This document shows positions 1 to 64,000 of a stretch of DNA of 64,000 nt, in pieces (the first letter of the stretch is position 1; each line of letters starts with the position of its first letter). Origin of the DNA: Candidatus Cloacimonadota bacterium (GTDB lineage Bacteria; Muiribacteriota; UBA6191); assembly GCA_019454875.1 (NCBI GenBank), contig JACFNL010000005.1, forward strand, positions 1 to 64,000. Reading direction: 5' to 3'. The translations under genes and the position numbers were made by a program. The notes below the pieces were generated by a model. That model made no database searches, was not told the DNA's origin, and was given only the letters and a program-made list of their open reading frames with translations.

Positions 1-94
1 TGAAATCGGCCTCCTGAGTGAGTTCAATTAAGAGTCCTTCCTGTTTTCTATACTCTATGACGGTTTGGGTGATTTTTTGATGTAGATTTTGCAT
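1..94 (-). CDS. Unknown protein, 5' end only (cut by window edge)
   Basis: An open frame reads leftward from an ATG at 94-92 and runs off the window after 31 codons. It begins MQNLHQKITQTVIEY and looks amphipathic and helical. No family is recognised. There is no Shine-Dalgarno site; instead the sequence TAGCAT lies exactly six bases upstream of the ATG, matching the leaderless-type arrangement seen at other genes here. The plausible amino-acid composition and that start context are the only support, so the call is tentative. Confidence 0.5.
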   Translation of the reverse strand, partial: MQNLHQKITQTVIEYRKQEGLLIELTQEADF

Positions 95-401
95 AAATTT
101 ATGCTACCACGGGGTTTTTGGGCTTGTTTTAAGGCGGCAAGAGTGGGCAAGTTCCGAGATTTTGCAATTTTTGAAAGTCTTGTCTCAGATCGGGCACAAG
201 CAGAGAGAAATGGGGCACTAAAATCTATACTTTTAAAGGGGTTGGTACGGATTGGAAAATGGTGTCCAAAATCCTGTCAAGATAAATCTGCAATAATGGG
301 AGCGTGACAGATGCATTTTATTAGCCCCTATGCTGTTGGATTAACATCTGCCAAAATCAAACAGGCCGTGACAGATTGTTGTGATCCAAGACCAACGGCC
401 T
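95..401. other. Intergenic region, no convincing gene
   Basis: This 307-base gap lies between the cut-off gene and the copD-like gene. The 10-bp word CGTGACAGAT occurs twice in direct orientation (303-312 and 367-376). A loose inverted repeat, AGGCCGT (363-369) with ACGGCCT (395-401), lies at the 3' end of the copD-like gene and could weakly terminate it, but the loop is 25 bases and there is no T-run. A 72-codon frame across 89-307 has unconvincing composition and is not called. Confidence 0.5.
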
Positions 402-845
402 TTAATAGAGCCAGCCGGTGCGAAAGGAGACCCCAACAAAAACAAATAAAACAGAAATGATAGTGACTGGGATAATGTGCCAGGCCAGACTGTTAAGATT
501 CTTTACGCTAAGATTGGGAATAACTCTTAACCTGGCATCCAGAGCAAAACACATGGTAATTCCCAAAAGCCCAAGTTTTAGAAGAACAAGCCTTGCAAGA
601 GGATCGGAAAACAGAAACCAGTGATTCAGATCGGGAATATAATGGTGGGCAAGCCATAAACCACTTAGGATTTGAATGACAAGGGAAGGAATTCCGATGA
701 GTTCGTAGTTTTTTTCAAATTGCTGGATTTCTTCAATGGTTTGGGACTTAAGGGCCCTTGGCAATATGGTCAGTGCCAGAACCAGATGGCCCCCCGTCCA
801 GATTGTGGCCGAAAGCAGGTGAATAAAAAGAATGACTCCATACAT
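402..845 (-). CDS. CopD-like copper-resistance family membrane protein
   Basis: This 147-residue integral membrane protein has about four hydrophobic segments, at roughly residues 2-25, 50-70, 83-105 and 120-145. The N-terminus (HLLSATIWTGGHLVLAL) matches the conserved first helix of CopD/YcnJ-type proteins, whose His and Trp residues face the periplasm. Family members move copper across the inner membrane or assist haem-copper oxidase maturation. The ATG (845-843) lies two bases after the stop of the TonB-dependent receptor gene, so the two are almost certainly co-transcribed. That pairing suggests outer- then inner-membrane copper passage. The substrate is inferred, not shown. Confidence 0.75.
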   Translation of the reverse strand: MYGVILFIHLLSATIWTGGHLVLALTILPRALKSQTIEEIQQFEKNYELIGIPSLVIQILSGLWLAHHYIPDLNHWFLFSDPLARLVLLKLGLLGITMCFALDARLRVIPNLSVKNLNSLAWHIIPVTIISVLFVFVGVSFRTGWLY

Positions 846-847
846 GA

Positions 848-3016
848 TTAAAATCCGATTTTGTAACTGATTTGAATTCGTCGGCCCCGGGGTGGGGTTA
901 GCATTTTGTGGTTGCTGACTGTGTAATTGAGTGTACGGTAATCTTCATCAAGAAGGTTGAGCACATCCAGTCGCAGCTCACGGGAACGGCTGTGTTTATA
1001 CACCAGGCCAAAATCATGAATTGTGGCTGGGGGCTGATTTGCGGGAATGATCCCCAGATCATCAACCCGTTCTCCCAGATAGCGGGTTGTAGTGTACAAT
1101 CTGAGATTGTCTCTGATTTTGTAATCCAAACCCAGGGATCCATTAAAATTCATGGTTCCCGGCATAGGATTTGCGGCCGTTGCAATATCCTGATAGTTCA
1201 TAAAGTTAAGATTGGTATACCACTGTAACTTATGGTTGATTTTTTCATTCCATTCCAACTCCCATCCGGAGGAATGGATGACCCCGCTACGGTTAGTGTA
1301 GGTATTTACCGAGGCCCTTAAGAGATTTGTAAGGCGCATATCATAGCGGGTAACTGAAATTTGTCTGTCACCCCGTTTCATTGACTTGGACCAGTTGTAT
1401 TCCCAGGATTCAATACACTCTTCCCTCAATTGAACTGACCCACGAAAGGCTACAGTCGGGATATTACTGAACAACTCAAATGGGTTAGGATATCGAAATC
1501 CCTTGCCCCAGATGACCTTAAGAAACTCGTCCTCGTTTAAGGCAAAGGTAACGGCATATTTGGGAGTATATCCATTGCCGACAATTTCATGTGAATTGCG
1601 GCGGTTGGCTGCGAGTATGCTGATTTTATCCGAGGCTTTGAAAATTCCCTGAATATAAATTCCTTCCATGCGAAGGGATCCAGGGATAAGGCTGAAAAAC
1701 TCATTGGATGGCAGAGGGGTTTGCGTGAACACACTGGATGCCCAGTTCACATTAGAGCCGAAGGTCTTTTGTCCAAAGGAGATGTTTTCCTGATTGTATC
1801 CCAGGATCAGATTCAATCTGTCATTGACCTGTTTTTCTGCCTGAACCTCAAACTCGTGTGCTTTGGAGTCTGAATCCAGATTAAACAGGTAGAGGTCAAA
1901 TTCACGGACTCTTTCAGAGGAATCTGAGGTCTTAAACAGTGTTTTGACTCTGGTCTTATCCGAAAATCTGTGTGTGTATTCAAGGCCTAGCCAGTTTTGT
2001 CGAATCTGATTCTCTGAACGGACCCTTCCTGGTTCATGAAAGGACATAGGTATATTAAAAAGGGTTGGGTCGCGGAAAAAGGGACTGCCAGGAGTGGCCC
2101 TTTCAAAAATTCCACCCCAGAATGGGATTCTGGCATCTTCCTGATAGGAGGCGTTTCTTTGTACTCGATAAGTCCCATAACTAAGCTTTAAATCCCGAAA
2201 TTGTGAAACCCCAAGAAAGGAAACATTGTCGTAGTCCAGACGAAAGTCTGAGGCCTGACCAGGATAGGAGCGAACCACACCCCGCCCATTTAACAGATTG
2301 TCAAACCCATTCCTTTGATTGCTGTGATACTGATAATCACCAGGTTTGGCTCTATCTGTTCCATCCTCAGAAAACACCCGCAAGGAAAAAAAATGCAGAT
2401 TCTGCTCGTCTCTTTCAAAGTATCCTACACTGGTTCCAAATACACCGGAGCTGCCCAAAGCAAAATTGACAAAATTACTTTCGTAACCCCTACCATCAAA
2501 GGTTTCAATATTGATAACTCCGGAGTAGGCATTGGATCCATAAAGGACAGATCCAGGACCGCGAACCAGCTCCAGTCTCTTGATACTTTCTTTGGGAATA
2601 GCATCCAGATTAAAGTTTGGACCGGTAGGGTCGTTCAATTTGATACCGTTGATAACCAGTAAAACCTTGTTGTTGTAGATCTGATTCTGAATCGATCTGA
2701 TATTGATATATTGTCTGCCTAGATGTCCTTCCTCAATATGTACCCCGGGGGCTGTTTTTAAAAGGTCATAGACAGAATCAAATTTTTGAATGTCCCTTTG
2801 AGTGTAAACCTTAACAATCGAGGGGGTGGATAAAGGAGAATCAAGCTTTTTTGTGGCACCGGTAGTGGCCTCTGCATTCATGGCATTGGAAATATCCAAA
2901 AGCAGGTGATGCACCCGACCTGTGGGATGGTTATGAGCAATTGTCTTTGGTACCAGAATCAGTCCAGCCAGACCAAGGTTTCTGGAAAAACCCAAAAGAT
3001 TTATCATCGTTTTCAT
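848..3016 (-). CDS. TonB-dependent outer-membrane receptor, possibly for copper
   Basis: This 722-residue protein has a hydrophobic N-terminal export signal (about residues 1-27), a plug domain (about 60-180, containing the conserved ELVRGPGSVLYGSNAYSGVINI-type block near 149-170) and a long beta-barrel ending in Phe, as outer-membrane barrels do. TonB-dependent receptors import siderophores, vitamins or metal chelates using energy from TonB-ExbBD, none of which is encoded here. A His pair and other His residues near the mature N-terminus (HNHPTGRVHH) and the directly following copD-like gene suggest a copper ligand. A good promoter (TTGACT-17-TAAGCT) ends nine bases before the ATG, so the leader is only about three bases. 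Substrate assignment is inference. Confidence 0.85.
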   Translation of the reverse strand: MKTMINLLGFSRNLGLAGLILVPKTIAHNHPTGRVHHLLLDISNAMNAEATTGATKKLDSPLSTPSIVKVYTQRDIQKFDSVYDLLKTAPGVHIEEGHLGRQYINIRSIQNQIYNNKVLLVINGIKLNDPTGPNFNLDAIPKESIKRLELVRGPGSVLYGSNAYSGVINIETFDGRGYESNFVNFALGSSGVFGTSVGYFERDEQNLHFFSLRVFSEDGTDRAKPGDYQYHSNQRNGFDNLLNGRGVVRSYPGQASDFRLDYDNVSFLGVSQFRDLKLSYGTYRVQRNASYQEDARIPFWGGIFERATPGSPFFRDPTLFNIPMSFHEPGRVRSENQIRQNWLGLEYTHRFSDKTRVKTLFKTSDSSERVREFDLYLFNLDSDSKAHEFEVQAEKQVNDRLNLILGYNQENISFGQKTFGSNVNWASSVFTQTPLPSNEFFSLIPGSLRMEGIYIQGIFKASDKISILAANRRNSHEIVGNGYTPKYAVTFALNEDEFLKVIWGKGFRYPNPFELFSNIPTVAFRGSVQLREECIESWEYNWSKSMKRGDRQISVTRYDMRLTNLLRASVNTYTNRSGVIHSSGWELEWNEKINHKLQWYTNLNFMNYQDIATAANPMPGTMNFNGSLGLDYKIRDNLRLYTTTRYLGERVDDLGIIPANQPPATIHDFGLVYKHSRSRELRLDVLNLLDEDYRTLNYTVSNHKMLTPPRGRRIQISYKIGF

Positions 3017-3025
3017 TACTAAATG

Positions 3026-3054
3026 AGCTTAATCGCACAAAAACAGACAGTCAA
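3026..3054 (-). promoter_or_regulatory. Promoter of the TonB receptor-copD operon
   Basis: On the minus strand, TTGACT (3054-3049) and TAAGCT (3031-3026) are separated by 17 bases, a good sigma-70-type match. The predicted start point falls about three bases before the ATG at 3016, implying an almost leaderless message. No metal-regulator operator was recognised here. Confidence 0.6.
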
Positions 3055-3085
3055 GGGTTCTGAGGCTCTTCCTAGTACAATAAGG

Positions 3086-3817
3086 CTAATTATTTTTTAG
3101 CTCGATGAGGTCACGAATTGCTTTAGAGGCACAGTACGCTCCAAAAAGTGGGGGCATCCACGAGATAGTACCGATCACAGACTTTTTGTTGCGGCTGCCA
3201 TCTGTTTCTAAAACCTTGGATTTATCAACTTCTTCGGGGGAAAAAACTACCCAGAAACCAGTTCGGATATTTTGTTGATGCAACCGCTTTCTTAAAGTCT
3301 TTGCAAGGGTACATTGATAGGATTTGCTGATATCACAGATACGGATTTTTTCCGGATCTACTTTGCCACCGGCCCCCATTGCCGAGACAAGAGGCAAAGA
3401 TGCTTTTATACAGGCAGAGATCAGGCTTACCTTAGGGGACAGGGTGTCAATGCAGTCAAGCACATAGTCAAAACGACCGGGAGCAATCAGAGAATCCATG
3501 GCTTCTTCGTTAAGGTAATCTGGGATACAGTGAACGATCAGCTGGGAATTTATGTCCAACAACCTGTCACGAAGCACCATGGCCTTGTTTTTTCCTTTGC
3601 TGGAGTCCAGGGCGACTAGCTGCCGGTTTTTGTTGGATGGTTCTACCTCATCCCCATCAACGATGGTGAGGTGTCCAACCCCTGCCCTGCATAGGCACTC
3701 AGCCGCAAAACCACCGACCCCACCCAGACCAACAACTAGAACATGGCTGTTATTCAGAGTTTTCACAGCCAGATCCCCTATCAACATTCTTTCGCGAATT
3801 AACCAGTCTTCCTGCAT
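3086..3817 (-). CDS. tcdA: tRNA threonylcarbamoyladenosine dehydratase TcdA
   Basis: This 243-residue E1/ThiF/MoeB-fold enzyme cyclises t6A37 to ct6A in ANN-decoding tRNAs using ATP. Seen directly: the nucleotide-binding loop VVGLGGVGGFAAE (about residues 28-40), the acidic/Arg motif DGDEVEPSNKNRQ (about 54-66), the DCIDTLSPK adenylation segment, the TcdA-typical LAKTLRKRL, and a C-terminal GTISWMPPLFG. Length is close to the family norm of about 250-270. The first 19 bases overlap the end of the upstream TatD-like gene, so the two are translationally coupled. No CsdA/CsdE partner is present in the window. Confidence 0.92.
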   Translation of the reverse strand: MQEDWLIRERMLIGDLAVKTLNNSHVLVVGLGGVGGFAAECLCRAGVGHLTIVDGDEVEPSNKNRQLVALDSSKGKNKAMVLRDRLLDINSQLIVHCIPDYLNEEAMDSLIAPGRFDYVLDCIDTLSPKVSLISACIKASLPLVSAMGAGGKVDPEKIRICDISKSYQCTLAKTLRKRLHQQNIRTGFWVVFSPEEVDKSKVLETDGSRNKKSVIGTISWMPPLFGAYCASKAIRDLIELKNN

Positions 3818-4467
3818 GGAATCAGTTTGCCATAAAATCGGAAAAAATTCGCATGAATCTGAAGAATCAGGGCTTGCAGATCCATTTGCAGAAGACTGGC
3901 TGCCCTTAAATAGATATCCTCAATCGATTTTGCCTCTTGATCGTCAGTTTCCAGAAGTATGTACTCTTTGGGAATCTTCTGAAAAGCCGTCAGTGTTTTT
4001 TTTGAGTTACTAAACAATGAAGTCCCAAATCCAAGATAGATCCCAGCAGAAGTGAGTGACAAAGCTTCCTCCTTACTCCCATAAAATCCATGAATCAGAA
4101 TGGGTTGCCCGATCCCTGTCTGCAAGGCAAGTTTTACACACAATGAATGGGAGCGAACGCTATGTAGGATCAGGGGGTAATCCGTGGTTTTGGCCAATTC
4201 CAAAAATGCCTGATAGGCACTGATTTGTAGATTCCAGGGTGTCTGGCATGTTTTATCCAGACCAGTTTCTCCAAGTCCGACAAGCCTTGGGTGAGAAAGG
4301 TTTGAACGAATCAAATCAAGATCCGAGTTAAAGTCAGGCGTTAGGTTATAGGGATGTAGACCAAGACAGAAGTAGGAGTCATTTACCAGAGGATCTCTGG
4401 CATTTAAACAAAGAACTTTTAAGGGGTTTTTATCCGAAGAGTTATGAGTATGAGCGTTTAAAAACAT
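3799..4467 (-). CDS. TatD family metal-dependent hydrolase (short form)
   Basis: The amidohydrolase/TatD-like TIM barrel would be 222 residues from the ATG at 4467. Motifs in order are NAHTHN (metal-binding HxH, at the very N-terminus), GLGETGLD (bridging Glu), PLILHSVRS, ILIHGFYGS and ILLETDDQEA (catalytic Asp region). The family includes 3'-5' DNA/RNA exonucleases. The frame opens 26 codons earlier (4545), but that stretch lacks homology and intrudes on the mauG promoter, so the shorter start is preferred. The protein is about 30-40 residues shorter than E. coli TatD and resembles the compact variants. It overlaps tcdA by 19 bases. Substrate is unknown. Confidence 0.8.
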   Translation of the reverse strand: MFLNAHTHNSSDKNPLKVLCLNARDPLVNDSYFCLGLHPYNLTPDFNSDLDLIRSNLSHPRLVGLGETGLDKTCQTPWNLQISAYQAFLELAKTTDYPLILHSVRSHSLCVKLALQTGIGQPILIHGFYGSKEEALSLTSAGIYLGFGTSLFSNSKKTLTAFQKIPKEYILLETDDQEAKSIEDIYLRAASLLQMDLQALILQIHANFFRFYGKLIPCRKTG

Positions 4468-4576
4468 TAGATTCGTCTGGAACAGTTCTAAACTATTCTT
4501 GCATACCAGCAACCCACAAGGATATGATAAAACCCAACAGGACACCTAGTATTAAACTACTGGCAGGAGTACAAAA

Positions 4577-5599
4577 ATGCGAGTACAGAATTTAATTTTA
4601 TCACTGACATTGGTTGCAGGTTCAATGGCTACCGAAGCAGATCTGCTCACAAGGGCAAGAGGCGTTTTCAAACCTATCCCTCTGGATCAGGCTGAGCTCA
4701 TGAAGCTGATTGACAACCCGAAAAACCCCATCACTCCTGAAAAGGTTGATTTGGGTAAAAAACTTTATTTTGATACTCGTTTGTCTAAAAGTAATCTGAT
4801 CAGCTGTAATACCTGTCACAATCTTTCCTTGGGTGGAGTTGATGGAGTCGGGGCAGCAATTGGCCATAAGTGGATGGCAAATCCTCACCATTTAAATTCT
4901 CCCACTGTGTACAATTCTGTGTTTAACTTCAAACAGTTTTGGGATGGCAGGGCGGCAGATCTGGAAGAACAGGCTATGGGACCAATTGTTGCAGAGCCAG
5001 AAATGGCTGCAACAGAAATGATGGTGGCCCATAGAATCAAGGCAAGTCCTGAGTATGTGGAAGAGTTTGCCAAAGTGTTTGGTGATGAGGAAATCAGCCT
5101 GACTACCATTGGCAAAGCCATAGGAGCATTTGAAAGAACTCTGGTAACCAGGGCCCCCTTTGATGAATATCTGGAAGGCAATCAGTCTGCCTTGAACGAG
5201 CAGGAGACCAGGGGACTTAAGTTGTTCATGGATAAGGGTTGTATTACTTGCCATTCCGGTGTTGGGGTTGGTGGAACCATGTTTCAAAAATTTCCACTGA
5301 TGGGCAAATACAAGTATGAAAATGTAGGAGATTTTAAAGGCAATGAAAATGGCCTGACCAAAGTTCCCATTTTAAGAAACATCACCCAGACAGCCCCTTA
5401 TCTTCACAATGGTGCGGTTTGGACCCTGGAAGAAGCCGTGGAAATCATGGCAGAAAATCAGTTGGGTATTAAACTCAGTGCTGAGGAAGTGGCTGATATT
5501 GTGGCTTTTATGGGTAGCCTGGAAGGCGAAAAACCAAAAATTGAACTTCCTATTTTGCCAAACTGGGGACCAAAAACTATCCGCCCTAATGTGAATTGA
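4577..5599 (+). CDS. Di-haem cytochrome c peroxidase (CcpA/MauG family)
   Basis: This 340-residue exported protein has an N-terminal signal (about residues 1-18) and two CXXCH haem sites, C77-N-T-C80-H81 and C222-I-T-C225-H226. These mark the electron-transfer and peroxidatic haems of bacterial cytochrome c peroxidases, which reduce hydrogen peroxide in the periplasm with electrons from small c-type cytochromes. The length is standard. An SD (GGCAGGAG) lies nine bases before the ATG. A likely promoter is TTGCAT (4499-4504), 18 bases, TATGAT (4523-4528), giving a leader of about 45 bases. MauG proper would modify a partner protein, but no mau genes are present, so peroxidase is the better call. 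Confidence 0.9.
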   Translation: MRVQNLILSLTLVAGSMATEADLLTRARGVFKPIPLDQAELMKLIDNPKNPITPEKVDLGKKLYFDTRLSKSNLISCNTCHNLSLGGVDGVGAAIGHKWMANPHHLNSPTVYNSVFNFKQFWDGRAADLEEQAMGPIVAEPEMAATEMMVAHRIKASPEYVEEFAKVFGDEEISLTTIGKAIGAFERTLVTRAPFDEYLEGNQSALNEQETRGLKLFMDKGCITCHSGVGVGGTMFQKFPLMGKYKYENVGDFKGNENGLTKVPILRNITQTAPYLHNGAVWTLEEAVEIMAENQLGIKLSAEEVADIVAFMGSLEGEKPKIELPILPNWGPKTIRPNVN

Positions 5600-5610
5600 T
5601 CCGGGGGTCT

Positions 5611-5663
5611 GGGCTTTTATCAGGGCAACATATTCAAAAAGTTTGCGTACTAATTAAAAGCCC
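5611..5663 (+). other. Spaced inverted repeat between ccp and the M23 gene
   Basis: GGGCTTTT (5611-5618) and AAAAGCCC (5656-5663) are perfectly complementary, and the pairing extends a few bases outward with one wobble. The 37-base loop and absence of a following T-run make a simple terminator unlikely. TATACT at 5668-5673, just before the next gene, could be a -10 element. Function is unknown. Confidence 0.35.
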
Positions 5664-5683
5664 GGATTATACTGGAGATAATT

Positions 5684-7651
5684 ATGTCAGGATTTATGCT
5701 TCGCCTTTTACTGCTTTTTTTATTAACTGTGATGTCTGGTGCAGATAATCTGTTTCCAGAGGAAAACTTTTTTCAGGGACTGGAGCTTGGTTCTCCTAGT
5801 ACTGAGGAAAACTTTTTTTCAGGAGTAGCAGTGGATCCTGGTACAAGCACCCGTGTGGAAAGTGAAGCAGAGACAGAAATCCGAAGCTACTGGGCCCGTA
5901 TCAGTGGCTCATCCAATCAACGACCAACCCCAGACAGAATTTTAAGGGATTTACAGGATAAGGTCCGTATAACCCAGGGTAATGATGCCGAGGCATTGTA
6001 TGAATTCAGTCGGGCTCTGATGTACTGGTCAAGAGAACCGGCATTCCGATCACAGATGTCCTCCATGAACCGCATGGCAGGAATCTATCTGCAAAAGGCC
6101 ATGGAACTTAGGGGAGACCAATCCGTTTATGCCTTAAAAGCCAGACATTTTTATCAGAGGCAGTTCGGATCCAGTTTGTCTTCTGAATTGATGCAGGAGC
6201 TGGAACAGGCGGAGTCAGCGGCAGCTTCTGGAAATCTTACCGAGGCAGAAGGTATTGTACGAAGACTGGCCCATCAGACCAGTTTTCGGGATCGTCGTGT
6301 TCTGCGCCTGATGGAAGGAATTCTCAGATCCAAGGCTTCTTCAGAGTCGGATCCAGAACGGGCCGCAACTTTTACAGCCGAAGCCAATTTTATTGCCAGA
6401 AGTTTGGCTGAAACCGGGGCCGAAGAAGAGGCGATTATGGCTCAGATTGAAGACTCTCCCACCGGTCAATCCCCATCTCAGAGTCCGGCCACAATCACCA
6501 CCGATCAGCGAGCTGTAGATTCTTCCATTGATCAGGCATATCAGCTTGATAAAACCAATAAACCTTCTGAGGCCTTAAATGTTTTGAAGGAACTGAATAG
6601 AAATACCGGTTATCGTTCTGCCAAGGCCCGTTATTATCTGGGTCGTCAGTTAATCCGTATGGCAAGACTGCCTGAGTTTCGCTCCCAGCAGGAGGAGTTT
6701 CTGGCTCAAGGTAATCAGCATCTTACGGAGGCCAGAAATCTTCGTGGCCGACACCTGGAACAATTTCCAGACAACTCAAGGTTTGCTGATGAATCCGAGA
6801 AGCTGTATCGCGAAATTGACAGGATCAATCTAGCCAATGATCAGGAAAGGGCTGTTGATAATCTGATCGGGAAAGCATTGGAGTTGAACGGATTTAACAA
6901 GCATCAGGAGGCTTTAGCCGAGCTGAATCAGGCCGTTACTGTCTCAGAAAGAAAATGTGCCAAGTCCCTGTATTTTCTGGGAAAACAATATATTCTTCTG
7001 AACAATGCCTCTTTGGCCAGAACCAATCTGGAGGCCAGCAAGGCTCTGCGCACTCAGAATTTGACTGTTTATACTCAAAATGATGTATGGGGTACACATG
7101 CTTCAAATCTTTTGGAGCAGATGACAGCCAGTACACAGACCGTACCCACTCCAACACCTAGACCGGATCCAGAAGTAACCCCAAGACCAGAGCCTGCGCC
7201 TCAGGTTGTTGCAGATGGCTCATCCCAGAGTTTAGTGAAGCCTCTTAGCGGATCTGTTACATCACCCTATGGAATGAGAACCCATCCGATACACAGAACC
7301 CAAAGAATGCACGGTGGCTTAGATATTGGGGCTCGGCGAGGAACTCCAATTAAGGCAATGGCTAATGGTAAAATTATTCATGTGGGCTGGATCTCAGGTT
7401 ATGGAAAAACCGTGAAGGTTCGATATGACAATGGTTACGAGTCCCTGTTTGCACATATGCATAATTACAACGGTGCCAACGGGGAATCCAGAGTGAATCA
7501 AAGGGTTCGGGTAGGGGAATCTGTTGGTCAGGTAAATTCAACTGGAGGTTCTACAGGAGATCACCTGCACCTTGAGTTAAGAAGAAACGGAACCAGAATC
7601 AGTCCGGCTGAAGTTTTAGGCAAACAGAATCGCAGAGGGGAAACAATTTGA
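5684..7651 (+). CDS. M23 (LytM/NlpD-type) peptidase with helical-repeat N-terminus
   Basis: This 655-residue exported protein has a signal peptide (about 1-21), then two short repeats of the motif EENFFxG (about 26-52). About 400 residues of TPR-like helices follow, in which three blocks recur around YLGRQL/YFLGKQY/FSRAL, then a Pro-rich linker (about 485-505). The C-terminal M23 domain has Zn ligands H543 and D547 (HGGLDIG), H591/H593 (AHMH), and H627/H629 (HLHLEL). All metal and catalytic residues are present, so it should cleave peptidoglycan cross-bridges rather than be a degenerate activator. The repeats probably mediate protein contacts. Its SD is GGAG. It overlaps the next gene's TTG start. 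Confidence 0.85.
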   Translation: MSGFMLRLLLLFLLTVMSGADNLFPEENFFQGLELGSPSTEENFFSGVAVDPGTSTRVESEAETEIRSYWARISGSSNQRPTPDRILRDLQDKVRITQGNDAEALYEFSRALMYWSREPAFRSQMSSMNRMAGIYLQKAMELRGDQSVYALKARHFYQRQFGSSLSSELMQELEQAESAAASGNLTEAEGIVRRLAHQTSFRDRRVLRLMEGILRSKASSESDPERAATFTAEANFIARSLAETGAEEEAIMAQIEDSPTGQSPSQSPATITTDQRAVDSSIDQAYQLDKTNKPSEALNVLKELNRNTGYRSAKARYYLGRQLIRMARLPEFRSQQEEFLAQGNQHLTEARNLRGRHLEQFPDNSRFADESEKLYREIDRINLANDQERAVDNLIGKALELNGFNKHQEALAELNQAVTVSERKCAKSLYFLGKQYILLNNASLARTNLEASKALRTQNLTVYTQNDVWGTHASNLLEQMTASTQTVPTPTPRPDPEVTPRPEPAPQVVADGSSQSLVKPLSGSVTSPYGMRTHPIHRTQRMHGGLDIGARRGTPIKAMANGKIIHVGWISGYGKTVKVRYDNGYESLFAHMHNYNGANGESRVNQRVRVGESVGQVNSTGGSTGDHLHLELRRNGTRISPAEVLGKQNRRGETI

Positions 7652-8589
7652 TACCTGGCCTCTCTGTTCTCAGAACCCTGTTTTTATGGGTGGGACTGAT
7701 TGGTATTAGTTTTGCCTGGGAGATTCCTTTTGGGGATGGTCTTGGAAAGTTATCCAGCAGTGATAAAAACCAGGAGTCCTTTGATATAGGGCTTCCTTAT
7801 TCCATGCTTTCTGAGGCGGGTCAACTACATGTTCTGGATCCCATTCAAAAAAAAATCATGGTGTTTGATGTGTTTGGGGTGTTACTGCATGAAATCTCTT
7901 TGGATCTTGAAGAATTAACTCCCTATCATCCAATCCAGGCCATACAACTAAGCCTGGGTTCCCGTTATTTTTTACTGAGCCGCAAAAACCAGGGGATGAT
8001 TCTTCTGGATCCTGCCAATAACCATATCAAAATTTTTCATTCTCAAAATCTGGTGAATCAGGAAATGCTTTATCCAAATGATTTGAAGAGGTATCAGGGA
8101 TTCTATTTTGTATCTGATCTTCTGGCTCAAAAGGCTTTGATTTATTCGCGACTAGGAAACCTTCTAGGTAAAATCAACTATCCTGAGTCATTGCAGATTG
8201 AGGCGTTTTCCCCAAATGAGGTTTTGTGCCTCACAGAATCCAAGGACAGGGCACAGCTTGAATTAGTTTCCATGTCCGCAGACAAAAGAGTGTTTTATCG
8301 TCCACCCTTTCATGAGGGCGATGAGTTTGTCTCCCTTAGAATCATTGGTCTTGATGTTTTAGGCAATGTGTATCTTGAAAGAATCAGTGGGAAAAAACAT
8401 GGTCATGCCAAACACTTTGTTTTAAAAGTGAACCCCTTAGGTCAACTGCAAAAAGAGGCTCGAGTCGAAGTGACACCGGCGGACAGTTTTGAGCTTGGTT
8501 TTCGATTTGTTCTGATGGCAGAGGACAAACTGTTTCAGTTGCACTTTAATAAATCAGCACTTTCTGTTAAGGGAATTCTCTTAAAGTAG
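7648..8589 (+). CDS. Exported protein of unknown function, possible beta-propeller
   Basis: This 313-residue protein starts at a TTG whose last two bases are the first two of the upstream TGA stop (TTGA overlap). A strong SD (AGAGGGGA) lies just upstream, within the M23 gene. There is a signal peptide (about residues 1-23, cut near SFAWE). The repeats of the type VLDPIQKKIMVFDVFGVLLHEI and ILLDPANNHIKIF resemble NHL/six-bladed propeller strands, but no family is firmly recognised. Coupling to the M23 endopeptidase suggests a cell-envelope role. The 3' end overlaps the convergent MFS gene by nine bases. Confidence 0.6.
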   Translation: MIPGLSVLRTLFLWVGLIGISFAWEIPFGDGLGKLSSSDKNQESFDIGLPYSMLSEAGQLHVLDPIQKKIMVFDVFGVLLHEISLDLEELTPYHPIQAIQLSLGSRYFLLSRKNQGMILLDPANNHIKIFHSQNLVNQEMLYPNDLKRYQGFYFVSDLLAQKALIYSRLGNLLGKINYPESLQIEAFSPNEVLCLTESKDRAQLELVSMSADKRVFYRPPFHEGDEFVSLRIIGLDVLGNVYLERISGKKHGHAKHFVLKVNPLGQLQKEARVEVTPADSFELGFRFVLMAEDKLFQLHFNKSALSVKGILLK

Positions 8590-9798
8590 TCGTCTTTTGT
8601 ATCCAAAATAGGATCTAAGATTCAAAAGCATTGCCAAGGCTGTATATACAATACAACATTGAGATAAAAATGCAAGACCGTAGCTTTTGGAAATGAACCA
8701 TCCCATCAATACAGGGGTTATGGAAGTGGCAATGACGGCCATGGCACTGGACAGGGACCGGATTGCCCCCAGGTGTTGCAATCCATAACTTTCAGCCAAA
8801 AATGCGGGAACCATAGATGTACTGAACCCAACACAGGCTCCACAAAAAAACATAAACAACTGCATACCTAAAATCTCTGGGATAAGAATCAGGGACAGGA
8901 ATCCAAAAAGTAATGGGGAGAGATAGAGGGGCAAAAGATTCAGCGCAGTAAAGCGATCAATTAGAGGCCCCATAATCAGGGAGCAGAACAGTCTTGCTAT
9001 AGCAAAAAGGGTCATACACCAGGCCAGTTCTGTCAATGCCCAGTCAGCCTGAAGAAAAAACGCCTTTATATGAAAAAACATACCAGTCAGAACCAGAGCC
9101 GGGGCCAGAGTTCCGGGAAGTAAAAGCCAGAAATTGATATCCTTGATAACCTCTTCTCTAGTCCAGTCTTTTTGCAGTCGGGATTTGGACTCTATAAAAG
9201 TGTCTTCATCGGGTAACAGGGATTTTAGTTGAATGGGCCGCAGTCTCCAATGAGTACCTCCAAGTACAATAAGTACAATAATGGCCAGGGTAATCCAGGT
9301 TGTTTCAGGGCTGAATCTCTCCATCAGAATAATAATCACCCAGGGAAAAAATGCCTCACCCATAGTATGACCTAGCCCGCTTAAAGCCAGGGCTTTGCCT
9401 CGAGAACGCAAAAACCGGGAGCTGAGATAAAGAACTGAAGTATGAAGCAGAAGGCCGATGCTGAAAAATCGAAGACCAAGAAGACCAATTCCCAATACCA
9501 TCCAGTTTGGGCTTAATCCCATAATCAGACAGGAAGAACTGATACCAACAATCCCAATCCAGCCCAGCCTGTGTATGGAAATCCGATCACTAAAAGGCCC
9601 AAAACCCATAAGAACAAAGGCAGATAGTAGTGTGGCCAGGGAATAAAGGCCTCCAAAATAAAAGGCGTTTAGCTCAAACTGGTTCTCTACCCATAAGCTG
9701 AAAAGGGCCACAAAGTAGGTCTGACCGTAAGCCGAAAAAAATCTCAGCCAGAATCCATATACAATCGGCACAGGATGTTGTTTTAAAAGTTCAATCAC
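8581..9798 (-). CDS. MFS transporter
   Basis: This 405-residue polytopic protein has about twelve membrane helices in two halves. Its GFGPFSDRISIHRLG (loop 2-3) and MGPLIDRFTALN (loop 8-9) segments are degenerate versions of the major-facilitator D-R-x-G motif. Family members are proton- or ion-coupled carriers of small solutes, and the substrate is not evident. It is the last gene of a minus-strand run beginning at 13296 and lies 18 bases downstream of the previous gene, so it probably belongs to the same operon. It could export or import the product of the two large upstream membrane proteins, but this is speculative. Confidence 0.8.
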   Translation of the reverse strand: MIELLKQHPVPIVYGFWLRFFSAYGQTYFVALFSLWVENQFELNAFYFGGLYSLATLLSAFVLMGFGPFSDRISIHRLGWIGIVGISSSCLIMGLSPNWMVLGIGLLGLRFFSIGLLLHTSVLYLSSRFLRSRGKALALSGLGHTMGEAFFPWVIIILMERFSPETTWITLAIIVLIVLGGTHWRLRPIQLKSLLPDEDTFIESKSRLQKDWTREEVIKDINFWLLLPGTLAPALVLTGMFFHIKAFFLQADWALTELAWCMTLFAIARLFCSLIMGPLIDRFTALNLLPLYLSPLLFGFLSLILIPEILGMQLFMFFCGACVGFSTSMVPAFLAESYGLQHLGAIRSLSSAMAVIATSITPVLMGWFISKSYGLAFLSQCCIVYTALAMLLNLRSYFGYKRRLL

Positions 9799-9816
9799 GG
9801 GGGCCTATAATACACC

Positions 9817-11703
9817 TCAGGGAGTGAAACCAGCTCGCTTAAAACCCCCGACCACACCCAATTCAGGCTTTAATAGCTGGATTTCTGACAGTCTGTATTT
9901 GTGGATGCAGGGAGGCCGTGCCGAGGAGCATAGACCTTCTATATTAATGGAGTCAGGAACAGTAACCGAAATACCCTCCCAATCCTGTAACTCAATAAGG
10001 TTTTTAAAAGATGCATTAGCTTTGAATGGAAGGATAAAAGGAAGATTTTTTCTTTGGGGCAATGTAATGGAATTGCGAATCAAATCCTCTTCCTTTGAAT
10101 TTATGCGCAACAAATCCTCTGGCCTTAGTTCTCCTAGATAAAAAAGAGTGTCAGAACAGGCTTGATGAAGACCCTTATCCATAGTGCAGGCCCAGTTACT
10201 AAGAATGTATGCCAAAAAGGTATCTCCTTGTGAAGATGCTTTTGCAGATTTTTCAAAGAGGGTATGGGCCAGATATCGATCCCAAAATACGAAATTTTTG
10301 ATTTCATGCCGCATGGGGTGTTGCATCCAGTAATAACCCAATAACAAAACCACAGAAAAAAGCGGTGGCCGCAAATAATTTTTACATACCATTGCAATGG
10401 GCAAGGCCATGCCCAGACAGAACCAGGCCACACCATAACGGGTTGCTGGTGCGTTATATAAAACAAACCAGGTTCCGGCAATTTGAATAAGAATTATCTC
10501 CTTGAGCCCAGGTAATTTCGGCCTGTGTATTAAGAGTAGAAATAGAAGTAAAATCCAGGCAAAAGTAATTCCGCTTACGAGAAACAAGGAACCATATTCG
10601 CATTCAAGCCAGGACGGAACCCAGTCCAGAAACTGGGCACCCACGGGCATTTTTTTTCCACACCAGCGGGAGTATTCCTGAATGTGCAGTCTCATTAGCT
10701 GTGCTGTACCTTCTGTAATGGAAGCGGGAGATGGAAGACAAAACCAGGGAACCGGGAAAAAAAAGCATCCAGAACTCAGAAAGGTACTAAGTCCCGGAGG
10801 AATAAGAATCAATAGGAGCAAACCCAAACATCGATAAATGTGCTGGGGGTTTTTCATAAGGTAAAAAAAGCCAAGTATCAGAAGCAGTGGTGCTGTACTT
10901 AGACGAATACCTAAAACAAATGCAGCCAGAAGCAAAGCCATATTCTTGCGAAACCTGTCCCCGAAGCTACTGTTAAGCCATAACCAGGAACAAACAAGAA
11001 TAATTAACTGAGGCATTAGATCAGGACTTAGGGAGTTTAATATGTTGTGATAAGTAGATAGCACCAAAAATACGAGGGTTCCGGCGATTAAAAACACAGA
11101 GTTGGCAAAATTATTGTGTTTTTGGGAAAGACCCCTTATTGCCGAACAAAGACCAAAAATCAGAAGAGTTACTACAAAGGATCCTCCAAAAGCCCCCATT
11201 CTTCCTTCAAGAACCCCATGATCCCAAAATGCCGTCAGGACAAACCAGCCATGGGAGTTGGCATAGGCTTCCTGAAGATTTCCTAACCCAGGGATAATTC
11301 CATATTCGGCCAGCCAGCGGGTGATGGGGTAGTGGTATAGGTGAGTATCCCCCCAGACAACCTCCGGCAAGCACAAGGTTGAGGCTAAGAGACAGGCAAT
11401 CAGGATATCCGGCAGCTTCCCTAGAAACAAAGTACCATACTGACAAAACATCCTGATAATCCGTAAACGGCCGAGGGCCAAAAGTACTAAAACCAGGCAA
11501 GGCAGCACAAAGTAGGGGCTAATAGCTGTAAATAGAGACAAAAACAAAAACAGGTCACAGAAAAACAGGGTTCCCAGACAGCAATAGATACATAGACTCA
11601 TTTCCTTATATCCCAGGTGGATTTTAAGGCGACAGCTGAGGAGATATCCAAGCAGCCCTGTCAAAAATGAGGTGATGAGAAGGCAGATAAAAAGAATCAG
11701 CAT
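9817..11703 (-). CDS. Large polytopic membrane protein, LIC_10190-like (copy 2)
   Basis: The protein has 628 residues and about 11-13 hydrophobic helices in the first 470, followed by a soluble C-terminal tail of about 150. The extracytoplasmic loop GDTHLYHYPITRWLAEYG-I-PGLGN resembles the signature loop of the LIC_10190-type family (DTGLYHLQ...GLGNLHG), which looks like a GT-C glycosyltransferase scaffold with the acidic residue after helix 3. Function is not established. It follows its paralogue (11707-13296) by three bases, and both share the SGCFFFPVPWFC/SGCPLYPLPWFC block and the WGDTHLYHYP/WSDTHYYHYP block. The pair probably arose by tandem duplication. Role in surface-glycan assembly is inference. 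Confidence 0.6.
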   Translation of the reverse strand: MLILFICLLITSFLTGLLGYLLSCRLKIHLGYKEMSLCIYCCLGTLFFCDLFLFLSLFTAISPYFVLPCLVLVLLALGRLRIIRMFCQYGTLFLGKLPDILIACLLASTLCLPEVVWGDTHLYHYPITRWLAEYGIIPGLGNLQEAYANSHGWFVLTAFWDHGVLEGRMGAFGGSFVVTLLIFGLCSAIRGLSQKHNNFANSVFLIAGTLVFLVLSTYHNILNSLSPDLMPQLIILVCSWLWLNSSFGDRFRKNMALLLAAFVLGIRLSTAPLLLILGFFYLMKNPQHIYRCLGLLLLILIPPGLSTFLSSGCFFFPVPWFCLPSPASITEGTAQLMRLHIQEYSRWCGKKMPVGAQFLDWVPSWLECEYGSLFLVSGITFAWILLLFLLLIHRPKLPGLKEIILIQIAGTWFVLYNAPATRYGVAWFCLGMALPIAMVCKNYLRPPLFSVVLLLGYYWMQHPMRHEIKNFVFWDRYLAHTLFEKSAKASSQGDTFLAYILSNWACTMDKGLHQACSDTLFYLGELRPEDLLRINSKEEDLIRNSITLPQRKNLPFILPFKANASFKNLIELQDWEGISVTVPDSINIEGLCSSARPPCIHKYRLSEIQLLKPELGVVGGFKRAGFTP

Positions 11704-11706
11704 TTT

Positions 11707-13296
11707 CTACTCTTTACTTTGAAATCCCATCAGGTGATTTGGGTTTATGGGGCGAAGGTGATTGAGAGATTCCGGGTTTGCACAGGGAGGGGGGAGGGAA
11801 GAACATCGAGGAGCATTATTGTGTAGCCAGGGGGAATTGACTTTAAAAGAATTCCACAGATAATCCCTGAGGTCTGATGGTTCAAGAAAGTCCAGAGCCT
11901 TGTTTGGAACAAGCCACGGTAGGCTGTTGATTTTGGGGTTCTGAATACGAAACAGATTTTCATGCAGGGGCGGGAAATTCCAGAACATAAAAACAGTTAA
12001 AATGAGCAGGGCTATTGAGGTTTTGTATGTCAGGATTGATGAGTTTATGTTGATTCTCAATTGCAGAGCTATCAGGAAGGGGGCCATAAACCAGATTGCT
12101 CCGTATCGGAGGGCTGGAGCGGTTAAAAGCATAAATACAACCATAACAAGCGAGCAAAACAGTGCCTGTAGATCCTTCGATTCCATTCTACGATAGGGCA
12201 GTACTACAATACCTAGAATTAAAAGACCTGTGGGTATTTGATTGTATTCACAAAAAAACCAGTCTGGAATCCAGCTCAATGCGGGAGCAGAATCAATTGG
12301 TATCTTGTCACACCAGATCACAATCTCACGGATATGCATTTGCATGGCATAAGCCCCGCTGCTTTTGACTCCCCAATCAGCGCAAAACCAGGGCAGGGGA
12401 TACAGAGGACACCCACTGCTTAGGAAAGTGGAATAAACTGCTGGAATCAGAAGAATTACAATCCAAAACAAAAAGACAGGGTTTTTGAGCCTGTGATTGA
12501 AGATGTACCAGAAGGTAAATAATAAAAACACTGGAAGCAGGGTGACACGAATACATATAGACAGGGCCAGAAGAACTAGAATCACTTTTTCCTGAATCTG
12601 TCTTTGATTATTGGGATAGATCCAGAGGGAGATGCATAAAAGCCCGATCCATTGAGCAAAAGGGTCGGGACTTAAGGATGCAAAGATATTGTGAGTCATG
12701 CCAAGGATTGTGAGGATTAAAAATGCCCCCATCCCAAGAATTCTGTGAGGCAGGCGGCACACAGAATAGAGAAACAATCCCAGGGTCAAAGCTCCACCAG
12801 CAGTACCAAGTCGATCTGAAAATATACCTGTGTCAAAAGGAGCAAACAGGGCAAACCATCCAGCTGAATGAGAGTAGGTGGGATCAATCAATCCAATTCC
12901 CTGAACAATCCCATAACTGGAAATCCACTTAAGCAAAGGATAGTGGTAGTAGTGTGTATCAGACCAGCTTAGCGGCAATAGGGTAACAATCGAAGAGGCG
13001 ATTGAGGCAATACAAAGCCAGGGCAGTTCAGATTGGGTTTTATACCACCACTGTTTCAGAAGTCCTGATTTTAGGCAGTATACAAACAATGCCAGATATA
13101 ACAGTGTTCCGATTAAAGGTGTAACGGCTGTAAAACAGGCAATGAATAATAAAAGGCTGCATGTGCTGACGATTCCAAGAGTGATTTGAAAAGGCTGGTT
13201 CATAGCCCCAAAACAAAGGTCTTTAGGATAAAGAATATAACCAACCAGGGAGTTTAGACAAAATAGTACAAAAGACAGGGCTGATATGAGGATCAT
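11707..13296 (-). CDS. Large polytopic membrane protein, LIC_10190-like (copy 1)
   Basis: This 529-residue protein has about 12 hydrophobic helices and a short soluble tail. It shares with the next gene the loop WSDTHYYHYPLLKWISSYG, the segment SHSAGWFALFAPFD and the Cys-containing block SGCPLYPLPWFC, so the two are paralogues. The conserved Asp-His loop after an early helix is what a GT-C-type lipid-sugar transferase would use, but no experimental function is known to me. It is the first gene of the operon. The start ATG is at 13296-13294, and the divergent sanA begins 41 bases away, so the AT-rich spacer holds promoters for both. Confidence 0.6.
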   Translation of the reverse strand: MILISALSFVLFCLNSLVGYILYPKDLCFGAMNQPFQITLGIVSTCSLLLFIACFTAVTPLIGTLLYLALFVYCLKSGLLKQWWYKTQSELPWLCIASIASSIVTLLPLSWSDTHYYHYPLLKWISSYGIVQGIGLIDPTYSHSAGWFALFAPFDTGIFSDRLGTAGGALTLGLFLYSVCRLPHRILGMGAFLILTILGMTHNIFASLSPDPFAQWIGLLCISLWIYPNNQRQIQEKVILVLLALSICIRVTLLPVFLLFTFWYIFNHRLKNPVFLFWIVILLIPAVYSTFLSSGCPLYPLPWFCADWGVKSSGAYAMQMHIREIVIWCDKIPIDSAPALSWIPDWFFCEYNQIPTGLLILGIVVLPYRRMESKDLQALFCSLVMVVFMLLTAPALRYGAIWFMAPFLIALQLRININSSILTYKTSIALLILTVFMFWNFPPLHENLFRIQNPKINSLPWLVPNKALDFLEPSDLRDYLWNSFKVNSPWLHNNAPRCSSLPPPCANPESLNHLRPINPNHLMGFQSKE

Positions 13297-13337
13297 GAAA
13301 TGATTTTATAATATATTAAACTTTAGCAAAGAATCTG

Positions 13338-14000
13338 ATGGCTCAAAAATTTATTGTAAGCGCTTTGTTAATTGTGGTTGGACTTTTGTCTCTGCTTCCT
13401 CTGTTTTTTGTTTTATATAGTAAAAACATAGTACTTCCAAACGACTCTCCTAAGAGCAAAGTTGCCCTGGTATTGGGGGCTAGTGTTAAATCGGATGGGA
13501 CTCTGAGCGGTGTTTTGAGGGACAGGGCAGACACTGCATTGGAACTTTATGAATCCGGTAAGATAGAAAAAGTCCTGATTAGCGGGGACAATCGAAGTCA
13601 TGACTACAATGAGGTCGTGCCTGTGAAACATTACCTGATTGGCCGTGGAGTTCCTGCCCAGGATATTTACCTGGATTATGCAGGGTTTGATACATATTCC
13701 AGTGTGTACCGGGCCAAGGAGGTTTTTTCTGTGTCTGAGGTATTGATTGTTACTCAGAAATTCCACTTGCCAAGAGCCCTGTTTTTAGCCCAGGCCCTGA
13801 GCTTGAATGCAGTCGGGGTCAAGGCTGACCGCAATCACTATCCCCGTATCTGGTATTTTTATGCACGGGAGATACCAGCTTTTTTTAAAGCTTTGTTTGA
13901 GGTAGTGATTGGGGCCAAACCAAGGCATCTTGGTGAAAAAGTGGATCTTTTTGGGGAACCTCAACCCTTTGGACTAAAGAACATCCCGGAAAAATCGTAA
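13338..14000 (+). CDS. sanA: SanA/YdcF family (DUF218) membrane-anchored protein
   Basis: This 220-residue protein has one N-terminal membrane anchor (about residues 5-27) and a DUF218 domain. Motifs are VALVLGASVKSDGTLSGVLRDRADTAL (about 42-68), LISGDN (about 81-86), YLDYAGFDTYSSVYRAK and VTQKFHLPRALFLA. This fits the SanA branch, where the DxxxFDT.S and QxFHLPRA motifs are typical. E. coli SanA affects envelope permeability to vancomycin at high temperature, and the biochemical reaction is unknown. There is no clear SD. The last 27 bases overlap the convergent dienelactone-hydrolase-like gene. Confidence 0.8.
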   Translation: MAQKFIVSALLIVVGLLSLLPLFFVLYSKNIVLPNDSPKSKVALVLGASVKSDGTLSGVLRDRADTALELYESGKIEKVLISGDNRSHDYNEVVPVKHYLIGRGVPAQDIYLDYAGFDTYSSVYRAKEVFSVSEVLIVTQKFHLPRALFLAQALSLNAVGVKADRNHYPRIWYFYAREIPAFFKALFEVVIGAKPRHLGEKVDLFGEPQPFGLKNIPEKS

Positions 14001-14741
14001 CATATCATGAAAGGATCTTTTATCAGCTACGGCATCGTAGGCTGCTCCTTTTGTAATGTCTGAACCTGCCCCCTTATTGGTAAAACTGTGTACAGCAGAA
14101 CCATAGGCCACAAACTGCCATTTGGCTTTGGCATTGCGCATTTCTTCAAAAAATCCGGTTACTTCAGGGTCGGGAACATGCGGGTCAATGCCCCCATGTA
14201 ATACTAGAATTTCACCTTGGATCGTGTCAGGTTTTGCTGGTAGAGGTGCTTTTAATCCACCATGAAAACTTACAATTGCTTTGACATTGGCCCCAGAACG
14301 GGCAAGCTCCAGAACAGCGGTACCACCAAAGCAGTATCCAATGGCTGCAATACTTTTTTCATCCACCAGAGGATGGCTGATAAGCTGCTTTAATCCCGCA
14401 ATAGTGCGATCCCTTAGGATCAGGGGATTGGATTTGTAATATCCTGAGGTTTTACCAGCTTCTTCTGGGGTTGATGGTCTGACACCTTTTCCGTAAATAT
14501 CAGGGGCAAAGGCAACAAAACCAAGAGAAGCCATCTGCCGTGCCCGCCTCTTTACATATTCGCTAAGGCCCATCCACTCATGTACAATCAATACTCCGCT
14601 GCGTTTATTTTTGTGACTGTCGTCCCAGGCCATAAAACCCTGCATGGTTACATCACCAAGCTGGTATTCCACCAGTCTCTCCTGAATTTTGGCCTGAACC
14701 GGCATCAAAAGAATTGCTACAAGGAATAGAGTTTTTATCAT
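13974..14741 (-). CDS. Exported dienelactone hydrolase family protein
   Basis: The protein has 255 residues from the ATG at 14741, chosen because a strong SD (AAGGAG) sits eight bases upstream and a signal peptide (MIKTLFLVAILLMPVQA) follows at once; a start ten codons earlier would bury both. The alpha/beta hydrolase fold has the Cys nucleophile in GYCFGG, Asp in LHGGIDPHV and His in SAVHSF, the Cys-Asp-His triad of dienelactone hydrolases. The HEWMGL oxyanion region is typical. The family hydrolyses carboxylic esters or lactones. Export to the periplasm is common in this subgroup, and the substrate is unknown. Confidence 0.85.
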   Translation of the reverse strand: MIKTLFLVAILLMPVQAKIQERLVEYQLGDVTMQGFMAWDDSHKNKRSGVLIVHEWMGLSEYVKRRARQMASLGFVAFAPDIYGKGVRPSTPEEAGKTSGYYKSNPLILRDRTIAGLKQLISHPLVDEKSIAAIGYCFGGTAVLELARSGANVKAIVSFHGGLKAPLPAKPDTIQGEILVLHGGIDPHVPDPEVTGFFEEMRNAKAKWQFVAYGSAVHSFTNKGAGSDITKGAAYDAVADKRSFHDMLRFFRDVL

Positions 14742-14796
14742 GATCGTTCTCCTTATTGTCCAAACATTCAATCTATCAGATTTTGTGAAGGCCTGT

Positions 14797-14802
14797 TAGA
14801 AT
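14797..14802 (+). promoter_or_regulatory. -10 element, leaderless arrangement
   Basis: TAGAAT stands six bases before the ATG at 14809 and no SD is present. The -35 region is poor. It is one of a set of genes in this window with a -10-like hexamer at exactly this distance. Confidence 0.45.
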
Positions 14803-14808
14803 CTTCCT

Positions 14809-15750
14809 ATGCATAAATGCCAGGATGATAGAATTTTTGAATCTGCAAAAAGTACAGCAGAGTGGCTTAGCTCTTCAGAAGCCAAGACCATGTTAAACAG
14901 GGATCCCTATTGGCCTAAGTGGCATTCACCCTGGTGGAGAATGCATCTTTTGATGGAAATGGATATGATAGATCTGGTTCCCAGGGATTTTACCAACCAG
15001 TTTCTTGAAGTATTTAATCGGCATTACCTGCATTTTTTCCCCCTGCGTATTGAAGAAGTACCACCTTCTGTAGATCCGGTTATGCAGATTGTTTGTCAGT
15101 GTGCCCTTGGATCGGCCATAAAAATGTTTACTCTTAGTCTGAAGCCGGATCGCCCTGTAATTCACTGGTTTTCTGACTGGTGCAGACAATATCAGATGGA
15201 AGATGGGGGTTATAACTGTGATGAGGCGGCCTATACCAGAGATTTCCCAAAATCTTCCTTAATTTCTACCCTGCCTATGCTGGAGGCTATGTTACTGGAG
15301 TGTAAACTTTTTGGGGTTAAGGAACATTTGCCTTTGCTTGAAAAAGGGGCTCAATATTATTTAAGGCGGGGGCTGGTAGGCTCTAGTCGTTCCCCGTCTG
15401 TTTCTGTAGACCCATCCTGGGATGTGCCAGTTTTTCCCAGATTTTATGAATTTGACGGACAGAGGGTATTAAAATTTCTTAAAGACTATGCAGAATTTGT
15501 GGGAATAGCTTTACCCGTGGAAGCTCAAAACTACCACAGGACTCTTGAGACCAATATCTATGGAATGGCGCGGGAATCCAGGCCGTTTCGCACTGTATTT
15601 GACTCACAGTTCTCAAGGGTTCTGGATTCCAGTGGGGAATTTGTTAAAGGAAAATCCGAATCATTTCCTCTTTTGGATATGTTTTTGGATTTTTCCGTAG
15701 TGTGGCCCTGGCTGGAACGAGAATTTTTATCCGGCAATAAACAGCCATAA
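14809..15750 (+). CDS. Unknown protein, alpha/alpha-toroid-like (terpene cyclase or prenyltransferase fold)
   Basis: The protein has 313 residues with no signal or membrane segment. The segment HWFSDWCRQYQMEDGGYNCD (about 118-138) resembles the QxxDGG(W/Y) repeat of squalene-hopene cyclase/prenyltransferase alpha-barrel proteins, and the helical, Trp-rich composition is compatible. The catalytic DxDD of class II cyclases is not seen, so enzymatic cyclase activity is doubtful. A -10-like TAGAAT lies six bases before the ATG. The last 24 bases overlap the convergent transporter gene. Family and function are unrecognised; the fold is an inference from one motif. Confidence 0.5.
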   Translation: MHKCQDDRIFESAKSTAEWLSSSEAKTMLNRDPYWPKWHSPWWRMHLLMEMDMIDLVPRDFTNQFLEVFNRHYLHFFPLRIEEVPPSVDPVMQIVCQCALGSAIKMFTLSLKPDRPVIHWFSDWCRQYQMEDGGYNCDEAAYTRDFPKSSLISTLPMLEAMLLECKLFGVKEHLPLLEKGAQYYLRRGLVGSSRSPSVSVDPSWDVPVFPRFYEFDGQRVLKFLKDYAEFVGIALPVEAQNYHRTLETNIYGMARESRPFRTVFDSQFSRVLDSSGEFVKGKSESFPLLDMFLDFSVVWPWLEREFLSGNKQP

Positions 15751-16956
15751 AAAAAAGACAAAAATTGTCAGTAATGTAGTAGGAATCCCAACTTTGGCAT
15801 GATCATAAAAGCTGATGGTGATTCCCAGATTTTTGGCCTGTTCCACTACAATCAGGTTGGCAATACTGCCAATCAGAATCAGATTTCCTGCCAGAGTGGA
15901 TGAAACAGCCAGGGAATACCAGGCGACTGAGTTTTGTGTGGCTTCTGGTAGAGAGGGAATGAGTAACATCACAGCAGGGACATTACTTACGATATTGGAT
16001 AAAACGATACTTACAGTATTGAGAATATAAAGATTTTGCATATCAAGGCCCAGTTTAAGAAGACTATCCATTGCGGATTGAAGAATTCCTGCCTCTACAA
16101 TTGCTGCCTGTATCCAGAACAGACCACAAAACAGGCTTAACAGATGCCAGTCCACTAATCCAACTAGCTCCTTGGAATGGATGGTGCGACTGATCAGCAA
16201 AAAACCAGCAATGCCCAAGGTAGAATATTCCCTGGGAATATCAGTTAAAAACAGCCCAATCAGTAGAAGCATGGACAAAATTGCCTTTAGGCTTTGCCAG
16301 CGGTTTAAATCAGGCCAGAGGGGCGAAGATTCCAGTCTGGTTATGACCAACTCAGTCTGGATTTTTTTGGGTAGAGATGGTGCTAACCAGGCCCATGCCA
16401 GGATAAGGCCGAGCAGGGCGGGCGGGGTACACCATAAGAAAAACCCCAGAAAATCAAGCTGTCCCGACTGGCCTAGCAGCATATTCTGGGGATTTCCTAC
16501 AATGGTCATGGCCGAGCCGAGGTTGGAAGACAGGGCCAGACCCAAAAGACATGGGATAGGAGGAATACGACTTTGGCTTAGTGCACGACATAAGACAGGA
16601 GTAAAGGCCAGACAGACAATATCATTGGCCAAAAGTGCAGACAATAGAGCGGAGGCCAGCATCATCCAGAACAAAAATATCCGTGGGCGATCCATCAAAC
16701 AAAGGGTCTTTGATGCTACCCAGGTATAAAACCCTCCCAGACGAAACTGGGCTGAAATAATCATCAACCCGTAAAGCAAAAAGAGGGTAGGGAAATCCAG
16801 TGCTTTTGCCAGCTCATGGGAGTCCCACTGAAGAATTACCATCATGGCCAGCCCGCCCAATAGAGCAATTCCACTGCGGTCCAGTTTGTATCCGGGAATA
16901 CTTCCTAAGGCCAGCCCTGCATAGGATAGAACAAATACAATCAGTACAGGATTCAT
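15727..16956 (-). CDS. ArsB/NhaD/SLC13-type anion transporter
   Basis: The protein has 409 residues from the ATG at 16956, which overlaps the upstream TGA stop as ATGA; a start 22 codons earlier lies inside the upstream gene and is rejected. It has about 11-12 membrane helices. Typical ion-transporter superfamily features are LANDIVCLAFTPV (about 113-125) and GNPQNMLLGQSG (about 155-166) in the first half, and IVSNVPAVMLLIPSL with LIGSIANLIVVEQAK in the second. This is the NDxxxxxxTP/GNPQN pattern of the YbiR/ArsB group. The substrate (arsenite, organic anion, or Na+/H+) cannot be told. Confidence 0.8.
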   Translation of the reverse strand: MNPVLIVFVLSYAGLALGSIPGYKLDRSGIALLGGLAMMVILQWDSHELAKALDFPTLFLLYGLMIISAQFRLGGFYTWVASKTLCLMDRPRIFLFWMMLASALLSALLANDIVCLAFTPVLCRALSQSRIPPIPCLLGLALSSNLGSAMTIVGNPQNMLLGQSGQLDFLGFFLWCTPPALLGLILAWAWLAPSLPKKIQTELVITRLESSPLWPDLNRWQSLKAILSMLLLIGLFLTDIPREYSTLGIAGFLLISRTIHSKELVGLVDWHLLSLFCGLFWIQAAIVEAGILQSAMDSLLKLGLDMQNLYILNTVSIVLSNIVSNVPAVMLLIPSLPEATQNSVAWYSLAVSSTLAGNLILIGSIANLIVVEQAKNLGITISFYDHAKVGIPTTLLTIFVFFLWLFIAG

Positions 16957-18242
16957 ATATTTATGGTTTTTACAATCTGTTCCGCCTGAATACGAATGTC
17001 TGGGACGGCAATACATTCCCATAGGGATGCACGGCAGACAGGTCCCACAGCATATAGGTTTTCAGATACCCTGCCAAGGGGGTCTGTGAGCAGCCCTATC
17101 CCAGTTGGACTGGCAGTTGCAAGTCCATTTTTGATCAGATTTTGCATCAGTGGGCGGTTGAGACAGGCATGAATATCAGGACCTAGACAGTTAATTATCC
17201 AGTCCACTCTGTATTCATGGATCGCGGTTATTCCCCTTGGTTTCAAGAGTACGGAACATGGATCTTTTCCCTGGATTTTGATGAGCCTGGCAGCTTTGAT
17301 TTTAAGCTGGGTGCTTTCCACCATGGCAGAAACAGTTTGGTGGGCTTCTTCGGCAATGCGGTGACGGTGTGTATCCCAAAAAGGACGCAGGTGTCTAAGA
17401 AAACTCATTTTTTGGGCAGGGCTTAAGCCATACCATAACCTTTGTGTATAAGGCCGTATTGAGTCAAGGATACTTCTCCAGTCTTTATCTGGATGGTTTT
17501 TTATCTCCTTTTTAAATCGCTCAAAGATCCTGATCCAGGACTTGCCAATAAGATCAGACCAGTCTATAAGGGCTGGTGTGTGCAAAGTGTCATGGGTATG
17601 CGGAATAAGACCTCTTCTGGAAAAGGCAATGATTGGTCCCTGATGTTTGGTATGGTGCAGGGTGAGCAATGCATCCACCATAGAAAGAGAGGTTCCAGCG
17701 ATAAGGACTCGATCCTGGCTTTTAATCCGGTTCATGGCCAATGGATCGTAGATGTTTTCAATTATAGAGTCATTGCCGGGGAGGCCAATTTTTGTGAAAG
17801 GTGGGTTGCCGGTTGCCAAAATACAGACTGTACTGAAAAACTTATGGTTATCCTTGGTTACAACCCAAAAACCTTCTTTGGTTCTTAGAAGATTGTGTAC
17901 AGATTTTCTGATGATTTGCAGCCGTTCTGGATACTGATCTATCAATTTCAGAAAACAGTCAATCAGATATTGTTTGAAATGATATCGGGGTGAAAACTGA
18001 GGTACAGTACCAATGTTTGTGCGCACCCATTCATAAAAACCCCCATGTTCAGAATTGCTAAACCCCATCTTTTCGCTGGAAACATTGAGCAGGTGATGGA
18101 TATCTCGACTACTGTAGGCTAGTCCACCGTCGTTTTCTTCCAGTCCAAAAATCTGCACCTGATGGTTTGAATGCAAAAGAAGTTCGTGAGCCAGCACAAT
18201 GCCACTGTAGCCTGTACCAATTATCACAATTTTTTTTGTCAT
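16953..18242 (-). CDS. FAD/NAD(P)-binding protein (COG4529-type)
   Basis: This 429-residue flavoprotein has a Rossmann dinucleotide loop at the N-terminus, KIVIIGTGYSGIVLAHEL (about 4-21). A second nucleotide-binding block, RVLIAGTSLSMVDALLTL (about 178-195), and a C-terminal NCLGPD...GLGLLTDPLGRVSENLYAVGPV segment follow. This order matches the NAD_binding_9 (PF13454) family, whose members are mostly uncharacterised monooxygenase-like enzymes. The downstream transporter starts in its stop (ATGA), and the chemotaxis receptor gene ends 13 bases before its ATG, so the three may form one transcript. Substrate is unknown. Confidence 0.75.
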   Translation of the reverse strand: MTKKIVIIGTGYSGIVLAHELLLHSNHQVQIFGLEENDGGLAYSSRDIHHLLNVSSEKMGFSNSEHGGFYEWVRTNIGTVPQFSPRYHFKQYLIDCFLKLIDQYPERLQIIRKSVHNLLRTKEGFWVVTKDNHKFFSTVCILATGNPPFTKIGLPGNDSIIENIYDPLAMNRIKSQDRVLIAGTSLSMVDALLTLHHTKHQGPIIAFSRRGLIPHTHDTLHTPALIDWSDLIGKSWIRIFERFKKEIKNHPDKDWRSILDSIRPYTQRLWYGLSPAQKMSFLRHLRPFWDTHRHRIAEEAHQTVSAMVESTQLKIKAARLIKIQGKDPCSVLLKPRGITAIHEYRVDWIINCLGPDIHACLNRPLMQNLIKNGLATASPTGIGLLTDPLGRVSENLYAVGPVCRASLWECIAVPDIRIQAEQIVKTINI

Positions 18243-18255
18243 ATTTGTGAGTGAT

Positions 18256-19452
18256 TCAGCTGGAGGTCAGCCGGAAATGAGATAGTTGATTCTGTAAGGC
18301 ATCGGCTCGATTTTGCATATCCTCGGCAGCCCGCGACAGTTCCTCAGCTGTGGCCGTATTTTGCAGGGTAATGGAATTCATCTGTGCCAGGGCATGATCA
18401 ATCTGGGTTGTAGCATGGGCCTGCTGGTTACTCAAATGACGGACCTGATCCGCGACCACTGCAAATCCTTTGCCGTGTTGCCCGGCTCTTGCAGCCTCTA
18501 TGGAAGCGTTTAAAGACAAGAGATTGGTTCTTAAGAGTTTGTCATCTCCAACGATATAGGCTTCTCCACTTTCACCCAGGCCGGTTACCGTTGCAATACT
18601 TCTGCCCAATTTTCCAATGGGGGCCTGCACCAGAACATATCCGTAAAGTTTTTCATTTTCATCGTGGATTTTTGAGGCAAAAAATGCGGCAGGGGCTTCA
18701 TAGGATGGGTAATATGATTCAAAGTCCAAAAAGCGTACAGTGTCATCAGTGGTGGCTCTGACTTTTTGATAACTTTTGGCAAGAACGGAGTTTTTTAAGG
18801 GCCCGTTGACTAAATCTGCTCCAAAATCAATTTCCTTAAAAGTTGTATAGACAATCCGACCCTGGGTATCGACCAGAAAAATGTCATAAAGCTCATACAT
18901 CTCAAGCACCTGAACCATGTAGTGATGCAAAGAGTGGTGAAGGCTATCGTATGCGGTTTTGAACTGCGATTCTGAAAAATTCTGTTTTTGTCCCAGTGGG
19001 TTTGGGTTGTTCACATAATAGCCGTAAATCATGGAGACATGAGTTGCATCCATTTGGGCTACATAGTTTTTAACATCTGTGGTTGTACCTGTCTGTTTAA
19101 GGTATTCACTGGCAAATTCCTTTTCCAGATACTTTAAGACCGAGGCTCGCTGGACAGAATCGGAAATACCGGCCTGATTCAACTCTGTTTTATAATTTGC
19201 TACGGCCCCTGAAAGTTTTGTCAAGGCTTCGATGGTGGTAGGGTTCTCCCCCAAGGGATGCATGATTTGATTTGCCATCGCAAAAAAGTCCTCGATGATG
19301 CGACTGCGGTTCCACAATTGCAAAGACAGGTTTTCTTCAATTGCTTCAATGGTGGAGTGTTTCATCTCATTTCTAGCAAAAGTTGCAAAGATCATCAAAG
19401 GGATTAGGCAGATAGCGAGCAGGCTGATTAGTAGTTTTCTGGAGAATTTCAT
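18256..19452 (-). pseudogene. Methyl-accepting chemotaxis protein with internal in-frame deletions
   Basis: The 398-residue frame is intact, but the domain order is not. There is one N-terminal membrane segment (about 7-26) and a large periplasmic sensor (about 30-305, ending [20 protein letters not shown]). The text then jumps at residue 310 straight into the cytoplasmic hairpin tip ([14 protein letters not shown]...[10 protein letters not shown]). The second membrane helix, HAMP and first methylation helix are missing. A second jump near residues 341-345 removes the middle of the return helix. With no second membrane helix the tip would lie in the periplasm. TATAAT lies seven bases before the ATG. 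It is probably a non-functional deletion derivative, or a decoy sensor. Confidence 0.75.
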
Positions 19453-19459
19453 AATCAGG

Positions 19460-19465
19460 ATTATA
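19460..19465 (-). promoter_or_regulatory. -10 element of the chemotaxis-receptor gene
   Basis: On the minus strand, TATAAT (19465-19460) lies seven bases before the ATG at 19452, with no SD and no clear -35. The position implies a leaderless or nearly leaderless message. Confidence 0.4.
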
Positions 19466-19543
19466 ACATTGAGACCATTTGATTTGCTGGTCCATCATAG
19501 TTCATTTGAATGGGGGCAATTGAAAATGTGATTCAATTGGCCC

Positions 19544-21556
19544 ATGAATTTTGCCTTTCGCCTTTTAGGATTGATTTGTCTGGTTTTTGCCGGATTTGGG
19601 GAAACCAACAACTTTGTGAGCACAGAGTACAGTAAAGCCACATTGTCTTCGGAGGTCGGCAGTCTAAGACCTGATCAGGAATTTCGTCTGCTGTTGAGCC
19701 TGAAACACCGGGAGAAGTGGCATTCATACTGGTTAAATCCTGGGGACTCCGGAATGCCAACTACCGCAAACTGGTCTTTGCCCGAAGGTTTTTCTGTCAT
19801 TTCCGAAGAGTTTCCAACTCCTGAAACAATAGCTGCAGGCCCTCTGGTAAATTTTGGTTATGATACTTCTGTTCAGATTCTTTATACCTTAAAAGCCCCA
19901 ACAAATTTAAATGAATTGAATGTTGTTAAGGCGCGGTTTGACTGGCTGGTTTGTGACGATATATGTATTCCTGAGTCTGTTGATTTGTCCTTGACTCTGA
20001 CTAAGGGAGATGGTGCGTTACAGGAGTCTTTAGCGAACCAATTCCAGAGTGCAAAGCAAATGATCCCACATCAGAAACTGGAGTCAGATTTTTACATTCA
20101 GAATGGCATTTTGAATCTGGAAATACATTCCCAAAAACTGGCTGATGGTCCTGTCTATTTTTTCCCGCTTGAGCCCTTGTGGATAGAGCCTTCGACCCCA
20201 CAGGAATGGAAGCGTTTTACAGAGGGGCTTTCTGGAAGAATTGCACTTGTTGATCAACCACCTTCTGTTATTGAGGGAGTGTTGCGGGTTGGTGATCGGG
20301 GTTATTTGATTCAAGGGCCTATATCAAGCAGTCCTGAATCAGAAAATAAAGAAGTTCTGGGGTTAGGGATGGCCCTGCTTCTGGCCTTTGTGGGCGGGAT
20401 TATCTTAAACCTCATGCCCTGTGTGTTGCCCATTTTGTTTTTGAAGGCCTGGAGTCTGGCCCGAACCCAGGAAATGACTCAGAATGCAGCCCGAAAAGAA
20501 GGGGTTTTATATAGTCTGGGAATTGTACTTAGCTTTTTATTGATAGCTGGTGTTTTACTGATTCTTAAAACCAAGGGAGAGGAACTGGGCTGGGGATTTC
20601 AGTTGCAGGTCCCAGGATTTGTCTTTTTTATGGCCATTTTAATGTTTGTAATTGGACTTAACCTGATTGGCTGGTTTGAGTTACCAGTGCTGATGGGGGA
20701 GAAAAATCAGGAGCTGGCCCAGTCCGATTCCCCTGTGGCCAGTTTTATGACCGGGGTACTTGCAACTTTCGTGGCAACCCCATGTTCCGGGCCATTTATG
20801 GCGGCAGCCATTGGATTTGCTTTATCCCAGAATGCTGTAGCAGCTTTGCTGATTTTTGGTTTTCTTGGTCTTGGCCTCGCCAGTCCTTATCTTTTGATAT
20901 GCTGGTTTCCCGGTTTGCGAAGCCGCTTACCCAAACCTGGGAAATGGATGGAGAATCTAAGACAGCTTCTTGGGTTTCCCATGTTTTTCACTACGGCCTG
21001 GCTTTTATGGGTACTGACTTTGCAAACTGATGATCAGACCCTTTTGTACTCCATGTTTTATTTGGTGTTTATCAGCTTTTGTCTTTGGTGGATTCATAAA
21101 GCGGATCAGAAAAGTCGGGTCTATCGCTTTGGGCTTACTGTGATTTTACTGATAGCTTGTGTATTTCTGGCACTTGCGATCCCGGGGCTTAAGGACAGAG
21201 AAGCCACAAAAAAGGCAGATTGGCAGGAGTTTTCCGAAACAAAAATTCAAGAGTATTTAAGTCAGGGTAAACCGGTATTTGTAGATGTGACAGCAAGCTG
21301 GTGTATATCCTGTATGGTGAATGAACGGGTTGTGTTGGATACAGAATCTGTTCAGGAAATTTTTTTACAAAATGAAGTTCAGCTTTTAAAGGCTGACTGG
21401 ACCAAAAAAGATGCCGTGATTGCGAGGTACTTGCAGTCATTTGGTCGGGAGGGGGTACCTCTTTATGTTCTCTATCGGCCTGACGGTACCAAAGAGATTT
21501 TACCCCAGATATTAACAGAAGGTATAATTCGGGAGTCTTTGGACTCTCTTAAATAA
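19544..21556 (+). CDS. dsbD: Thiol:disulfide interchange protein, DsbD/ScsB type
   Basis: This 670-residue inner-membrane reductant conduit has a signal (about 1-20) and a periplasmic N-terminal domain with the C137-DDI-C141 pair. The eight-helix transmembrane domain carries C293 (MPCVLPIL) and C414 (ATPCSGPF). A C-terminal thioredoxin domain has W-C587-IS-C590. All three cysteine pairs needed to pass electrons from cytoplasmic thioredoxin to periplasmic partners are present. The N-terminal domain with YSKATLSSEV and WHSYWLNPGDSG resembles the ScsB/DipZ-like copper-tolerance branch rather than E. coli DsbD. It is followed 11 bases later by a thioredoxin-fold protein, a likely client. A weak -10, TTCAAT, lies six bases before the ATG. 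Confidence 0.9.
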   Translation: MNFAFRLLGLICLVFAGFGETNNFVSTEYSKATLSSEVGSLRPDQEFRLLLSLKHREKWHSYWLNPGDSGMPTTANWSLPEGFSVISEEFPTPETIAAGPLVNFGYDTSVQILYTLKAPTNLNELNVVKARFDWLVCDDICIPESVDLSLTLTKGDGALQESLANQFQSAKQMIPHQKLESDFYIQNGILNLEIHSQKLADGPVYFFPLEPLWIEPSTPQEWKRFTEGLSGRIALVDQPPSVIEGVLRVGDRGYLIQGPISSSPESENKEVLGLGMALLLAFVGGIILNLMPCVLPILFLKAWSLARTQEMTQNAARKEGVLYSLGIVLSFLLIAGVLLILKTKGEELGWGFQLQVPGFVFFMAILMFVIGLNLIGWFELPVLMGEKNQELAQSDSPVASFMTGVLATFVATPCSGPFMAAAIGFALSQNAVAALLIFGFLGLGLASPYLLICWFPGLRSRLPKPGKWMENLRQLLGFPMFFTTAWLLWVLTLQTDDQTLLYSMFYLVFISFCLWWIHKADQKSRVYRFGLTVILLIACVFLALAIPGLKDREATKKADWQEFSETKIQEYLSQGKPVFVDVTASWCISCMVNERVVLDTESVQEIFLQNEVQLLKADWTKKDAVIARYLQSFGREGVPLYVLYRPDGTKEILPQILTEGIIRESLDSLK

Positions 21557-21567
21557 GGAGATCTTAT

Positions 21568-22194
21568 ATGAGTTTGTGGAAAAAAATTGCCGTTTCAATA
21601 ATGGCTGTGAGTGTAGTTGCTGGTATTGCTGTGGCTTCAGCAAAATTGCCATCAGGGCCAGCTTTGAATGAAATGGCCCCTGATTTTGAAGCGGTAGACA
21701 GCAATGGAGTAAAACATAAGCTGTCTGATTATCGCGGTAAAATTGTTGTTTTGGAATGGAAAAACCATGAGTGCCCATTTGTAGTCAAACACTACAGCGA
21801 AGGCAATATGCAGTCTTTGCAGAAGTATGCCCGTGATAATGGGGCTGTGTGGTTATCTGTGGTGTCCTCTGCTCCAGGAAAGCAGGGATATCTAAGTAAT
21901 GAGGATGCCAATGCCCTGATGAAAAAAGAAAAGTCCAATGCTAATGCCGTATTACAGGATGTAACCGGTAAGGTTGGTCGTCTGTATGCAGCCAAGGTAA
22001 CTCCCCATATGTTTATCATTGATAAAGAGGGGAAACTGGTTTATGACGGAGGCATTGACGATAAGCGATCCGCCAATCCCAAAGATATTGCCACTTCTCG
22101 TCCTTATGTAAAAGAAAATCTGGGATTATTGTTTGCCGGTAAAGCAGTAACCGAGCAAAAAACCACACCTTATGGATGTGGGGTAAAATACTAG
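21568..22194 (+). CDS. Exported thioredoxin-fold (AhpC/TSA-like) protein
   Basis: This 208-residue protein has a signal peptide (about 1-24, ending VAVASA) and a redoxin domain (APDFEAVDSNGVKHKLSDYRGK). The active segment is EWKNHECPFVVKHY, where a single Cys replaces the CxxC of thioredoxins, as in peroxiredoxin-like proteins. The end, TPYGCGVKY, provides a conserved second Cys that could act as resolving residue. It is in an operon with dsbD (11-base gap, SD AAGGAG), which would keep it reduced in the periplasm. Peroxide reduction is the likely role but is not proven by sequence. Confidence 0.8.
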   Translation: MSLWKKIAVSIMAVSVVAGIAVASAKLPSGPALNEMAPDFEAVDSNGVKHKLSDYRGKIVVLEWKNHECPFVVKHYSEGNMQSLQKYARDNGAVWLSVVSSAPGKQGYLSNEDANALMKKEKSNANAVLQDVTGKVGRLYAAKVTPHMFIIDKEGKLVYDGGIDDKRSANPKDIATSRPYVKENLGLLFAGKAVTEQKTTPYGCGVKY

Positions 22195-22204
22195 GTTTTT
22201 TAAT

Positions 22205-22234
22205 GTACCCCGTCTGAATTTTTGGGCGGGGTGC
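22205..22234. terminator. Hairpin between convergent genes
   Basis: GTACCCCGTCT (22205-22215) pairs with GGGCGGGGTGC (22224-22234), up to 11 pairs including wobbles, around an eight-base loop. It fills the gap between the redoxin gene and the convergent secretin gene. A T-run precedes rather than follows it on the plus strand, so it is not a canonical intrinsic terminator, but its place fits a shared end signal. Confidence 0.45.
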
Positions 22235-24028
22235 TTAAGGGGTTTTCAGCTTCAGCTCCACCTTAATACTGAATTTTTCTCTGGGCTTGTACCAGCGGTA
22301 AAGGGGCCTTTCTTTATCTACTAGCCTTGCCATCTCAGGAATATTTGAGGACATCAGTTCAACCCCATCCCCTAGCCAGACATCATAGGTAGTATCTAAA
22401 GTATTGCTACTGTTAAGTTTAAAAACCTTATCTCTTTGCATTTCTACCAGCCATTCTTTCTGAAGTGGCCCGGCATATAGAAGATCCAAGGTTTCCCCTG
22501 GCTGTAAAGGAGTGGGTAGAATTACCTCAAAACTTCGGCTGATTTTGCCAGATGGGCCGCGCTTCATGATTGCCGGAAGTCTTTTGGAGAAATCACCATC
22601 ATAAAACTTCCAGCTTCTGGAAAGAGTTCCGTCGGAAATGACAAATTTTTTCATGGGAAGAGTATCCACATTGCGAATTTTGACATTCAACTTCAAATCA
22701 ACCTCAAGTGCATTTTCTCTTATCACCAGATCAATTCGTGCAGACAGTTGTTCTGTACGGCTTTTTACATCGGAGTCAATAATATTGGCCCCGCTACTTT
22801 TATGTACCAGATCGCCTCGGGAAACTTTGGCAATTTGATCTCTGTCCTGTAGTTCACCAATCCAAACGGAATCAGATACAGAGCCAAGGATGGTGACATA
22901 GGCTAATGATTCGTAATCCTGTCCAATCCATTGGTTGGTTCCTTCACGAATCAAATCTTCCAAATGCCGGGCCAATAAAAAGACTGAACCTGGTTTTACC
23001 GTATCTGGATTAGGGACATCAATCCAGACCCGACCCTGTTCAGCTATGACTTTGACAATCTTGCCAACTGCCTGTGTTCTGTCAGCCTCATGTTTTCTGT
23101 ACTCCTCATTTTTGGTGAAATAAGGTTTTATGAGTTCGGATGAAGCTATGTCGTCCCTTTCTCTTTGGGTCGCCCTTTCTGCATCCAGATTATCCCTTAG
23201 AATATGGGGAGTCAGAAAGATCATGAGCTCTGTTTTTGTTTTGTCTCTGGTTCGGCGTTGAAAAACCTCTTTTAGAAGGGGGATTTGCGAAAGAATGGGA
23301 ATTTTACTGATGCCCTCAACATCTGTTTCCGAGATCAGCCCACCGATAATAAGTGTGTGATTGTCTTTGACCAGTACATTTGTTCGAACCATTCTCTCAG
23401 AATAGATTGGGGAGTTCAGGGCATTTCTATCAAAACCGACAATTTCCTGAATGACCTGCCTGATACCAAGATCCACAAAATTATCACGATTGATACGGGG
23501 GGTTACCTCAAGAGTCACTCCAATGTCGATGTAATCTACCGATGAATTCACAACCCCATCAGCATTAGTGGTCTTAAGGACTGGATTTCTTTGTGTGGCC
23601 TTAAATTCGGCTGGTTTATTGTTAGCAGTCAGAATTTTGGGCCGCGAGACTACACTGATACGGTTTTTCTGGCTCAGGGAGCTAAGAAAAAATTCAAAGT
23701 CAGCTGGATTCAGGATAGATACTTTTAGTCCTTCCAGTGCCTGTCGAGCCTGATTAGGCAAAACGCCCATATTGCCAAAATTGGCCGTAGCCTCGTTTTG
23801 TACATTCTGACCACCAGCACCCTGTCCGGTAAAATTCCATTCTAATCCCAGGGAGTCATCCTCATTAAGACTGATTTCTGAGATTAAAACCTCAACCAGC
23901 ACCTGAGGAGTGCGTGTATCCAGTTCGCGAATTACTTCCACGGCCTTTTCCACCAAGGCAGCCGGGCCATCAAGTACAATTGTGTTTGAAGCTGGATCAG
24001 AGACAACCTTTAAGTATTCACGGTGCAT
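22235..24028 (-). CDS. Secretin (GspD/PilQ-type) C-terminal part with extra C-domain
   Basis: This 597-residue frame starts at an ATG inside the stop region of the upstream frame. It opens with one N1/KH-like domain (VVSDPASNTIVLDGPAALVEKAVEVIRELD, about 7-37) and then the secretin barrel domain: VLVEVLISEISL, the RVVSRPKI-like SVVSRPKILTANNKPAEF, TLEVTPRI, and the gate-proximal IPILSQIPLLKEVFQRR with FLTPHIL (about 250-290). About 300 more residues follow that are not part of ordinary secretins; they are beta-rich and end in ELKLKTP. No other type II, III or IV pilus genes are nearby, so this is an orphan. Together with 24018-24353 it may be one gene broken by a frameshift. Confidence 0.8.
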   Translation of the reverse strand: MHREYLKVVSDPASNTIVLDGPAALVEKAVEVIRELDTRTPQVLVEVLISEISLNEDDSLGLEWNFTGQGAGGQNVQNEATANFGNMGVLPNQARQALEGLKVSILNPADFEFFLSSLSQKNRISVVSRPKILTANNKPAEFKATQRNPVLKTTNADGVVNSSVDYIDIGVTLEVTPRINRDNFVDLGIRQVIQEIVGFDRNALNSPIYSERMVRTNVLVKDNHTLIIGGLISETDVEGISKIPILSQIPLLKEVFQRRTRDKTKTELMIFLTPHILRDNLDAERATQRERDDIASSELIKPYFTKNEEYRKHEADRTQAVGKIVKVIAEQGRVWIDVPNPDTVKPGSVFLLARHLEDLIREGTNQWIGQDYESLAYVTILGSVSDSVWIGELQDRDQIAKVSRGDLVHKSSGANIIDSDVKSRTEQLSARIDLVIRENALEVDLKLNVKIRNVDTLPMKKFVISDGTLSRSWKFYDGDFSKRLPAIMKRGPSGKISRSFEVILPTPLQPGETLDLLYAGPLQKEWLVEMQRDKVFKLNSSNTLDTTYDVWLGDGVELMSSNIPEMARLVDKERPLYRWYKPREKFSIKVELKLKTP

Positions 24029-24353
24029 AAAAACTGCGGTTTATAATTTTTAAGAGAGATTGTTTTTGCCTGCCATCCAGTTGTCCTAAAATTTTGACAA
24101 ATTCTTCCGTTTTAGAACCATCCCCAAGTCTGAAATAGACTCGATCTGGTGTAGGTGATTCTATGAGATCCTCCATAAGATGAATCTTTAAATCGGGGCG
24201 GGATTCAAGAATGCGTTTGAGCATCAAAAGTTCGGTTGATTCAATTGGTTTTAAAAACCGGTATTGCCCGAGGTTTGTGCCCTCAAATTGTTGCCAGACA
24301 CCTGTGGCAAAGGAGGGGATGATTAAAAGGATCCATAGAAGAACATAGCGCAT
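24018..24353 (-). CDS. Exported N-terminal piece of the split secretin
   Basis: This frame encodes 111 residues from the ATG at 24353, chosen because a clean signal peptide (MRYVLLWILLIIPSFATG) follows. The next part, LMLKRILESRPDLKIHLMEDL and FVKILGQLDGRQKQSLLKIINRSFYAP, is predicted mixed alpha/beta and would sit where secretins carry their N0/N1 domains. It overlaps the main secretin frame by 11 bases in the +1 register. The main frame lacks its own signal peptide and so cannot reach the outer membrane alone, which supports a broken or recoded single gene. Separate genes with translational coupling are the alternative. Confidence 0.6.
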   Translation of the reverse strand: MRYVLLWILLIIPSFATGVWQQFEGTNLGQYRFLKPIESTELLMLKRILESRPDLKIHLMEDLIESPTPDRVYFRLGDGSKTEEFVKILGQLDGRQKQSLLKIINRSFYAP

Positions 24354-24382
24354 GAGTAGGCATGCTATCAGAATTGTTCCTG

Positions 24383-24411
24383 TTGCCAAACGGTTTTGGA
24401 TCCAATAGACT
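24383..24411 (+). promoter_or_regulatory. Promoter of mdh
   Basis: TTGCCA (24383-24388), 17 bases, TAGACT (24406-24411). The predicted start near 24418 gives a leader of about 32 bases carrying an AAAGG SD before the ATG at 24450. Confidence 0.6.
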
Positions 24412-24449
24412 GGCGAAGTCATTCATTTCAGGTACGAAAGGTTGGATTT

Positions 24450-25430
24450 ATGAAAGCTCCTGTTCGTGTTGCGGTCACAGGTGCCGCTGGTCAGATTGGA
24501 TATGCTCTTTTGTTTCGTATTGCATCGGGGGATATGCTAGGTAAGGATCAACCGGTGATTCTGCATTTGCTAGAGGTTACCCCGGCCTTAAACGCCCTAA
24601 ACGGTGTGGTTATGGAATTGAATGATTGTGCTTTTCCTCTGCTTCATGGGGTGGTTACTACAGATGATCCCAATGTGGCATTTAAGAATGTGGAATATGC
24701 CCTTTTGGTTGGGGCCAGACCCCGTGGCCCAGGTATGGAAAGAAAAGATCTTCTGGAAGCCAACGGAGCAATTTTTTCTCCTCAAGGCAAAGCCCTAAAC
24801 GCTCACGCGAGCCGTAATGTAAAGGTGCTTGTTGTAGGTAATCCTGCCAACACCAATGCCCTGATTGCCCAGAAAAATGCTCCCGATCTGGATCCTTCCT
24901 GTTTCACTGCCATGATGCGTCTTGATCACAACCGGGCTATGAGTCAGCTGGCCGAAAAAACCGGGGTTTTGACTACAGCGATTGAAAAAGTGATTATCTG
25001 GGGCAATCACAGCTCCACCCAGTATCCTGATCTCCACCATGCAAAAATCAATGGTGAGGCAGCTATGCAAAGGGTAGACAAAACCTGGTACGAGGGTACC
25101 TTTATCCCAGCCGTTCAGAAACGGGGAGCTGCAATTATTGCCGCCCGTGGTGCATCTTCTGCTGCCTCAGCCGCCTCAGCCGCCATTGATCACATGCGCT
25201 CCTGGGCCTTAGGCACCAAAGAGGGTGAATGGGTGACTATGGGAATTCCTTCTGATGGCTCTTACGGCATTGAAAAAGGCCTGATTTATGGCTACCCAGT
25301 AACTTGCAGCAATGGAAAATATTCTATTGTTCAGGGCCTGGAACTCAATGAGTTCTCCAAACAGAAAATGATGGAAACTCAAAAGGAACTTCAGGAAGAG
25401 CGAGCTGGAGTTCAGCATTTGTTTTTGTAA
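24450..25430 (+). CDS. mdh: Malate dehydrogenase
   Basis: This 326-residue NAD-dependent enzyme of the TCA cycle interconverts malate and oxaloacetate in the cytoplasm. Features are the [23 protein letters not shown] dinucleotide loop (about 5-27), [18 protein letters not shown] (substrate-loop arginines, about 90-107), [12 protein letters not shown] (about 129-140), MRLDHNRA (about 156-163) and the catalytic His in [12 protein letters not shown] (about 187-198). It belongs to the proteobacterial/cytosolic-like MDH group. The start was chosen at 24450 because it has an SD-like AAAGG and an immediate Rossmann strand; an earlier in-frame start 18 codons upstream lies in the promoter. It is monocistronic, followed by a large hairpin. 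Confidence 0.95.
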
Positions 25431-25442
25431 AGATAAATACCC

Positions 25443-25497
25443 CTTAGGTAGGCAATTGCCGCAATATCTGAATGATTTGCGGCAATTGGCCCCTAAG
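25443..25497. other. Long stem-loop between mdh and the nucleotidyltransferase
   Basis: CTTAGG (25443-25448) plus CAATTGCCGCAA (25453-25464) pairs perfectly with TTGCGGCAATTG (25477-25488) plus CCTAAG (25492-25497), with a small internal loop and a 12-base apical loop. GGCAATTGCC inside it is itself a 10-bp palindrome. There is no T-run, so it may stabilise mdh RNA, bind a regulator, or mark the edge of the inserted island. Confidence 0.65.
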
Positions 25498-25513
25498 ATT
25501 CAGGCCGTGTTTG

Positions 25514-25846
25514 ATGCAGCCACTTGATTTGTCTAATCTTCATCTCCCGCCTCAATACCTAAGTATTCTAAAAATACTGCTTAAAAAGCATGTGCCCGAG
25601 GCTACAGTCTGGGCCTATGGAAGTCGTGTGACTGGTGGTTGCCATGAGGGCAGTGATCTTGATCTTGTTTTGCGTCATCCATCAGATTTAACCAGGACTG
25701 TTGAAGGTTTTGAAAATCTCCAAATAGCCTTACAGGAAAGCTGCATTCCTGTACTTATTGAGGTTCATCTCTGGTCAAACTGGCCTCAGTCTTTTTATCA
25801 AAACATTGAAGCAGCATATGTGGTTTTGCAGGAGAGGGAAGTATGA
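25514..25846 (+). CDS. Minimal nucleotidyltransferase (MNT/Pol-beta fold)
   Basis: This 110-residue protein has the Pol-beta-type core WAYGSRVTGGCHEGSDLDLVLR (about 35-56), the GSxxxG...SDxDL motif with two metal-binding Asp, and a third acidic residue expected in VLIEVHLW. It matches the antitoxin-like MNT proteins that act with HEPN partners, but no HEPN gene is adjacent. The ATG at 25514 was preferred over an upstream frame opening because the mdh hairpin occupies that space. Its stop overlaps the hsdM start as ATGA, so it was once coupled to a type I R-M operon. Confidence 0.8.
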   Translation: MQPLDLSNLHLPPQYLSILKILLKKHVPEATVWAYGSRVTGGCHEGSDLDLVLRHPSDLTRTVEGFENLQIALQESCIPVLIEVHLWSNWPQSFYQNIEAAYVVLQEREV

Positions 25847-25926
25847 CAAATGCCCAACAACAAGCTGAGTTGCGCCGTGCGATCTGGCAGATCGCCAACG
25901 AGGTCCGGGGGAGCTGGACACCCTAA
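25843..25926 (+). pseudogene. hsdM: hsdM remnant (type I DNA methyltransferase N-terminus)
   Basis: From the ATG at 25843 the frame reads MTNAQQQAELRRAIWQIANE and then VRGS before stopping at a TAA (25924-25926) after 27 codons. This is the conserved HsdM start, which normally continues SVDGWDFKQYVLG. The following bases (GGACACCCTAAGACTT) keep faint likeness to the expected codons but are frameshifted, then similarity ends. The bulk of hsdM and any hsdS/hsdR is gone. The stump is coupled by ATGA to the nucleotidyltransferase gene, and the TIR-like operon ends 41 bases beyond. Confidence 0.8.
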
Positions 25927-25966
25927 GACTTTTGTTTTTCCATCTAAGGCTCCCTTTGTTAGACTA

Positions 25967-27094
25967 CTATTCATCTACCAATTTCTCTCGCTCAAGCACC
26001 CTACGAATATCTTCAAAGACTGCGGATACATTACCCTTTGGAAAGCGAATTTGACCCAGTCCTTGAACATTAGAAAATTCTTCGCAACCTTCCTCTAGCA
26101 AAATAATTGCTCTTTCAAATCCAAGCCTACCTTGAAATAAACCAGCTTCATGAATAACATTTTGTCGTGCGTGCTGCTTCCCGTCTGCCTGTTCATCTTC
26201 TGCAGTCATCAGTAAGAATGCAATTGCGGATTCATCAAGCATTTGAGAGAGTCGAGCAATATTAGTGAAACCGGCTACAGGTACACGGTTAAATTCATCC
26301 CATGGTAGATGCATTCTGTCTTGGATAAAGTCTTTAAGGTCCTTCCACAATGAAGACCTACCGTGACCTATAAACACATTTGTACCAATTTGCTGTGATC
26401 TGGTTTTGTGCTTTTCTAGATTCTGGAGATGTGAGGCAGCCCTTCGAGTGAATTTAGATAGTTCTTCACATGCGGAAAACGGACTTCGAATGCCGTGGAT
26501 GTCTGCTAAGACCTTAATATGAGGCGGTGCATGTAAGCCAGCTTGAATCGCAAGCATATCGCGCGACATTATCTGGCCTCTTGGTCGGTAGATTTCTATG
26601 AAGTGCCCCTTACCTAAAATTTTTATCCCTTCAACTTTTTCTAAAATACCTTCCAAGAATTTGTCATCTTTGCGAGATTCAATAACACTTGACAACAGCG
26701 ACAAAGCATTAGATTGCGCATCTTCAAATTCTTTGGCAGTCGCTTTGGAAGTACGCTCCTGTTTAGTAGTTTCAGGACTTCCTGATCTTTGTTTTATCGC
26801 CTCAATTACATCATCAAAGCGATATTCTTTCCAGTCGCCAAAAGTGTCCCTGTGGTACAAGCCATCTCCAAACCCCCACTCTTGACTAAATCGTGCTCCG
26901 GGCGGGGGTTCGGCTAAATCTGCGTAATAGACGCGCGAGTGGTAGCCGAGCCATGATCCACTCCAGGCATTTCCAACTTTTTCTGCCACATCAATCAATG
27001 CTTGTAAAGGCTTGCTGAAGCTGTCATCTTTAAGAGTCGTTACTGCTGCTTCCATGCTATTTGCAATTTTGAATAGTTCGTCAGCTACTGACAT
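25967..27094 (-). CDS. TIR-like predicted nucleotide-binding protein (PF10137), defence effector candidate
   Basis: This 375-residue protein has an N-terminal region of about 230 residues, not recognised, with predicted helices and a Trp/Tyr-rich block at 43-95. It is followed by the TIR-like domain found in CBASS Cap12 and Pycsar effectors: VFIGHGRSSLWKDLKDFI (240-257), TNIARLSQMLDE, AFLLMTAEDEQADG (292-305) and RQNVIHEAGLFQGRLGF (310-326), with the likely catalytic Glu at 316. Such domains degrade NAD+ when activated. It lies 44 bases after the methyltransferase gene on the same strand, with SD AAGGAAAA. No cyclase or STING gene accompanies it. A role alongside the R-M system is inferred from context. 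Confidence 0.8.
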   Translation of the reverse strand: MSVADELFKIANSMEAAVTTLKDDSFSKPLQALIDVAEKVGNAWSGSWLGYHSRVYYADLAEPPPGARFSQEWGFGDGLYHRDTFGDWKEYRFDDVIEAIKQRSGSPETTKQERTSKATAKEFEDAQSNALSLLSSVIESRKDDKFLEGILEKVEGIKILGKGHFIEIYRPRGQIMSRDMLAIQAGLHAPPHIKVLADIHGIRSPFSACEELSKFTRRAASHLQNLEKHKTRSQQIGTNVFIGHGRSSLWKDLKDFIQDRMHLPWDEFNRVPVAGFTNIARLSQMLDESAIAFLLMTAEDEQADGKQHARQNVIHEAGLFQGRLGFERAIILLEEGCEEFSNVQGLGQIRFPKGNVSAVFEDIRRVLEREKLVDE

Positions 27095-27138
27095 ATATTT
27101 TCCTTATTTGTGCCCATCGTAGGAAATCAACAGCGGCT

Positions 27139-28368
27139 TTAACCGTACCATACATTTTTCTTGATGGCTCCCTCATTTTTATCTCTAAGTGTCTTAAGTG
27201 CTCTCGTAATACTTAATGCCGCCGATGTTATGACGATGACCTCATCGGGGATACTGGCGGGAAACAGGGAGGGCTGATCTTCAGTCGCAATCAGAAACAT
27301 ACGACGGGCTTTCTTGGATTTTGCTGCTTTGTGTAACGCAAAAGCAGCTTCACTGAGTGTCTCTCCGCGCCGTTGCACACGGACGGGAATGGGAACATCC
27401 TCAAATGTCTGATCCAGGAAGGCATCAATCCCGTTGTTGCGTTGAACTGGTGTATGTGGAATTCCATTGAGTAGAGCAAGTGCATCGCTGTTAACATTCC
27501 TATAGGAGTCTACACCATTTTTCAGAAGGTTTGACTCTGTCCTGGTCGGTGTTGCTAGTCTTTCGCGTGTGAGGGCGACAGCCTCACTTGATATGTCGAT
27601 ACCTACGGCTACTCTATTCAGCAGAAATGCGGCCACAAGTGTTGTACCGCTTCCGCAGAACGGGTCGAGAACGGTATCCCCCTCATCTGTACAAAGTTGA
27701 ACAATCTGTTCCAAGAGCAATACAGGTTTTTGAGTAGGGTAGCCCGTCCTCTCTTTTGCCTTTGGATTTAGAAAAGGGATTTCCCAGACATCGCTGAGAG
27801 GTACCCCGGGCTTGGCACCACCAAAGACAATATCTCCGTTTTTGTCTCGCTGATAGACTGATTTGTTGGCAGAATCGCGACTTCGCTTTTGTAGAATTTG
27901 ATCGACATTGGTGGTCGGAGAATAGTTGGTTAGTAATCTGTTGAACTTAAATTCGGAGCTCTTTGTGTAGAATAGGATGGTCTGGTGGGCAGGGAGTAGC
28001 TTGCGCGCGGAATTGGACCATCGCTTGTAGCTCCAAATAATTTCGGATTGGAAATTCTGTTCGCCAAATATTTCATTCAGAAGAAGTCTGGCAATATGAG
28101 ATGCTGTCTTGTCGCAATGAAAGAAGATTGAGCCGGTGACTTTTAGAACTCGATGGAATTCTCCGAGACGGTCAAACAAGAACTGTGAATATTCAGAAAC
28201 GGACCTCCACCGATCATCAAACGAGAACTCCCTGCTACGATCTTGTGTTGTCAGTGTTTGCTTCCGCTGAGTGAAGAACGGAGGGTCAAGGTAGACAAGA
28301 TCTACTGAGGCTTCTTTCCATGTCCGTAGAACCTCCGCGCAATCACCTTTGTAAACCTTAGTTTGCAT
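27139..28368 (-). CDS. Type II DNA methyltransferase, beta class (N4/N6)
   Basis: This 409-residue enzyme transfers methyl from S-adenosylmethionine to an exocyclic amino group of A or C in DNA. Motif IV, DLVYLDPPF (23-31), comes first. The target-recognition region sits in the middle, and motif I, VLDPFCGSGTTLVAAF (233-248), follows with X-like WEIPFLNPKAKERTGYPTQKP before it. This order defines the beta class. The C-terminal 140 residues are an extra domain. The start at 28368 was taken because motif IV then sits at the family-normal place; it overlaps the endonuclease gene by 11 bases, so the two are coupled. It should protect GTGCAC if the ApaLI assignment is right. Confidence 0.88.
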   Translation of the reverse strand: MQTKVYKGDCAEVLRTWKEASVDLVYLDPPFFTQRKQTLTTQDRSREFSFDDRWRSVSEYSQFLFDRLGEFHRVLKVTGSIFFHCDKTASHIARLLLNEIFGEQNFQSEIIWSYKRWSNSARKLLPAHQTILFYTKSSEFKFNRLLTNYSPTTNVDQILQKRSRDSANKSVYQRDKNGDIVFGGAKPGVPLSDVWEIPFLNPKAKERTGYPTQKPVLLLEQIVQLCTDEGDTVLDPFCGSGTTLVAAFLLNRVAVGIDISSEAVALTRERLATPTRTESNLLKNGVDSYRNVNSDALALLNGIPHTPVQRNNGIDAFLDQTFEDVPIPVRVQRRGETLSEAAFALHKAAKSKKARRMFLIATEDQPSLFPASIPDEVIVITSAALSITRALKTLRDKNEGAIKKNVWYG

Positions 28369-28990
28369 TGTTCTTTGTCTTCTCTTCAGCCAATTGCTGA
28401 AGAATGGCCAAAAGGTTAATGTCCGTACGCTCCCTGACAAAGTCCCACGCCGCGTCCCCAAAGTGATACTCGCCATCAAATCCTTTGTAAATCGTTTGAA
28501 GCGTTTTCTGTATGCGGATGGCTTGGTCCCGGTTGGGATAGTAGAACATTACACGAATCGGATGGAATCCTGCCCTTTTGATGGCCTGAAGGCGGGTGTG
28601 CTCTTTTGTGATATGATCCCCGTCAGTAGTGGCATCTCGCCATTTGATCTCAATTGCGCAGGAATTCACTACGCAGTCAATTTCGAATCTTTTGGGGCGA
28701 GTTCCCTCCGTATTGGGGATGCGCAACGATGCAGAATCGGGATATTTTTCCTTGAAGCAAAGCTTTGTGGCTTCCTCGAGGAAGGATCCAGCATATTTGT
28801 ATAGAAAACGGCCCTTGTTCTGGTAGATGTCGATCAGTTCGCCCTCAGGGTCAGCAATTCCCAGAACCCTGTATATTAGGTAGTGGGATGTGTTGTCTAC
28901 TTTCATTTCAGCCATGCGTAAATCAATCTTGGCCTTCATTTCAGCCGCATATTTTGCAGCTAAAGCGTTGATTCGGTCTCGTATGACCAT
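28358..28990 (-). CDS. Type II restriction endonuclease, ApaLI-like
   Basis: This 210-residue protein has a PD-(D/E)xK-type core, FEID105-x8-E114-I-K116, followed by WRDATTDGDHITKEHTR (117-133) and FHPIRVMFYYPNRDQAI. The remaining blocks (SHYLIYRVLGI, YQNKGRFLYKYAGSFLEEAT) recall the ApaLI family (RE_ApaLI), which cuts GTGCAC; I rely on memory of that family, so the specificity is moderate-confidence. It is the first gene of the operon, ahead of the methyltransferase and the TIR-like protein. A 20-bp palindrome lies 31 bases upstream. Confidence 0.75.
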   Translation of the reverse strand: MVIRDRINALAAKYAAEMKAKIDLRMAEMKVDNTSHYLIYRVLGIADPEGELIDIYQNKGRFLYKYAGSFLEEATKLCFKEKYPDSASLRIPNTEGTRPKRFEIDCVVNSCAIEIKWRDATTDGDHITKEHTRLQAIKRAGFHPIRVMFYYPNRDQAIRIQKTLQTIYKGFDGEYHFGDAAWDFVRERTDINLLAILQQLAEEKTKNNAN

Positions 28991-29020
28991 ATTTAGCTTA
29001 CCCTTATCCTTTCCTAATAA

Positions 29021-29040
29021 CCATTAACAATAATTAATGG
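29021..29040. promoter_or_regulatory. Palindrome upstream of the R-M operon (candidate operator)
   Basis: CCATTAA (29021-29027) and TTAATGG (29034-29040) form perfect 7-bp arms around CAATAA. It sits 31 bases before the endonuclease ATG, where R-M controller proteins usually bind. No controller (C) gene is seen. The 193-base gap 28991-29183 has no other recognised feature. Confidence 0.4.
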
Positions 29041-29183
29041 TTTCTATGTAAGACATCATCATTTCTCATCCTCGAACATGTACACCCATAATAACTACTT
29101 AAGTTGAGACATGCAGCATATCCAATCGATTTTCTGGGACAAAAACGGCAGCGGGCCCAAAATAGCTTTAGGCCGGATACGAT

Positions 29184-30164
29184 TTAAGACTCAGCCTTAA
29201 CCTTCTTTTCCTCAAGCGAAAATACAATGTCTTTGAGTAGAGCGGGCAGGGACAGGGGATTTTGTTTTAAGGGAAGAGGCCGGATTTTGTTTACGGCGAT
29301 AATGCCAAAGCGAGCTACTAACAGGGCAGCCAAAACGCCTTGTCCGGCTTTGGCAGAAACTTTGCTTAACAGGTTGCCACCTAAAATATCGGAAATGGAG
29401 TCGGATAAAATCTCGGAGCCACCACTAAGGGCCAGATCGCGAATCATGCTGGTGTAAAGGGCAAAAAATCCGGTTTTACCGGGACGAAGGCCATAGATAT
29501 GGCATAATTGACTTAACATGTGGCTTTGGCGAAAAAGCATGATCAGAGCGTCTATAAAGGGCCAGGGGCTGATTGCCGTAAACAGGGCTGTTTCTCGGGC
29601 GGTCTTTCGGATCAGGGAGATTGCTTTCTGATCCATGATGGAAAATACGGTTCTTTCCATTAACTCAATGACCTCGGCATCGCTATGGGCCTGGGTGATG
29701 CTGGCTGAGAATTCATCCTGACCTGGTTGGTGATCTGTAAGTTTTCGGCATAGTGGCAATGCCTTGCCCCAGCTGTTTTCCAAAACCAGATGAGCCAATT
29801 CCTCGCGAATCTGTTCCTGGGAACGAAACCTTAGTAACTGTTGTCCTTCCATAAAAAGGATTCGTACACAAAAAAGAATGGGAAGGCTACCTATCAAAAC
29901 AAACCAGAATTTAGGCCAGGTTTGCCAAAGGGGATAGGTCATAATTTCCAGAAGCGAGAGTTGCAGCAAAGCTAAAAGGGTGATTAAAAGCAAAACACTG
30001 AGTCCAATAAAACTAAGGATTGAGGGTAGTTTAAGTGGGGCCTTTTGGGAGATGATGGGTGGTAAAACGGCTTTGGGGACAGTTACAGGCAAAACTAGAT
30101 GGGGAGAGGCCTTTTTGAGGCTTTGGTATTCCTCGGGGCTCAATGTCTGTTTCTGGGGCTTCAT
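29184..30164 (-). CDS. ycjF: YcjF family membrane protein (DUF697)
   Basis: This 326-residue protein has two adjacent membrane helices (about 50-75 and 85-108) after a basic N-terminus, then a soluble region and a DUF697 domain with hydrophobic helices near 185-300 (ISPWPFIDALIMLFRQSHMLSQLCHIYGLRPG, the family hallmark). The start overlaps the stop of ycjX as ATGA, the conserved ycjX-ycjF order. The pair is a stress-linked (phage-shock/heat) membrane GTPase system in gamma- and alphaproteobacteria; the mechanism is unresolved. It borders the R-M island downstream. Confidence 0.85.
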   Translation of the reverse strand: MKPQKQTLSPEEYQSLKKASPHLVLPVTVPKAVLPPIISQKAPLKLPSILSFIGLSVLLLITLLALLQLSLLEIMTYPLWQTWPKFWFVLIGSLPILFCVRILFMEGQQLLRFRSQEQIREELAHLVLENSWGKALPLCRKLTDHQPGQDEFSASITQAHSDAEVIELMERTVFSIMDQKAISLIRKTARETALFTAISPWPFIDALIMLFRQSHMLSQLCHIYGLRPGKTGFFALYTSMIRDLALSGGSEILSDSISDILGGNLLSKVSAKAGQGVLAALLVARFGIIAVNKIRPLPLKQNPLSLPALLKDIVFSLEEKKVKAES

Positions 30165-31561
30165 TTTAAGTTGTCTCCAAGCAGGAACTGAATGACTTTA
30201 TCAAGATGAATATGGGGCATGGAGCGGGACTCCAATAGGGGCGGGTTAAAGGTGGGAAAACAGAATGACTCGCCTTTGGCCTTGGCATCCTGAATTTTTT
30301 GCCACTCTTTGCCACTAGGTATACTTTGGGGTACTTCTCCTGGATAGATGCTGACTGGGGTTCTATCTTTGCCCTCCTGTCCCACTACCTTTTGAAAGCG
30401 GACTCCAGAGGCCACCTCATCATAAAAATGGGAGCTAACCAGGGAAGAAATGGCTTCTGTTTTACATTCCACCCCATGCATTCCAATGACTCGCATGGCA
30501 TCGTGCAGCAGATCTTCCAAAAGAAGCCTGCAATTGTGGGCTTGCAGTGGCCCAACATGATCTATTTTTGTTACAGTGAAAAGCACTTTGTCAATGCTTG
30601 GATTAAGCCAGTCAAGCCATCCCTTACTGCCGTGGCGAAAGTGTTTTAATATGGTTTTTAAGGCCTCCTGGGTATCACAGAAATGATCGTGGCCACGATT
30701 GAGATTTTCCAGAAGATCGACTAGGACAATCTGTCTGTCAAGCCCTGCCATCCAATCCTTGTAAAAGGGTTTGACCAGCTTCTGACAGTAGAGCTGGTAA
30801 TTTTTTTGCATGGCAGAATAAAGGGTGCCGGGTTGATCTACACCGTTTTGATAGGGCAGGGGACAGAAGGCTAACAGATCCGAATCTTCGGCTAGATCAC
30901 CTGGCATTACAAAGCGGCCTGGTTGCAGAAAACTGAATCCATCATATTTCAGGGATTTTAGGGAGTGAGCAAACTTCTGTCTTAATTCCTGTATTGCTGC
31001 TGGGTTTGCCGGGGCTGATGGATTTGTCTCGCCAATCTGTTTTAACCAGTCCACAGAACGGTTGCGTCTGTGTTTTTCTTCAAATAAAACCAGCATCTGG
31101 GCAGACCACTCTGCAAAACTTAGGCTTAACAGGGGCAGATCCAATAGCCATTCCCCAGGGTAGTCTACAATTTCCAGGGACAATATGTTTTGTCCAAACA
31201 GGGTTCGATGCCAGCCATTTTTGGAAATAAAATGAAAATTGAGCCGTAAAAAGGAGATATCGGAGGTGGAATCAGGCCATTCAGGGTGGTCGGAAAGCAG
31301 GCTTCTGGCAAAGCGTTCGTAGCGGAATGGGGGCAGGGTTTTATGGGGGTTGGCATCCAGTGATACATGTAAAAGTCTTTCCTGATTCACTGCATCAAAA
31401 AAGGGCAGGATTCGCATTCTGTGTCGCGAGGCTTCAATGGATTCATGAATCTCGGTGTCCCGCAGGAGTTGGTGCACCAAAGAGGTTAAAAAGACGGTTT
31501 TTCCGCTACGGGAAAGGCCAGTTACTCCCAGCCTGATTTTCTGATCTGAATAAAATCCCAT
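30161..31561 (-). CDS. ycjX: YcjX family P-loop NTPase
   Basis: This 466-residue protein has an N-terminal P-loop GLSRSGKTVFLTSL (15-28), an ILSLEIVDYPGEWLLDLPLL block (about 126-145, the DxPGEW signature of DUF463), and FTVTKIDHV (about 332-340, a TKxD-like guanine-recognition motif). These are the expected elements of the YcjX GTPase-like family, and the length is normal. It acts in the cytoplasm at the inner membrane together with YcjF, encoded immediately downstream. The ATG at 31561 has no SD. The divergent ctlX-like gene starts 58 bases away, so regulation is shared through a short spacer. Confidence 0.88.
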   Translation of the reverse strand: MGFYSDQKIRLGVTGLSRSGKTVFLTSLVHQLLRDTEIHESIEASRHRMRILPFFDAVNQERLLHVSLDANPHKTLPPFRYERFARSLLSDHPEWPDSTSDISFLRLNFHFISKNGWHRTLFGQNILSLEIVDYPGEWLLDLPLLSLSFAEWSAQMLVLFEEKHRRNRSVDWLKQIGETNPSAPANPAAIQELRQKFAHSLKSLKYDGFSFLQPGRFVMPGDLAEDSDLLAFCPLPYQNGVDQPGTLYSAMQKNYQLYCQKLVKPFYKDWMAGLDRQIVLVDLLENLNRGHDHFCDTQEALKTILKHFRHGSKGWLDWLNPSIDKVLFTVTKIDHVGPLQAHNCRLLLEDLLHDAMRVIGMHGVECKTEAISSLVSSHFYDEVASGVRFQKVVGQEGKDRTPVSIYPGEVPQSIPSGKEWQKIQDAKAKGESFCFPTFNPPLLESRSMPHIHLDKVIQFLLGDNLK

Positions 31562-31583
31562 ACAGGGAGTTTATCATAACCGA

Positions 31584-31612
31584 TTGTCATAAATAGGCTT
31601 CTGGCTTAGACT
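31584..31612 (+). promoter_or_regulatory. Leaderless-type promoter of the ctlX-like gene
   Basis: TTGTCA (31584-31589), 17 bases, TAGACT (31607-31612), then exactly six bases to the ATG at 31619. The predicted transcription start coincides with the start codon, and no SD is present. This is the best example in the window of the -10/six-base/ATG pattern. Confidence 0.65.
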
Positions 31613-31618
31613 GATTTT

Positions 31619-32569
31619 ATGACAAAACAAGCAAATACCGTACTTATGATTGCCCCAGTAGCTTTTGCATACAATCCTGAGACAGCAACCAGCAATGTGT
31701 TTCAGAAAAGTCCCTATAAAGGGGAGTCTGACAGCCAGGAAATGGCTAGAACGGAATTTCTCATGCTCGCAGATGGGCTTAGAAATCATGGTGTACAGGT
31801 AATTTCAATATCGGATACGGAAGAACCACATACCCCGGATTCCATTTTTCCCAATAACTGGTTTAGCACTCATTCTGACGGGACCATAGTTTTGTATCCT
31901 ATGTTAGCCAAAAATCGTCGCCTCGAAAGAAGGGGCGATATCCTTACCCGTCTATCACGGACCCATAAAATCCAAAAGATTCACGATTATTCTGGCTGGG
32001 AACTGGACAATGAAATTGTGGAAGGGACCGGTTCCCTGATTTTTGACAGAACCCACAAGGTGGTTTATGCCTGTCTATCGTCTCGAACTACCATGAACCT
32101 GCTTCAGAAAATTTCCAGAGATCTAGGTTATGAACTTGTGGCATTTCAGGCAAAAAACCGCGATGGTTCAGAGATTTATCATACCAATGTCCTGATGGCC
32201 CTAGGGCATTCCTTTGCTGTGATTTGTCTTGATGCCATTTCAGACTTGCGCGAAAGGCAAACTGTTTTGACGGCTCTTAAAAACTCAGGTCGTGAGGTCA
32301 TGCGCATAGACTTTTCCCAGATGCATCAGTTTGCTGGAAATATCTTACAGCTCAGTACGGCAGGTGATGGACTAGTAACGGCTATGTCTAAAACTGCCCA
32401 TGACTGCCTGAATCTTGATCAGTTAGCACTCATTGCCCAGGACGGGCCAATTCTTGCGGCAGAGATTCCCACGATAGAACGCTTAGGCGGGGGGAGTGTC
32501 CGCTGTATGCTTGCTGAAATCTATCTAAGCCAGTTTACAAATCCGAGCCAGGATTCAGAAGAGTCTTAG
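31619..32569 (+). CDS. CtlX-like amidinotransferase-fold hydrolase (arginine deiminase related)
   Basis: This 316-residue guanidine-modifying superfamily enzyme has IAPVAFAYNPETA at the N-terminus, PDSIFPNNWFSTH (about 75-87), EGTGSLIFDR (Glu general acid, about 141-150), EIYHTNVLMALG (catalytic His, about 181-192) and GGGSVRCMLAEIYL (catalytic Cys, about 293-306). The Glu-His-Cys set is complete. Members hydrolyse arginine, citrulline or methylated arginines; CtlX-type enzymes are linked to citrulline use. No neighbouring arginine genes are present, so the physiological substrate is open. The 3' end overlaps the convergent small exported protein gene by 35 bases. Confidence 0.8.
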   Translation: MTKQANTVLMIAPVAFAYNPETATSNVFQKSPYKGESDSQEMARTEFLMLADGLRNHGVQVISISDTEEPHTPDSIFPNNWFSTHSDGTIVLYPMLAKNRRLERRGDILTRLSRTHKIQKIHDYSGWELDNEIVEGTGSLIFDRTHKVVYACLSSRTTMNLLQKISRDLGYELVAFQAKNRDGSEIYHTNVLMALGHSFAVICLDAISDLRERQTVLTALKNSGREVMRIDFSQMHQFAGNILQLSTAGDGLVTAMSKTAHDCLNLDQLALIAQDGPILAAEIPTIERLGGGSVRCMLAEIYLSQFTNPSQDSEES

Positions 32570-32951
32570 GATCTAATAATTCCCTTTGAACTTTGACCCT
32601 TAAGGTTCCGAAAATGGATTGCTGCAAAAGATCCTGTTGTCCGTTTTTAACAACTACAGTGCCCTCACTTGCGAATTTGCGGGACTTTTCAGAATCGGTT
32701 CGGGAGAAGAAATAATTCATCAGGACTCTAGTATCTGTTGAATAAAGTTTTGCCTTTACCTGAAGCTGAATTTTTTCGGTTGAGCCACTCAAACCACACT
32801 CGGAAGAACCTAAGGAACGACAAAACCAGGTCTCTGTTTTCTGGTCTGCATCCACAAACTGAAACTCTACGGTGTAACTGTTGATTGGCTTGGAATTTTT
32901 TTCATTGGCCTGAACAATAACGCTTAGAAGTAAAAATAGTAGTATTCTCAT
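32535..32951 (-). CDS. Small exported protein of unknown function
   Basis: This 138-residue protein has a signal peptide (MRILLFLLLSVIVQA, cut before NEK). The mature part is beta-rich with two Cys (WFCRSLGSSECGLSG) that may form a disulfide. No family is recognised. It has a good promoter upstream with the ATG eight bases from the -10. It overlaps the convergent ctlX-like gene by 35 bases. It has a similar general style to the exported protein at 45608-46195 but no clear sequence match. Confidence 0.55.
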   Translation of the reverse strand: MRILLFLLLSVIVQANEKNSKPINSYTVEFQFVDADQKTETWFCRSLGSSECGLSGSTEKIQLQVKAKLYSTDTRVLMNYFFSRTDSEKSRKFASEGTVVVKNGQQDLLQQSIFGTLRVKVQRELLDPKTLLNPGSDL

Positions 32952-32959
32952 AATGAATA

Positions 32960-32988
32960 ACTATAGCCAATTATTCGGGACTTTGCAA
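32960..32988 (-). promoter_or_regulatory. Promoter of the small exported protein gene
   Basis: On the minus strand, TTGCAA (32988-32983), 17 bases, TATAGT (32965-32960), then eight bases to the ATG at 32951. The leader would be only one or two bases long. Confidence 0.55.
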
Positions 32989-33001
32989 AGGAGACAGGTT
33001 G

Positions 33002-33748
33002 ATGCGGGCTTGGCAGGAAATGGCGCAAAGAGCAGGGCAGGGAGATTCAAAAGAAGTTCGCGGGTTGATTCTGTACCTTGTTTGCCTTGCAGAGGGGCTT
33101 TATTGGGACAAGGATGAAGAAGCAGCTAAAGCCTTACATCGTTTGTTAATAGGTATGGAGGGGCGGGGTCTTGATATTTTGTCCTGGCTTCAGATGCGAG
33201 CAGAAGCTGAAGATAATAACTCAGAAACCCAGGAATCCTGTCTGGCGTTAGCTTTAATCTATGGATATGGATTGTTGGGGATACTTGATTTGAAAGAGGC
33301 CAAATCCTGTCTGGATAAAATAACAGATTCTTCCCTCTTTGGACCTGTCTACTATTTTTATGCAGTGTTCCTGGAGCTTGAGCCGGACTCCACATATCAT
33401 GAGATTTTGCAAAATTATCAGGAGTCATTAAAGTACTGGGATAGTCCACAGGTACAATACCGTCTGGCAAAATATCTTTTTCACAATCTGCAATCGGATG
33501 AAGATTTGAACGAATGTCTAAATTATGCCCATCAGGCAGCAGTCCATGGCCATGCAAAAGCTTGTGAACTTCTAGGCGGCTTATATGAAGAAGCTGGTGA
33601 AATTGTTTCAGCCTGGGCCTGGTACTGGATCGCCATACAAAAGGGAAATGAATCAGTCCGGGAGTTATGGCTTTCACTTGAGGACAGATTAAGTTCGGAA
33701 CAAAGAGTGCATGCAAAGTTGCTTGTAGAAGAATTTTTGTCAACCTAG
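33002..33748 (+). CDS. Sel1/TPR-like repeat protein
   Basis: This 248-residue soluble helical protein has no signal. Segments such as CLALALIYGYGLLGILDLKEAKSCL, YFYAVFLELEP and AHQAAVHGHAKACELLGGLYEEAG with WAWYWIAIQKGN match the A.GHA.A...LG.LY.....AW.W...A pattern of Sel1 repeats, at least three copies. Such proteins act as scaffolds; no enzymatic motif is visible. The SD AAGGAGACAGG precedes the ATG at 33002; a TTG immediately before is in frame but less likely. No partner is evident nearby. Confidence 0.65.
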   Translation: MRAWQEMAQRAGQGDSKEVRGLILYLVCLAEGLYWDKDEEAAKALHRLLIGMEGRGLDILSWLQMRAEAEDNNSETQESCLALALIYGYGLLGILDLKEAKSCLDKITDSSLFGPVYYFYAVFLELEPDSTYHEILQNYQESLKYWDSPQVQYRLAKYLFHNLQSDEDLNECLNYAHQAAVHGHAKACELLGGLYEEAGEIVSAWAWYWIAIQKGNESVRELWLSLEDRLSSEQRVHAKLLVEEFLST

Positions 33749-33771
33749 GTAAAAAAGTCCTATCCAGAATA

Positions 33772-33799
33772 TTGCATGCAAAAAAATACCAGATAAGAT
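33772..33799 (+). promoter_or_regulatory. Promoter of the lipoprotein gene
   Basis: TTGCAT (33772-33777), 16 bases, TAAGAT (33794-33799). The following ATG (33815) has a strong SD, GTGGAGG, so this message would have a short leader. Confidence 0.45.
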
Positions 33800-33814
33800 G
33801 ATCGTGGAGGTGTT

Positions 33815-36031
33815 ATGAAACTGCAAAATCTGCTTTCGTTTTTGGTATCTGCTCTGGTTCTGGGCACAGTTCTAGGAATTCAAGGCTGTTTAAGTGTGGA
33901 TGATGAGGGTACGGCCGCTCCCGATGCCACTATTTCAATTTCCGGGACTGCTGCCAAAGGCCCCTTTAAAAATGGAGATGTCACAATTTTTGCTTTTGAT
34001 CCTGCCGCTAATCAGGGCAAAGGTGCAAGACTGGTAGCTGGGACAACTGATCTTAACGGGTCTTTTAACTTGAAACTCCCGGCCACATTTTCAGGCCCAA
34101 TCATGATTGAGGCGGCTGGAATTTATCGCTCGGAAGCTACAGGTCAGGACAGTACGGTTCTTCCCGCTGACCCTATTCAATCCGTAGCTATTGTGGAACC
34201 CGGCGGGACAACACCTCCAGCAATTGCTGTAAATCCCGTGACTCACATGGTGACCCGCGAGTTTACCGTAAATCCAGGTCTATTGGTTCCTGATAGCCTG
34301 AATCTTGTTTCTGCAAGTATTGCTAGAAATCTGGGTTTGACAGGGGTGAACATTCTGGGGGTAATACCAGCCGATGTGACTTCCAGTACCGGGGTGACAG
34401 ATAATTCAAGGGTAAAATATGGGGCTATTTTAGCTGGTATTGATAAAATGATTCAGCAGCAGCCCGAAGCCAATCGCACCTATGGCCGATTTGTTACGGA
34501 TCATATTCAGTCAGTGGGAAATGGGGCAGTGTCCACAGCCTTTCTGACAGCCGTGACCACGGCCTTTAATGCTTTGGTTCTGGATGGCCGCTTAAACTCC
34601 CAGTTTAACGACAATCCCGAGGTAACAGCCATGCGCAATGGTACGGGTCTCATGCGACAACCAATGCCTGAGAATCTGCATCAGCCCAGGTTGGAGTTGA
34701 TGTTTGCTGACAGAAGAACTAGCAATAACACGGTTACTGCCAATAGCCCGGTTTCCTTAAAGGCCATGGTTTCGTCAACTCTGGGGGTTAATTGGGAGTA
34801 TACATGGAGTGTGAGTTCTTCAACGGGGCTTAGTGCTGGCGCACTGTTGTCCAGTAGTTTGAGTGGGACAGCCAGTGGTCCCAAAACTCTTACCAATACC
34901 TTTCAGTCTGGTACCAATGGAACCTTTGCTGTGGTTTTGACGGTAGTTCCCATTGCTCCATCAGGCTTTAACAGTGTGACAAAATCTGTTTCAGTGATTG
35001 TTACACAGGGTTCAACAGCCCCTACCCAGACCGGAACAACTGTGGCACTGTTTGAGGGCCGAAGCTTTGAATTTACCCAGGAAAAGCTGGGAAGGTTCAA
35101 TGGTCAGATGATGTTTCTTCCAAGACCTTCATCCAGTGTTGCGGATTCTTCCAATCAGGGGCAGTGGTTTTATTCCTATATAACTACTGGCTCTGCACCT
35201 GAACGATTTGTCGAAACGGGAACCTGGTATCTGAACGGTGGTATGTTAGGTCTTGATCGCTCCGCTTTGTATTCAGCTAGTTCCACAGGTACAACATTGT
35301 CTCTGGTAAGCAGCAATAGAGTTGCCGTTGGACATAAAGTTACGGCTCAAACAACATCAACACTGTCTTTTGAAACCAGTGATGGAAGCTCCAAAGCAGT
35401 TATGATTGCCATGAATCACTGTGATGGTGGAGATGCCCAGAGGTTAAAAGAGTTAAGAATCTGGAATGCCGGTGTCAGTGCTACCGATGGGACTACGGCA
35501 TGTGTTGTGATTCCCAAGTTTTCCAGTTATGTCAGCGGGTTTACTTCAGCTCCGATTACTTCTTCCATGTTAGCCAGCACCAAACAGATGTTTGCTGTGA
35601 CTGTGAATACAACATTTGCTTTTACTAATGCTTTGTTTCAGGCTGACGGAACCTATTTAGCGGCGGCCCGCAATACTTTAGTGGACAGGAATATTGCAGC
35701 TACGGTTTTGAAGGGTTCATGGAGTGTTAACTCATCTGGAGTACTTTCCATGACCAATACGGCTCAGTATCTGTATCAGTCCAATGCGTTGGCTATAGAA
35801 TCCACTCAGGCTACAGGTACCACTACCTACATGGCGACCTTAAAACCAAATGGAGAAATTGCTTTGGTGGGTGGGACACAGATCGGAGCTAATCCTCCGT
35901 TTTCGAATGGAGGGGGAAGCCTTTATGATTTAAATGGTTTACCTGACTGTGGGGGGGCTAAATTGTGGCTGGCTACTGGTGGCACAGCTACAGAACAGGC
36001 TCGTGTCTGTGTGGATGTGACCGGAAAATAG
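33815..36031 (+). CDS. Large lipoprotein with Ser/Thr-rich beta domains, unknown function
   Basis: The protein has 738 residues. It has a lipoprotein signal with the lipobox GIQGC (Cys25), followed by Ser in a flexible linker. A carboxypeptidase-regulatory/Ig-like early domain (about 40-110: GTAAKGPFKNGDVTIFAF...GTTDLNGSFNLKLP) leads into a helical block (NRTYGRFVTDHIQS), then PKD-like beta sheets near 300-400. The rest is Ser/Thr/Gly-rich beta sequence with two short Cys pairs. The composition and anchor indicate a surface or periplasmic lipoprotein. No enzymatic motif is seen. It is monocistronic, ending in a strong terminator. Confidence 0.75.
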   Translation: MKLQNLLSFLVSALVLGTVLGIQGCLSVDDEGTAAPDATISISGTAAKGPFKNGDVTIFAFDPAANQGKGARLVAGTTDLNGSFNLKLPATFSGPIMIEAAGIYRSEATGQDSTVLPADPIQSVAIVEPGGTTPPAIAVNPVTHMVTREFTVNPGLLVPDSLNLVSASIARNLGLTGVNILGVIPADVTSSTGVTDNSRVKYGAILAGIDKMIQQQPEANRTYGRFVTDHIQSVGNGAVSTAFLTAVTTAFNALVLDGRLNSQFNDNPEVTAMRNGTGLMRQPMPENLHQPRLELMFADRRTSNNTVTANSPVSLKAMVSSTLGVNWEYTWSVSSSTGLSAGALLSSSLSGTASGPKTLTNTFQSGTNGTFAVVLTVVPIAPSGFNSVTKSVSVIVTQGSTAPTQTGTTVALFEGRSFEFTQEKLGRFNGQMMFLPRPSSSVADSSNQGQWFYSYITTGSAPERFVETGTWYLNGGMLGLDRSALYSASSTGTTLSLVSSNRVAVGHKVTAQTTSTLSFETSDGSSKAVMIAMNHCDGGDAQRLKELRIWNAGVSATDGTTACVVIPKFSSYVSGFTSAPITSSMLASTKQMFAVTVNTTFAFTNALFQADGTYLAAARNTLVDRNIAATVLKGSWSVNSSGVLSMTNTAQYLYQSNALAIESTQATGTTTYMATLKPNGEIALVGGTQIGANPPFSNGGGSLYDLNGLPDCGGAKLWLATGGTATEQARVCVDVTGK

Positions 36032-36048
36032 TCTGGTATATGCTTGTT

Positions 36049-36078
36049 AGCCCATGGAGTAATCCGTGGGCTTTTTTT
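36049..36078 (+). terminator. Intrinsic terminator after the lipoprotein gene
   Basis: AGCCCATGG (36049-36057) pairs with CCGTGGGCT (36064-36072), followed by a run of seven Ts (36072-36078). It lies 17 bases after the stop and just beyond the stop of the convergent small membrane-protein gene. Confidence 0.9.
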
Positions 36079-36079
36079 A

Positions 36080-36310
36080 TTAGAGGTTTTCGCGAACCTT
36101 TACTGGAACCAGATCAGGATGTCTAAGCACTTTTTTGCTATCAAGAAACAGAGGACCAATACCGGGATGATCCCGGGTTACCAGGAGATAACCCTTAGGA
36201 CTGGAAACGATATGAAAAAATGGTGCTGCCAGTAGCAGGATCAGGGTAAATAGAAGGCCGAAAATATGCAGGATTTTTCGATTGGGCCGGTTTGAATCTT
36301 TTTGTGCCAT
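36080..36310 (-). CDS. Small single-pass membrane protein, unknown function
   Basis: This 76-residue protein has a basic N-terminus (MAQKDSNRPNRK), one membrane helix (about 13-35) and a periplasmic tail containing DHPGIGPLFLDSKKVLRHPD. No family is recognised. Support is composition, the discrete membrane segment, a full fit between a terminator and a promoter region, and a TAATAT -10 eight bases before the ATG. It runs opposite to both neighbours. Confidence 0.55.
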   Translation of the reverse strand: MAQKDSNRPNRKILHIFGLLFTLILLLAAPFFHIVSSPKGYLLVTRDHPGIGPLFLDSKKVLRHPDLVPVKVRENL

Positions 36311-36386
36311 GTTCTGTAATATTATCTGAATAAAATGGATTTGGGTAATGATTGAAGAAAGTATTTTATTGTTTCAGCACTGACAT

Positions 36387-36415
36387 TTGATCAGAGTGTC
36401 AAGGTGGGATAGAAT
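36387..36415 (+). promoter_or_regulatory. Leaderless-type promoter of the GST gene
   Basis: TTGATC (36387-36392), 17 bases, TAGAAT (36410-36415), then six bases to the ATG at 36422. The predicted start point is the A of the ATG. There is no SD. Confidence 0.6.
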
Positions 36416-36421
36416 TCAGTT

Positions 36422-37126
36422 ATGCTTGAACTGTATCAGTTTCCCAGAGCCAAGGCATTCCCCAACTACAGTCCGTTCTGCCTGAAGGTGGAATTATATC
36501 TGGTTTTTCATGGAATTGAATACAGGGTGAATGAAATCAGCAGCTTAAAAAGCTCCCCTACCGGAAAAGTGCCTTATATTGTTCATGATTCCAAAATAAT
36601 TACGGACTCCAACCGGATTCTTCCTTATCTGGATGAACATTTTCGCATCAATATGGACTTTACTCTGGATGAGAGGCAAAAAGGGATAAGTCGCATGGTG
36701 GATTCACTGTGCCAGGATAGCCTCTATTTTGTGATGGTATATTCCCGCTGGATGGAGCCAGATAATTTCCAGAAAATTTCTGATGGATTGTTAGTGAAAC
36801 TACCGCATTTCCTCAGAGGCATTCCAAGGTGGTATATCCAAAGGCAAATATCCAATCAATTGTGGGCCCAGGGGGTTTTGAGAAACACAAGAGATCAGAT
36901 TTATGCGTTAGGGCGCAGGGATCTTGAAGCCATATCCCGTTTGTTAGGAAAACAGCATTACATTCACGGGATGAACATGACTATGGTAGATATGACGGTT
37001 TTTGCGTTTCTGGCAAATATTCATTATCCTCCCTTTGATTCTCCTCTCAAGACGGAGTTTTTACGATTTCAGAATCTTTTGGATTATTGCGAGAGGGTCA
37101 AAGCCCGGATTCAAATGAGTTTTTAG
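36422..37126 (+). CDS. Glutathione S-transferase family protein
   Basis: This 234-residue two-domain protein has an N-terminal thioredoxin fold: LYQFPRAKAFPNYSPFCLKVELYLVFHGIEY (residues 4-34, with the SPFCLKVE site), SPTGKVPYIVHDSKIITDSNRILPYL (46-71, with the cis-Pro and the SNRI glutathione-binding turn). A helical C-terminal domain follows. The closest type is the metaxin/failed-axon-connections-like GST branch. Conserved elements for glutathione contact are visible, but substrate is unknown. It is followed one base later by msrA, so both are probably one transcript for oxidative or electrophile stress. Confidence 0.8.
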   Translation: MLELYQFPRAKAFPNYSPFCLKVELYLVFHGIEYRVNEISSLKSSPTGKVPYIVHDSKIITDSNRILPYLDEHFRINMDFTLDERQKGISRMVDSLCQDSLYFVMVYSRWMEPDNFQKISDGLLVKLPHFLRGIPRWYIQRQISNQLWAQGVLRNTRDQIYALGRRDLEAISRLLGKQHYIHGMNMTMVDMTVFAFLANIHYPPFDSPLKTEFLRFQNLLDYCERVKARIQMSF

Positions 37127-37127
37127 T

Positions 37128-37661
37128 ATGAAACTACTTGTGCTGTTATTATTGCAGGGACTGATTATGGCCTCAGAAAAAGAAATAATGTTTGGTGCTG
37201 GCTGTTTTTGGGGTGTGGAGTACGCCTTTAGAAAGGTCAGTGGAGTAGTCGATGCCTCAGTGGGTTATTCTGGTGGACATACTGAGTTTCCTACCTATCA
37301 TGATGTATGCAACAAGGATACAGGGCATGCCGAGGTGGTATGGATCAAATATGATGAGTCAAAAGTCAGCCTGCAAAGGCTTTTGGAGATTTTTTATAAA
37401 ATCCATGATCCAACCCAGATAAATCGTCAGGGTCCCGATGTTGGTACCCAGTATCGTTCCGCAATCTATTATTACGAAGAAGAACAGGGGCAATTTATTC
37501 GTAAGTTTCAGTCAGGCCTTGAACTGTCTGAAAGATTTTCGCGCCCCATTGCTACAGAAATCAAAAAAGCTACCAAATTCTGGAAGGCTGAGGATTACCA
37601 TCAGCAATACAACCAAAGGACGGGAAGGGCCTGTCACATCAATCTGGATTTTCTGGATTGA
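37128..37661 (+). CDS. msrA: Peptide methionine (S)-sulfoxide reductase MsrA, probably exported
   Basis: The protein has 177 residues with the catalytic GAGCFWG (about 23-29), GYSGG, HAEVV and QYRSAIYY motifs of MsrA, plus a second short C-terminal Cys (RACHINLDFLD). It repairs oxidised methionine. The N-terminus, MKLLVLLLLQGLIMA, looks like a signal peptide, placing it in the periplasm. An internal ATG at 37167 preceded by AGGGA would give the cytoplasmic form; both may be used. It shares an operon with the GST (one-base gap). Confidence 0.88.
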   Translation: MKLLVLLLLQGLIMASEKEIMFGAGCFWGVEYAFRKVSGVVDASVGYSGGHTEFPTYHDVCNKDTGHAEVVWIKYDESKVSLQRLLEIFYKIHDPTQINRQGPDVGTQYRSAIYYYEEEQGQFIRKFQSGLELSERFSRPIATEIKKATKFWKAEDYHQQYNQRTGRACHINLDFLD

Positions 37662-37740
37662 TACTTATATTGCATGGATTTTATGGCTTCAAAGTACCTT
37701 TGAAGTTCACTCCAAGCTCTTAGGATATAGTAAATCAGAC

Positions 37741-39291
37741 ATGCAGGAAACCACCCTATATCGATACTTGCGACAGCATTTTGGCTTCTCTGAGTTTCTG
37801 CCTTTGCAGAAGTACATTATTGAGACTGTTTTTAGAGGCAAGGACTGTCTTGCTGTAATGCCAACCGGGTCGGGAAAATCCCTTTGTTATCAGTTGCCAG
37901 CAGTTGGCCTGGATGGCACAGTAATTGTGATAAGCCCGTTGATTGCCCTGATGAGTGATCAGATCCGCTCTCTTGTGCAAAAAGGGATCGCAGCCGGTGC
38001 CCTGCATTCCAATCTTGATTCAGAGGAGATTACGGAGACCGAACAGGGTTATCTGAATGGAAGCCTGAAGTTATTATATGTTTCCCCGGAACGCATGTTG
38101 TCTCCCCTGTTCCTTGGGTTTTTGGAGAGGGGAAAACCGTCTTTGTTTGTGATTGATGAGGCTCACTGTATTTCGGAATGGGGCCACGATTTTCGCCCTG
38201 AGTATTTGAGACTGGCAATTCTTTGTGACCGTTTTCCTGAGATACCAAAACTGGCCTTGACGGCAACGGCTGACGAGCATTGCCGTGAATCCATCCTGGA
38301 TACCTTAAAGATGCCATCAGCAGAGGTGGTGATAGGTAGTCTTGATCGTCCGAATCTCAATTACAGACTACTGGAAAAAGAAGGTGGGAGACAGCAGATT
38401 CTGAGGTTTCTGGCAGAACACAAGGGGGAGGCCGGGATAATTTATTGCCAGACCAGAAAGCGGGTTGAGGAAATATCCGTCTGGCTGAATGGATGTGGGT
38501 TTTTGGCACTACCTTATCATGCGGGACTCGACTCTGGATCAAGGGCTTATAATCAACAAAGATTTCTTGATTCCCAAAAGATGATTATGGTGGCTACCGT
38601 AGCCTTTGGCATGGGAATCGATAAACCGGATGTACGATTTGTAATTCATCCAGATTTACCAACGAGTCTGGAAGGGTATTATCAGGAGACTGGCAGAGCA
38701 GGAAGGGACGGGCAAACGGCAGAGACGCTTTTACTGTATGGGCTTCAGGACTGGATGCTGGCCCAAAAAAGAATCATTACCAATGCCATGAACAATCCTA
38801 TAGGTGAAGTCCGACTGGAACGGGAGCTTCAGAGCCTTAGATCCTTAATGAGCTGGTGTGACTCCGTAAATTGTCGCCGACAGGGTTTGCTGTCATGGTT
38901 TTCCCAGAGTATACTTTCCTGTGGCATCTGTGACAATTGTTTACGCAAACCGCCTTTAATGGATGTTAGCAGACAGTCTCAAATGGCTCTTTCATGCATT
39001 TATCGGTGTGGACAGGCTTTTGGAGCATCCCATTTGATTTCAGTTCTGAGAGGTGTCGTAAGTGACACCATTTTGAGTTTTGCCCACGACAGACTGTCTA
39101 CATTTGGGATTGGTGCCGAGTATTCCGAGAAGTTCTGGAGAAGACTATTCAGAACTCTTTTGAAAGAGGATCTGATTCGCGTGCGCAGTGAGGGATTTTT
39201 GACTCTTAGACTTACAAACAAGGCATCCGAGGTATTGAAGGGACATAACCGGGTGTTTATGAAGTCCTTTGATGGGGAGCAGTCGATTTGA
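37741..39291 (+). CDS. recQ: ATP-dependent DNA helicase RecQ
   Basis: This 516-residue 3'-5' helicase has the Q-motif FGFSEFLPLQ, Walker A PTGSGKS (41-47), DEAH (139-142) in the RecQ signature DEAHCISEWGHDFRPEY, the SAT equivalent ALTATAD, motif V VATVAFGMGIDKPDVRFV and VI QETGRAGRDG. The RQC zinc region follows, with four Cys (CDSVNC...CGIC-DNC), and a winged helix. No HRDC domain, so it is shorter than E. coli RecQ. Start at 37741; the frame stays open upstream, but only as a shadow of msrA. TATAGT lies nine bases before the ATG. The TGA stop overlaps the next gene's TTG start. Confidence 0.93.
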   Translation: MQETTLYRYLRQHFGFSEFLPLQKYIIETVFRGKDCLAVMPTGSGKSLCYQLPAVGLDGTVIVISPLIALMSDQIRSLVQKGIAAGALHSNLDSEEITETEQGYLNGSLKLLYVSPERMLSPLFLGFLERGKPSLFVIDEAHCISEWGHDFRPEYLRLAILCDRFPEIPKLALTATADEHCRESILDTLKMPSAEVVIGSLDRPNLNYRLLEKEGGRQQILRFLAEHKGEAGIIYCQTRKRVEEISVWLNGCGFLALPYHAGLDSGSRAYNQQRFLDSQKMIMVATVAFGMGIDKPDVRFVIHPDLPTSLEGYYQETGRAGRDGQTAETLLLYGLQDWMLAQKRIITNAMNNPIGEVRLERELQSLRSLMSWCDSVNCRRQGLLSWFSQSILSCGICDNCLRKPPLMDVSRQSQMALSCIYRCGQAFGASHLISVLRGVVSDTILSFAHDRLSTFGIGAEYSEKFWRRLFRTLLKEDLIRVRSEGFLTLRLTNKASEVLKGHNRVFMKSFDGEQSI

Positions 39292-42200
39292 AAATCTATA
39301 ATATGGAGGTATTGCACCTCATTCATGCACTTAGGGAGGACTGTTTAAAATCAGGTGACAATGTTTCGGGAATTGATCTAAACACCCTGCATCAGTGGGA
39401 AAAGCGGGTGCTTGCAGGTATACCTCAATTGCAGTCTACCGTTGGAAATACTCAATCTTCTGGTTTTATCGAGTATTTAAAGCAGCAGGGCCTGGAAGCC
39501 CTGATTCCTTATTACATCAAAAAGTATCCACAGCCCAGGGCAGAAAAGGTGGAGCAAAAAGCCACATTTGTGCCTCCTCCTGAAGAGATAAAAATTTTTG
39601 AGAGCCAGGAGGCCTCGGTTGGGTTTTTGGAGAAGGCCTGGGACTATTTTCGCGAGGAACTGACTATCAACTGGTTTTTGTTCCTTGGTGCATTTATGGT
39701 TTTTGTGGCCGGACTGTTTTACTCCCTGGTCTGGTGGGATGATTTTTTACCAGCTCAGAAATATGGTCTAAGCCTTGGGGTTCTTTTGTTTGCGGCGCTT
39801 ATGGAACTCATTCTAAAAAATGGAATGGGTCTGGTTAAGTCACCTCAAATTTTTATGGGTATCTATGCTGCATTTTTGCCTCTGGTTCTTATGGTTCACT
39901 CCCAGATCAGCAGTATCGGTTTTTTATTCACCCTGGTTTTGGGACTGGGTATGATTTATCGGTTGTTTCGGGTATATGCCAAGGCATCATCCTGGTCAGG
40001 TTATGGCCTGGCAGCCCTGCTTCTTTCAATTCATTTTGTAGATAGTCTTTCACCTAACATTTCGCAAAATATGGCTGTACTGGTATTGGCAGCCCTGGGG
40101 TTTGTGTATTACTTGTTTGCCCGTCTACCGGATGAGCATACCGCCGTTCGGGTTATAGGAGCCTGGATATATCTGGTCGCCCATTTTGTGATCCTGAGTC
40201 CTTTGGTTTTTGTATGGATTGTGTTTGTTCTGATGCTGGTTCAATCCCTGCACACAGACAGGACAAAGCAGCTACAGGCCTTTGTTTATGGCAGTTATTT
40301 GATGATTGCCCTTATTTCCCTGTTGCTTAACAATCTTCATATACTGCACCTGGCGACCCTGTTTTTTTCTATTCGTCTGCATCTTTTCAATTTTGAGTCC
40401 TTTCATCCTGTACGATTCAGATTTATGGTTTTGGTAACTGGATTCTGGATTTTGACATTACCCTGGGTCTATGCACTTAAAATTCCATTTTTGTTTGAGT
40501 TTTTGACGGTTTTGTATACAAGCCTGAGTGTTTTGAAATCCGGTGGAACAGGATTGGGATGGATGCATCTCATATTGTTTCTGTTTTGTGATCCACAGCT
40601 GGTTTTTGATGCATCTGATCTGGAAATCAAGGCCTGTCTGTTTGGAATTTCTCCACTCATTTTTGGAATGCGACAGTCTTCATCCTTCTTTATGTCCTGG
40701 GATGTGTTTTTTGGATCTTTGATCATCAGCTCTGGATTTTCTGTTTTCCATCTTTGGATGGCACTTTTGTTTCTATTTTTGTCCTCTGTTTCAGCTCGCA
40801 AATTTGATGAATTTAATAGCTTTGTGCGTCTAGGAGAAATCTATCTCGTTTTAGCCTCAGTAGATATGATATCGAGATATGCGCATATCCCCATATGGCA
40901 AACTCTGATTTTACTGACACTGTCTGTAGCTGTATTGTTTTTGGATCACTATCGTTACTCCCGACCTTTGGCTTTTTTGTGTATGCAGATTGCCGGGACT
41001 ATCCTGGGCAGGCAGTACTATTCTGGCCAACCACTACTGTTTATGCAGTACTGGCAGATTCTGGTGTTTATTGTACAAAGCCCACAATTTTTAGGTGCAA
41101 TTTCCAGCCGTGGTTTACCAAGAGACCTGAATACAGCCCTTCAGGACGGCTTTTTTCTACTGCTTATGTATGTGGTTTTGATCCAGGGATTTGTATATTG
41201 CCCAGTAAGTTTCCAATATCTTATTCCGGGTTTGATTCTTAGTTTAGTGTATACCCAGGATATTATTTTCTGGTCCCAGGTTATTCTGATATTATTGCGA
41301 ATGGCATATCCGCATACTGTGATTATGATTCACACTACCCAGATATTGGCACTGTTTTTCTCAATTTTAAGCAAAATCAGGCCGGGGTATACAATCTTTA
41401 ACAGGATTGAATGGTTTGAGGCACTGTCTTTTGTGCTGGGGCTGTTTCTATTTTTTGAGTCTTCCTTATCGCCTCAGGATGGGTATCTGGTTCTTTGTAT
41501 TTATGTCCTTCTGATTCTTGGCTTGTCTCTATGGCATGAGTCGGAATCAAGACTTGTGTACCTCATATTTGCACAGATTGCATTTTTATACCCGGAGGGT
41601 GGCTTTCATGCGGCCCTTCTAGTCCTTTCGACAACATTGTATTTAGTAGGAATTTATCTTTGGAAAGGCTCATCCCGTTCCCAGGTTTTACTGGTGGCCA
41701 CCATTTTAAATGTGGTTCATTATGGGGCAACATTGGTTACAGGTGATCTTCGGGTTGCAGTCACAATTCCCATCTCAATGCTTTTGGTGTATTACTTTTT
41801 ACGCCCGATCCAGTCTCTATTGATTCCTTCGTTGATACTGTTGATTGTTTCCCTATCCAACTTTACAGAGACTGCCATTCTTGGTCCTGGATTTTATCTG
41901 GTGGCTTATGTTCTTCATCGTATACGGCACCGCAGTGCGCCTGTTGTACTTCTTTTCACAGGGGCCCATCTCTTAACTTTTGCCTTTGTGGCAGCATCAA
42001 ACGATCATCAGGCAGGGGCCATTTTTTCTTTAGCTGCCCTCAGTGTTTATTGTTTGCATATGGCATTTTTGCGGCAGATGGAGTTTTTGGTGTATTACGG
42101 ATTTATGGCACTAGCCTCACTGTTGCTTCTGTTAAGAGCATGGGGCTATATCGGTGGGCATGGGATGTTAAGTTATGTGCTTTTATTTTCCTCAGTCCTT

Positions 42201-42896
42201 TTACATGTCCTTCATCCCAGACTCAGCGGTTCCTATTCCGTATTTGCCCGTCCCCTGGAAAATCTTAGGGATGTGCTGCCCATATTAGTGCTTGTGATTG
42301 AAGTTTTCAGGCAGGATGCTCCGCTTGTATTATTACTCTCGGCCTTTGTACTGGAGTTGTACCATCGGGAGGAATCCTTTTCCTATCGCAGGCTGGCATC
42401 CCTGTTTGCCTTGAATGCAGCCCTGTTTTTATGGGCACGGCCCAGCGGGATGTTTATAGAAGTCATGAGCCTATGTTCCGGGGTTTCGATTCTTTGGTAT
42501 GCCCATACGATCCGAAACCAGATTTCAAAAGAGCATTTGAGGGTTTTAACAGTTCTGGGAAACCTGGTGTTTTATTCCGGGGGTATCCATGACTTTGTAT
42601 TAAACTCTAATATTGAGGCTCTCATGATGCTCTGGGGATTTTCGTTTCTAGGAGGCTGGCTGGCTATATTGTTCAAGGCTAGAATTCAGCTTTTTTCATC
42701 ATTGGGAATTTTATTGATGAGCCTGATATTTTTTGTTATCCGACAGCTTCTGGATCAGGTTAGTGTTGGTATACCCCTGGTGGCCGGGTTAGGGATTCTC
42801 CTGATTGTAATTGGTGTGATCCTGGAAAAAAACCGGACAATGATTCAGGAAACACTATCTCGTTTTCAGGAATATCTCAGTGACTGGAGGAGTTAA
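39288..42896 (+). CDS. Giant polytopic membrane protein, unknown (DUF2157/DUF2339-like)
   Basis: This 1,202-residue protein has about 100 soluble N-terminal residues, then some 30 hydrophobic helices to the end, with only short loops. The general build (soluble N-terminus and very many helices) recalls the DUF2157/DUF2339 group, but no motif proves this. It begins at TTG (39288) with the SD GGGGAG, the TTG sharing bases with the recQ stop; an ATG five codons later is the alternative. Coupling to recQ is positional and need not be functional. No transporter signature was found. Confidence 0.6.
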   Translation: MKIYNMEVLHLIHALREDCLKSGDNVSGIDLNTLHQWEKRVLAGIPQLQSTVGNTQSSGFIEYLKQQGLEALIPYYIKKYPQPRAEKVEQKATFVPPPEEIKIFESQEASVGFLEKAWDYFREELTINWFLFLGAFMVFVAGLFYSLVWWDDFLPAQKYGLSLGVLLFAALMELILKNGMGLVKSPQIFMGIYAAFLPLVLMVHSQISSIGFLFTLVLGLGMIYRLFRVYAKASSWSGYGLAALLLSIHFVDSLSPNISQNMAVLVLAALGFVYYLFARLPDEHTAVRVIGAWIYLVAHFVILSPLVFVWIVFVLMLVQSLHTDRTKQLQAFVYGSYLMIALISLLLNNLHILHLATLFFSIRLHLFNFESFHPVRFRFMVLVTGFWILTLPWVYALKIPFLFEFLTVLYTSLSVLKSGGTGLGWMHLILFLFCDPQLVFDASDLEIKACLFGISPLIFGMRQSSSFFMSWDVFFGSLIISSGFSVFHLWMALLFLFLSSVSARKFDEFNSFVRLGEIYLVLASVDMISRYAHIPIWQTLILLTLSVAVLFLDHYRYSRPLAFLCMQIAGTILGRQYYSGQPLLFMQYWQILVFIVQSPQFLGAISSRGLPRDLNTALQDGFFLLLMYVVLIQGFVYCPVSFQYLIPGLILSLVYTQDIIFWSQVILILLRMAYPHTVIMIHTTQILALFFSILSKIRPGYTIFNRIEWFEALSFVLGLFLFFESSLSPQDGYLVLCIYVLLILGLSLWHESESRLVYLIFAQIAFLYPEGGFHAALLVLSTTLYLVGIYLWKGSSRSQVLLVATILNVVHYGATLVTGDLRVAVTIPISMLLVYYFLRPIQSLLIPSLILLIVSLSNFTETAILGPGFYLVAYVLHRIRHRSAPVVLLFTGAHLLTFAFVAASNDHQAGAIFSLAALSVYCLHMAFLRQMEFLVYYGFMALASLLLLLRAWGYIGGHGMLSYVLLFSSVLLHVLHPRLSGSYSVFARPLENLRDVLPILVLVIEVFRQDAPLVLLLSAFVLELYHREESFSYRRLASLFALNAALFLWARPSGMFIEVMSLCSGVSILWYAHTIRNQISKEHLRVLTVLGNLVFYSGGIHDFVLNSNIEALMMLWGFSFLGGWLAILFKARIQLFSSLGILLMSLIFFVIRQLLDQVSVGIPLVAGLGILLIVIGVILEKNRTMIQETLSRFQEYLSDWRS

Positions 42897-42949
42897 GCCC
42901 AGCGCGATCAAAAATTGGCACGATCAGGGTATTTGATTTGGACTTATAG

Positions 42950-42955
42950 TAGAAT
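42950..42955 (+). promoter_or_regulatory. -10 element, leaderless arrangement
   Basis: TAGAAT six bases before the ATG at 42962, with no SD. The -35 region is not convincing. Confidence 0.45.
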
Positions 42956-42961
42956 TCGGCC

Positions 42962-44179
42962 ATGTTCGAGAAAGCCCCCAGACATGAATTTTTATTGCTT
43001 TTGGTATTGGCCAGTATGCAGTTTGCCCATATTGTAGATTTTATGGTGCTTATGCCTTTAGGTCCCCAATTACAAAGGGTTATGAGTTTCAGCCCTGAGG
43101 AATTTGGCTGGCTGGTTTCGATATACAATTTTAGTGCGGCAGGGTTTGGCTTTGTTATGGCGTTCACCCTGGACAGACTGGAAAAAAGAAAAGTTCTAAT
43201 AAATTTGTATACAGCTTTTCTGGTAGCTACCTTGATATGTGGGTTTGCCCAGGGATTTTATACCCTTCTGATATCACGGGCATTGGTGGGAGCATTTGGC
43301 GGTGTGCTCACAGCACTGGTTTATTCTACGGTTGCTGATGTTGTACCCCAGATTCGCCGTGGGGCAGCCATGGGAGTAATTGTCTCAGCCTTCTCGGTGG
43401 CCTCTGTTCTGGGTTTGCCTATTGCACTATACCTGGCAAATTTATATGGATGGAGGGCCCCATTTTTTGCGATTGTGCTTGCTGGAATTCCAATTCTTTA
43501 TCTGGCGTTTAAGGTATTGCCAGAAATACCTGCCCCGGGCCTGAAACAGACAGGGAGTTATCGCTACCGTTTCAAGAAAATGCTTATGACACCGGGGCAT
43601 TTTTATGCTTTTCGTCTGACTTCGGCTTTGGTCTCTAGCGCATTTATTATGATTCCATATCTTAGTATGTACATGGTTACAAATGGTGGAGTTACGGAGC
43701 AGGAACTACCCATGATTTATCTGGCAGGTGGGGCTGCGACCTTGTTTACATCAAGATTCTTTGGGGCATTGTCGGATCGTTATGGGCGATTGCGGGTATT
43801 TATGATTCTGGCTGTAATTTCACTTTTTCCGGCCCTGTGGATTACCAACTTTGGAAAGTGGGGCATTGCTTGGGCTAGTCTGGCAGTCTGTCTATATATG
43901 GTGTTTAACTCAGGCCGTATGATTATTGCCACAACCATCGTATCTGAGGCCGTGCAGCCTGAGGTAAGAGCTGGTTTTATGAGTTTTAACACATGTTTTC
44001 AACAAATGGCTTCGGCTATTGCAGCTTTAGTGGCTGCTCAAGTGGTGACTGCCGATGCTTCTGGCCGTCTTATTCATTATGAGGTGACGGGCTATATAGC
44101 TACAGCCTGTACTTTATCCGCACTTTATTTTGCCTGGGCACTACTTCGTCAGAAGCAAAATCCAGCACCCGTGTGTTAA
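42962..44179 (+). CDS. MFS transporter (AraJ/drug-export-like)
   Basis: This 405-residue carrier has 12 predicted helices. Visible features are HIVDFMVLMPLGPQL in helix 1, LDRLEKRKVL after helix 2 (motif A region) and RALVGAFGGVLTALVYSTVADVVPQIRRGAAMG in helices 4-5. In the second half, GALSDRYGRLRVF is the motif A counterpart. The helix 1 sequence with D and the second-half loop match the DHA1 (AraJ/CmlA-like) exporters. Substrate unknown. It is followed nine bases later by a membrane/coiled-coil protein gene that has its own -10 candidate. Confidence 0.85.
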   Translation: MFEKAPRHEFLLLLVLASMQFAHIVDFMVLMPLGPQLQRVMSFSPEEFGWLVSIYNFSAAGFGFVMAFTLDRLEKRKVLINLYTAFLVATLICGFAQGFYTLLISRALVGAFGGVLTALVYSTVADVVPQIRRGAAMGVIVSAFSVASVLGLPIALYLANLYGWRAPFFAIVLAGIPILYLAFKVLPEIPAPGLKQTGSYRYRFKKMLMTPGHFYAFRLTSALVSSAFIMIPYLSMYMVTNGGVTEQELPMIYLAGGAATLFTSRFFGALSDRYGRLRVFMILAVISLFPALWITNFGKWGIAWASLAVCLYMVFNSGRMIIATTIVSEAVQPEVRAGFMSFNTCFQQMASAIAALVAAQVVTADASGRLIHYEVTGYIATACTLSALYFAWALLRQKQNPAPVC

Positions 44180-44182
44180 AAT
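44177..44182 (+). promoter_or_regulatory. -10 element, leaderless arrangement
   Basis: TAAAAT begins inside the MFS stop codon and lies six bases before the ATG at 44189; there is no SD. The -35 is poor, so read-through from the MFS gene is possible. Confidence 0.4.
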
Positions 44183-44188
44183 TTCCGT

Positions 44189-45604
44189 ATGGTACCGGCC
44201 CCAATCAAAGAATTTGTACTTCGTCGCCTCTTAAGGGAAGTATATCGCGATATGACTGTGGATGACACGGAACGGGAGCTGGTTCGTCGCCTCTATCCCT
44301 GGTTATCTATGGATCGTGAGCAATTCCAAAGAATTCAGTCTGAGGTAAGAGAACACTCCAGAAAGCAGCCTTTGCCAGGTGAGTTTGATCTGGAAAGATT
44401 TATCCATGATGTTCGGGAGCACATGGAAGATAAACTGGATAGCCGCAAGGCTTTAGAAGGAATGAGGAGCCTTTTGCAGGCCCTGGAACTAAATCATTCT
44501 GAATTTCTTCCAGAGACTGTAGAGGACATGCAGGCCGGATATACATCCAGGATAATTTCCAAAACCATGGATCCGGAATGCAAAAAGCTTCTTTTGGAAG
44601 TAGCCAATAAAAACTGGGAGCTTGAGCTTGAAGATTTTCGCAATCGTCTCATCGAGGATCAGGTGGATGAGGCCGTACAGGCTATGGCTCCTAAACTCCA
44701 GGAGATGGGAATTCGCAAGGGGGTTGTGACAGGTGCTCCCATAGGTTTTATGCTTGGCCTCCTGGTGGGTCCGGCTGGTTTGATGGTATGGCCGATAATG
44801 GCTGTAATCACCGGGTCTGTGGCTCTTGCTCTGGCAATGGGTGGAGTAGGGTTTTTTCTGGGCTTTGCCAGCCTTTTGTTCCTGCCAATTATATCGGCAA
44901 TTGTGGCCCAGATTCAGGCTGGCTGGGCTTCAGTTCTACTGTATGGGCTTGGTGGTACATTCGGGGCACTCTTTGGGGGATGTGTGGGGGCGGGTTTAAA
45001 TATGCGCCGCTACCGGGAAAAGCTGATGGAGCCCGATTCATATATCCGGGTTGAAAAAAGAGAGAAACTGTCAGGCTATGTTTTAACTCCTGCCAACCTT
45101 CTGCGTTTCTGGGAGTTGAGGCTTGAGACATTTTTGAAAGAGAAGAAGAACCGGATTCGTTCAAGAATTCAGGAGTCTCTCATAGCCAAACAGGATATGG
45201 AAAAACTGATTCGTGATATTCGGGTTTTAAAGGCTACGGATATGGAAGCCCAGATCCAGCCACTGACGAATCGTATTTTGGCAATAGACTCCTTGATTGA
45301 AGATGCAAATGTAGTTACCGGGCTTTTGAATAAACTTGAGAATCGCTTCTCGGAGAAGATTGTAGAGCTTAAAATACTGGTGCAAAGGCAGGCAGAGTCT
45401 GAAAGGCTTTATGATCAGAGAAGGGCTTTAGGTGGTCGGGTTGCCAAGGCCTTAGGAGATGCAGATTCACAGATTCTTGGCTGGCAACAGGACAAGGAAA
45501 ATCTTGATCTGGCCATACATGGAATGGTGGAGTCTTTTCAGTCACAGCTGGCTCACACCAGGGATTTTGTGGAAGCTGAAATTCAACTGGTTGAGACCCA
45601 TTGA
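44189..45604 (+). CDS. Unknown membrane protein with coiled-coil tail
   Basis: This 471-residue protein has an acidic helical N-terminus of about 170 residues (VDDTERELVRRLYPWLSMDREQF resembles a TerB-like helical start). A cluster of three or four Gly-rich hydrophobic helices (about 175-275) follows, then about 190 residues of charged coiled coil ending in VETH. No family is recognised. The arrangement suggests a membrane-anchored scaffold with both ends cytoplasmic. It ends three bases before the stop of a convergent exported-protein gene. Confidence 0.55.
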   Translation: MVPAPIKEFVLRRLLREVYRDMTVDDTERELVRRLYPWLSMDREQFQRIQSEVREHSRKQPLPGEFDLERFIHDVREHMEDKLDSRKALEGMRSLLQALELNHSEFLPETVEDMQAGYTSRIISKTMDPECKKLLLEVANKNWELELEDFRNRLIEDQVDEAVQAMAPKLQEMGIRKGVVTGAPIGFMLGLLVGPAGLMVWPIMAVITGSVALALAMGGVGFFLGFASLLFLPIISAIVAQIQAGWASVLLYGLGGTFGALFGGCVGAGLNMRRYREKLMEPDSYIRVEKREKLSGYVLTPANLLRFWELRLETFLKEKKNRIRSRIQESLIAKQDMEKLIRDIRVLKATDMEAQIQPLTNRILAIDSLIEDANVVTGLLNKLENRFSEKIVELKILVQRQAESERLYDQRRALGGRVAKALGDADSQILGWQQDKENLDLAIHGMVESFQSQLAHTRDFVEAEIQLVETH

Positions 45605-45607
45605 TGG

Positions 45608-46195
45608 TTAAGGCTGTAGCGATACAGGCTGAATGCTGACCCTTAAATTGTTCTCCTCATTCAGCTTTTCGGTTTCCTGATCCATAGGAACCCGATAAGT
45701 CAGCTCGTAATGAACCTTGTATCGGTGATTGCCCGATTTGTTCTGCATTCTGGTTACCAGTGCTGCTGAAAGGTTATAGAATCCACTTAAAATCGTGGAA
45801 CCGCTACTACTTTCTACTGATATCAACAAGGGGATGTGAGTTCCAGGCAACAAATCACTGTAGAGATATTCATCCCCCAGGCTGTGCATGTCAAAGGCGT
45901 GACTGGAAAGGGTGCTGGCTTTGGATGAGAATCCCAGGCTACCACTGATACGGATTTCAATCTCCTCATCAAGCTGGGTCAAGGTGATGGCGTCAGTTTC
46001 ATGGGTGAATCCCTGGACCGAGGGCAGATTCTTGGGAATCTCATTCTGGAGTGGTGAATAAACCCCTTCTGAGGACAAATTGGTACGGACAATTTTCACA
46101 AATTGTACAGGTTCTTCAGGAACAGAGTTTTCAGTTGCATACAGGATTGGCAAGGTATTGAGACTCAAGTAGAATAAGGACGGCAGAAGCCACAT
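45608..46195 (-). CDS. Exported protein of unknown function
   Basis: This 195-residue protein has an N-terminal signal (about 1-20, ending LYATEN) and a beta-rich mature part (ITLTQLDEEIEIRISG, YKVHYELTYRVPM). No family is recognised. A very good promoter (TTGTCA-17-TAGAAT) ends 19 bases before the ATG and leaves room for an SD-like TGGGGGTG. The neighbouring dGTPase gene is divergent. Confidence 0.6.
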   Translation of the reverse strand: MWLLPSLFYLSLNTLPILYATENSVPEEPVQFVKIVRTNLSSEGVYSPLQNEIPKNLPSVQGFTHETDAITLTQLDEEIEIRISGSLGFSSKASTLSSHAFDMHSLGDEYLYSDLLPGTHIPLLISVESSSGSTILSGFYNLSAALVTRMQNKSGNHRYKVHYELTYRVPMDQETEKLNEENNLRVSIQPVSLQP

Positions 46196-46214
46196 AAAAG
46201 CACCCCCAAAATGA

Positions 46215-46243
46215 ATTCTATCATTTCGTGACTATTGTGACAA
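46215..46243 (-). promoter_or_regulatory. Promoter of the exported-protein gene at 45608
   Basis: On the minus strand, TTGTCA (46243-46238), 17 bases, TAGAAT (46220-46215). The start point would be near 46208, with a leader of about 12 bases. Confidence 0.65.
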
Positions 46244-46273
46244 TTTGTATTTTCTAAACACTGGGAAGTTTGT

Positions 46274-47626
46274 ATGCAGTGGAAATCTCTTTTAAGTGCC
46301 ACCCGTTTAGGCAGTTCCGGCCCGGACGGTGACTTTCGCTCTCCATTTCAAAGGGACTTTGACAGAATTATTTTCTGTTCGGCCCTGAGACGATTGCAGG
46401 ATAAGACACAGGTATTTCCATTAGCCAAAAATGACTATGTTCGCACCAGATTGACACACTCTCTTGAAGTATCCAGTGTTGGCCGTTCGCTGGCTTTTAA
46501 CATAGGTGCTGCACTCAGCCAGAAATACGGATTTTCAAAGCTTCATCCCTACTATTTTGGCGAAATTGTGGCAGCGGCCTGTTTAGCCCATGATATAGGC
46601 AACCCTCCTTTTGGACATTCCGGAGAAGATGCCATATCTTCCTGGTTTAAGAAACCTGAAAATCAGGAAGCTTTGTCAGGACTAAGTGCCAATCAGAAGG
46701 CCGAATTTCAGAATTTTGAAGGCAACGCCCAGGGTTTTCGGGTACTTTGCACCCTCCAGAAACACAATCGTGGATCCGATCGATTTGGCGGGTTACAGTT
46801 GACTCATGCCACCCTGGGAGCTTTTTTGAAATATCCCAGAAGAGCTTATCTTGATGCGCGGGATCCTCATAGAATCAGCCACAAGAAGTATAACTACTTT
46901 GAAACGGAAGCGGATGACTTTTTAGAGGTGGTTTCCGGTTGTGGGCTTATAGAAACCGTTGTGGGAGAGTCTTATGCCCGTCATCCCCTGGTGTTTCTGG
47001 TGGAGGCAGCAGATGATATCAGTTACACCATTGCGGATCTGCAGGATGGGTTCCGCCTAGGGCTGGTTCCCTACGAAAAGATTCGCGATTTTTTACTTGA
47101 TATTTTAAAAGACCGGGGTCAGATTATCCGTAAGGAAATTCGTAACTTCTCTGATAACAAGGATAAAATTGAGCATCTGGCTGGTAAGGCGATTGGGCAG
47201 CTTGTCAAAGAAATCTCCGAAGTGTTTCTGGAAAATGAAGCAGAAATTTTAAGAGCAGAAATGGATCAGCCTCTTACGGCTCTGATGTCTTCAAAAGCTC
47301 TTCTTAAGCAGATGTTTGAGTATGCCCATCAAAATATCTACACATCCCCTGAGGTTGTGAATCTGAAACTGGCTGGATTTACAATTATCAGTGGGCTTTT
47401 AGATATCTTTGTTCCCGCAGTCTGTTTTCATACAGATAAACAAAATTATAATCACCACAAACACCAGCTGGTATTACGACTGATACCAGGGCAGTTTATG
47501 GAAGATATCGGGCTAGCCCACACCCCCTATGAAAAACTCCATAGAATTACCGATTATATTGCCGGTATGACGGACTCCTATGCTGTCAGGCTTTACAGAA
47601 AACTGCATGGAATCGCAGTGGACTGA
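46274..47626 (+). CDS. dgt: Deoxyguanosinetriphosphate triphosphohydrolase (dGTPase)
   Basis: This 450-residue HD-domain enzyme hydrolyses dGTP to deoxyguanosine and triphosphate. Motifs are RSPFQRDFDRIIFCSALRRLQDKTQVFPLAKNDYVRTRLTHSLEVS (about 24-70, with the metal His in THS), ACLAHDIGNPPFGHSGE (about 112-128, the HD pair) and EAADDISYTIADLQDG (about 238-253, the distal Asp). It has the full set of H...HD...D ligands. Length sits between the short and long dGTPase types. A weak SD (GGGAAG) is present. It ends next to the stop of the convergent antiporter gene. Confidence 0.92.
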   Translation: MQWKSLLSATRLGSSGPDGDFRSPFQRDFDRIIFCSALRRLQDKTQVFPLAKNDYVRTRLTHSLEVSSVGRSLAFNIGAALSQKYGFSKLHPYYFGEIVAAACLAHDIGNPPFGHSGEDAISSWFKKPENQEALSGLSANQKAEFQNFEGNAQGFRVLCTLQKHNRGSDRFGGLQLTHATLGAFLKYPRRAYLDARDPHRISHKKYNYFETEADDFLEVVSGCGLIETVVGESYARHPLVFLVEAADDISYTIADLQDGFRLGLVPYEKIRDFLLDILKDRGQIIRKEIRNFSDNKDKIEHLAGKAIGQLVKEISEVFLENEAEILRAEMDQPLTALMSSKALLKQMFEYAHQNIYTSPEVVNLKLAGFTIISGLLDIFVPAVCFHTDKQNYNHHKHQLVLRLIPGQFMEDIGLAHTPYEKLHRITDYIAGMTDSYAVRLYRKLHGIAVD

Positions 47627-48580
47627 TTATTTAGGCCAGAGGTAATAGAGATATCCTCCATAAATGAAGAGTAGCAGAAGCCCTTCCCCGCGAAACAGCC
47701 GGTATCCCCGCATCATCAGAACAAGCAGCAGAATGGTCAGTCCATTCATAACCAGAATATCACTTAAATTGATTCCAACCGCAGAGATAGGGTTAATCAA
47801 GGAGGCCAGGCCGATCACGGATAAGATATTAAAAAGATTTGAACCGACAATATTGCCTACAGCAATGTCCGTTTGTTTTTGAAATGAGGCAACAACCGAA
47901 GTGGCAAGTTCAGGGGCACTGGTTCCAGCAGAAACAATAGTCAATCCTATAATTGCTTCACTGACCCCAAAACCCTGAGCAATTAACACGGCATTTTTAA
48001 CCAGCATTTCACCGCCATACCAGAGTCCTAATCCGCCTAAGGCGATAAAACCCATATCTCGCACCGGGTTATTGGATGGCTTGGGCAGCTCCTCTCCAAG
48101 GGCTTCTGCTTCAGCCTTGGCCTTTGCAGTTTCTTTACGGGAAGAGATCACAGAATAAACGGTATAAGCAATCAGACCTGAAAAAAGAATTCCACCTTCG
48201 ATGCGACTCATGAACTGATCATGAAACATGGCACTAAAAAGGATGGTTACAAAGATACACAATGGGGTATCAAATTTAACCAGTTGTGGTTTGACCACCA
48301 ATGGTGAAACCAGAGCAGCCATTCCTAAAATCACAGCAATATTAAAAATATTGGAGCCGACAATATTGCCAATTGCCATGGCACCCTGATCTTTTAAGGA
48401 AGCATTCACACTGACTACAAGCTCAGGGGCACTGGTGCCAAAGGCTACAATAGTCAATCCGACTACTAATGGGGTAATGCCAACTCGAAGCGCAATGGCT
48501 CCAGCACCCCGTACCAGAAAGTCTGCACCAAAACTCAGAATTACAAGACTCAGAACCAGCCATAAAAAATATATAGTCAT
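47627..48580 (-). CDS. Calcium/sodium antiporter (CaCA, YrbG type)
   Basis: This 317-residue protein has ten membrane helices in two inverted repeats. Each repeat carries the alpha motif, GTSAPELVVSV (first) and GTSAPELATSV (second), each followed by GNIVGSN(I/L)FN. These acidic, Ser/Thr and Asn residues bind Ca2+/Na+. The middle loop (about residues 150-175) is short and charged, as in prokaryotic members. The ATG at 48580 is preferred over a TTG 13 codons upstream because it sits at the usual start of helix 1. The divergent metal-island operon begins 64 bases away. Confidence 0.88.
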   Translation of the reverse strand: MTIYFLWLVLSLVILSFGADFLVRGAGAIALRVGITPLVVGLTIVAFGTSAPELVVSVNASLKDQGAMAIGNIVGSNIFNIAVILGMAALVSPLVVKPQLVKFDTPLCIFVTILFSAMFHDQFMSRIEGGILFSGLIAYTVYSVISSRKETAKAKAEAEALGEELPKPSNNPVRDMGFIALGGLGLWYGGEMLVKNAVLIAQGFGVSEAIIGLTIVSAGTSAPELATSVVASFQKQTDIAVGNIVGSNLFNILSVIGLASLINPISAVGINLSDILVMNGLTILLLVLMMRGYRLFRGEGLLLLFIYGGYLYYLWPK

Positions 48581-48606
48581 AGGACTGAGGAGTATAACAC
48601 CTGTGA

Positions 48607-48638
48607 TTGCAGGAACCAAATCTGTGTGCTACTATAAC
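48607..48638 (+). promoter_or_regulatory. Promoter region of the metal-resistance operon
   Basis: TTGCAG (48607-48612) with TACTAT (48630-48635) at 17 bases spacing is one reading; TATAAC (48633-48638), exactly six bases before the ATG at 48645, is the other. Either gives a leader of zero to three bases. No CueR- or CsoR-type palindrome is present here. Confidence 0.5.
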
Positions 48639-48644
48639 GCTCCA

Positions 48645-49028
48645 ATGCTAAGACAATTTGAGTCCCGCCTTCTGTGCGGATTTTTGGTTCTAACACTGCT
48701 TGCACTCCAGGCAATCCCTCTCGCGACACGGCATTATTGTGATTATCTGGGGTGGCATGAGCATTGGAGTGCCGATCACAGCCATGATCATTCGGATCAT
48801 CAGGATGAGAGTGAAGAATCGGAATCTGATGACTGCCAGGTTGTGGTGAAGCTCGCTTCACATCTTATACCTTCCTTGCAGCTTGTGCCTTATGATGCCA
48901 TTGTTTTTGATTCGGATACATTTGAGCCAGGGGCTCGGGTAATTCAACCTGTTGTGTTAGGCCACTTAGCCAATGCGCCGCCGTATCCCCATCTCATTTT
49001 ACTAAATCATATTCGCCTTCTGATTTGA
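48645..49028 (+). CDS. Small exported His/Asp-rich protein, first gene of Cus-like operon
   Basis: This 127-residue protein has a signal or anchor helix (about 9-28), then a Cys and His-rich stretch HYCDYLGWHEHWSADHSHDHSDHQDES (about 30-56), followed by an acidic run ESEESESDD and a Cys. Such clusters bind Cu, Ag or Zn. No named family is recognised; it resembles small proteins found at the head of Cus-type operons. The frame is open upstream to 48435, but that part overlaps the antiporter and is not used. A TolC-like gene follows after 62 bases, with SD GGAGG. Confidence 0.65.
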   Translation: MLRQFESRLLCGFLVLTLLALQAIPLATRHYCDYLGWHEHWSADHSHDHSDHQDESEESESDDCQVVVKLASHLIPSLQLVPYDAIVFDSDTFEPGARVIQPVVLGHLANAPPYPHLILLNHIRLLI

Positions 49029-49090
49029 GACCCAAGCCAGACCTTGAACCGGTTTTGCTTTGATTTTGTCTTGATTCTGGAGGTTTTTTC

Positions 49091-50245
49091 ATGTTTTTTC
49101 CTTGCTTGTTTTTCTTGTTTTCTACTTCGTTGATTGCCTTGGACGGTCTACCCCCTGTTAGTGTAACTCAAAGCCGGCTTTTTGAAATAGAAAGCCTTAA
49201 ATCACAGGCAGAACTGCTTAGAACCACGATTCCAGAACGGGCATTGCCTGAATTTGAACTGGAATACGAAGATACAGCGGGTCAGGAATTCAGGGCGGAA
49301 GCCGGATATTCCTTGGGTTCGAGAAGAAGGGCTAGAATCCTGAACCGGAAGAACAGGATTCAGGCAAAGGAACAGTCCACCCATTTCAAGCTTCTTAAAC
49401 TGCAGACCCTGGGTAAATTGAGGGAATTGTGGATTGAACTGTATGTAACACAGCAACACCTCAAAGAAATGAGGGAGTACTATTCTGTGGTTTTTGAGAT
49501 TTGGGAAAAAAAGGCAAAACAGGCTCAGTCAGGTCTGGGCATACCATTGGATGCCAAACGCTTGCAAATCAAGCTGACACTGATTGAGTCTTTGTTAAAA
49601 GACCTGACCCGTAAACAGAGTAAGGCCCGTATTTTATATGCAGAGGCTTTGGGAAAGACTGTTCCAAAAGATTTGGAGCTTAAACTTGAGAAAGAGCTTC
49701 AGTTGGGAAACTGGGGAGAGTTAGAGTCTTTGGGTAGCCTGCAAAAGGAGATTTTAAGTCTGATGGGAGATCAGAAAACACTGGAGGAGGATCTTTTAAA
49801 GCAGGAAACAGGTATAAATCCCACGGTTTCAGCCGGATTCATAAAAGAAAAATCAAGCGAAGCGGATCCAGTTTTTCGTATAGGTTTTGTTCTGCCAGAC
49901 GGAATGCGTAAGGATCGCGGCTTGAAGGCAATTCAGATTGAAAGCCGGATGCAAAAGACTTTGGGGGAACAGGCTTCTTTTGTGGAATCCATGTGGCTAT
50001 TGGAGTTGGAGAAAATGTACAAAGAAGCCTATGAATTCACTCTCAATGAGGTTATACCATCTGCACAACAGGCTAAAAAAACGGCCCTAGAGGCGCAGAA
50101 ATCCTGGGTTATGGGGCAGATTTCCCTGACGGACTGGATGGATTCCCTGGATATCTGGAGAGAGATGATTGAAACCAAGGCCAATCAAATCAGGGAGACT
50201 CTCAATTTTGAAATTCAGTGGATTCTGTGGAAGGGAACAAAATGA
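49091..50245 (+). CDS. TolC/CusC-type outer-membrane efflux protein
   Basis: This 384-residue protein has a signal (about 1-18) and two long coiled-coil segments characteristic of outer-membrane efflux (OEP) proteins (LYVTQQHLKEMREYYSVVFEIWEKKAKQAQSGLGIPLDAKRL and its second-half counterpart ending in QAKKTALEAQKSWVMGQISLTDWMDSL). It is about 70-100 residues shorter than CusC. No lipobox is seen. It forms the outer-membrane channel of the pump encoded next. The stop overlaps the adaptor's ATG (ATGA). Confidence 0.82.
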   Translation: MFFPCLFFLFSTSLIALDGLPPVSVTQSRLFEIESLKSQAELLRTTIPERALPEFELEYEDTAGQEFRAEAGYSLGSRRRARILNRKNRIQAKEQSTHFKLLKLQTLGKLRELWIELYVTQQHLKEMREYYSVVFEIWEKKAKQAQSGLGIPLDAKRLQIKLTLIESLLKDLTRKQSKARILYAEALGKTVPKDLELKLEKELQLGNWGELESLGSLQKEILSLMGDQKTLEEDLLKQETGINPTVSAGFIKEKSSEADPVFRIGFVLPDGMRKDRGLKAIQIESRMQKTLGEQASFVESMWLLELEKMYKEAYEFTLNEVIPSAQQAKKTALEAQKSWVMGQISLTDWMDSLDIWREMIETKANQIRETLNFEIQWILWKGTK

Positions 50246-51321
50246 AAGCAATTCTGACATTTATAGCATTTTTGTCTTTAGGTTATTGTGAATCAGGCTA
50301 TCTTTCTGTTGTGGAAATGGATGCTGAACAGCAAAATGCCGCCAATCTTAAAACCAGAAGACTTCGTAAACAGATTGTTCGTAAAGAAGCTATCTGGCCA
50401 GGAAAGATACGCAATTCTTCCCAGAACCTTGTCGAAATCGCAGCTCCAACGGAGGGGGTATTGTATCCATCAGATCATGTAAGGGGGCAGAGTATCGACA
50501 AGGGCATGGAGCTAGCACTTCTGGATCCGGCAATCGTTGAAGAATATCACGATATTGAATCCGAATTGACGGAAGCAATCATTATGGCAAAACGGGAAAG
50601 TGAGGAAGTAGACAGGCTGAAGTCTCTTAGTCGGGATGGGTCTGTTTCCAAAAAAGATATTCAGGATACATTGGCTAGACAGAAGGTGCTTAATAAAAAG
50701 GTGGAAATTTTAGAGGAGCATCTGGATTGGCTCTCAGCAGGGGGTCAGTTGATACAAACAGCCCCAATTCGTATTGTATCCGCAAAGCAGGGAATTCTGG
50801 AATTTGTGCCTCAGGCCAGACAAAAATGGGTTCTGAGGGGTGAGCTTCTTTACAGTATACGAAGTCCCGGGGCTTTTGAAGTGGCGATTGATCTTTATCC
50901 ATCCATTTACAACCATGTAGGAAACATAGACAGGCTAAGTCTAAACGGCCTGGATCTGACAAGCCTGCGAGTGGAGTCAGGCACACCACCACAGCTGGTT
51001 GCCAATTTACAGTCAAAGGAATCAGGACTTGTTTCTGGTGCATCAGTGTCTGTGAAAGCCCTCATGCGCGAACCCAAACCCCTGTTATGCTTAAATTCCC
51101 AGGAACTGATTCGGGAAGGGTCCGATGGTCTGGTTTTTTTAGATATTGGTGAGGGACATTTTGGTTTGAGGAAGGTTGTGCTTGGTCTGGAAACCAGTGA
51201 GTGTATTGAGGTTTCAGAAGGTGTTGAGTCAGGTGATTTTATAGTTTCTGAGGGAGTCTGGCAGCTTTATTTACTGGCCAGAGGAACCCAGGGAGGAGAT
51301 CATAGTGGACATTCTCACTAA
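50242..51321 (+). CDS. RND efflux periplasmic adaptor, CusB/CzcB type (system 1)
   Basis: The protein has 359 residues from the ATG at 50242 (ATGA with the TolC-like stop). It has a signal peptide, a lipoyl/barrel-sandwich hybrid region (VEIAAPTEGVLYPSDHVRGQSIDKGMELALLDP) split by a helical hairpin (about 95-160), then beta-barrel and membrane-proximal domains. The C-terminus ends GGDHSGHSH, a small His cluster. It bridges the RND pump and the outer-membrane channel and delivers metal to the pump. The next gene begins 17 bases before its stop. Confidence 0.85.
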   Translation: MKAILTFIAFLSLGYCESGYLSVVEMDAEQQNAANLKTRRLRKQIVRKEAIWPGKIRNSSQNLVEIAAPTEGVLYPSDHVRGQSIDKGMELALLDPAIVEEYHDIESELTEAIIMAKRESEEVDRLKSLSRDGSVSKKDIQDTLARQKVLNKKVEILEEHLDWLSAGGQLIQTAPIRIVSAKQGILEFVPQARQKWVLRGELLYSIRSPGAFEVAIDLYPSIYNHVGNIDRLSLNGLDLTSLRVESGTPPQLVANLQSKESGLVSGASVSVKALMREPKPLLCLNSQELIREGSDGLVFLDIGEGHFGLRKVVLGLETSECIEVSEGVESGDFIVSEGVWQLYLLARGTQGGDHSGHSH

Positions 51322-54300
51322 ACTTGGTATTCGCTACTGGGGGGTAATGATTTTTATTGCTCTGGCACTATTGGGTCCCGGCCTGTTTATGGTGCAAAAA
51401 ATGCCCGTGGATGTATTGCCTGAGCTTAGTTCTCCTTCCGTTACGATTTTAACTGAAGCTCATCAGATGGGCCCCGAAGCTGTAGAATTACAAATCAGCC
51501 TGCCACTTGAAACAGCTTTGCAGGGATTGTCCCACCTTCGGCGATTGCGTTCTGCCAGTGGGGTAGGGCTATCCATGGTTGTGGCTGAGTTTGATTGGCA
51601 AATCAGTGAAAAGGAAGCTCGCCTTCAGGTAATGGAGAGGCTGCAAACCGTGGCTGCTTCCTTGCCAGAAGGGATAGATGCCCCCTTGATGACCCCACCT
51701 AGCTCCATTATGGGTGAGATAATTTTTCTGGGGATTACTGATAATCAAGGCCAGGATCTTGTGCGGGCCAGACAGTTTGCAGATACAGTTTTGCGCCCGA
51801 GGCTTCTGGCCGTATCCGGGGTATCTCAGATTACAGTTCTTGGTTCTGGGGATCGAGCCATTCAAATCGAACTGTTGCCTAACATGCTGCAACACTATCA
51901 GATTAAGGCCCAAGAGATCATAGAAAAGGTACAGGAAGCAGATGGATCGGCAACGGCCGGATATATGACTCAGGGGGCACAGGCTTTTCTGGTGCGGTCC
52001 CTTGGTCGCAGCACAACAGTAAAACATTTTGAAAATCTTGGGATTGGGGAAGGCTTGAAGCTTAAGGATGTGGCCAGGGTGACCTATTCACAGACCCGCC
52101 CAATTGGCCTCGGTTCCGTAGCTACCAAGCCGGCGATAATTTTAGCCATTGGTCGGCAACCTCAGGCCAATACTATCGAGGTTTCCGAGGCTGTGGATAA
52201 ATCTCTTAAGTTGCTTCAGATGCCCGAGGGGCTGGAGTTAAATACAAATCTGTTTCGGCAGGAGCACTTTATTCGAGCAGCCTTAAACAGTTTAAAAAGT
52301 GCCCTGGCTGAAGGTTCATTCCTGGTAGTGCTGATTGTAATTCTTGGTCTTCAGTCTTTGCGTTCTTCACTGATTTGTCTATTGGCCCTACCCTTGTCTT
52401 TAGTAATGGCCCTTCTGATTCTGAGTTTTTTTGGTGTGTCCATCAATACAATGACTTTAGGGGGACTCACCATTGCTATTGGGGCCCTGGTGGATGATGC
52501 CATTGTATTTGTGGAAAATACTGTCCGTCGCCTGAATGAAGGTGGGACAGGTCAGGATCGAGGTGAGCTTATTGCAAAATCCTTATCCCAGGTTGCTTCT
52601 TCCATCATTTATGCCACAGCCATCATTGTAGTGGTATTTCTTCCCCTGTTTTTTCTATCGGGAATTGAGGGAAAACTGTTTCAACCATTGGGGTTATCCT
52701 ATGTAACAGCCCTGGTAGCTTCTTTGTTTGTTGCACTGTTTCTGACCCCGGCATTTATATACTGTATGGGACTAAGGGAAAAATCACACTCGACCCCTAT
52801 AGCGGCAAGACTTGCTCAAAGAGTTTATGATCCGGTCTTGAAGTTCACCATGAAATATCCGGTACCCATTCTTGTGGCCGGACTATTGTTATCCCTTGGT
52901 TCCGTGTTTTATGTGTCCAACTTAGGGACAAGTTTTTTACCACCCTTTCGTGAGGGATCCTTGACCATCGAGATGAGTACCATTCCGGGGACCTCACTTC
53001 AAGAGTCAGATCGCCTCGGTCGTATGGCGGAGTCAGTGCTTTTAGGGCTGGATGGAGTTTTACAGGTTGCCAGACGCAGTGGGCGGGCCAGTAATGATGC
53101 TCACGCAGTGGATGAAACCATGACAGAGATAGAGGTGGTTCTTGATCTTAACAACCAGAATCGGGACTCCATTCTTGAGTCAATCCGCAACAGCCTGAAG
53201 TCAGTATCGGGAGTGGTGTTTAACATTGGTCAGCCCATTTCTCATAGAATCGATCATATCCTCTCAGGGGCCAGAGCAATGCTTGTTGTTGCAGTATTTG
53301 GGGAAGACCTGATTCGTCTGGATGCATTTGCCAACAGGGTTAAAGCCACCTTGGAGGACTTGCCTAGTCTGGTGGATGTGGCTCTTGAGTCTCAGGGTGA
53401 ACAGCCGGAACTAAGAATTGTTCCTCACCTGTCCCGCCTGGCGGACTATGGGCTTAGTCCACATGATATGGCTGAACATACTGAGCTATTGTTTGATGGG
53501 ATTCGCGTAGCCCAGATCCTACAGGGAAATCTGAAAATACCTGTAATTGTCCGTTATGAAGAGGGTGGAAGACAAACAGAGGATCTCAAAAATTTTCCAA
53601 TTGTGACAGAAAGGGGGTCTACCACTCTCTCAGAACTAGCTGATGTCAGCTGGCACAGGGGACCAAATCGGATAGGGAGAGAAGATCGTTCCCGCCGGAT
53701 TCTGGTTATGGCAAACATTGCCGGCATGGATTTGGGCTCAGCTTCAGAAATGGTGGAAGCAGCTTTGATGAAGCTAACAGCGGAACCCGGGATTCACTGG
53801 CAGCTTCGTGGACAGTTTGAGGCCAGAAAAATTGCTGCCCAAAGAATGTTTTTTGCCTCGTTTCTCAGTCTGTTTATAGTGGGCTGGATTTTGCATGTTT
53901 CCCTGGGGTCATTACGCCTTGCCTTATTGACCATGTTAAGCCTGCCTCTCAGTTTGGCTGGCGGAGCTTTTGGGGTGTATTACTCAGGTGGCATAGTATC
54001 CCTGGCCTCCTTGGTTGGTTTTTTAACCCTTTTGGGCATTGCTGCCCGTAACGGGATTTTACTTCTGGAGCGATTTCGTGATGGAGTGACCTCAGGCATG
54101 AGCCATTACGATGCGGTTTGGGAAGGTACCAGAGAACGGTTGCTTCCCGTATTTATGACGGCTATCAGCACAGCTCTTGGTTTATTGCCTCTAGTGCTTG
54201 CCATGGACAAACCTGGAAATGAGATTCAGGCTCCGATGGCTGCGGTAATTCTTGGTGGCCTAATTTCATCGACTGTTTTATCAGTAATTGTAGTTCCAGC

Positions 54301-54337
54301 CCTCTGGCTGGTGTTTCACAAAGGAGAAACAAAATGA
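51305..54337 (+). CDS. Heavy-metal RND efflux permease, CusA-like (system 1)
   Basis: This 1,010-residue proton-driven exporter starts at GTG (51305) with SD GGGAGGAG, inside the adaptor gene. It has 12 membrane helices and two large periplasmic loops. KMPVDVLPELSSPSVTILTEAHQMGP opens the porter domain; in helix 4 the motif is IAIGALVDDAIVFVEN. By Nies's sub-grouping, the AIGxxVDxA form is the Cu(I)/Ag(I) (HME4) type, with VDDA rather than VDAA. That points to monovalent metal, by inference. A YHS-like His-rich protein is coupled by ATGA at its end. Confidence 0.88.
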   Translation: MDILTKLGIRYWGVMIFIALALLGPGLFMVQKMPVDVLPELSSPSVTILTEAHQMGPEAVELQISLPLETALQGLSHLRRLRSASGVGLSMVVAEFDWQISEKEARLQVMERLQTVAASLPEGIDAPLMTPPSSIMGEIIFLGITDNQGQDLVRARQFADTVLRPRLLAVSGVSQITVLGSGDRAIQIELLPNMLQHYQIKAQEIIEKVQEADGSATAGYMTQGAQAFLVRSLGRSTTVKHFENLGIGEGLKLKDVARVTYSQTRPIGLGSVATKPAIILAIGRQPQANTIEVSEAVDKSLKLLQMPEGLELNTNLFRQEHFIRAALNSLKSALAEGSFLVVLIVILGLQSLRSSLICLLALPLSLVMALLILSFFGVSINTMTLGGLTIAIGALVDDAIVFVENTVRRLNEGGTGQDRGELIAKSLSQVASSIIYATAIIVVVFLPLFFLSGIEGKLFQPLGLSYVTALVASLFVALFLTPAFIYCMGLREKSHSTPIAARLAQRVYDPVLKFTMKYPVPILVAGLLLSLGSVFYVSNLGTSFLPPFREGSLTIEMSTIPGTSLQESDRLGRMAESVLLGLDGVLQVARRSGRASNDAHAVDETMTEIEVVLDLNNQNRDSILESIRNSLKSVSGVVFNIGQPISHRIDHILSGARAMLVVAVFGEDLIRLDAFANRVKATLEDLPSLVDVALESQGEQPELRIVPHLSRLADYGLSPHDMAEHTELLFDGIRVAQILQGNLKIPVIVRYEEGGRQTEDLKNFPIVTERGSTTLSELADVSWHRGPNRIGREDRSRRILVMANIAGMDLGSASEMVEAALMKLTAEPGIHWQLRGQFEARKIAAQRMFFASFLSLFIVGWILHVSLGSLRLALLTMLSLPLSLAGGAFGVYYSGGIVSLASLVGFLTLLGIAARNGILLLERFRDGVTSGMSHYDAVWEGTRERLLPVFMTAISTALGLLPLVLAMDKPGNEIQAPMAAVILGGLISSTVLSVIVVPALWLVFHKGETK

Positions 54338-54840
54338 TTCAGGTTTTATTAGCGTTGACTCTTATCTTAACAGGATTTACTAATCCAAAACTGGATACTA
54401 AAACTGAAGTGAAAACTCGTGGGGCACTTCTTTATTATGTTTGTGATCACGAGGGTGTAGAGTGGACTCAGGAGTATCCTGAAAAAAAAGTTTGTCCGGC
54501 CTGTGCTCCAGATCACGATTGCGGCCGTTTGATCCGTGTTTTACCTCACCCTGATTCTGCCTACAAACCAGAGGAATTTCTTGTCCCCAACCCTTTGGAT
54601 CCAGTCAGCGGTAAACCAGTAAAACCGGAACTATTCTCAGAGTATGATGGTCGTAAAGTCTATTTCTCTGGTAGCGTCTCCCAGAAACGATTTCTGATGG
54701 ATCCTAAAAAATGGGCTGTAAATCTTCCCCTGAAAGCTGAATTGTTTGGACTGGAAGTTCAGGCAGATCCCCTGGAACATGATGACCACGATCATGATCA
54801 TGACCATAGCCATGGCGATCATCACGGGCATAAGCACTAG
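54334..54840 (+). CDS. Exported YHS-like protein with His-rich C-terminus
   Basis: This 168-residue protein has a signal (about 1-16), a Cys-rich middle (YYVCDHEGVEW...KVCPACAPDHDCGRL) and a YHS-like segment NPLDPVSGKPVKPELFSEYDGRKVYFSGSVSQKRFLMDPKKW. The tail is dominated by His/Asp (HDDHDHDHDHSHGDHHGHKH). The fold is inferred, but the metal-binding composition is clear. Translation is coupled to the RND pump by ATGA, so it is probably a periplasmic metal chaperone or buffer. Confidence 0.7.
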   Translation: MIQVLLALTLILTGFTNPKLDTKTEVKTRGALLYYVCDHEGVEWTQEYPEKKVCPACAPDHDCGRLIRVLPHPDSAYKPEEFLVPNPLDPVSGKPVKPELFSEYDGRKVYFSGSVSQKRFLMDPKKWAVNLPLKAELFGLEVQADPLEHDDHDHDHDHSHGDHHGHKH

Positions 54841-54873
54841 TCCCTATGAAATGAGTTGCTTCGACTGTATAAT

Positions 54874-54879
54874 TATATA
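54874..54879 (+). promoter_or_regulatory. -10 element, leaderless arrangement
   Basis: TATATA, six bases before the ATG at 54886; TATAAT overlaps just upstream at 54868-54873. The -35 is not distinct. Expression independent of the pump operon is possible. Confidence 0.4.
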
Positions 54880-54885
54880 CATAAG

Positions 54886-55272
54886 ATGAGAACTGTTTTC
54901 TTGGTACCCATGACGATTCTTTGTGTGGCATTGCTTTTGCTGCGCATTACCTTTACCCCCATTTTGGGGGATGGATTGTGGCGTTGTCTGGGGCAAAATG
55001 AACAAAGTTCATGTTGCCAGGGAATACAGGTGGAGCAGTGTTCCGAGGATCATTTTTGTAGCTCATCCAAGGACTGTCTGCCTCTTCCAGTATGGATGGA
55101 GGCAGAGTCCAACCGATTTTTTGACCTGCTGGCGTTTCCTCCGTTTTTTGATCCATTGGCATGGTTTGCTTTAGCTGTGTCTTTGCAGAATAAGGAACAA
55201 CACCTCTATTTTCATGATTTTGCCTACCTTGTTTTACAGCTTGGATGGGATCATATCCGGCTCATAGTCTAG
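54886..55272 (+). CDS. Small Cys-rich membrane/exported protein
   Basis: This 128-residue protein starts from the ATG at 54886 with a leading hydrophobic helix (about 4-24). A cluster of seven Cys between residues 34 and 64 (CLGQNEQSSCCQGIQVEQCSEDHFCSSSKDC) and a hydrophobic C-terminal half follow. No family is recognised; the Cys cluster suggests metal binding or disulfides. Position between the two pump systems fits a metal-handling role, but this is inference from context. Confidence 0.55.
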   Translation: MRTVFLVPMTILCVALLLLRITFTPILGDGLWRCLGQNEQSSCCQGIQVEQCSEDHFCSSSKDCLPLPVWMEAESNRFFDLLAFPPFFDPLAWFALAVSLQNKEQHLYFHDFAYLVLQLGWDHIRLIV

Positions 55273-55332
55273 GCTCCTTTTTACACATTATTCAGAATTT
55301 ATCCCTGATTTGTTTTTAAAAGGAGCTTGCTT

Positions 55333-55650
55333 ATGTCTAAAAATGTTGTTTCCATAATTGTCATTGTTTTTGTGGGCCTGTTGGCCTGGTTTTTACCTCA
55401 ATCAGAAGCTAAGGCTTCTCCCCAAACTCCCTGTGCAGTTCATCAGACGGTTAACTGCCCGTTTTGTCATCCTCAGCTCATCCAAACGATGGGTCTTTGT
55501 AAAGAGCACGATAATATTCCTGAAGCTCAATGTGTTTTATGTCGCCCAGAGCTAAAGCGGGCATATCAGCAGGAAAAAGATTGGTGTGCTGAGCATTCTG
55601 TGCCTGAGTCACAATGCACAACCTGTCTATTACATGGCCAAAACCACTGA
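55333..55650 (+). CDS. Periplasmic triple CxxH-CxxC repeat protein, putative metal-binding
   Basis: This 105-residue protein starts from the ATG at 55333 (strong SD AAGGAG). It has a signal/anchor helix (about 4-24), then three repeats of the pattern C-x-x-H-x(n)-C-x-x-C: CAVHQTVNCPFC, CKEHDNIPEAQCVLC and CAEHSVPESQCTTC. The CxEHxVPExQCxxC form is, to my recollection, an N-terminal module of some heavy-metal RND adaptors. Here it stands alone, just before an adaptor gene (55675) that lacks it. Likely a metal-capture protein that feeds that pump. Confidence 0.72.
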   Translation: MSKNVVSIIVIVFVGLLAWFLPQSEAKASPQTPCAVHQTVNCPFCHPQLIQTMGLCKEHDNIPEAQCVLCRPELKRAYQQEKDWCAEHSVPESQCTTCLLHGQNH

Positions 55651-55674
55651 GAATAAGAACAAAAAGAGGTATAT

Positions 55675-56931
55675 ATGCGCCCGTTTACGACTACCATTAT
55701 TGCAGTGATTGTCTTTTTTTCAGTGCGTTCTATTCGGCAGAGCGATAAATCACAGGAAATGAGCCCAATCCATAAAACCGAAGAAGTTGCTACAAAGATC
55801 TCTGATCTAGTGGTAAAAAGTCAGTCGTCGCAACGATCTAAAAGGCCACCAAATCCTGATTGCAGCAGAGCAGATACAATGATTGATCTGGGCACTGATC
55901 AAATCTTGGATGATTCCAGGTTTTTGATAAAATCAGTGGATCAGGAACCAGTTGGGGAATTGATCATACGCAATGCGGATTTGGAGTTTTTGCCGGAAAA
56001 GTCTCAGGAAGTGACCGCAAAAGATGCCCTAACAGTGACAAATCTTTATGTCACCTCCGGTCAATGGGTGTCTGCCGGTGACTTACTTTTGGAGGCGGAA
56101 TGCAAAGAATTTGCAAAGGCTAGAATGGCCTGGCTTGAGGCTAAAGCAAAACATGAACTTTGGGAGGCCTCCAGAGAAAGAGAAAAGAGTTTACTTGGAG
56201 CCCAGCTTGGGAATTTAAGAGACTTTTCGGAAATCAGGGATCGGGAAATTGAGGCAAAATTGGCACTCAGTATTGCAGAACAACAGTTGGCCTGGTTTGG
56301 ATACACTTCTCAAGACTACGAAAAGTTTCTTAACATGAAAGCGTCAGATTTAAATTTAAAAATTTATGCGAAAATTTCAGGTATTGTTCAGCAGATTTCT
56401 CTGGTTCCGGGCTCTCATGTTGAAGAAGGTCAGCCTCTTTTAACCATAGTCGATCCAAATCGTCTGAGGGCGAGAATATGGGTCTCTCCTTCTGAAGCGG
56501 CTCATTTTAAGCTGGATCAGAATTTTACTGTGCATGCGAATGAAAGGATGTCCCAGGGACGGATCCGTTTTATTCCGGCCATGATTGATGCCCATACCAG
56601 ACAGATTCCGATATTGGGTGAGATCGACAATCAACCCTTACTGTTTCGAGCAGGGGAGTATGTTCAGGTTGAGCTGGAAAAACAATCCTCTACCTCATTA
56701 ATGGTTCCCGTAGAGGCGGTACAGTGGGATGGTTGTTGCAATCTGGTTTTTGAGTATTTAGGTCAAAATCGATTTCAACCTCGTAAAGTTGCTTTGGGAG
56801 ATAAAATCTCTGGCCGCCAGATAGTGCTTTCAGGATTACAGGCAACCAGTAAAATTGTGGCTAAAGGTAGCTATTTTTTAAAGTCAGTTTTAATGCAGGC
56901 TGAGATTGGTGATGCCTGCTGCGAGATTTAA
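55675..56931 (+). CDS. RND efflux periplasmic adaptor (system 2)
   Basis: This 418-residue protein has a signal/anchor (about 1-18), a long disordered linker (about 22-85), then a lipoyl/barrel-sandwich domain (VTNLYVTSGQWVSAGDLLLEAE, ~121-142), an alpha hairpin (145-215) and beta-barrel domains. The usual inter-lipoyl sequence YAKISGIVQQISLVPGSHVEEGQPLLTIVD is complete. The C-terminus, EIGDACCEI, has a CC pair, and there is another (GCCN), both unusual and compatible with thiophilic metals. No TolC partner is encoded nearby, so it may share the system 1 channel. Confidence 0.83.
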   Translation: MRPFTTTIIAVIVFFSVRSIRQSDKSQEMSPIHKTEEVATKISDLVVKSQSSQRSKRPPNPDCSRADTMIDLGTDQILDDSRFLIKSVDQEPVGELIIRNADLEFLPEKSQEVTAKDALTVTNLYVTSGQWVSAGDLLLEAECKEFAKARMAWLEAKAKHELWEASREREKSLLGAQLGNLRDFSEIRDREIEAKLALSIAEQQLAWFGYTSQDYEKFLNMKASDLNLKIYAKISGIVQQISLVPGSHVEEGQPLLTIVDPNRLRARIWVSPSEAAHFKLDQNFTVHANERMSQGRIRFIPAMIDAHTRQIPILGEIDNQPLLFRAGEYVQVELEKQSSTSLMVPVEAVQWDGCCNLVFEYLGQNRFQPRKVALGDKISGRQIVLSGLQATSKIVAKGSYFLKSVLMQAEIGDACCEI

Positions 56932-56979
56932 CAGTCATTCCGAACCTGGTTCTTGAACGGGTTGTTAGGCGGCTATCTT

Positions 56980-59900
56980 ATGTTTAAATTGATGCAAATT
57001 TCCTTAAAATACAAAGAAATTGTGATTGCATTGACCCTGATTTTGGTTGTAGCTGGGGCAAACATTATATTGCGATTACCTCTGGACGCCTTTCCAGATA
57101 CTACGCCAGTCATGGTACATGTCAACTCTGTGGCATCAGAGTTATCCCCAGTGGAAATTGAAGAACAGATTTTGCGCCCATTGGAGAGAGCTTTGATGAC
57201 AACTTCGGGGCTTACAGAAATTCGCACCTTAGGCAGATTTGGTTTTGGGCAGGTCATTTTGATTTTTCATGATTCTGTGTCACTTATGGATGCGAGACAG
57301 GCTGTAATGGAAAAGCTTGCGGGTCTTGAATTGGAGGAAGGCATAGCACCTCCCCAAATTGGGCCACCTGCTACGGGTATGGGAGAAGTCTTTCACTACA
57401 CTCTGAAGTCCGAAACTCTGAATTTAAAGGACCTGCTGGACCTACAGCAATATGTTTTGGAGCCAGAACTGGCATCAGTGCCTGGAGTTGCTGAAGTGAA
57501 TGCCTGGGGGGGTAAACTTCGTAGGATCGAGATTTTGGTGGACTTGTTAAAGATAGAGGAATATCAGATTACTTTAAGCGAAATTTTTATTGCAATTCGC
57601 GATCATGCTGGTGCTAGCGGTGGGGGGGGGATTGAGTTTTCTGGGGAGTATCATCTGGTTCAGGGAGATACAAGGTATAGAAAAATTGAGGATATTGAAA
57701 ATACTGTGATTCGCAGTCATCAGGGACTACCCGTACTATTAAAGGATATTGCCAATGTTGTAGACGGTCATAATCTGCGTCGTGGGGCTGTCTCTCAAAA
57801 TGGTAAGGGAGAGGTGCTTTTAGGTCTTGTATTTATGGGCTTTGGGGAAAATGGTCGTTCAGTAAGCATGGCCACAAAAAAGCGGCTTTTGGAGACAAAA
57901 GAGCTGCTACCGGCCTCTGTGGAAACAGAGATTATCTACTCACGACAAGACATTGTGGATTCTGTACTTGAAACAGCGGGGAAAAACCTGATTTGGGGTG
58001 CACTGCTGGTAGTTCTTATTCTGTTTCTATTTTTGAAGGACATCAGGGCTGGATTGATTGTCGCATTCAGTATTCCTTTTAGTCTGTTGTTTGCTGTTTG
58101 TGGCATGTGGGCCTTTGCAATACCAGGTACTCTAATGTCATTAGGGGCCATTGACTTTGGTCTGGTTGTCGATTCCAGTGTGATCCTGGTTGAAAATGTG
58201 AGTAGTCGGCTGCAAAAAGCGAAGACATATTATGAGAAGTCCAAGATTGTTTTATCGGCATGTCTTGAGATGAGGCAGGCTACCCTTTTTGGGGAGATGA
58301 TTTTAATTGTGGCCTATCTTCCCATTGTCTTTTTGAGTGGTTCAGAAGGAAAACTGTTCAGGCCCATGGCTTATGCCGTGATGCTCGCTCTTGCAGGCTC
58401 ATTTGTATGGTCGGTTTTTGTAGTTCCTGTTCTTTGTGCCATTTTTTTACAGAAAAACCAGATCAAACACAAACCGTTTCTTATGCGTTGTATGGAAATG
58501 ATTTTTGTGCGCATGTTATCCAGTGTATTGAGATTTCGGGGTGTTGTGCTTGGATTTGTCGCTTTATTGGGGTTGGCTGCATGCTATTTGGCATCTGGTT
58601 TAGGGGCTCGATTTCTACCAAAGCTTGAGGAACATTCGATTGTGCTAGCCACGGTACGGCTACCAGGAATCGCGCTAAATGAAGCCTTGCATCAGGCCGA
58701 AGATTTGGAAAAATTTCTGTTAGAGAGATTTCCTAAAGAAATTCTATCGGTAACTACTCGAATCGGTACGGCTGAATTGGCAACCGATCCTATGGGTCTG
58801 GAACAAGCAGATGTGTTTCTTAAACTTTTCCCGCCAGAAAAATGGGAGCGGGTACAAAATCAAACTCAATTGCAGAATTTGATAAGCATCGAGTTGCAGA
58901 GTTTTTTGGGGACTAAATTTGTAATGACTCAGCCAATTGAAATGAGAATGAACGAAATGGACGCAGGAATTCGCTCTGATTTGGGAATCATGATTTACGG
59001 GAATGATCTTGATCAACTGGCGCGAAGAGCTGAAGAGGTGGCTTCCTCTGTTGCTCTTCTACCTGGGGCTAAAGATGTGACTCCCGAAAAGATAACAGGA
59101 GGTCCCTATGTGATTGTTAGAGGAATCCCGGAAAAAATGGGCCGTTACGGGTTTACAGGAAAGGATATTTTAAATCTTGTAGAGTCTATTGGGGGGTATC
59201 AGGTCGGCAAAATGTTTGTTGATGAGAAGCGTTATCCCATTGCGGTTCGATTTGCAAACAAAGATCGCAATGATCCTGAAAAATTAAGCGATTTGATATT
59301 GGTAAACTCCAATGGAGTGCGAGTCAGATTATCCCAGATTGCTTCTATTTCTATGGAAGCAGGTCCCGTTTTGATTACAAGAGAAAAGGCTAGGCGCAGG
59401 GTTGTGGTTCAGGTCAACATAGCACATCAGGATTTAGTGGGCTTTGTAGAAGACACAAAAAAACATCTGGATCAAAATTATGTCTGGAACCAGGAGATAC
59501 ACTATAAACTTGGGGGTCAGTACCAACATTATTTGAGTGCCCGCGTCTCAGTGCTTATAAGTATTTTGTTTGTTCTGGTATTGATTTTTTTCCTGTTGCA
59601 ACTCTCTACGGAAAGAATTTCTGATTCCACCGCAATTATGACTGGAGCACCCTTTGCGGCGATTGGAGGGGTCTTTGCCTTGTATTGGTTTGAGATTCCA
59701 TTCTCTGTCTCGGCAGGAATTGGTTTTGTAATTGTTTGTGGTGTCTCCATGCTGAATGGTTTGGTGTTGGTGAGTACAGTGAATCAGCGCAGGAAAAAAA
59801 ATCTGCGTGCCAGCATTATTTTGGCCTCAAGAGAAAGACTCCGACCAGTTCTAATGACAGCAATGGTAGCTTTTTTTGGATTTATTCCCATGGTGTTCAG

Positions 59901-60051
59901 TACAGGAATTGGTGCAGAGATTCAAAGACCTCTAGCTTTGGTTGTAGTAGGGGGGGTATTTTCAGACACTTTGCTGACTCTTTTTGTGTTGCCCTGCCTG
60001 CTTTTATTGCGGAAAACAATAGGCCCACACCCGACGATCACAAAGCCGTGA
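56980..60051 (+). CDS. Heavy-metal RND efflux permease, CzcA-like (system 2)
   Basis: The protein has 1,023 residues from the ATG at 56980 (SD-like AGGCGG), preferred over a TTG nine codons upstream. It has 12 membrane helices and the RND porter layout. RLPLDAFPDTTPVMVHVNS is close to the CzcA/CusA N-terminus. Helix 4 reads SLGAIDFGLVVDSSVILVEN, the DFGxxVDxxxxxVEN form typical of divalent-metal exporters (HME1-3, such as CzcA), unlike system 1. Substrate (Zn, Co, Cd, Ni) is therefore inferred to differ from the first pump. It is the last gene before a 180-base gap. Confidence 0.88.
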   Translation: MFKLMQISLKYKEIVIALTLILVVAGANIILRLPLDAFPDTTPVMVHVNSVASELSPVEIEEQILRPLERALMTTSGLTEIRTLGRFGFGQVILIFHDSVSLMDARQAVMEKLAGLELEEGIAPPQIGPPATGMGEVFHYTLKSETLNLKDLLDLQQYVLEPELASVPGVAEVNAWGGKLRRIEILVDLLKIEEYQITLSEIFIAIRDHAGASGGGGIEFSGEYHLVQGDTRYRKIEDIENTVIRSHQGLPVLLKDIANVVDGHNLRRGAVSQNGKGEVLLGLVFMGFGENGRSVSMATKKRLLETKELLPASVETEIIYSRQDIVDSVLETAGKNLIWGALLVVLILFLFLKDIRAGLIVAFSIPFSLLFAVCGMWAFAIPGTLMSLGAIDFGLVVDSSVILVENVSSRLQKAKTYYEKSKIVLSACLEMRQATLFGEMILIVAYLPIVFLSGSEGKLFRPMAYAVMLALAGSFVWSVFVVPVLCAIFLQKNQIKHKPFLMRCMEMIFVRMLSSVLRFRGVVLGFVALLGLAACYLASGLGARFLPKLEEHSIVLATVRLPGIALNEALHQAEDLEKFLLERFPKEILSVTTRIGTAELATDPMGLEQADVFLKLFPPEKWERVQNQTQLQNLISIELQSFLGTKFVMTQPIEMRMNEMDAGIRSDLGIMIYGNDLDQLARRAEEVASSVALLPGAKDVTPEKITGGPYVIVRGIPEKMGRYGFTGKDILNLVESIGGYQVGKMFVDEKRYPIAVRFANKDRNDPEKLSDLILVNSNGVRVRLSQIASISMEAGPVLITREKARRRVVVQVNIAHQDLVGFVEDTKKHLDQNYVWNQEIHYKLGGQYQHYLSARVSVLISILFVLVLIFFLLQLSTERISDSTAIMTGAPFAAIGGVFALYWFEIPFSVSAGIGFVIVCGVSMLNGLVLVSTVNQRRKKNLRASIILASRERLRPVLMTAMVAFFGFIPMVFSTGIGAEIQRPLALVVVGGVFSDTLLTLFVLPCLLLLRKTIGPHPTITKP

Positions 60052-60231
60052 ACCACAGATTTTGTCTATTGTGCAGAATTTACCCAATGGTGCCATTGTG
60101 ATATATTCTGAGAGGTTGATGGTTCCCCCCATCCTTGTAAACATACCACTACAAGACCACAGCAGTTGACATCATGGTGATAGTCACAGGAAATGAGTAG
60201 AGTCCCATAAGGGACAGACTCATTGATAATT
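60052..60231. other. Gap between pump 2 and the DUF3147 gene, with two small inverted repeats
   Basis: CAATGG-TG-CCATTG (60085-60098) forms perfect 6-bp arms just upstream of an AT-rich GATATATT stretch, possibly a promoter or operator. GTCCC-ATAA-GGGAC (60202-60215) forms a tight hairpin near the DUF3147 start. No gene is seen. Confidence 0.35.
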
Positions 60232-60591
60232 ATGAAATGGATGATTACAAAATATTTACTGACTGCTGCTGTTGTTGTCGTAGTTTCTGAGGTTGCCAAG
60301 CGCAATGATAAGCTAGGGGCATTGCTGGTAGCCTTGCCTATGGTTACCATTCTGTCCATGATTTGGTTACATTTGGAGAATCAGCCCTTAGAGAAGATAG
60401 CAAATCATGCATGGTATACTTTCTGGTATGTGATCCCGACTTTGCCAATGTTTTTGATTTTCCCCGTGATTGTTCCCAGGATTGGATTTTGGTGGAGTTT
60501 GCTGGTAAGCATACTGATTACCATTGGCTTTTTCTGGATTTTTGCAGCATTTGTCAGGTTGTGGGGAATTGAGTTGAACCCTGCTGGATAA
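60232..60591 (+). CDS. DUF3147 family membrane protein
   Basis: This 119-residue protein has four hydrophobic segments, at about 5-20, 28-45, 60-83 and 88-110. KYLLTAAVVVVVSEVAKRNDKLGALLVALPMVTILSMIWL is the pattern of the DUF3147 group, often small membrane proteins in metal or stress loci. The ATG at 60232 is used; a TTG three codons upstream is an alternative. It abuts the copA promoter, whose operator starts at the gene's stop. Function unknown. Confidence 0.7.
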   Translation: MKWMITKYLLTAAVVVVVSEVAKRNDKLGALLVALPMVTILSMIWLHLENQPLEKIANHAWYTFWYVIPTLPMFLIFPVIVPRIGFWWSLLVSILITIGFFWIFAAFVRLWGIELNPAG

Positions 60592-60613
60592 TTATACCCC
60601 CTGTGGGTATAAT
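60591..60613 (+). promoter_or_regulatory. CsoR-like copper operator overlapping the copA -10
   Basis: ATTATACCC (60591-60599) and GGGTATAAT (60605-60613) are perfect 9-bp inverted arms with a five-base CCTGT centre. The C/G-tract flanked by TA matches the pattern bound by CsoR/RcnR repressors. The right arm contains TATAAT (60608-60613), a perfect -10 exactly six bases before the ATG at 60620. So a bound repressor would occlude the polymerase. The first base of the operator is the last base of the upstream stop codon. No csoR gene is in this window. Confidence 0.75.
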
Positions 60614-60619
60614 GGCCCT

Positions 60620-62719
60620 ATGCAAATTCAGATAGAAGGGATGAGTTGTACAGCTTGTGCAAACCGGATTGAAAAGGTTTTACATAAAAATGGGGTCAGA
60701 GGGCAGGTAAATTTTGCCTCCCAAACGGCGGAAGTAGAGTCGGACAGCCTTGAAGTTCATGACATATTAAAGCTCATACAAAAGGCCGGATTCCAGGCCT
60801 CGATAGAGCAGAAAGCCCCAGCCAAGACATCTAATCTAAAACTTTTGGAAAAGGTTGGTCTTGGCGCAGGCTCCTTTGTGGCAATTGTGGATATGGGGGG
60901 CATGCTTTTTGGAGTCATGAATCCGGCTGGGGTTGCGACTTCAGCCATTCTTACAACAATCTGTCAGTTTACTGTTGGCCTGCCCTTTCTTAAGCGGGCC
61001 CTTGTTTCTTTAAAACATTTTAGTCCAGGGATGGATTTTCTGGTCAGCTTAGGTACCCTATCTGCCTGGAGTCTATCCATGGCGATCTGGCTTCATGTGA
61101 TTCATGCTCATCATGTCTGGTTTGAAGCCTCGGCTTCTGTTCTTGTACTGATTCGAGTGGGAAAAATTCTGGAGGAGAAAGCCAGAAATAAGGCTTCCAT
61201 GGCCATGCAGGAGTTAAGCCGAGAGTTGCCCAAAAATGCCAAAAAGGTGCAAAACGGGGAACTTATCGAGGTATCGGCTACTTCCCTAGTGGCTGGGGAT
61301 ACCATCCTTGTGCTGCAACATGAAAATGTACCAGTGGATGGAATCATCAAGGAAGGGGTTGCCGAGATTAACGAATCCCTGTTTACCGGTGAGAGTTTTT
61401 CTGTTCTTAAAGAGTCAGGTAGCCCGGTTCTGGCTGGAAGTTTAAATGTGGGTTCCCAATTTTTTGCTCAGGTGACTCAAACCCGTGGCAATTGTCGCTT
61501 TGATGCCATGCTCAAAGCGGTTGAGCGGGCCCAGAACAGCCGCGCTCCGATTCAGGATCTGGCAGATAAAGTTTCTAGCTGGTTTGTACCGCTTGTAGTT
61601 GTGATAGCCCTTTTGTCAGCGGTGACAGTTTTGTATTGGGGAGGCAACCTCGAAGAAGCACTGATTCGTATGATCACTGTTCTGGTGGTTTCCTGTCCCT
61701 GCGCCCTTGGGCTGGCGACCCCCACGGCAATTACAGCTGGAATTGGACGGGCTGCGGAACTGGGGATTTTGGTGCGTGAGGCCCGCTCATTGCAACTGGC
61801 TGAGAACCTGAAATTTTTTTGTCTGGATAAAACCGGAACCCTCACGGAAGGAAAACCAGTCGTAAAGAAGGTGCTTCATGCTCCGGAATTCACTTCAGAC
61901 CAGATCCTTTTACTGGCCTCATCACTGGAACAGTCAAGCACTCACCCTTTAGGCAAGGCAATTCTGGCAGCCAATACACAGAAAATCCCGATGGCCTCCG
62001 AGGTAGTTAATACTCCGGGCAAGGGTTTGAACGGAATTGTGAATGGGCAATTTGTGAGTTTAGGAAAGCCAGAATCCGTTTTTGGAGCTGGTTGGCCGTC
62101 CTGGGCTGGCCAATTTGACGATCATGTATCCCTAGTGGCATTGAGTGTGAATCAGGTTGCAGCCGGATTAATTCTGATTGCTGATCCTCTGAGGCAAGAT
62201 GCTGGGGTGGCGATATCTGCGCTGAAATCTCTTGGAATTGAACCAGTGCTTATTAGTGGGGACAGGCAAAAGGCAGTAGAAGAAGTTGCCCGTACTGCTG
62301 GTATCACGGCCTATTATTTTGCAGCCCAACCGGAAGAAAAGCTGCGTCTGATAAAAGAGTTTCAGAATCGGGGCACTACGGCCATGATTGGGGATGGAGT
62401 CAATGATTCTCTGGCTCTGGCCCAGGCCGATTTTTCCATATCCATGGGTGAAGGAAGTGCGGCGGCAAGAGAAAGTGCAGATTTAACCCTCACCCAAGAG
62501 GGGCTCATGCGAATCATTACCGCTATTCATTTATCACGGCAGATCATGCATACTATCCGTAGAAACCTATTTTTTGCTTTCTCATATAACCTGGTGGTAA
62601 TTCCAATGGCGGCCCTAGGTAAACTTCATCCAGGAATTGCTGGAGGTATGATGGCACTGTCTTCAATTTTGGTAGTAATGAGCTCAATTCAACTCAGAAG
62701 CTGGAAGGCCAGGGCATGA
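60620..62719 (+). CDS. copA: Cu(I)-translocating P1B-type ATPase CopA
   Basis: This 699-residue protein has one N-terminal heavy-metal-associated domain with GMSCTAC (7-13). The eight-helix P1B core carries the metal-transport motif CPCALGLATPTA (C359/C361), the TGES phosphatase loop (LFTGES), D403KTGTLTEGKP (phosphorylated Asp), the STHPLGKAI HP nucleotide motif and GDGVNDSLALAQAD hinge. CPC with a Cys-type HMA indicates Cu(I)/Ag(I) export from the cytoplasm. Metal-binding residues after CPC (YN in helix 7, FSYNLVVIP; and MxxSS-type MALSSI in helix 8) match the P1B-1 copper group. It is coupled to the next gene by ATGA. Confidence 0.93.
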   Translation: MQIQIEGMSCTACANRIEKVLHKNGVRGQVNFASQTAEVESDSLEVHDILKLIQKAGFQASIEQKAPAKTSNLKLLEKVGLGAGSFVAIVDMGGMLFGVMNPAGVATSAILTTICQFTVGLPFLKRALVSLKHFSPGMDFLVSLGTLSAWSLSMAIWLHVIHAHHVWFEASASVLVLIRVGKILEEKARNKASMAMQELSRELPKNAKKVQNGELIEVSATSLVAGDTILVLQHENVPVDGIIKEGVAEINESLFTGESFSVLKESGSPVLAGSLNVGSQFFAQVTQTRGNCRFDAMLKAVERAQNSRAPIQDLADKVSSWFVPLVVVIALLSAVTVLYWGGNLEEALIRMITVLVVSCPCALGLATPTAITAGIGRAAELGILVREARSLQLAENLKFFCLDKTGTLTEGKPVVKKVLHAPEFTSDQILLLASSLEQSSTHPLGKAILAANTQKIPMASEVVNTPGKGLNGIVNGQFVSLGKPESVFGAGWPSWAGQFDDHVSLVALSVNQVAAGLILIADPLRQDAGVAISALKSLGIEPVLISGDRQKAVEEVARTAGITAYYFAAQPEEKLRLIKEFQNRGTTAMIGDGVNDSLALAQADFSISMGEGSAAARESADLTLTQEGLMRIITAIHLSRQIMHTIRRNLFFAFSYNLVVIPMAALGKLHPGIAGGMMALSSILVVMSSIQLRSWKARA

Positions 62720-63066
62720 AAAACAATAAAAAGGAATGTACAAATCAGTACTCCGAGACAGAACTAGGCCTTATGGCAAGCTGTCTGGTTTTTATCTGGG
62801 ACATTCTGAAATGGCTTGTCCTTGAATGGAAACTGGAGGAAAATCAGACCATTTTTGGATTGGTCGTAGCAAAAAGTGGACCATTTCTGGTTCATGACAA
62901 TGGAAAATCCAGTAATCAGCTCAAAGAACTAAAGTGGAATCGTGTAAAAGCTGATTATAAGGGAGAAGCATTTAGGCCGGACTTGAAGAATCTTCACCGT
63001 CTGTCTAGATCTCTTGTTGCAAATGGACAATCCGAGCATCAAAAGGCTTTGAAGAATAGTACATGA
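62716..63066 (+). CDS. Small protein of unknown function, coupled to copA
   Basis: This 116-residue protein overlaps copA by ATGA. It has a short hydrophobic segment (LMASCLVFIWDILKWLVLEW, about 19-38), then a hydrophilic tail ending in QSEHQKALKNST. Only one Cys lies near the start and one in the hydrophobic part. No family is recognised. The coupling suggests expression with copA under copper control. An intrinsic terminator follows, closing the metal-resistance cluster. Confidence 0.6.
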   Translation: MKNNKKECTNQYSETELGLMASCLVFIWDILKWLVLEWKLEENQTIFGLVVAKSGPFLVHDNGKSSNQLKELKWNRVKADYKGEAFRPDLKNLHRLSRSLVANGQSEHQKALKNST

Positions 63067-63097
63067 TATGAGGCGGATCGTATAAAATAACGGACTA

Positions 63098-63133
63098 AGC
63101 TCCCTCAGCACCGGGACTTGGGGGCTATTTTTT
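63098..63133 (+). terminator. Intrinsic terminator closing the copA operon
   Basis: AGCTCCC (63098-63104) pairs with GGGGGCT (63120-63126) with one G-T wobble, followed by A and six Ts (63128-63133). Confidence 0.75.
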
Positions 63134-63209
63134 GTCCTGAATTTTTTTATTGTTGAACATTTGTTGAACATTGGACAATTTAGAAAAATTTGTCAGGGTC
63201 ACAAAAACA

Positions 63210-63235
63210 CAAAAACCCCGCATCAATGCAGGGTT
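63210..63235 (-). terminator. Intrinsic terminator after tRNA-Arg
   Basis: Read on the minus strand, AACCCTGCA pairs with TGCGGGGTT around a short TTGA-type loop (63235-63214), followed by a T-rich tract. It lies eight bases after the tRNA's 3' end. Confidence 0.8.
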
Positions 63236-63242
63236 TAACAAA

Positions 63243-63316
63243 TACACCCGACAGGATTTGAACCTGTGACCAACAGATTCGGAATCTGCTACTCTATCCA
63301 GCTGAGCTACGGGTGC
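63243..63316 (-). tRNA. tRNA-Arg (anticodon CCG)
   Basis: This 74-base cloverleaf is on the minus strand. The acceptor stem GCACCCG pairs with CGGGTGT (first pair a G-U), the D-arm is AGCTCAGCTGGATAGAGT, the anticodon stem is GCAGA/TCTGT with loop TTCCGAA (anticodon CCG), and the T-loop GGTTCAAATCC is intact. It reads CGG codons. The CCA end is not encoded. It is followed by a terminator, and a phage-integrase remnant lies 54 bases upstream of its 5' end, as expected if this region has been an integration site. Confidence 0.93.
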
Positions 63317-63370
63317 ATGTTGTGCTGATTCTACAGACTTCCTGGGCCTAGGGCAAGTCTGATAGAGAGC

Positions 63371-63640
63371 TTGAATGTAAGAATCAAGGCAACCACAATG
63401 AGCATAGACCAGCACGGCAAGCAAATCACCAAAACATTCCCAACACAAAAAGATGCCCAGGATTTTATAGACCACGCAAAACAATCCAAGCCAACTTTAG
63501 CCCTTGTTTTGGACAAATGGACAAGATTAGTCTGTCCAATCCTAAAAGGCTTCAAACACTACAGCCGCGCTGTAAGTGAATTTCTGGCTTTTGTTGGCCC
63601 CGAACAACAGATAAGCAGTGTTTCTAAGATGCACAACTGA
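63371..63640 (+). pseudogene. Tyrosine-integrase N-terminal remnant
   Basis: The frame covers 89 codons. The stretch VRIKATTMSIDQHGKQITKTFPTQKDAQDFIDHAK, then TLALVLDKWTRLVCPILKGFKHYSRAVSEFLAFVG, reads like the arm-binding and SAM-like core-binding segments of phage-type integrases. The N-terminus lacks the usual start (an in-frame stop lies at 63326-63328), and the frame ends before the catalytic domain with its R-H-R-Y residues. So only a fragment remains. Its nearness to tRNA-Arg supports an old integration event. Confidence 0.65.
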
Positions 63641-63871
63641 AATCTTTCAAATGATCAATCGGTGGGATTTAGGAGTAGTCCAGAAACAAATAATAAGATC
63701 ATCTAAAATCATTGAAGTTCTTTGTTCCTGAAAAATAAATTTTTCCAAAATAGAGCACCATGGTATCCTGTAATAGAACTTATGGGCCTAACAACAATCG
63801 GGACTACGGGAATCTTCGCGCACCTAGACACCAGAATGGCCCGTACTCAATCAGCGCACTGAAGGAGAAAT

Positions 63872-64000
63872 GTGAACAACCTAACTACTCGTAAGTATAA
63901 GTTTGTTTGGACCAAGAACAACATAACCCAGGAAGTATTATTCCTTGAGGGTACTGGGTATCACGCTAAATTAGAGTACGATGATGTTTTAAAATTTGAA
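63872..64000 (+). CDS. Unknown protein, 5' end only (cut by window edge)
   Basis: The frame runs from GTG (63872) to the window end, 43 codons, with SD AAGGAG nine bases upstream of the GTG. It begins VNNLTTRKYKFVWTKNNITQ and is hydrophilic with a Lys/Asn-rich start. The 231 bases before it (63641-63871) show no other gene. An ATG one base upstream is immediately followed by a stop, so the GTG is the probable start. No family is recognised from this short piece. Confidence 0.5.
   Translation, partial: MNNLTTRKYKFVWTKNNITQEVLFLEGTGYHAKLEYDDVLKFE

Follow-up and report, generated by a model that had tools for sequence, protein, structure and literature searches.

A predicted CsoR operator at the copA promoter of a little-studied bacterial lineage

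CsoR is found particularly where CueR and CopY are absent (PMC7558416). Its type 2 operators are defined by a TAC/GTA inverted repeat over 9 bp, together with a pair of short G/C tracts and outer repeats rich in A and T, and the type 2 consensus in Streptomyces is ATATACCCCTNAGGGGTATAT (PMC3902906). In Bradyrhizobium liaoningense csoR-cueA, a CsoR box, TATACCCCTACCGGGTATA, overlaps the -10 element at a leaderless csoR start; the Cys-His-Cys ligand motif of CsoR is stated in the same source (PMC5057107). The first and fourth arginines of the RLXR motif matter for DNA binding by Streptomyces CsoR, and R54A weakened that binding (74 to ~2062 nM, with a poor fit; PMC3902906). Other bacteria, too, have leaderless genes (PMC12340547, PMC3160421).

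We analysed a 64,000-nucleotide stretch of DNA (the window), the 3.83 Mb genome to which it belongs (the host genome, G000) and the genome of a sister species, bacterium UBP17_UBA6191 (G001); UBP17 is presumably a candidate phylum. A palindrome in the window lies on the promoter of a copA gene. In all likelihood it serves as operator for a CsoR repressor that responds to Cu(I) and would silence the copA promoter until the metal ion sets it free. Such an operator upstream of copA is a known kind of switch, here well supported in a little-studied lineage. Features are collected in Table 1.

Table 1. Coordinates of the features discussed (positions without a contig or locus prefix are those of the window)
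Feature	Position	Strand	Basis or remark
Small-protein gene upstream of copA (PRK09272-type, NF006751)	60223..60591	+	ORF; NF006751 185 bits versus cut-off 154
-35-like hexamer TGGATA (4/6)	60585..60590	+	Promoter scan; 17 nt to -10
CsoR-type (type 2) operator, predicted	60591..60613	.	Sequence; published type 2 consensus; Bradyrhizobium CsoR box
-10 hexamer TATAAT in the operator's right arm	60608..60613	+	Sequence; promoter scan
copA, Cu(I) P-type ATPase, 699 aa	60620..62719	+	NCBIfam, Pfam, motifs
One-mismatch site, host genome, sole such	C13:23047-23065		Over start codon of outer-membrane channel gene
Exact core, sister genome, sole such	C371:8136-8154		Last base is the A of the channel-gene ATG
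One-mismatch site, sister genome	G001:C377:3468-3486 (L023)		Start of HMA / MerT-like cluster
csoR, sole PF02583 gene of the host genome	C175:5739-5975		E 6.1e-30; 105.5 bits versus cut-off 22.8 (105.9 in second search)
CsoR, protein P0001	L001 1483-1893	-	Asn replaces first RLXR Arg

The palindrome at the copA promoter

The first-pass annotation had described a perfect 9-5-9 inverted repeat with TATAAT in its right arm and the copA ATG six bases further on, and all three are exact; the repeat reads ATTATACCC-CCTGT-GGGTATAAT and the ATG begins at 60620. Its view that the repeat has the features of CsoR-family operators is borne out by the core, TATACCC-N5-GGGTATA (60593-60611), which is a published type 2 operator and a near-copy of the Bradyrhizobium CsoR box. 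The core contains the TAC-X9-GTA dyad, here TAC-CCCCTGTGG-GTA within TATA repeats, and has the same letters as the Streptomyces consensus at matching positions. Also in keeping with type 2, the palindrome overlaps the promoter of a copper gene.

Symmetry as such is not unusual, because perfect hairpins with 9-bp arms number two in the window, and 10 Markov simulations gave between 1 and 9 apiece; the signal is in the letters. The exact core has a single match in the host genome, where 0.0045 matches are expected by an order-1 Markov estimate and about 0.03 when scaled from 26 control matches at up to two mismatches. An 18-base pattern searched with up to three mismatches matched once in the window, versus a mean of 0.02 in shuffles. 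At up to two mismatches the core gave 17 sites in the genome versus 26 for the reversed control pattern: two-mismatch matches are background, and scaling from the same control gives about one one-mismatch match expected per genome. The window holds no second copy, as had been noted, since the only other core match at up to three mismatches, a three-mismatch match at 13839, is at chance level (1.47 expected). That bare 9-bp palindromes are equally common in simulations is what favours a functionless chance palindrome; such an origin is nonetheless extremely unlikely, given that in both species the exact CsoR letters are present just once in the genome and stand at a copper operon.

The -35-like and -10 hexamers upstream of copA pair with 10/12 matches, and shuffles of the region average 0.5 such promoters. 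The copA product was assigned by NCBIfam TIGR01511 (490 bits versus a cut-off of 397), by Pfam HMA and E1-E2 ATPase domains and by the motifs GMSCTAC, CPC, DKTGT, YN and MALSS, which we take to be signs of Cu(I) transport. Its ATG, six bases past the -10 hexamer, is the earliest ATG, GTG or TTG in frame and roughly coincides with the expected +1, so copA is probably leaderless. The stop codon of the small-protein gene upstream touches the first base of the palindrome; a Pfam search with that protein gave no match.

The survey of leaderless starts covered 425,941 bases of the host genome with 284 ORFs, a non-random sample in which the first ATG was taken as the start. Hexamers resembling -10 elements peak at -12 from the ATG, with 16 cases, whereas offsets from -50 to -26 average 2.4 each and internal ATGs give about 1.5 after scaling; a smaller second excess, of 10, stands at -17. 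Among the 16 ORFs of the peak a TGn-like extension is frequent, with T at -15 in 12 and G at -14 in 12. A -10-like hexamer at -15 to -11 was found in 34/284 ORFs, a Shine-Dalgarno-like motif in 58/284 and both in none, a zero that is partly forced because the same bases would have to serve both motifs. Leaderless mRNAs thus look common in this genome as judged from these signals, and the copA layout appears to be one of its ordinary promoter styles; the promoter scan found no TG extension at copA. The leaderless copA start proposed in the first-pass annotation fits the -10-like peak six bases before the ATG, the start itself being a prediction from sequence. The sample includes window positions 14809, 36422, 42962 and 44189 on the plus strand and at 13296 and 19452 on the minus strand.

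Two more CusA/CzcA-type RND pump gene sets lie near copA, at 51305-54337 and 55675-60051, and a small Cys-rich ORF at 55327-55650. The core scan of the window gave no CsoR-like site at either pump set, and another regulator may therefore control them.

Recurrence of the site and the copper regulon

Further TATACCC-N5-GGGTATA sites, which the first-pass annotation had named as a check on its reading, lie at copper-export operons in both species, with one mismatch in the host genome and exact in the sister. Beyond the window, the one-mismatch copy of the host genome stands at a copper-pump operon with the gene order outer-membrane channel, CusB (with an HMBD domain), CusA and DUF3347 protein. 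The sister genome was searched with the unchanged copA core, and the operon marked there is cusCBA-DUF3347 followed by copA. Identities between host and sister are 45% for the channel, 49% for CusB, 70% for CusA and 37% for the DUF3347 protein (over its cut-off in both); CopA is 70% identical over 497 residues, an alignment reaching near the contig end. In the sister, cusCBA and copA are thus in one operon; in the host genome they lie on separate contigs, and each part has its own site. Either a single operon may have been divided or two may have merged.

In the host genome, cusCBA-DUF3347 is flanked by genes for similar proteins (G000:C13, L018:987-2507 and L018:9305-9790), both of which begin MKKFFNTAG and may mark a rearrangement.

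The one-mismatch site of the sister genome stands at the start of a cluster whose lead gene encodes an unknown protein and which also encodes an HMA (MerP/CopZ-like) protein and a protein weakly resembling MerT. This lead gene has no match in the host genome; its start may be an ATG ahead of the site or the ATG at the site's end. Perhaps this cluster too is under the same CsoR.

All four sites fit the 16-base consensus TATACCCCC-NNN-RGGTATA, which matches 2/39 phylum genomes, at those four sites only, with 0/39 for the reversed control. The consensus was derived from the same four sites that it then found, and the clean tests therefore come from searching the sister genome and from the gene context. 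Counted from the A of the ATG, the site runs from -27 to -9 at copA, from -9 to +10 at the host cus operon and from -18 to +1 at the sister cus operon, and again from -18 to +1 at the HMA / MerT-like cluster if the second ATG is the start. The sequence is thus conserved while its register to the ATG shifts. The start codon is touched or covered at both cus sites and, provided that the second ATG is used, at the HMA / MerT-like cluster, which makes three sites out of four. The promoter scan placed pairs at copA, at the host cus site (9/12) and at the HMA / MerT-like cluster (10/12); at the sister cus site it found no promoter-like pair, and this site scored as terminator-like (0.3 expected).

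These comparisons bear on whether the repeat works as RNA, either as an attenuator or as a hairpin that ends the upstream gene. The 9-bp hairpin, of about -10 kcal/mol, the upstream stop codon abutting it and the terminator-like score at the sister cus site would all suit such a role. The terminator scan was negative at copA, however, and two of the three other sites break an inner pair yet keep the operator letters and spacing; position relative to the ATG also differs between sites. We rejected a hairpin or terminator function for want of a copA terminator and because of the broken inner pairs, and regard an RNA role as very unlikely.

CsoR was found in 10/36 phylum genomes. A scan at up to one mismatch covered the eight CsoR-bearing genomes other than host and sister, along with two genomes of the same family lacking CsoR; the eight have no site at a copper gene, and a single match was found elsewhere. 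Phylum-wide coupling of site and CsoR was rejected, as this lone one-mismatch match is not at a copper gene. The coupling is consequently shown for this genus only.

The CsoR protein and other candidate regulators

A csoR homologue with Cys-His-Cys metal ligands, on which the first-pass reading depended, is present in the host genome in a single copy. Its C40, H65 and C69 align ungapped to residues 36, 61 and 65 of 2hh7, which we take to be Mycobacterium tuberculosis CsoR and its Cu(I) ligands; these three residues, and a Tyr that precedes the first ligand Cys, are kept in the sister species. The gene is paired with copZ on a contig other than that of copA, and its probable ATG overlaps the end of the CopZ-like gene. 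Among solved structures the best match is CsoR 4m1p (E 6.1e-19), with InrS second and more CsoRs after it. Three NCBIfam models scored below cut-off (RicR 77.9/175, RcnR 49.4/138 and FrmR 44.4/133 bits); these are narrow models, and a general CsoR model is absent among the matches.

A protein of the CsoR/RcnR family might bind the site and sense a signal other than copper, such as nickel, sulfur species or formaldehyde. The family is mixed, the RicR, RcnR and FrmR models are all below cut-off and the second-best structure, InrS, is that of a nickel sensor. Against this stand the Cys-His-Cys set with its preceding Tyr, the CopZ-like partner gene and the nature of the targets, which are CopA and a Cus pump carrying an HMBD domain, and we consider a non-copper signal unlikely.

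The RLXR motif reads NLSR in both species, with Asn for the first Arg and the fourth Arg kept, and the Asn aligns with the position of R54A in Streptomyces CsoR. At this position seven other CsoR-family proteins (six of the phylum's eight others and that of locus L029) have Arg in six cases and Ala in one; five solved chains shown per residue have Arg in four and Ala in 7mq1, named as a copper-sensing CsoR. The first Arg is therefore not universal, and a genus that combines NLSR and a canonical operator offers a natural way to gauge its importance. The conserved Gln (DILHQ) is present. A scan of named contigs gave two loci, one in the sister genome (L028) and the other a CsoR of Bacterium D16-36.

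No core site at up to three mismatches lies upstream of copZ-csoR. Autoregulation of csoR through the core was rejected, as the only match near the pair, at L019:1789, has three mismatches, is put down to chance and does not lie at the gene.

The first-pass preference for CsoR over CueR or CopR agrees with the inventory of regulators, in which csoR is present and no CueR, CopY or CusR-type protein passes its cut-off. For CueR, the best TIGR02044 score is 30.6 versus 147.4 bits in each of the two genomes. PF03965 (CopY/BlaI) is absent from both (0/2; about 95% and 75% complete). For the CusR/CopR type, 0/2 genomes exceed the TIGR01387 cut-off of 279.2 bits, the best scores being 142.4 (G001) and 140.7 (G000). 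CueR requires a cysteine pair, and no CueR-like pair is present in the two MerR-type proteins of the host genome. CueR, CopY or CusR-type control of the copA site was accordingly rejected. That one of these other copper regulators (CueR, CopY or CopR/CusR) binds the palindrome nevertheless has two points in its favour: in many bacteria copA or cus is under one of these families (PMC7558416, PMC9470648), and each genome has one full-length OmpR-type response regulator (one of them on C149) at about half the CusR/CopR cut-off. Besides the failed cut-offs and the missing cysteine pair, the letters of the site, a CsoR motif and not the CopY box TACANNTGTA, make this highly improbable. A CsoR operator remains our reading, and the host genome fits the pattern of the review (PMC7558416), having CsoR and no CueR or CopY over cut-off.

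Proposed control and comparison with known systems

From the operator and promoter hexamers, the csoR gene with its ligands, the recurrence of the site at copper operons and the -10-to-ATG signal of the genome sample, all read in the sequence, we infer how CsoR binding, repression, release by copper and a leaderless start may combine. Without copper, CsoR made from copZ-csoR on another contig would occupy 60591-60613. It would cover the spacer and the -10 hexamer and end at most seven bases from the expected start site, and RNA polymerase would thereby be excluded. Cytosolic Cu(I) would fill the Cys-His-Cys site, CsoR would leave the DNA and copA would be read into a leaderless mRNA that begins at its ATG. 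Control of the cusCBA-DUF3347 operon by this CsoR, through the one-mismatch copy at that operon's start codon, is very probable. A broader proposal, which we make only tentatively, is that in this genus one cytosolic Cu(I) repressor, an NLSR-type CsoR, runs both CopA and CusCBA export, replacing periplasmic two-component control of cus.

The outcome is a small predicted copper regulon in a lineage for which the sister genome was assembled from a metagenome. A CsoR box is present on the cus and the copA part alike, be they joined in one operon or separate. Its novelties are minor: cusCBA under CsoR, the NLSR motif, the lineage and the sequence signs of common leaderless starts. We found no report of cusCBA under CsoR in passages of PMC10141476, PMC7558416 and PMC9470648, papers that mention both, which is weak evidence of absence. 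The first-pass annotation had also called a CsoR-type regulator unexpected by comparison with proteobacteria. That argument is weak, because the UBP17_UBA6191 sister does not establish a proteobacterial origin of the lineage, and Gram-negative examples of CsoR control have been published in Bradyrhizobium (PMC5057107) and Pseudomonas putida (PMC11978298).

The B. liaoningense csoR-cueA divergon (PMC5057107) resembles this locus in its 7-bp arms TATACCC/GGGTATA and 5-bp spacer, in a box placed over the -10 element at a leaderless start (there of csoR), in a copper ATPase as target and in its Gram-negative host, which we count as a likeness. It differs in that csoR there is divergent from cueA with a shared box, whereas the host genome has csoR on a contig apart from copA, with no site, and cusCBA as a second target. 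The copZA operators of Streptomyces lividans are likewise type 2 with the TAC-X9-GTA dyad, and its CsoR has the conserved Gln after the copper Cys (Q81 there); unlike here, its csoR carries an operator and its motif is RLXR, not NLSR (PMC3902906). In P. putida, CsoR also represses copper-resistance genes in a Gram-negative, but together with CueR and CopR and with cusA under CopR (PMC11978298), whereas neither type passes cut-off here. Cytosolic control of cus already has a precedent in P. aeruginosa: its cusBCA pump answers, as proposed here, to a copper sensor in the cytosol, but in that species the role falls to the activator CueR and not to a repressor of the CsoR type (PMC9470648).
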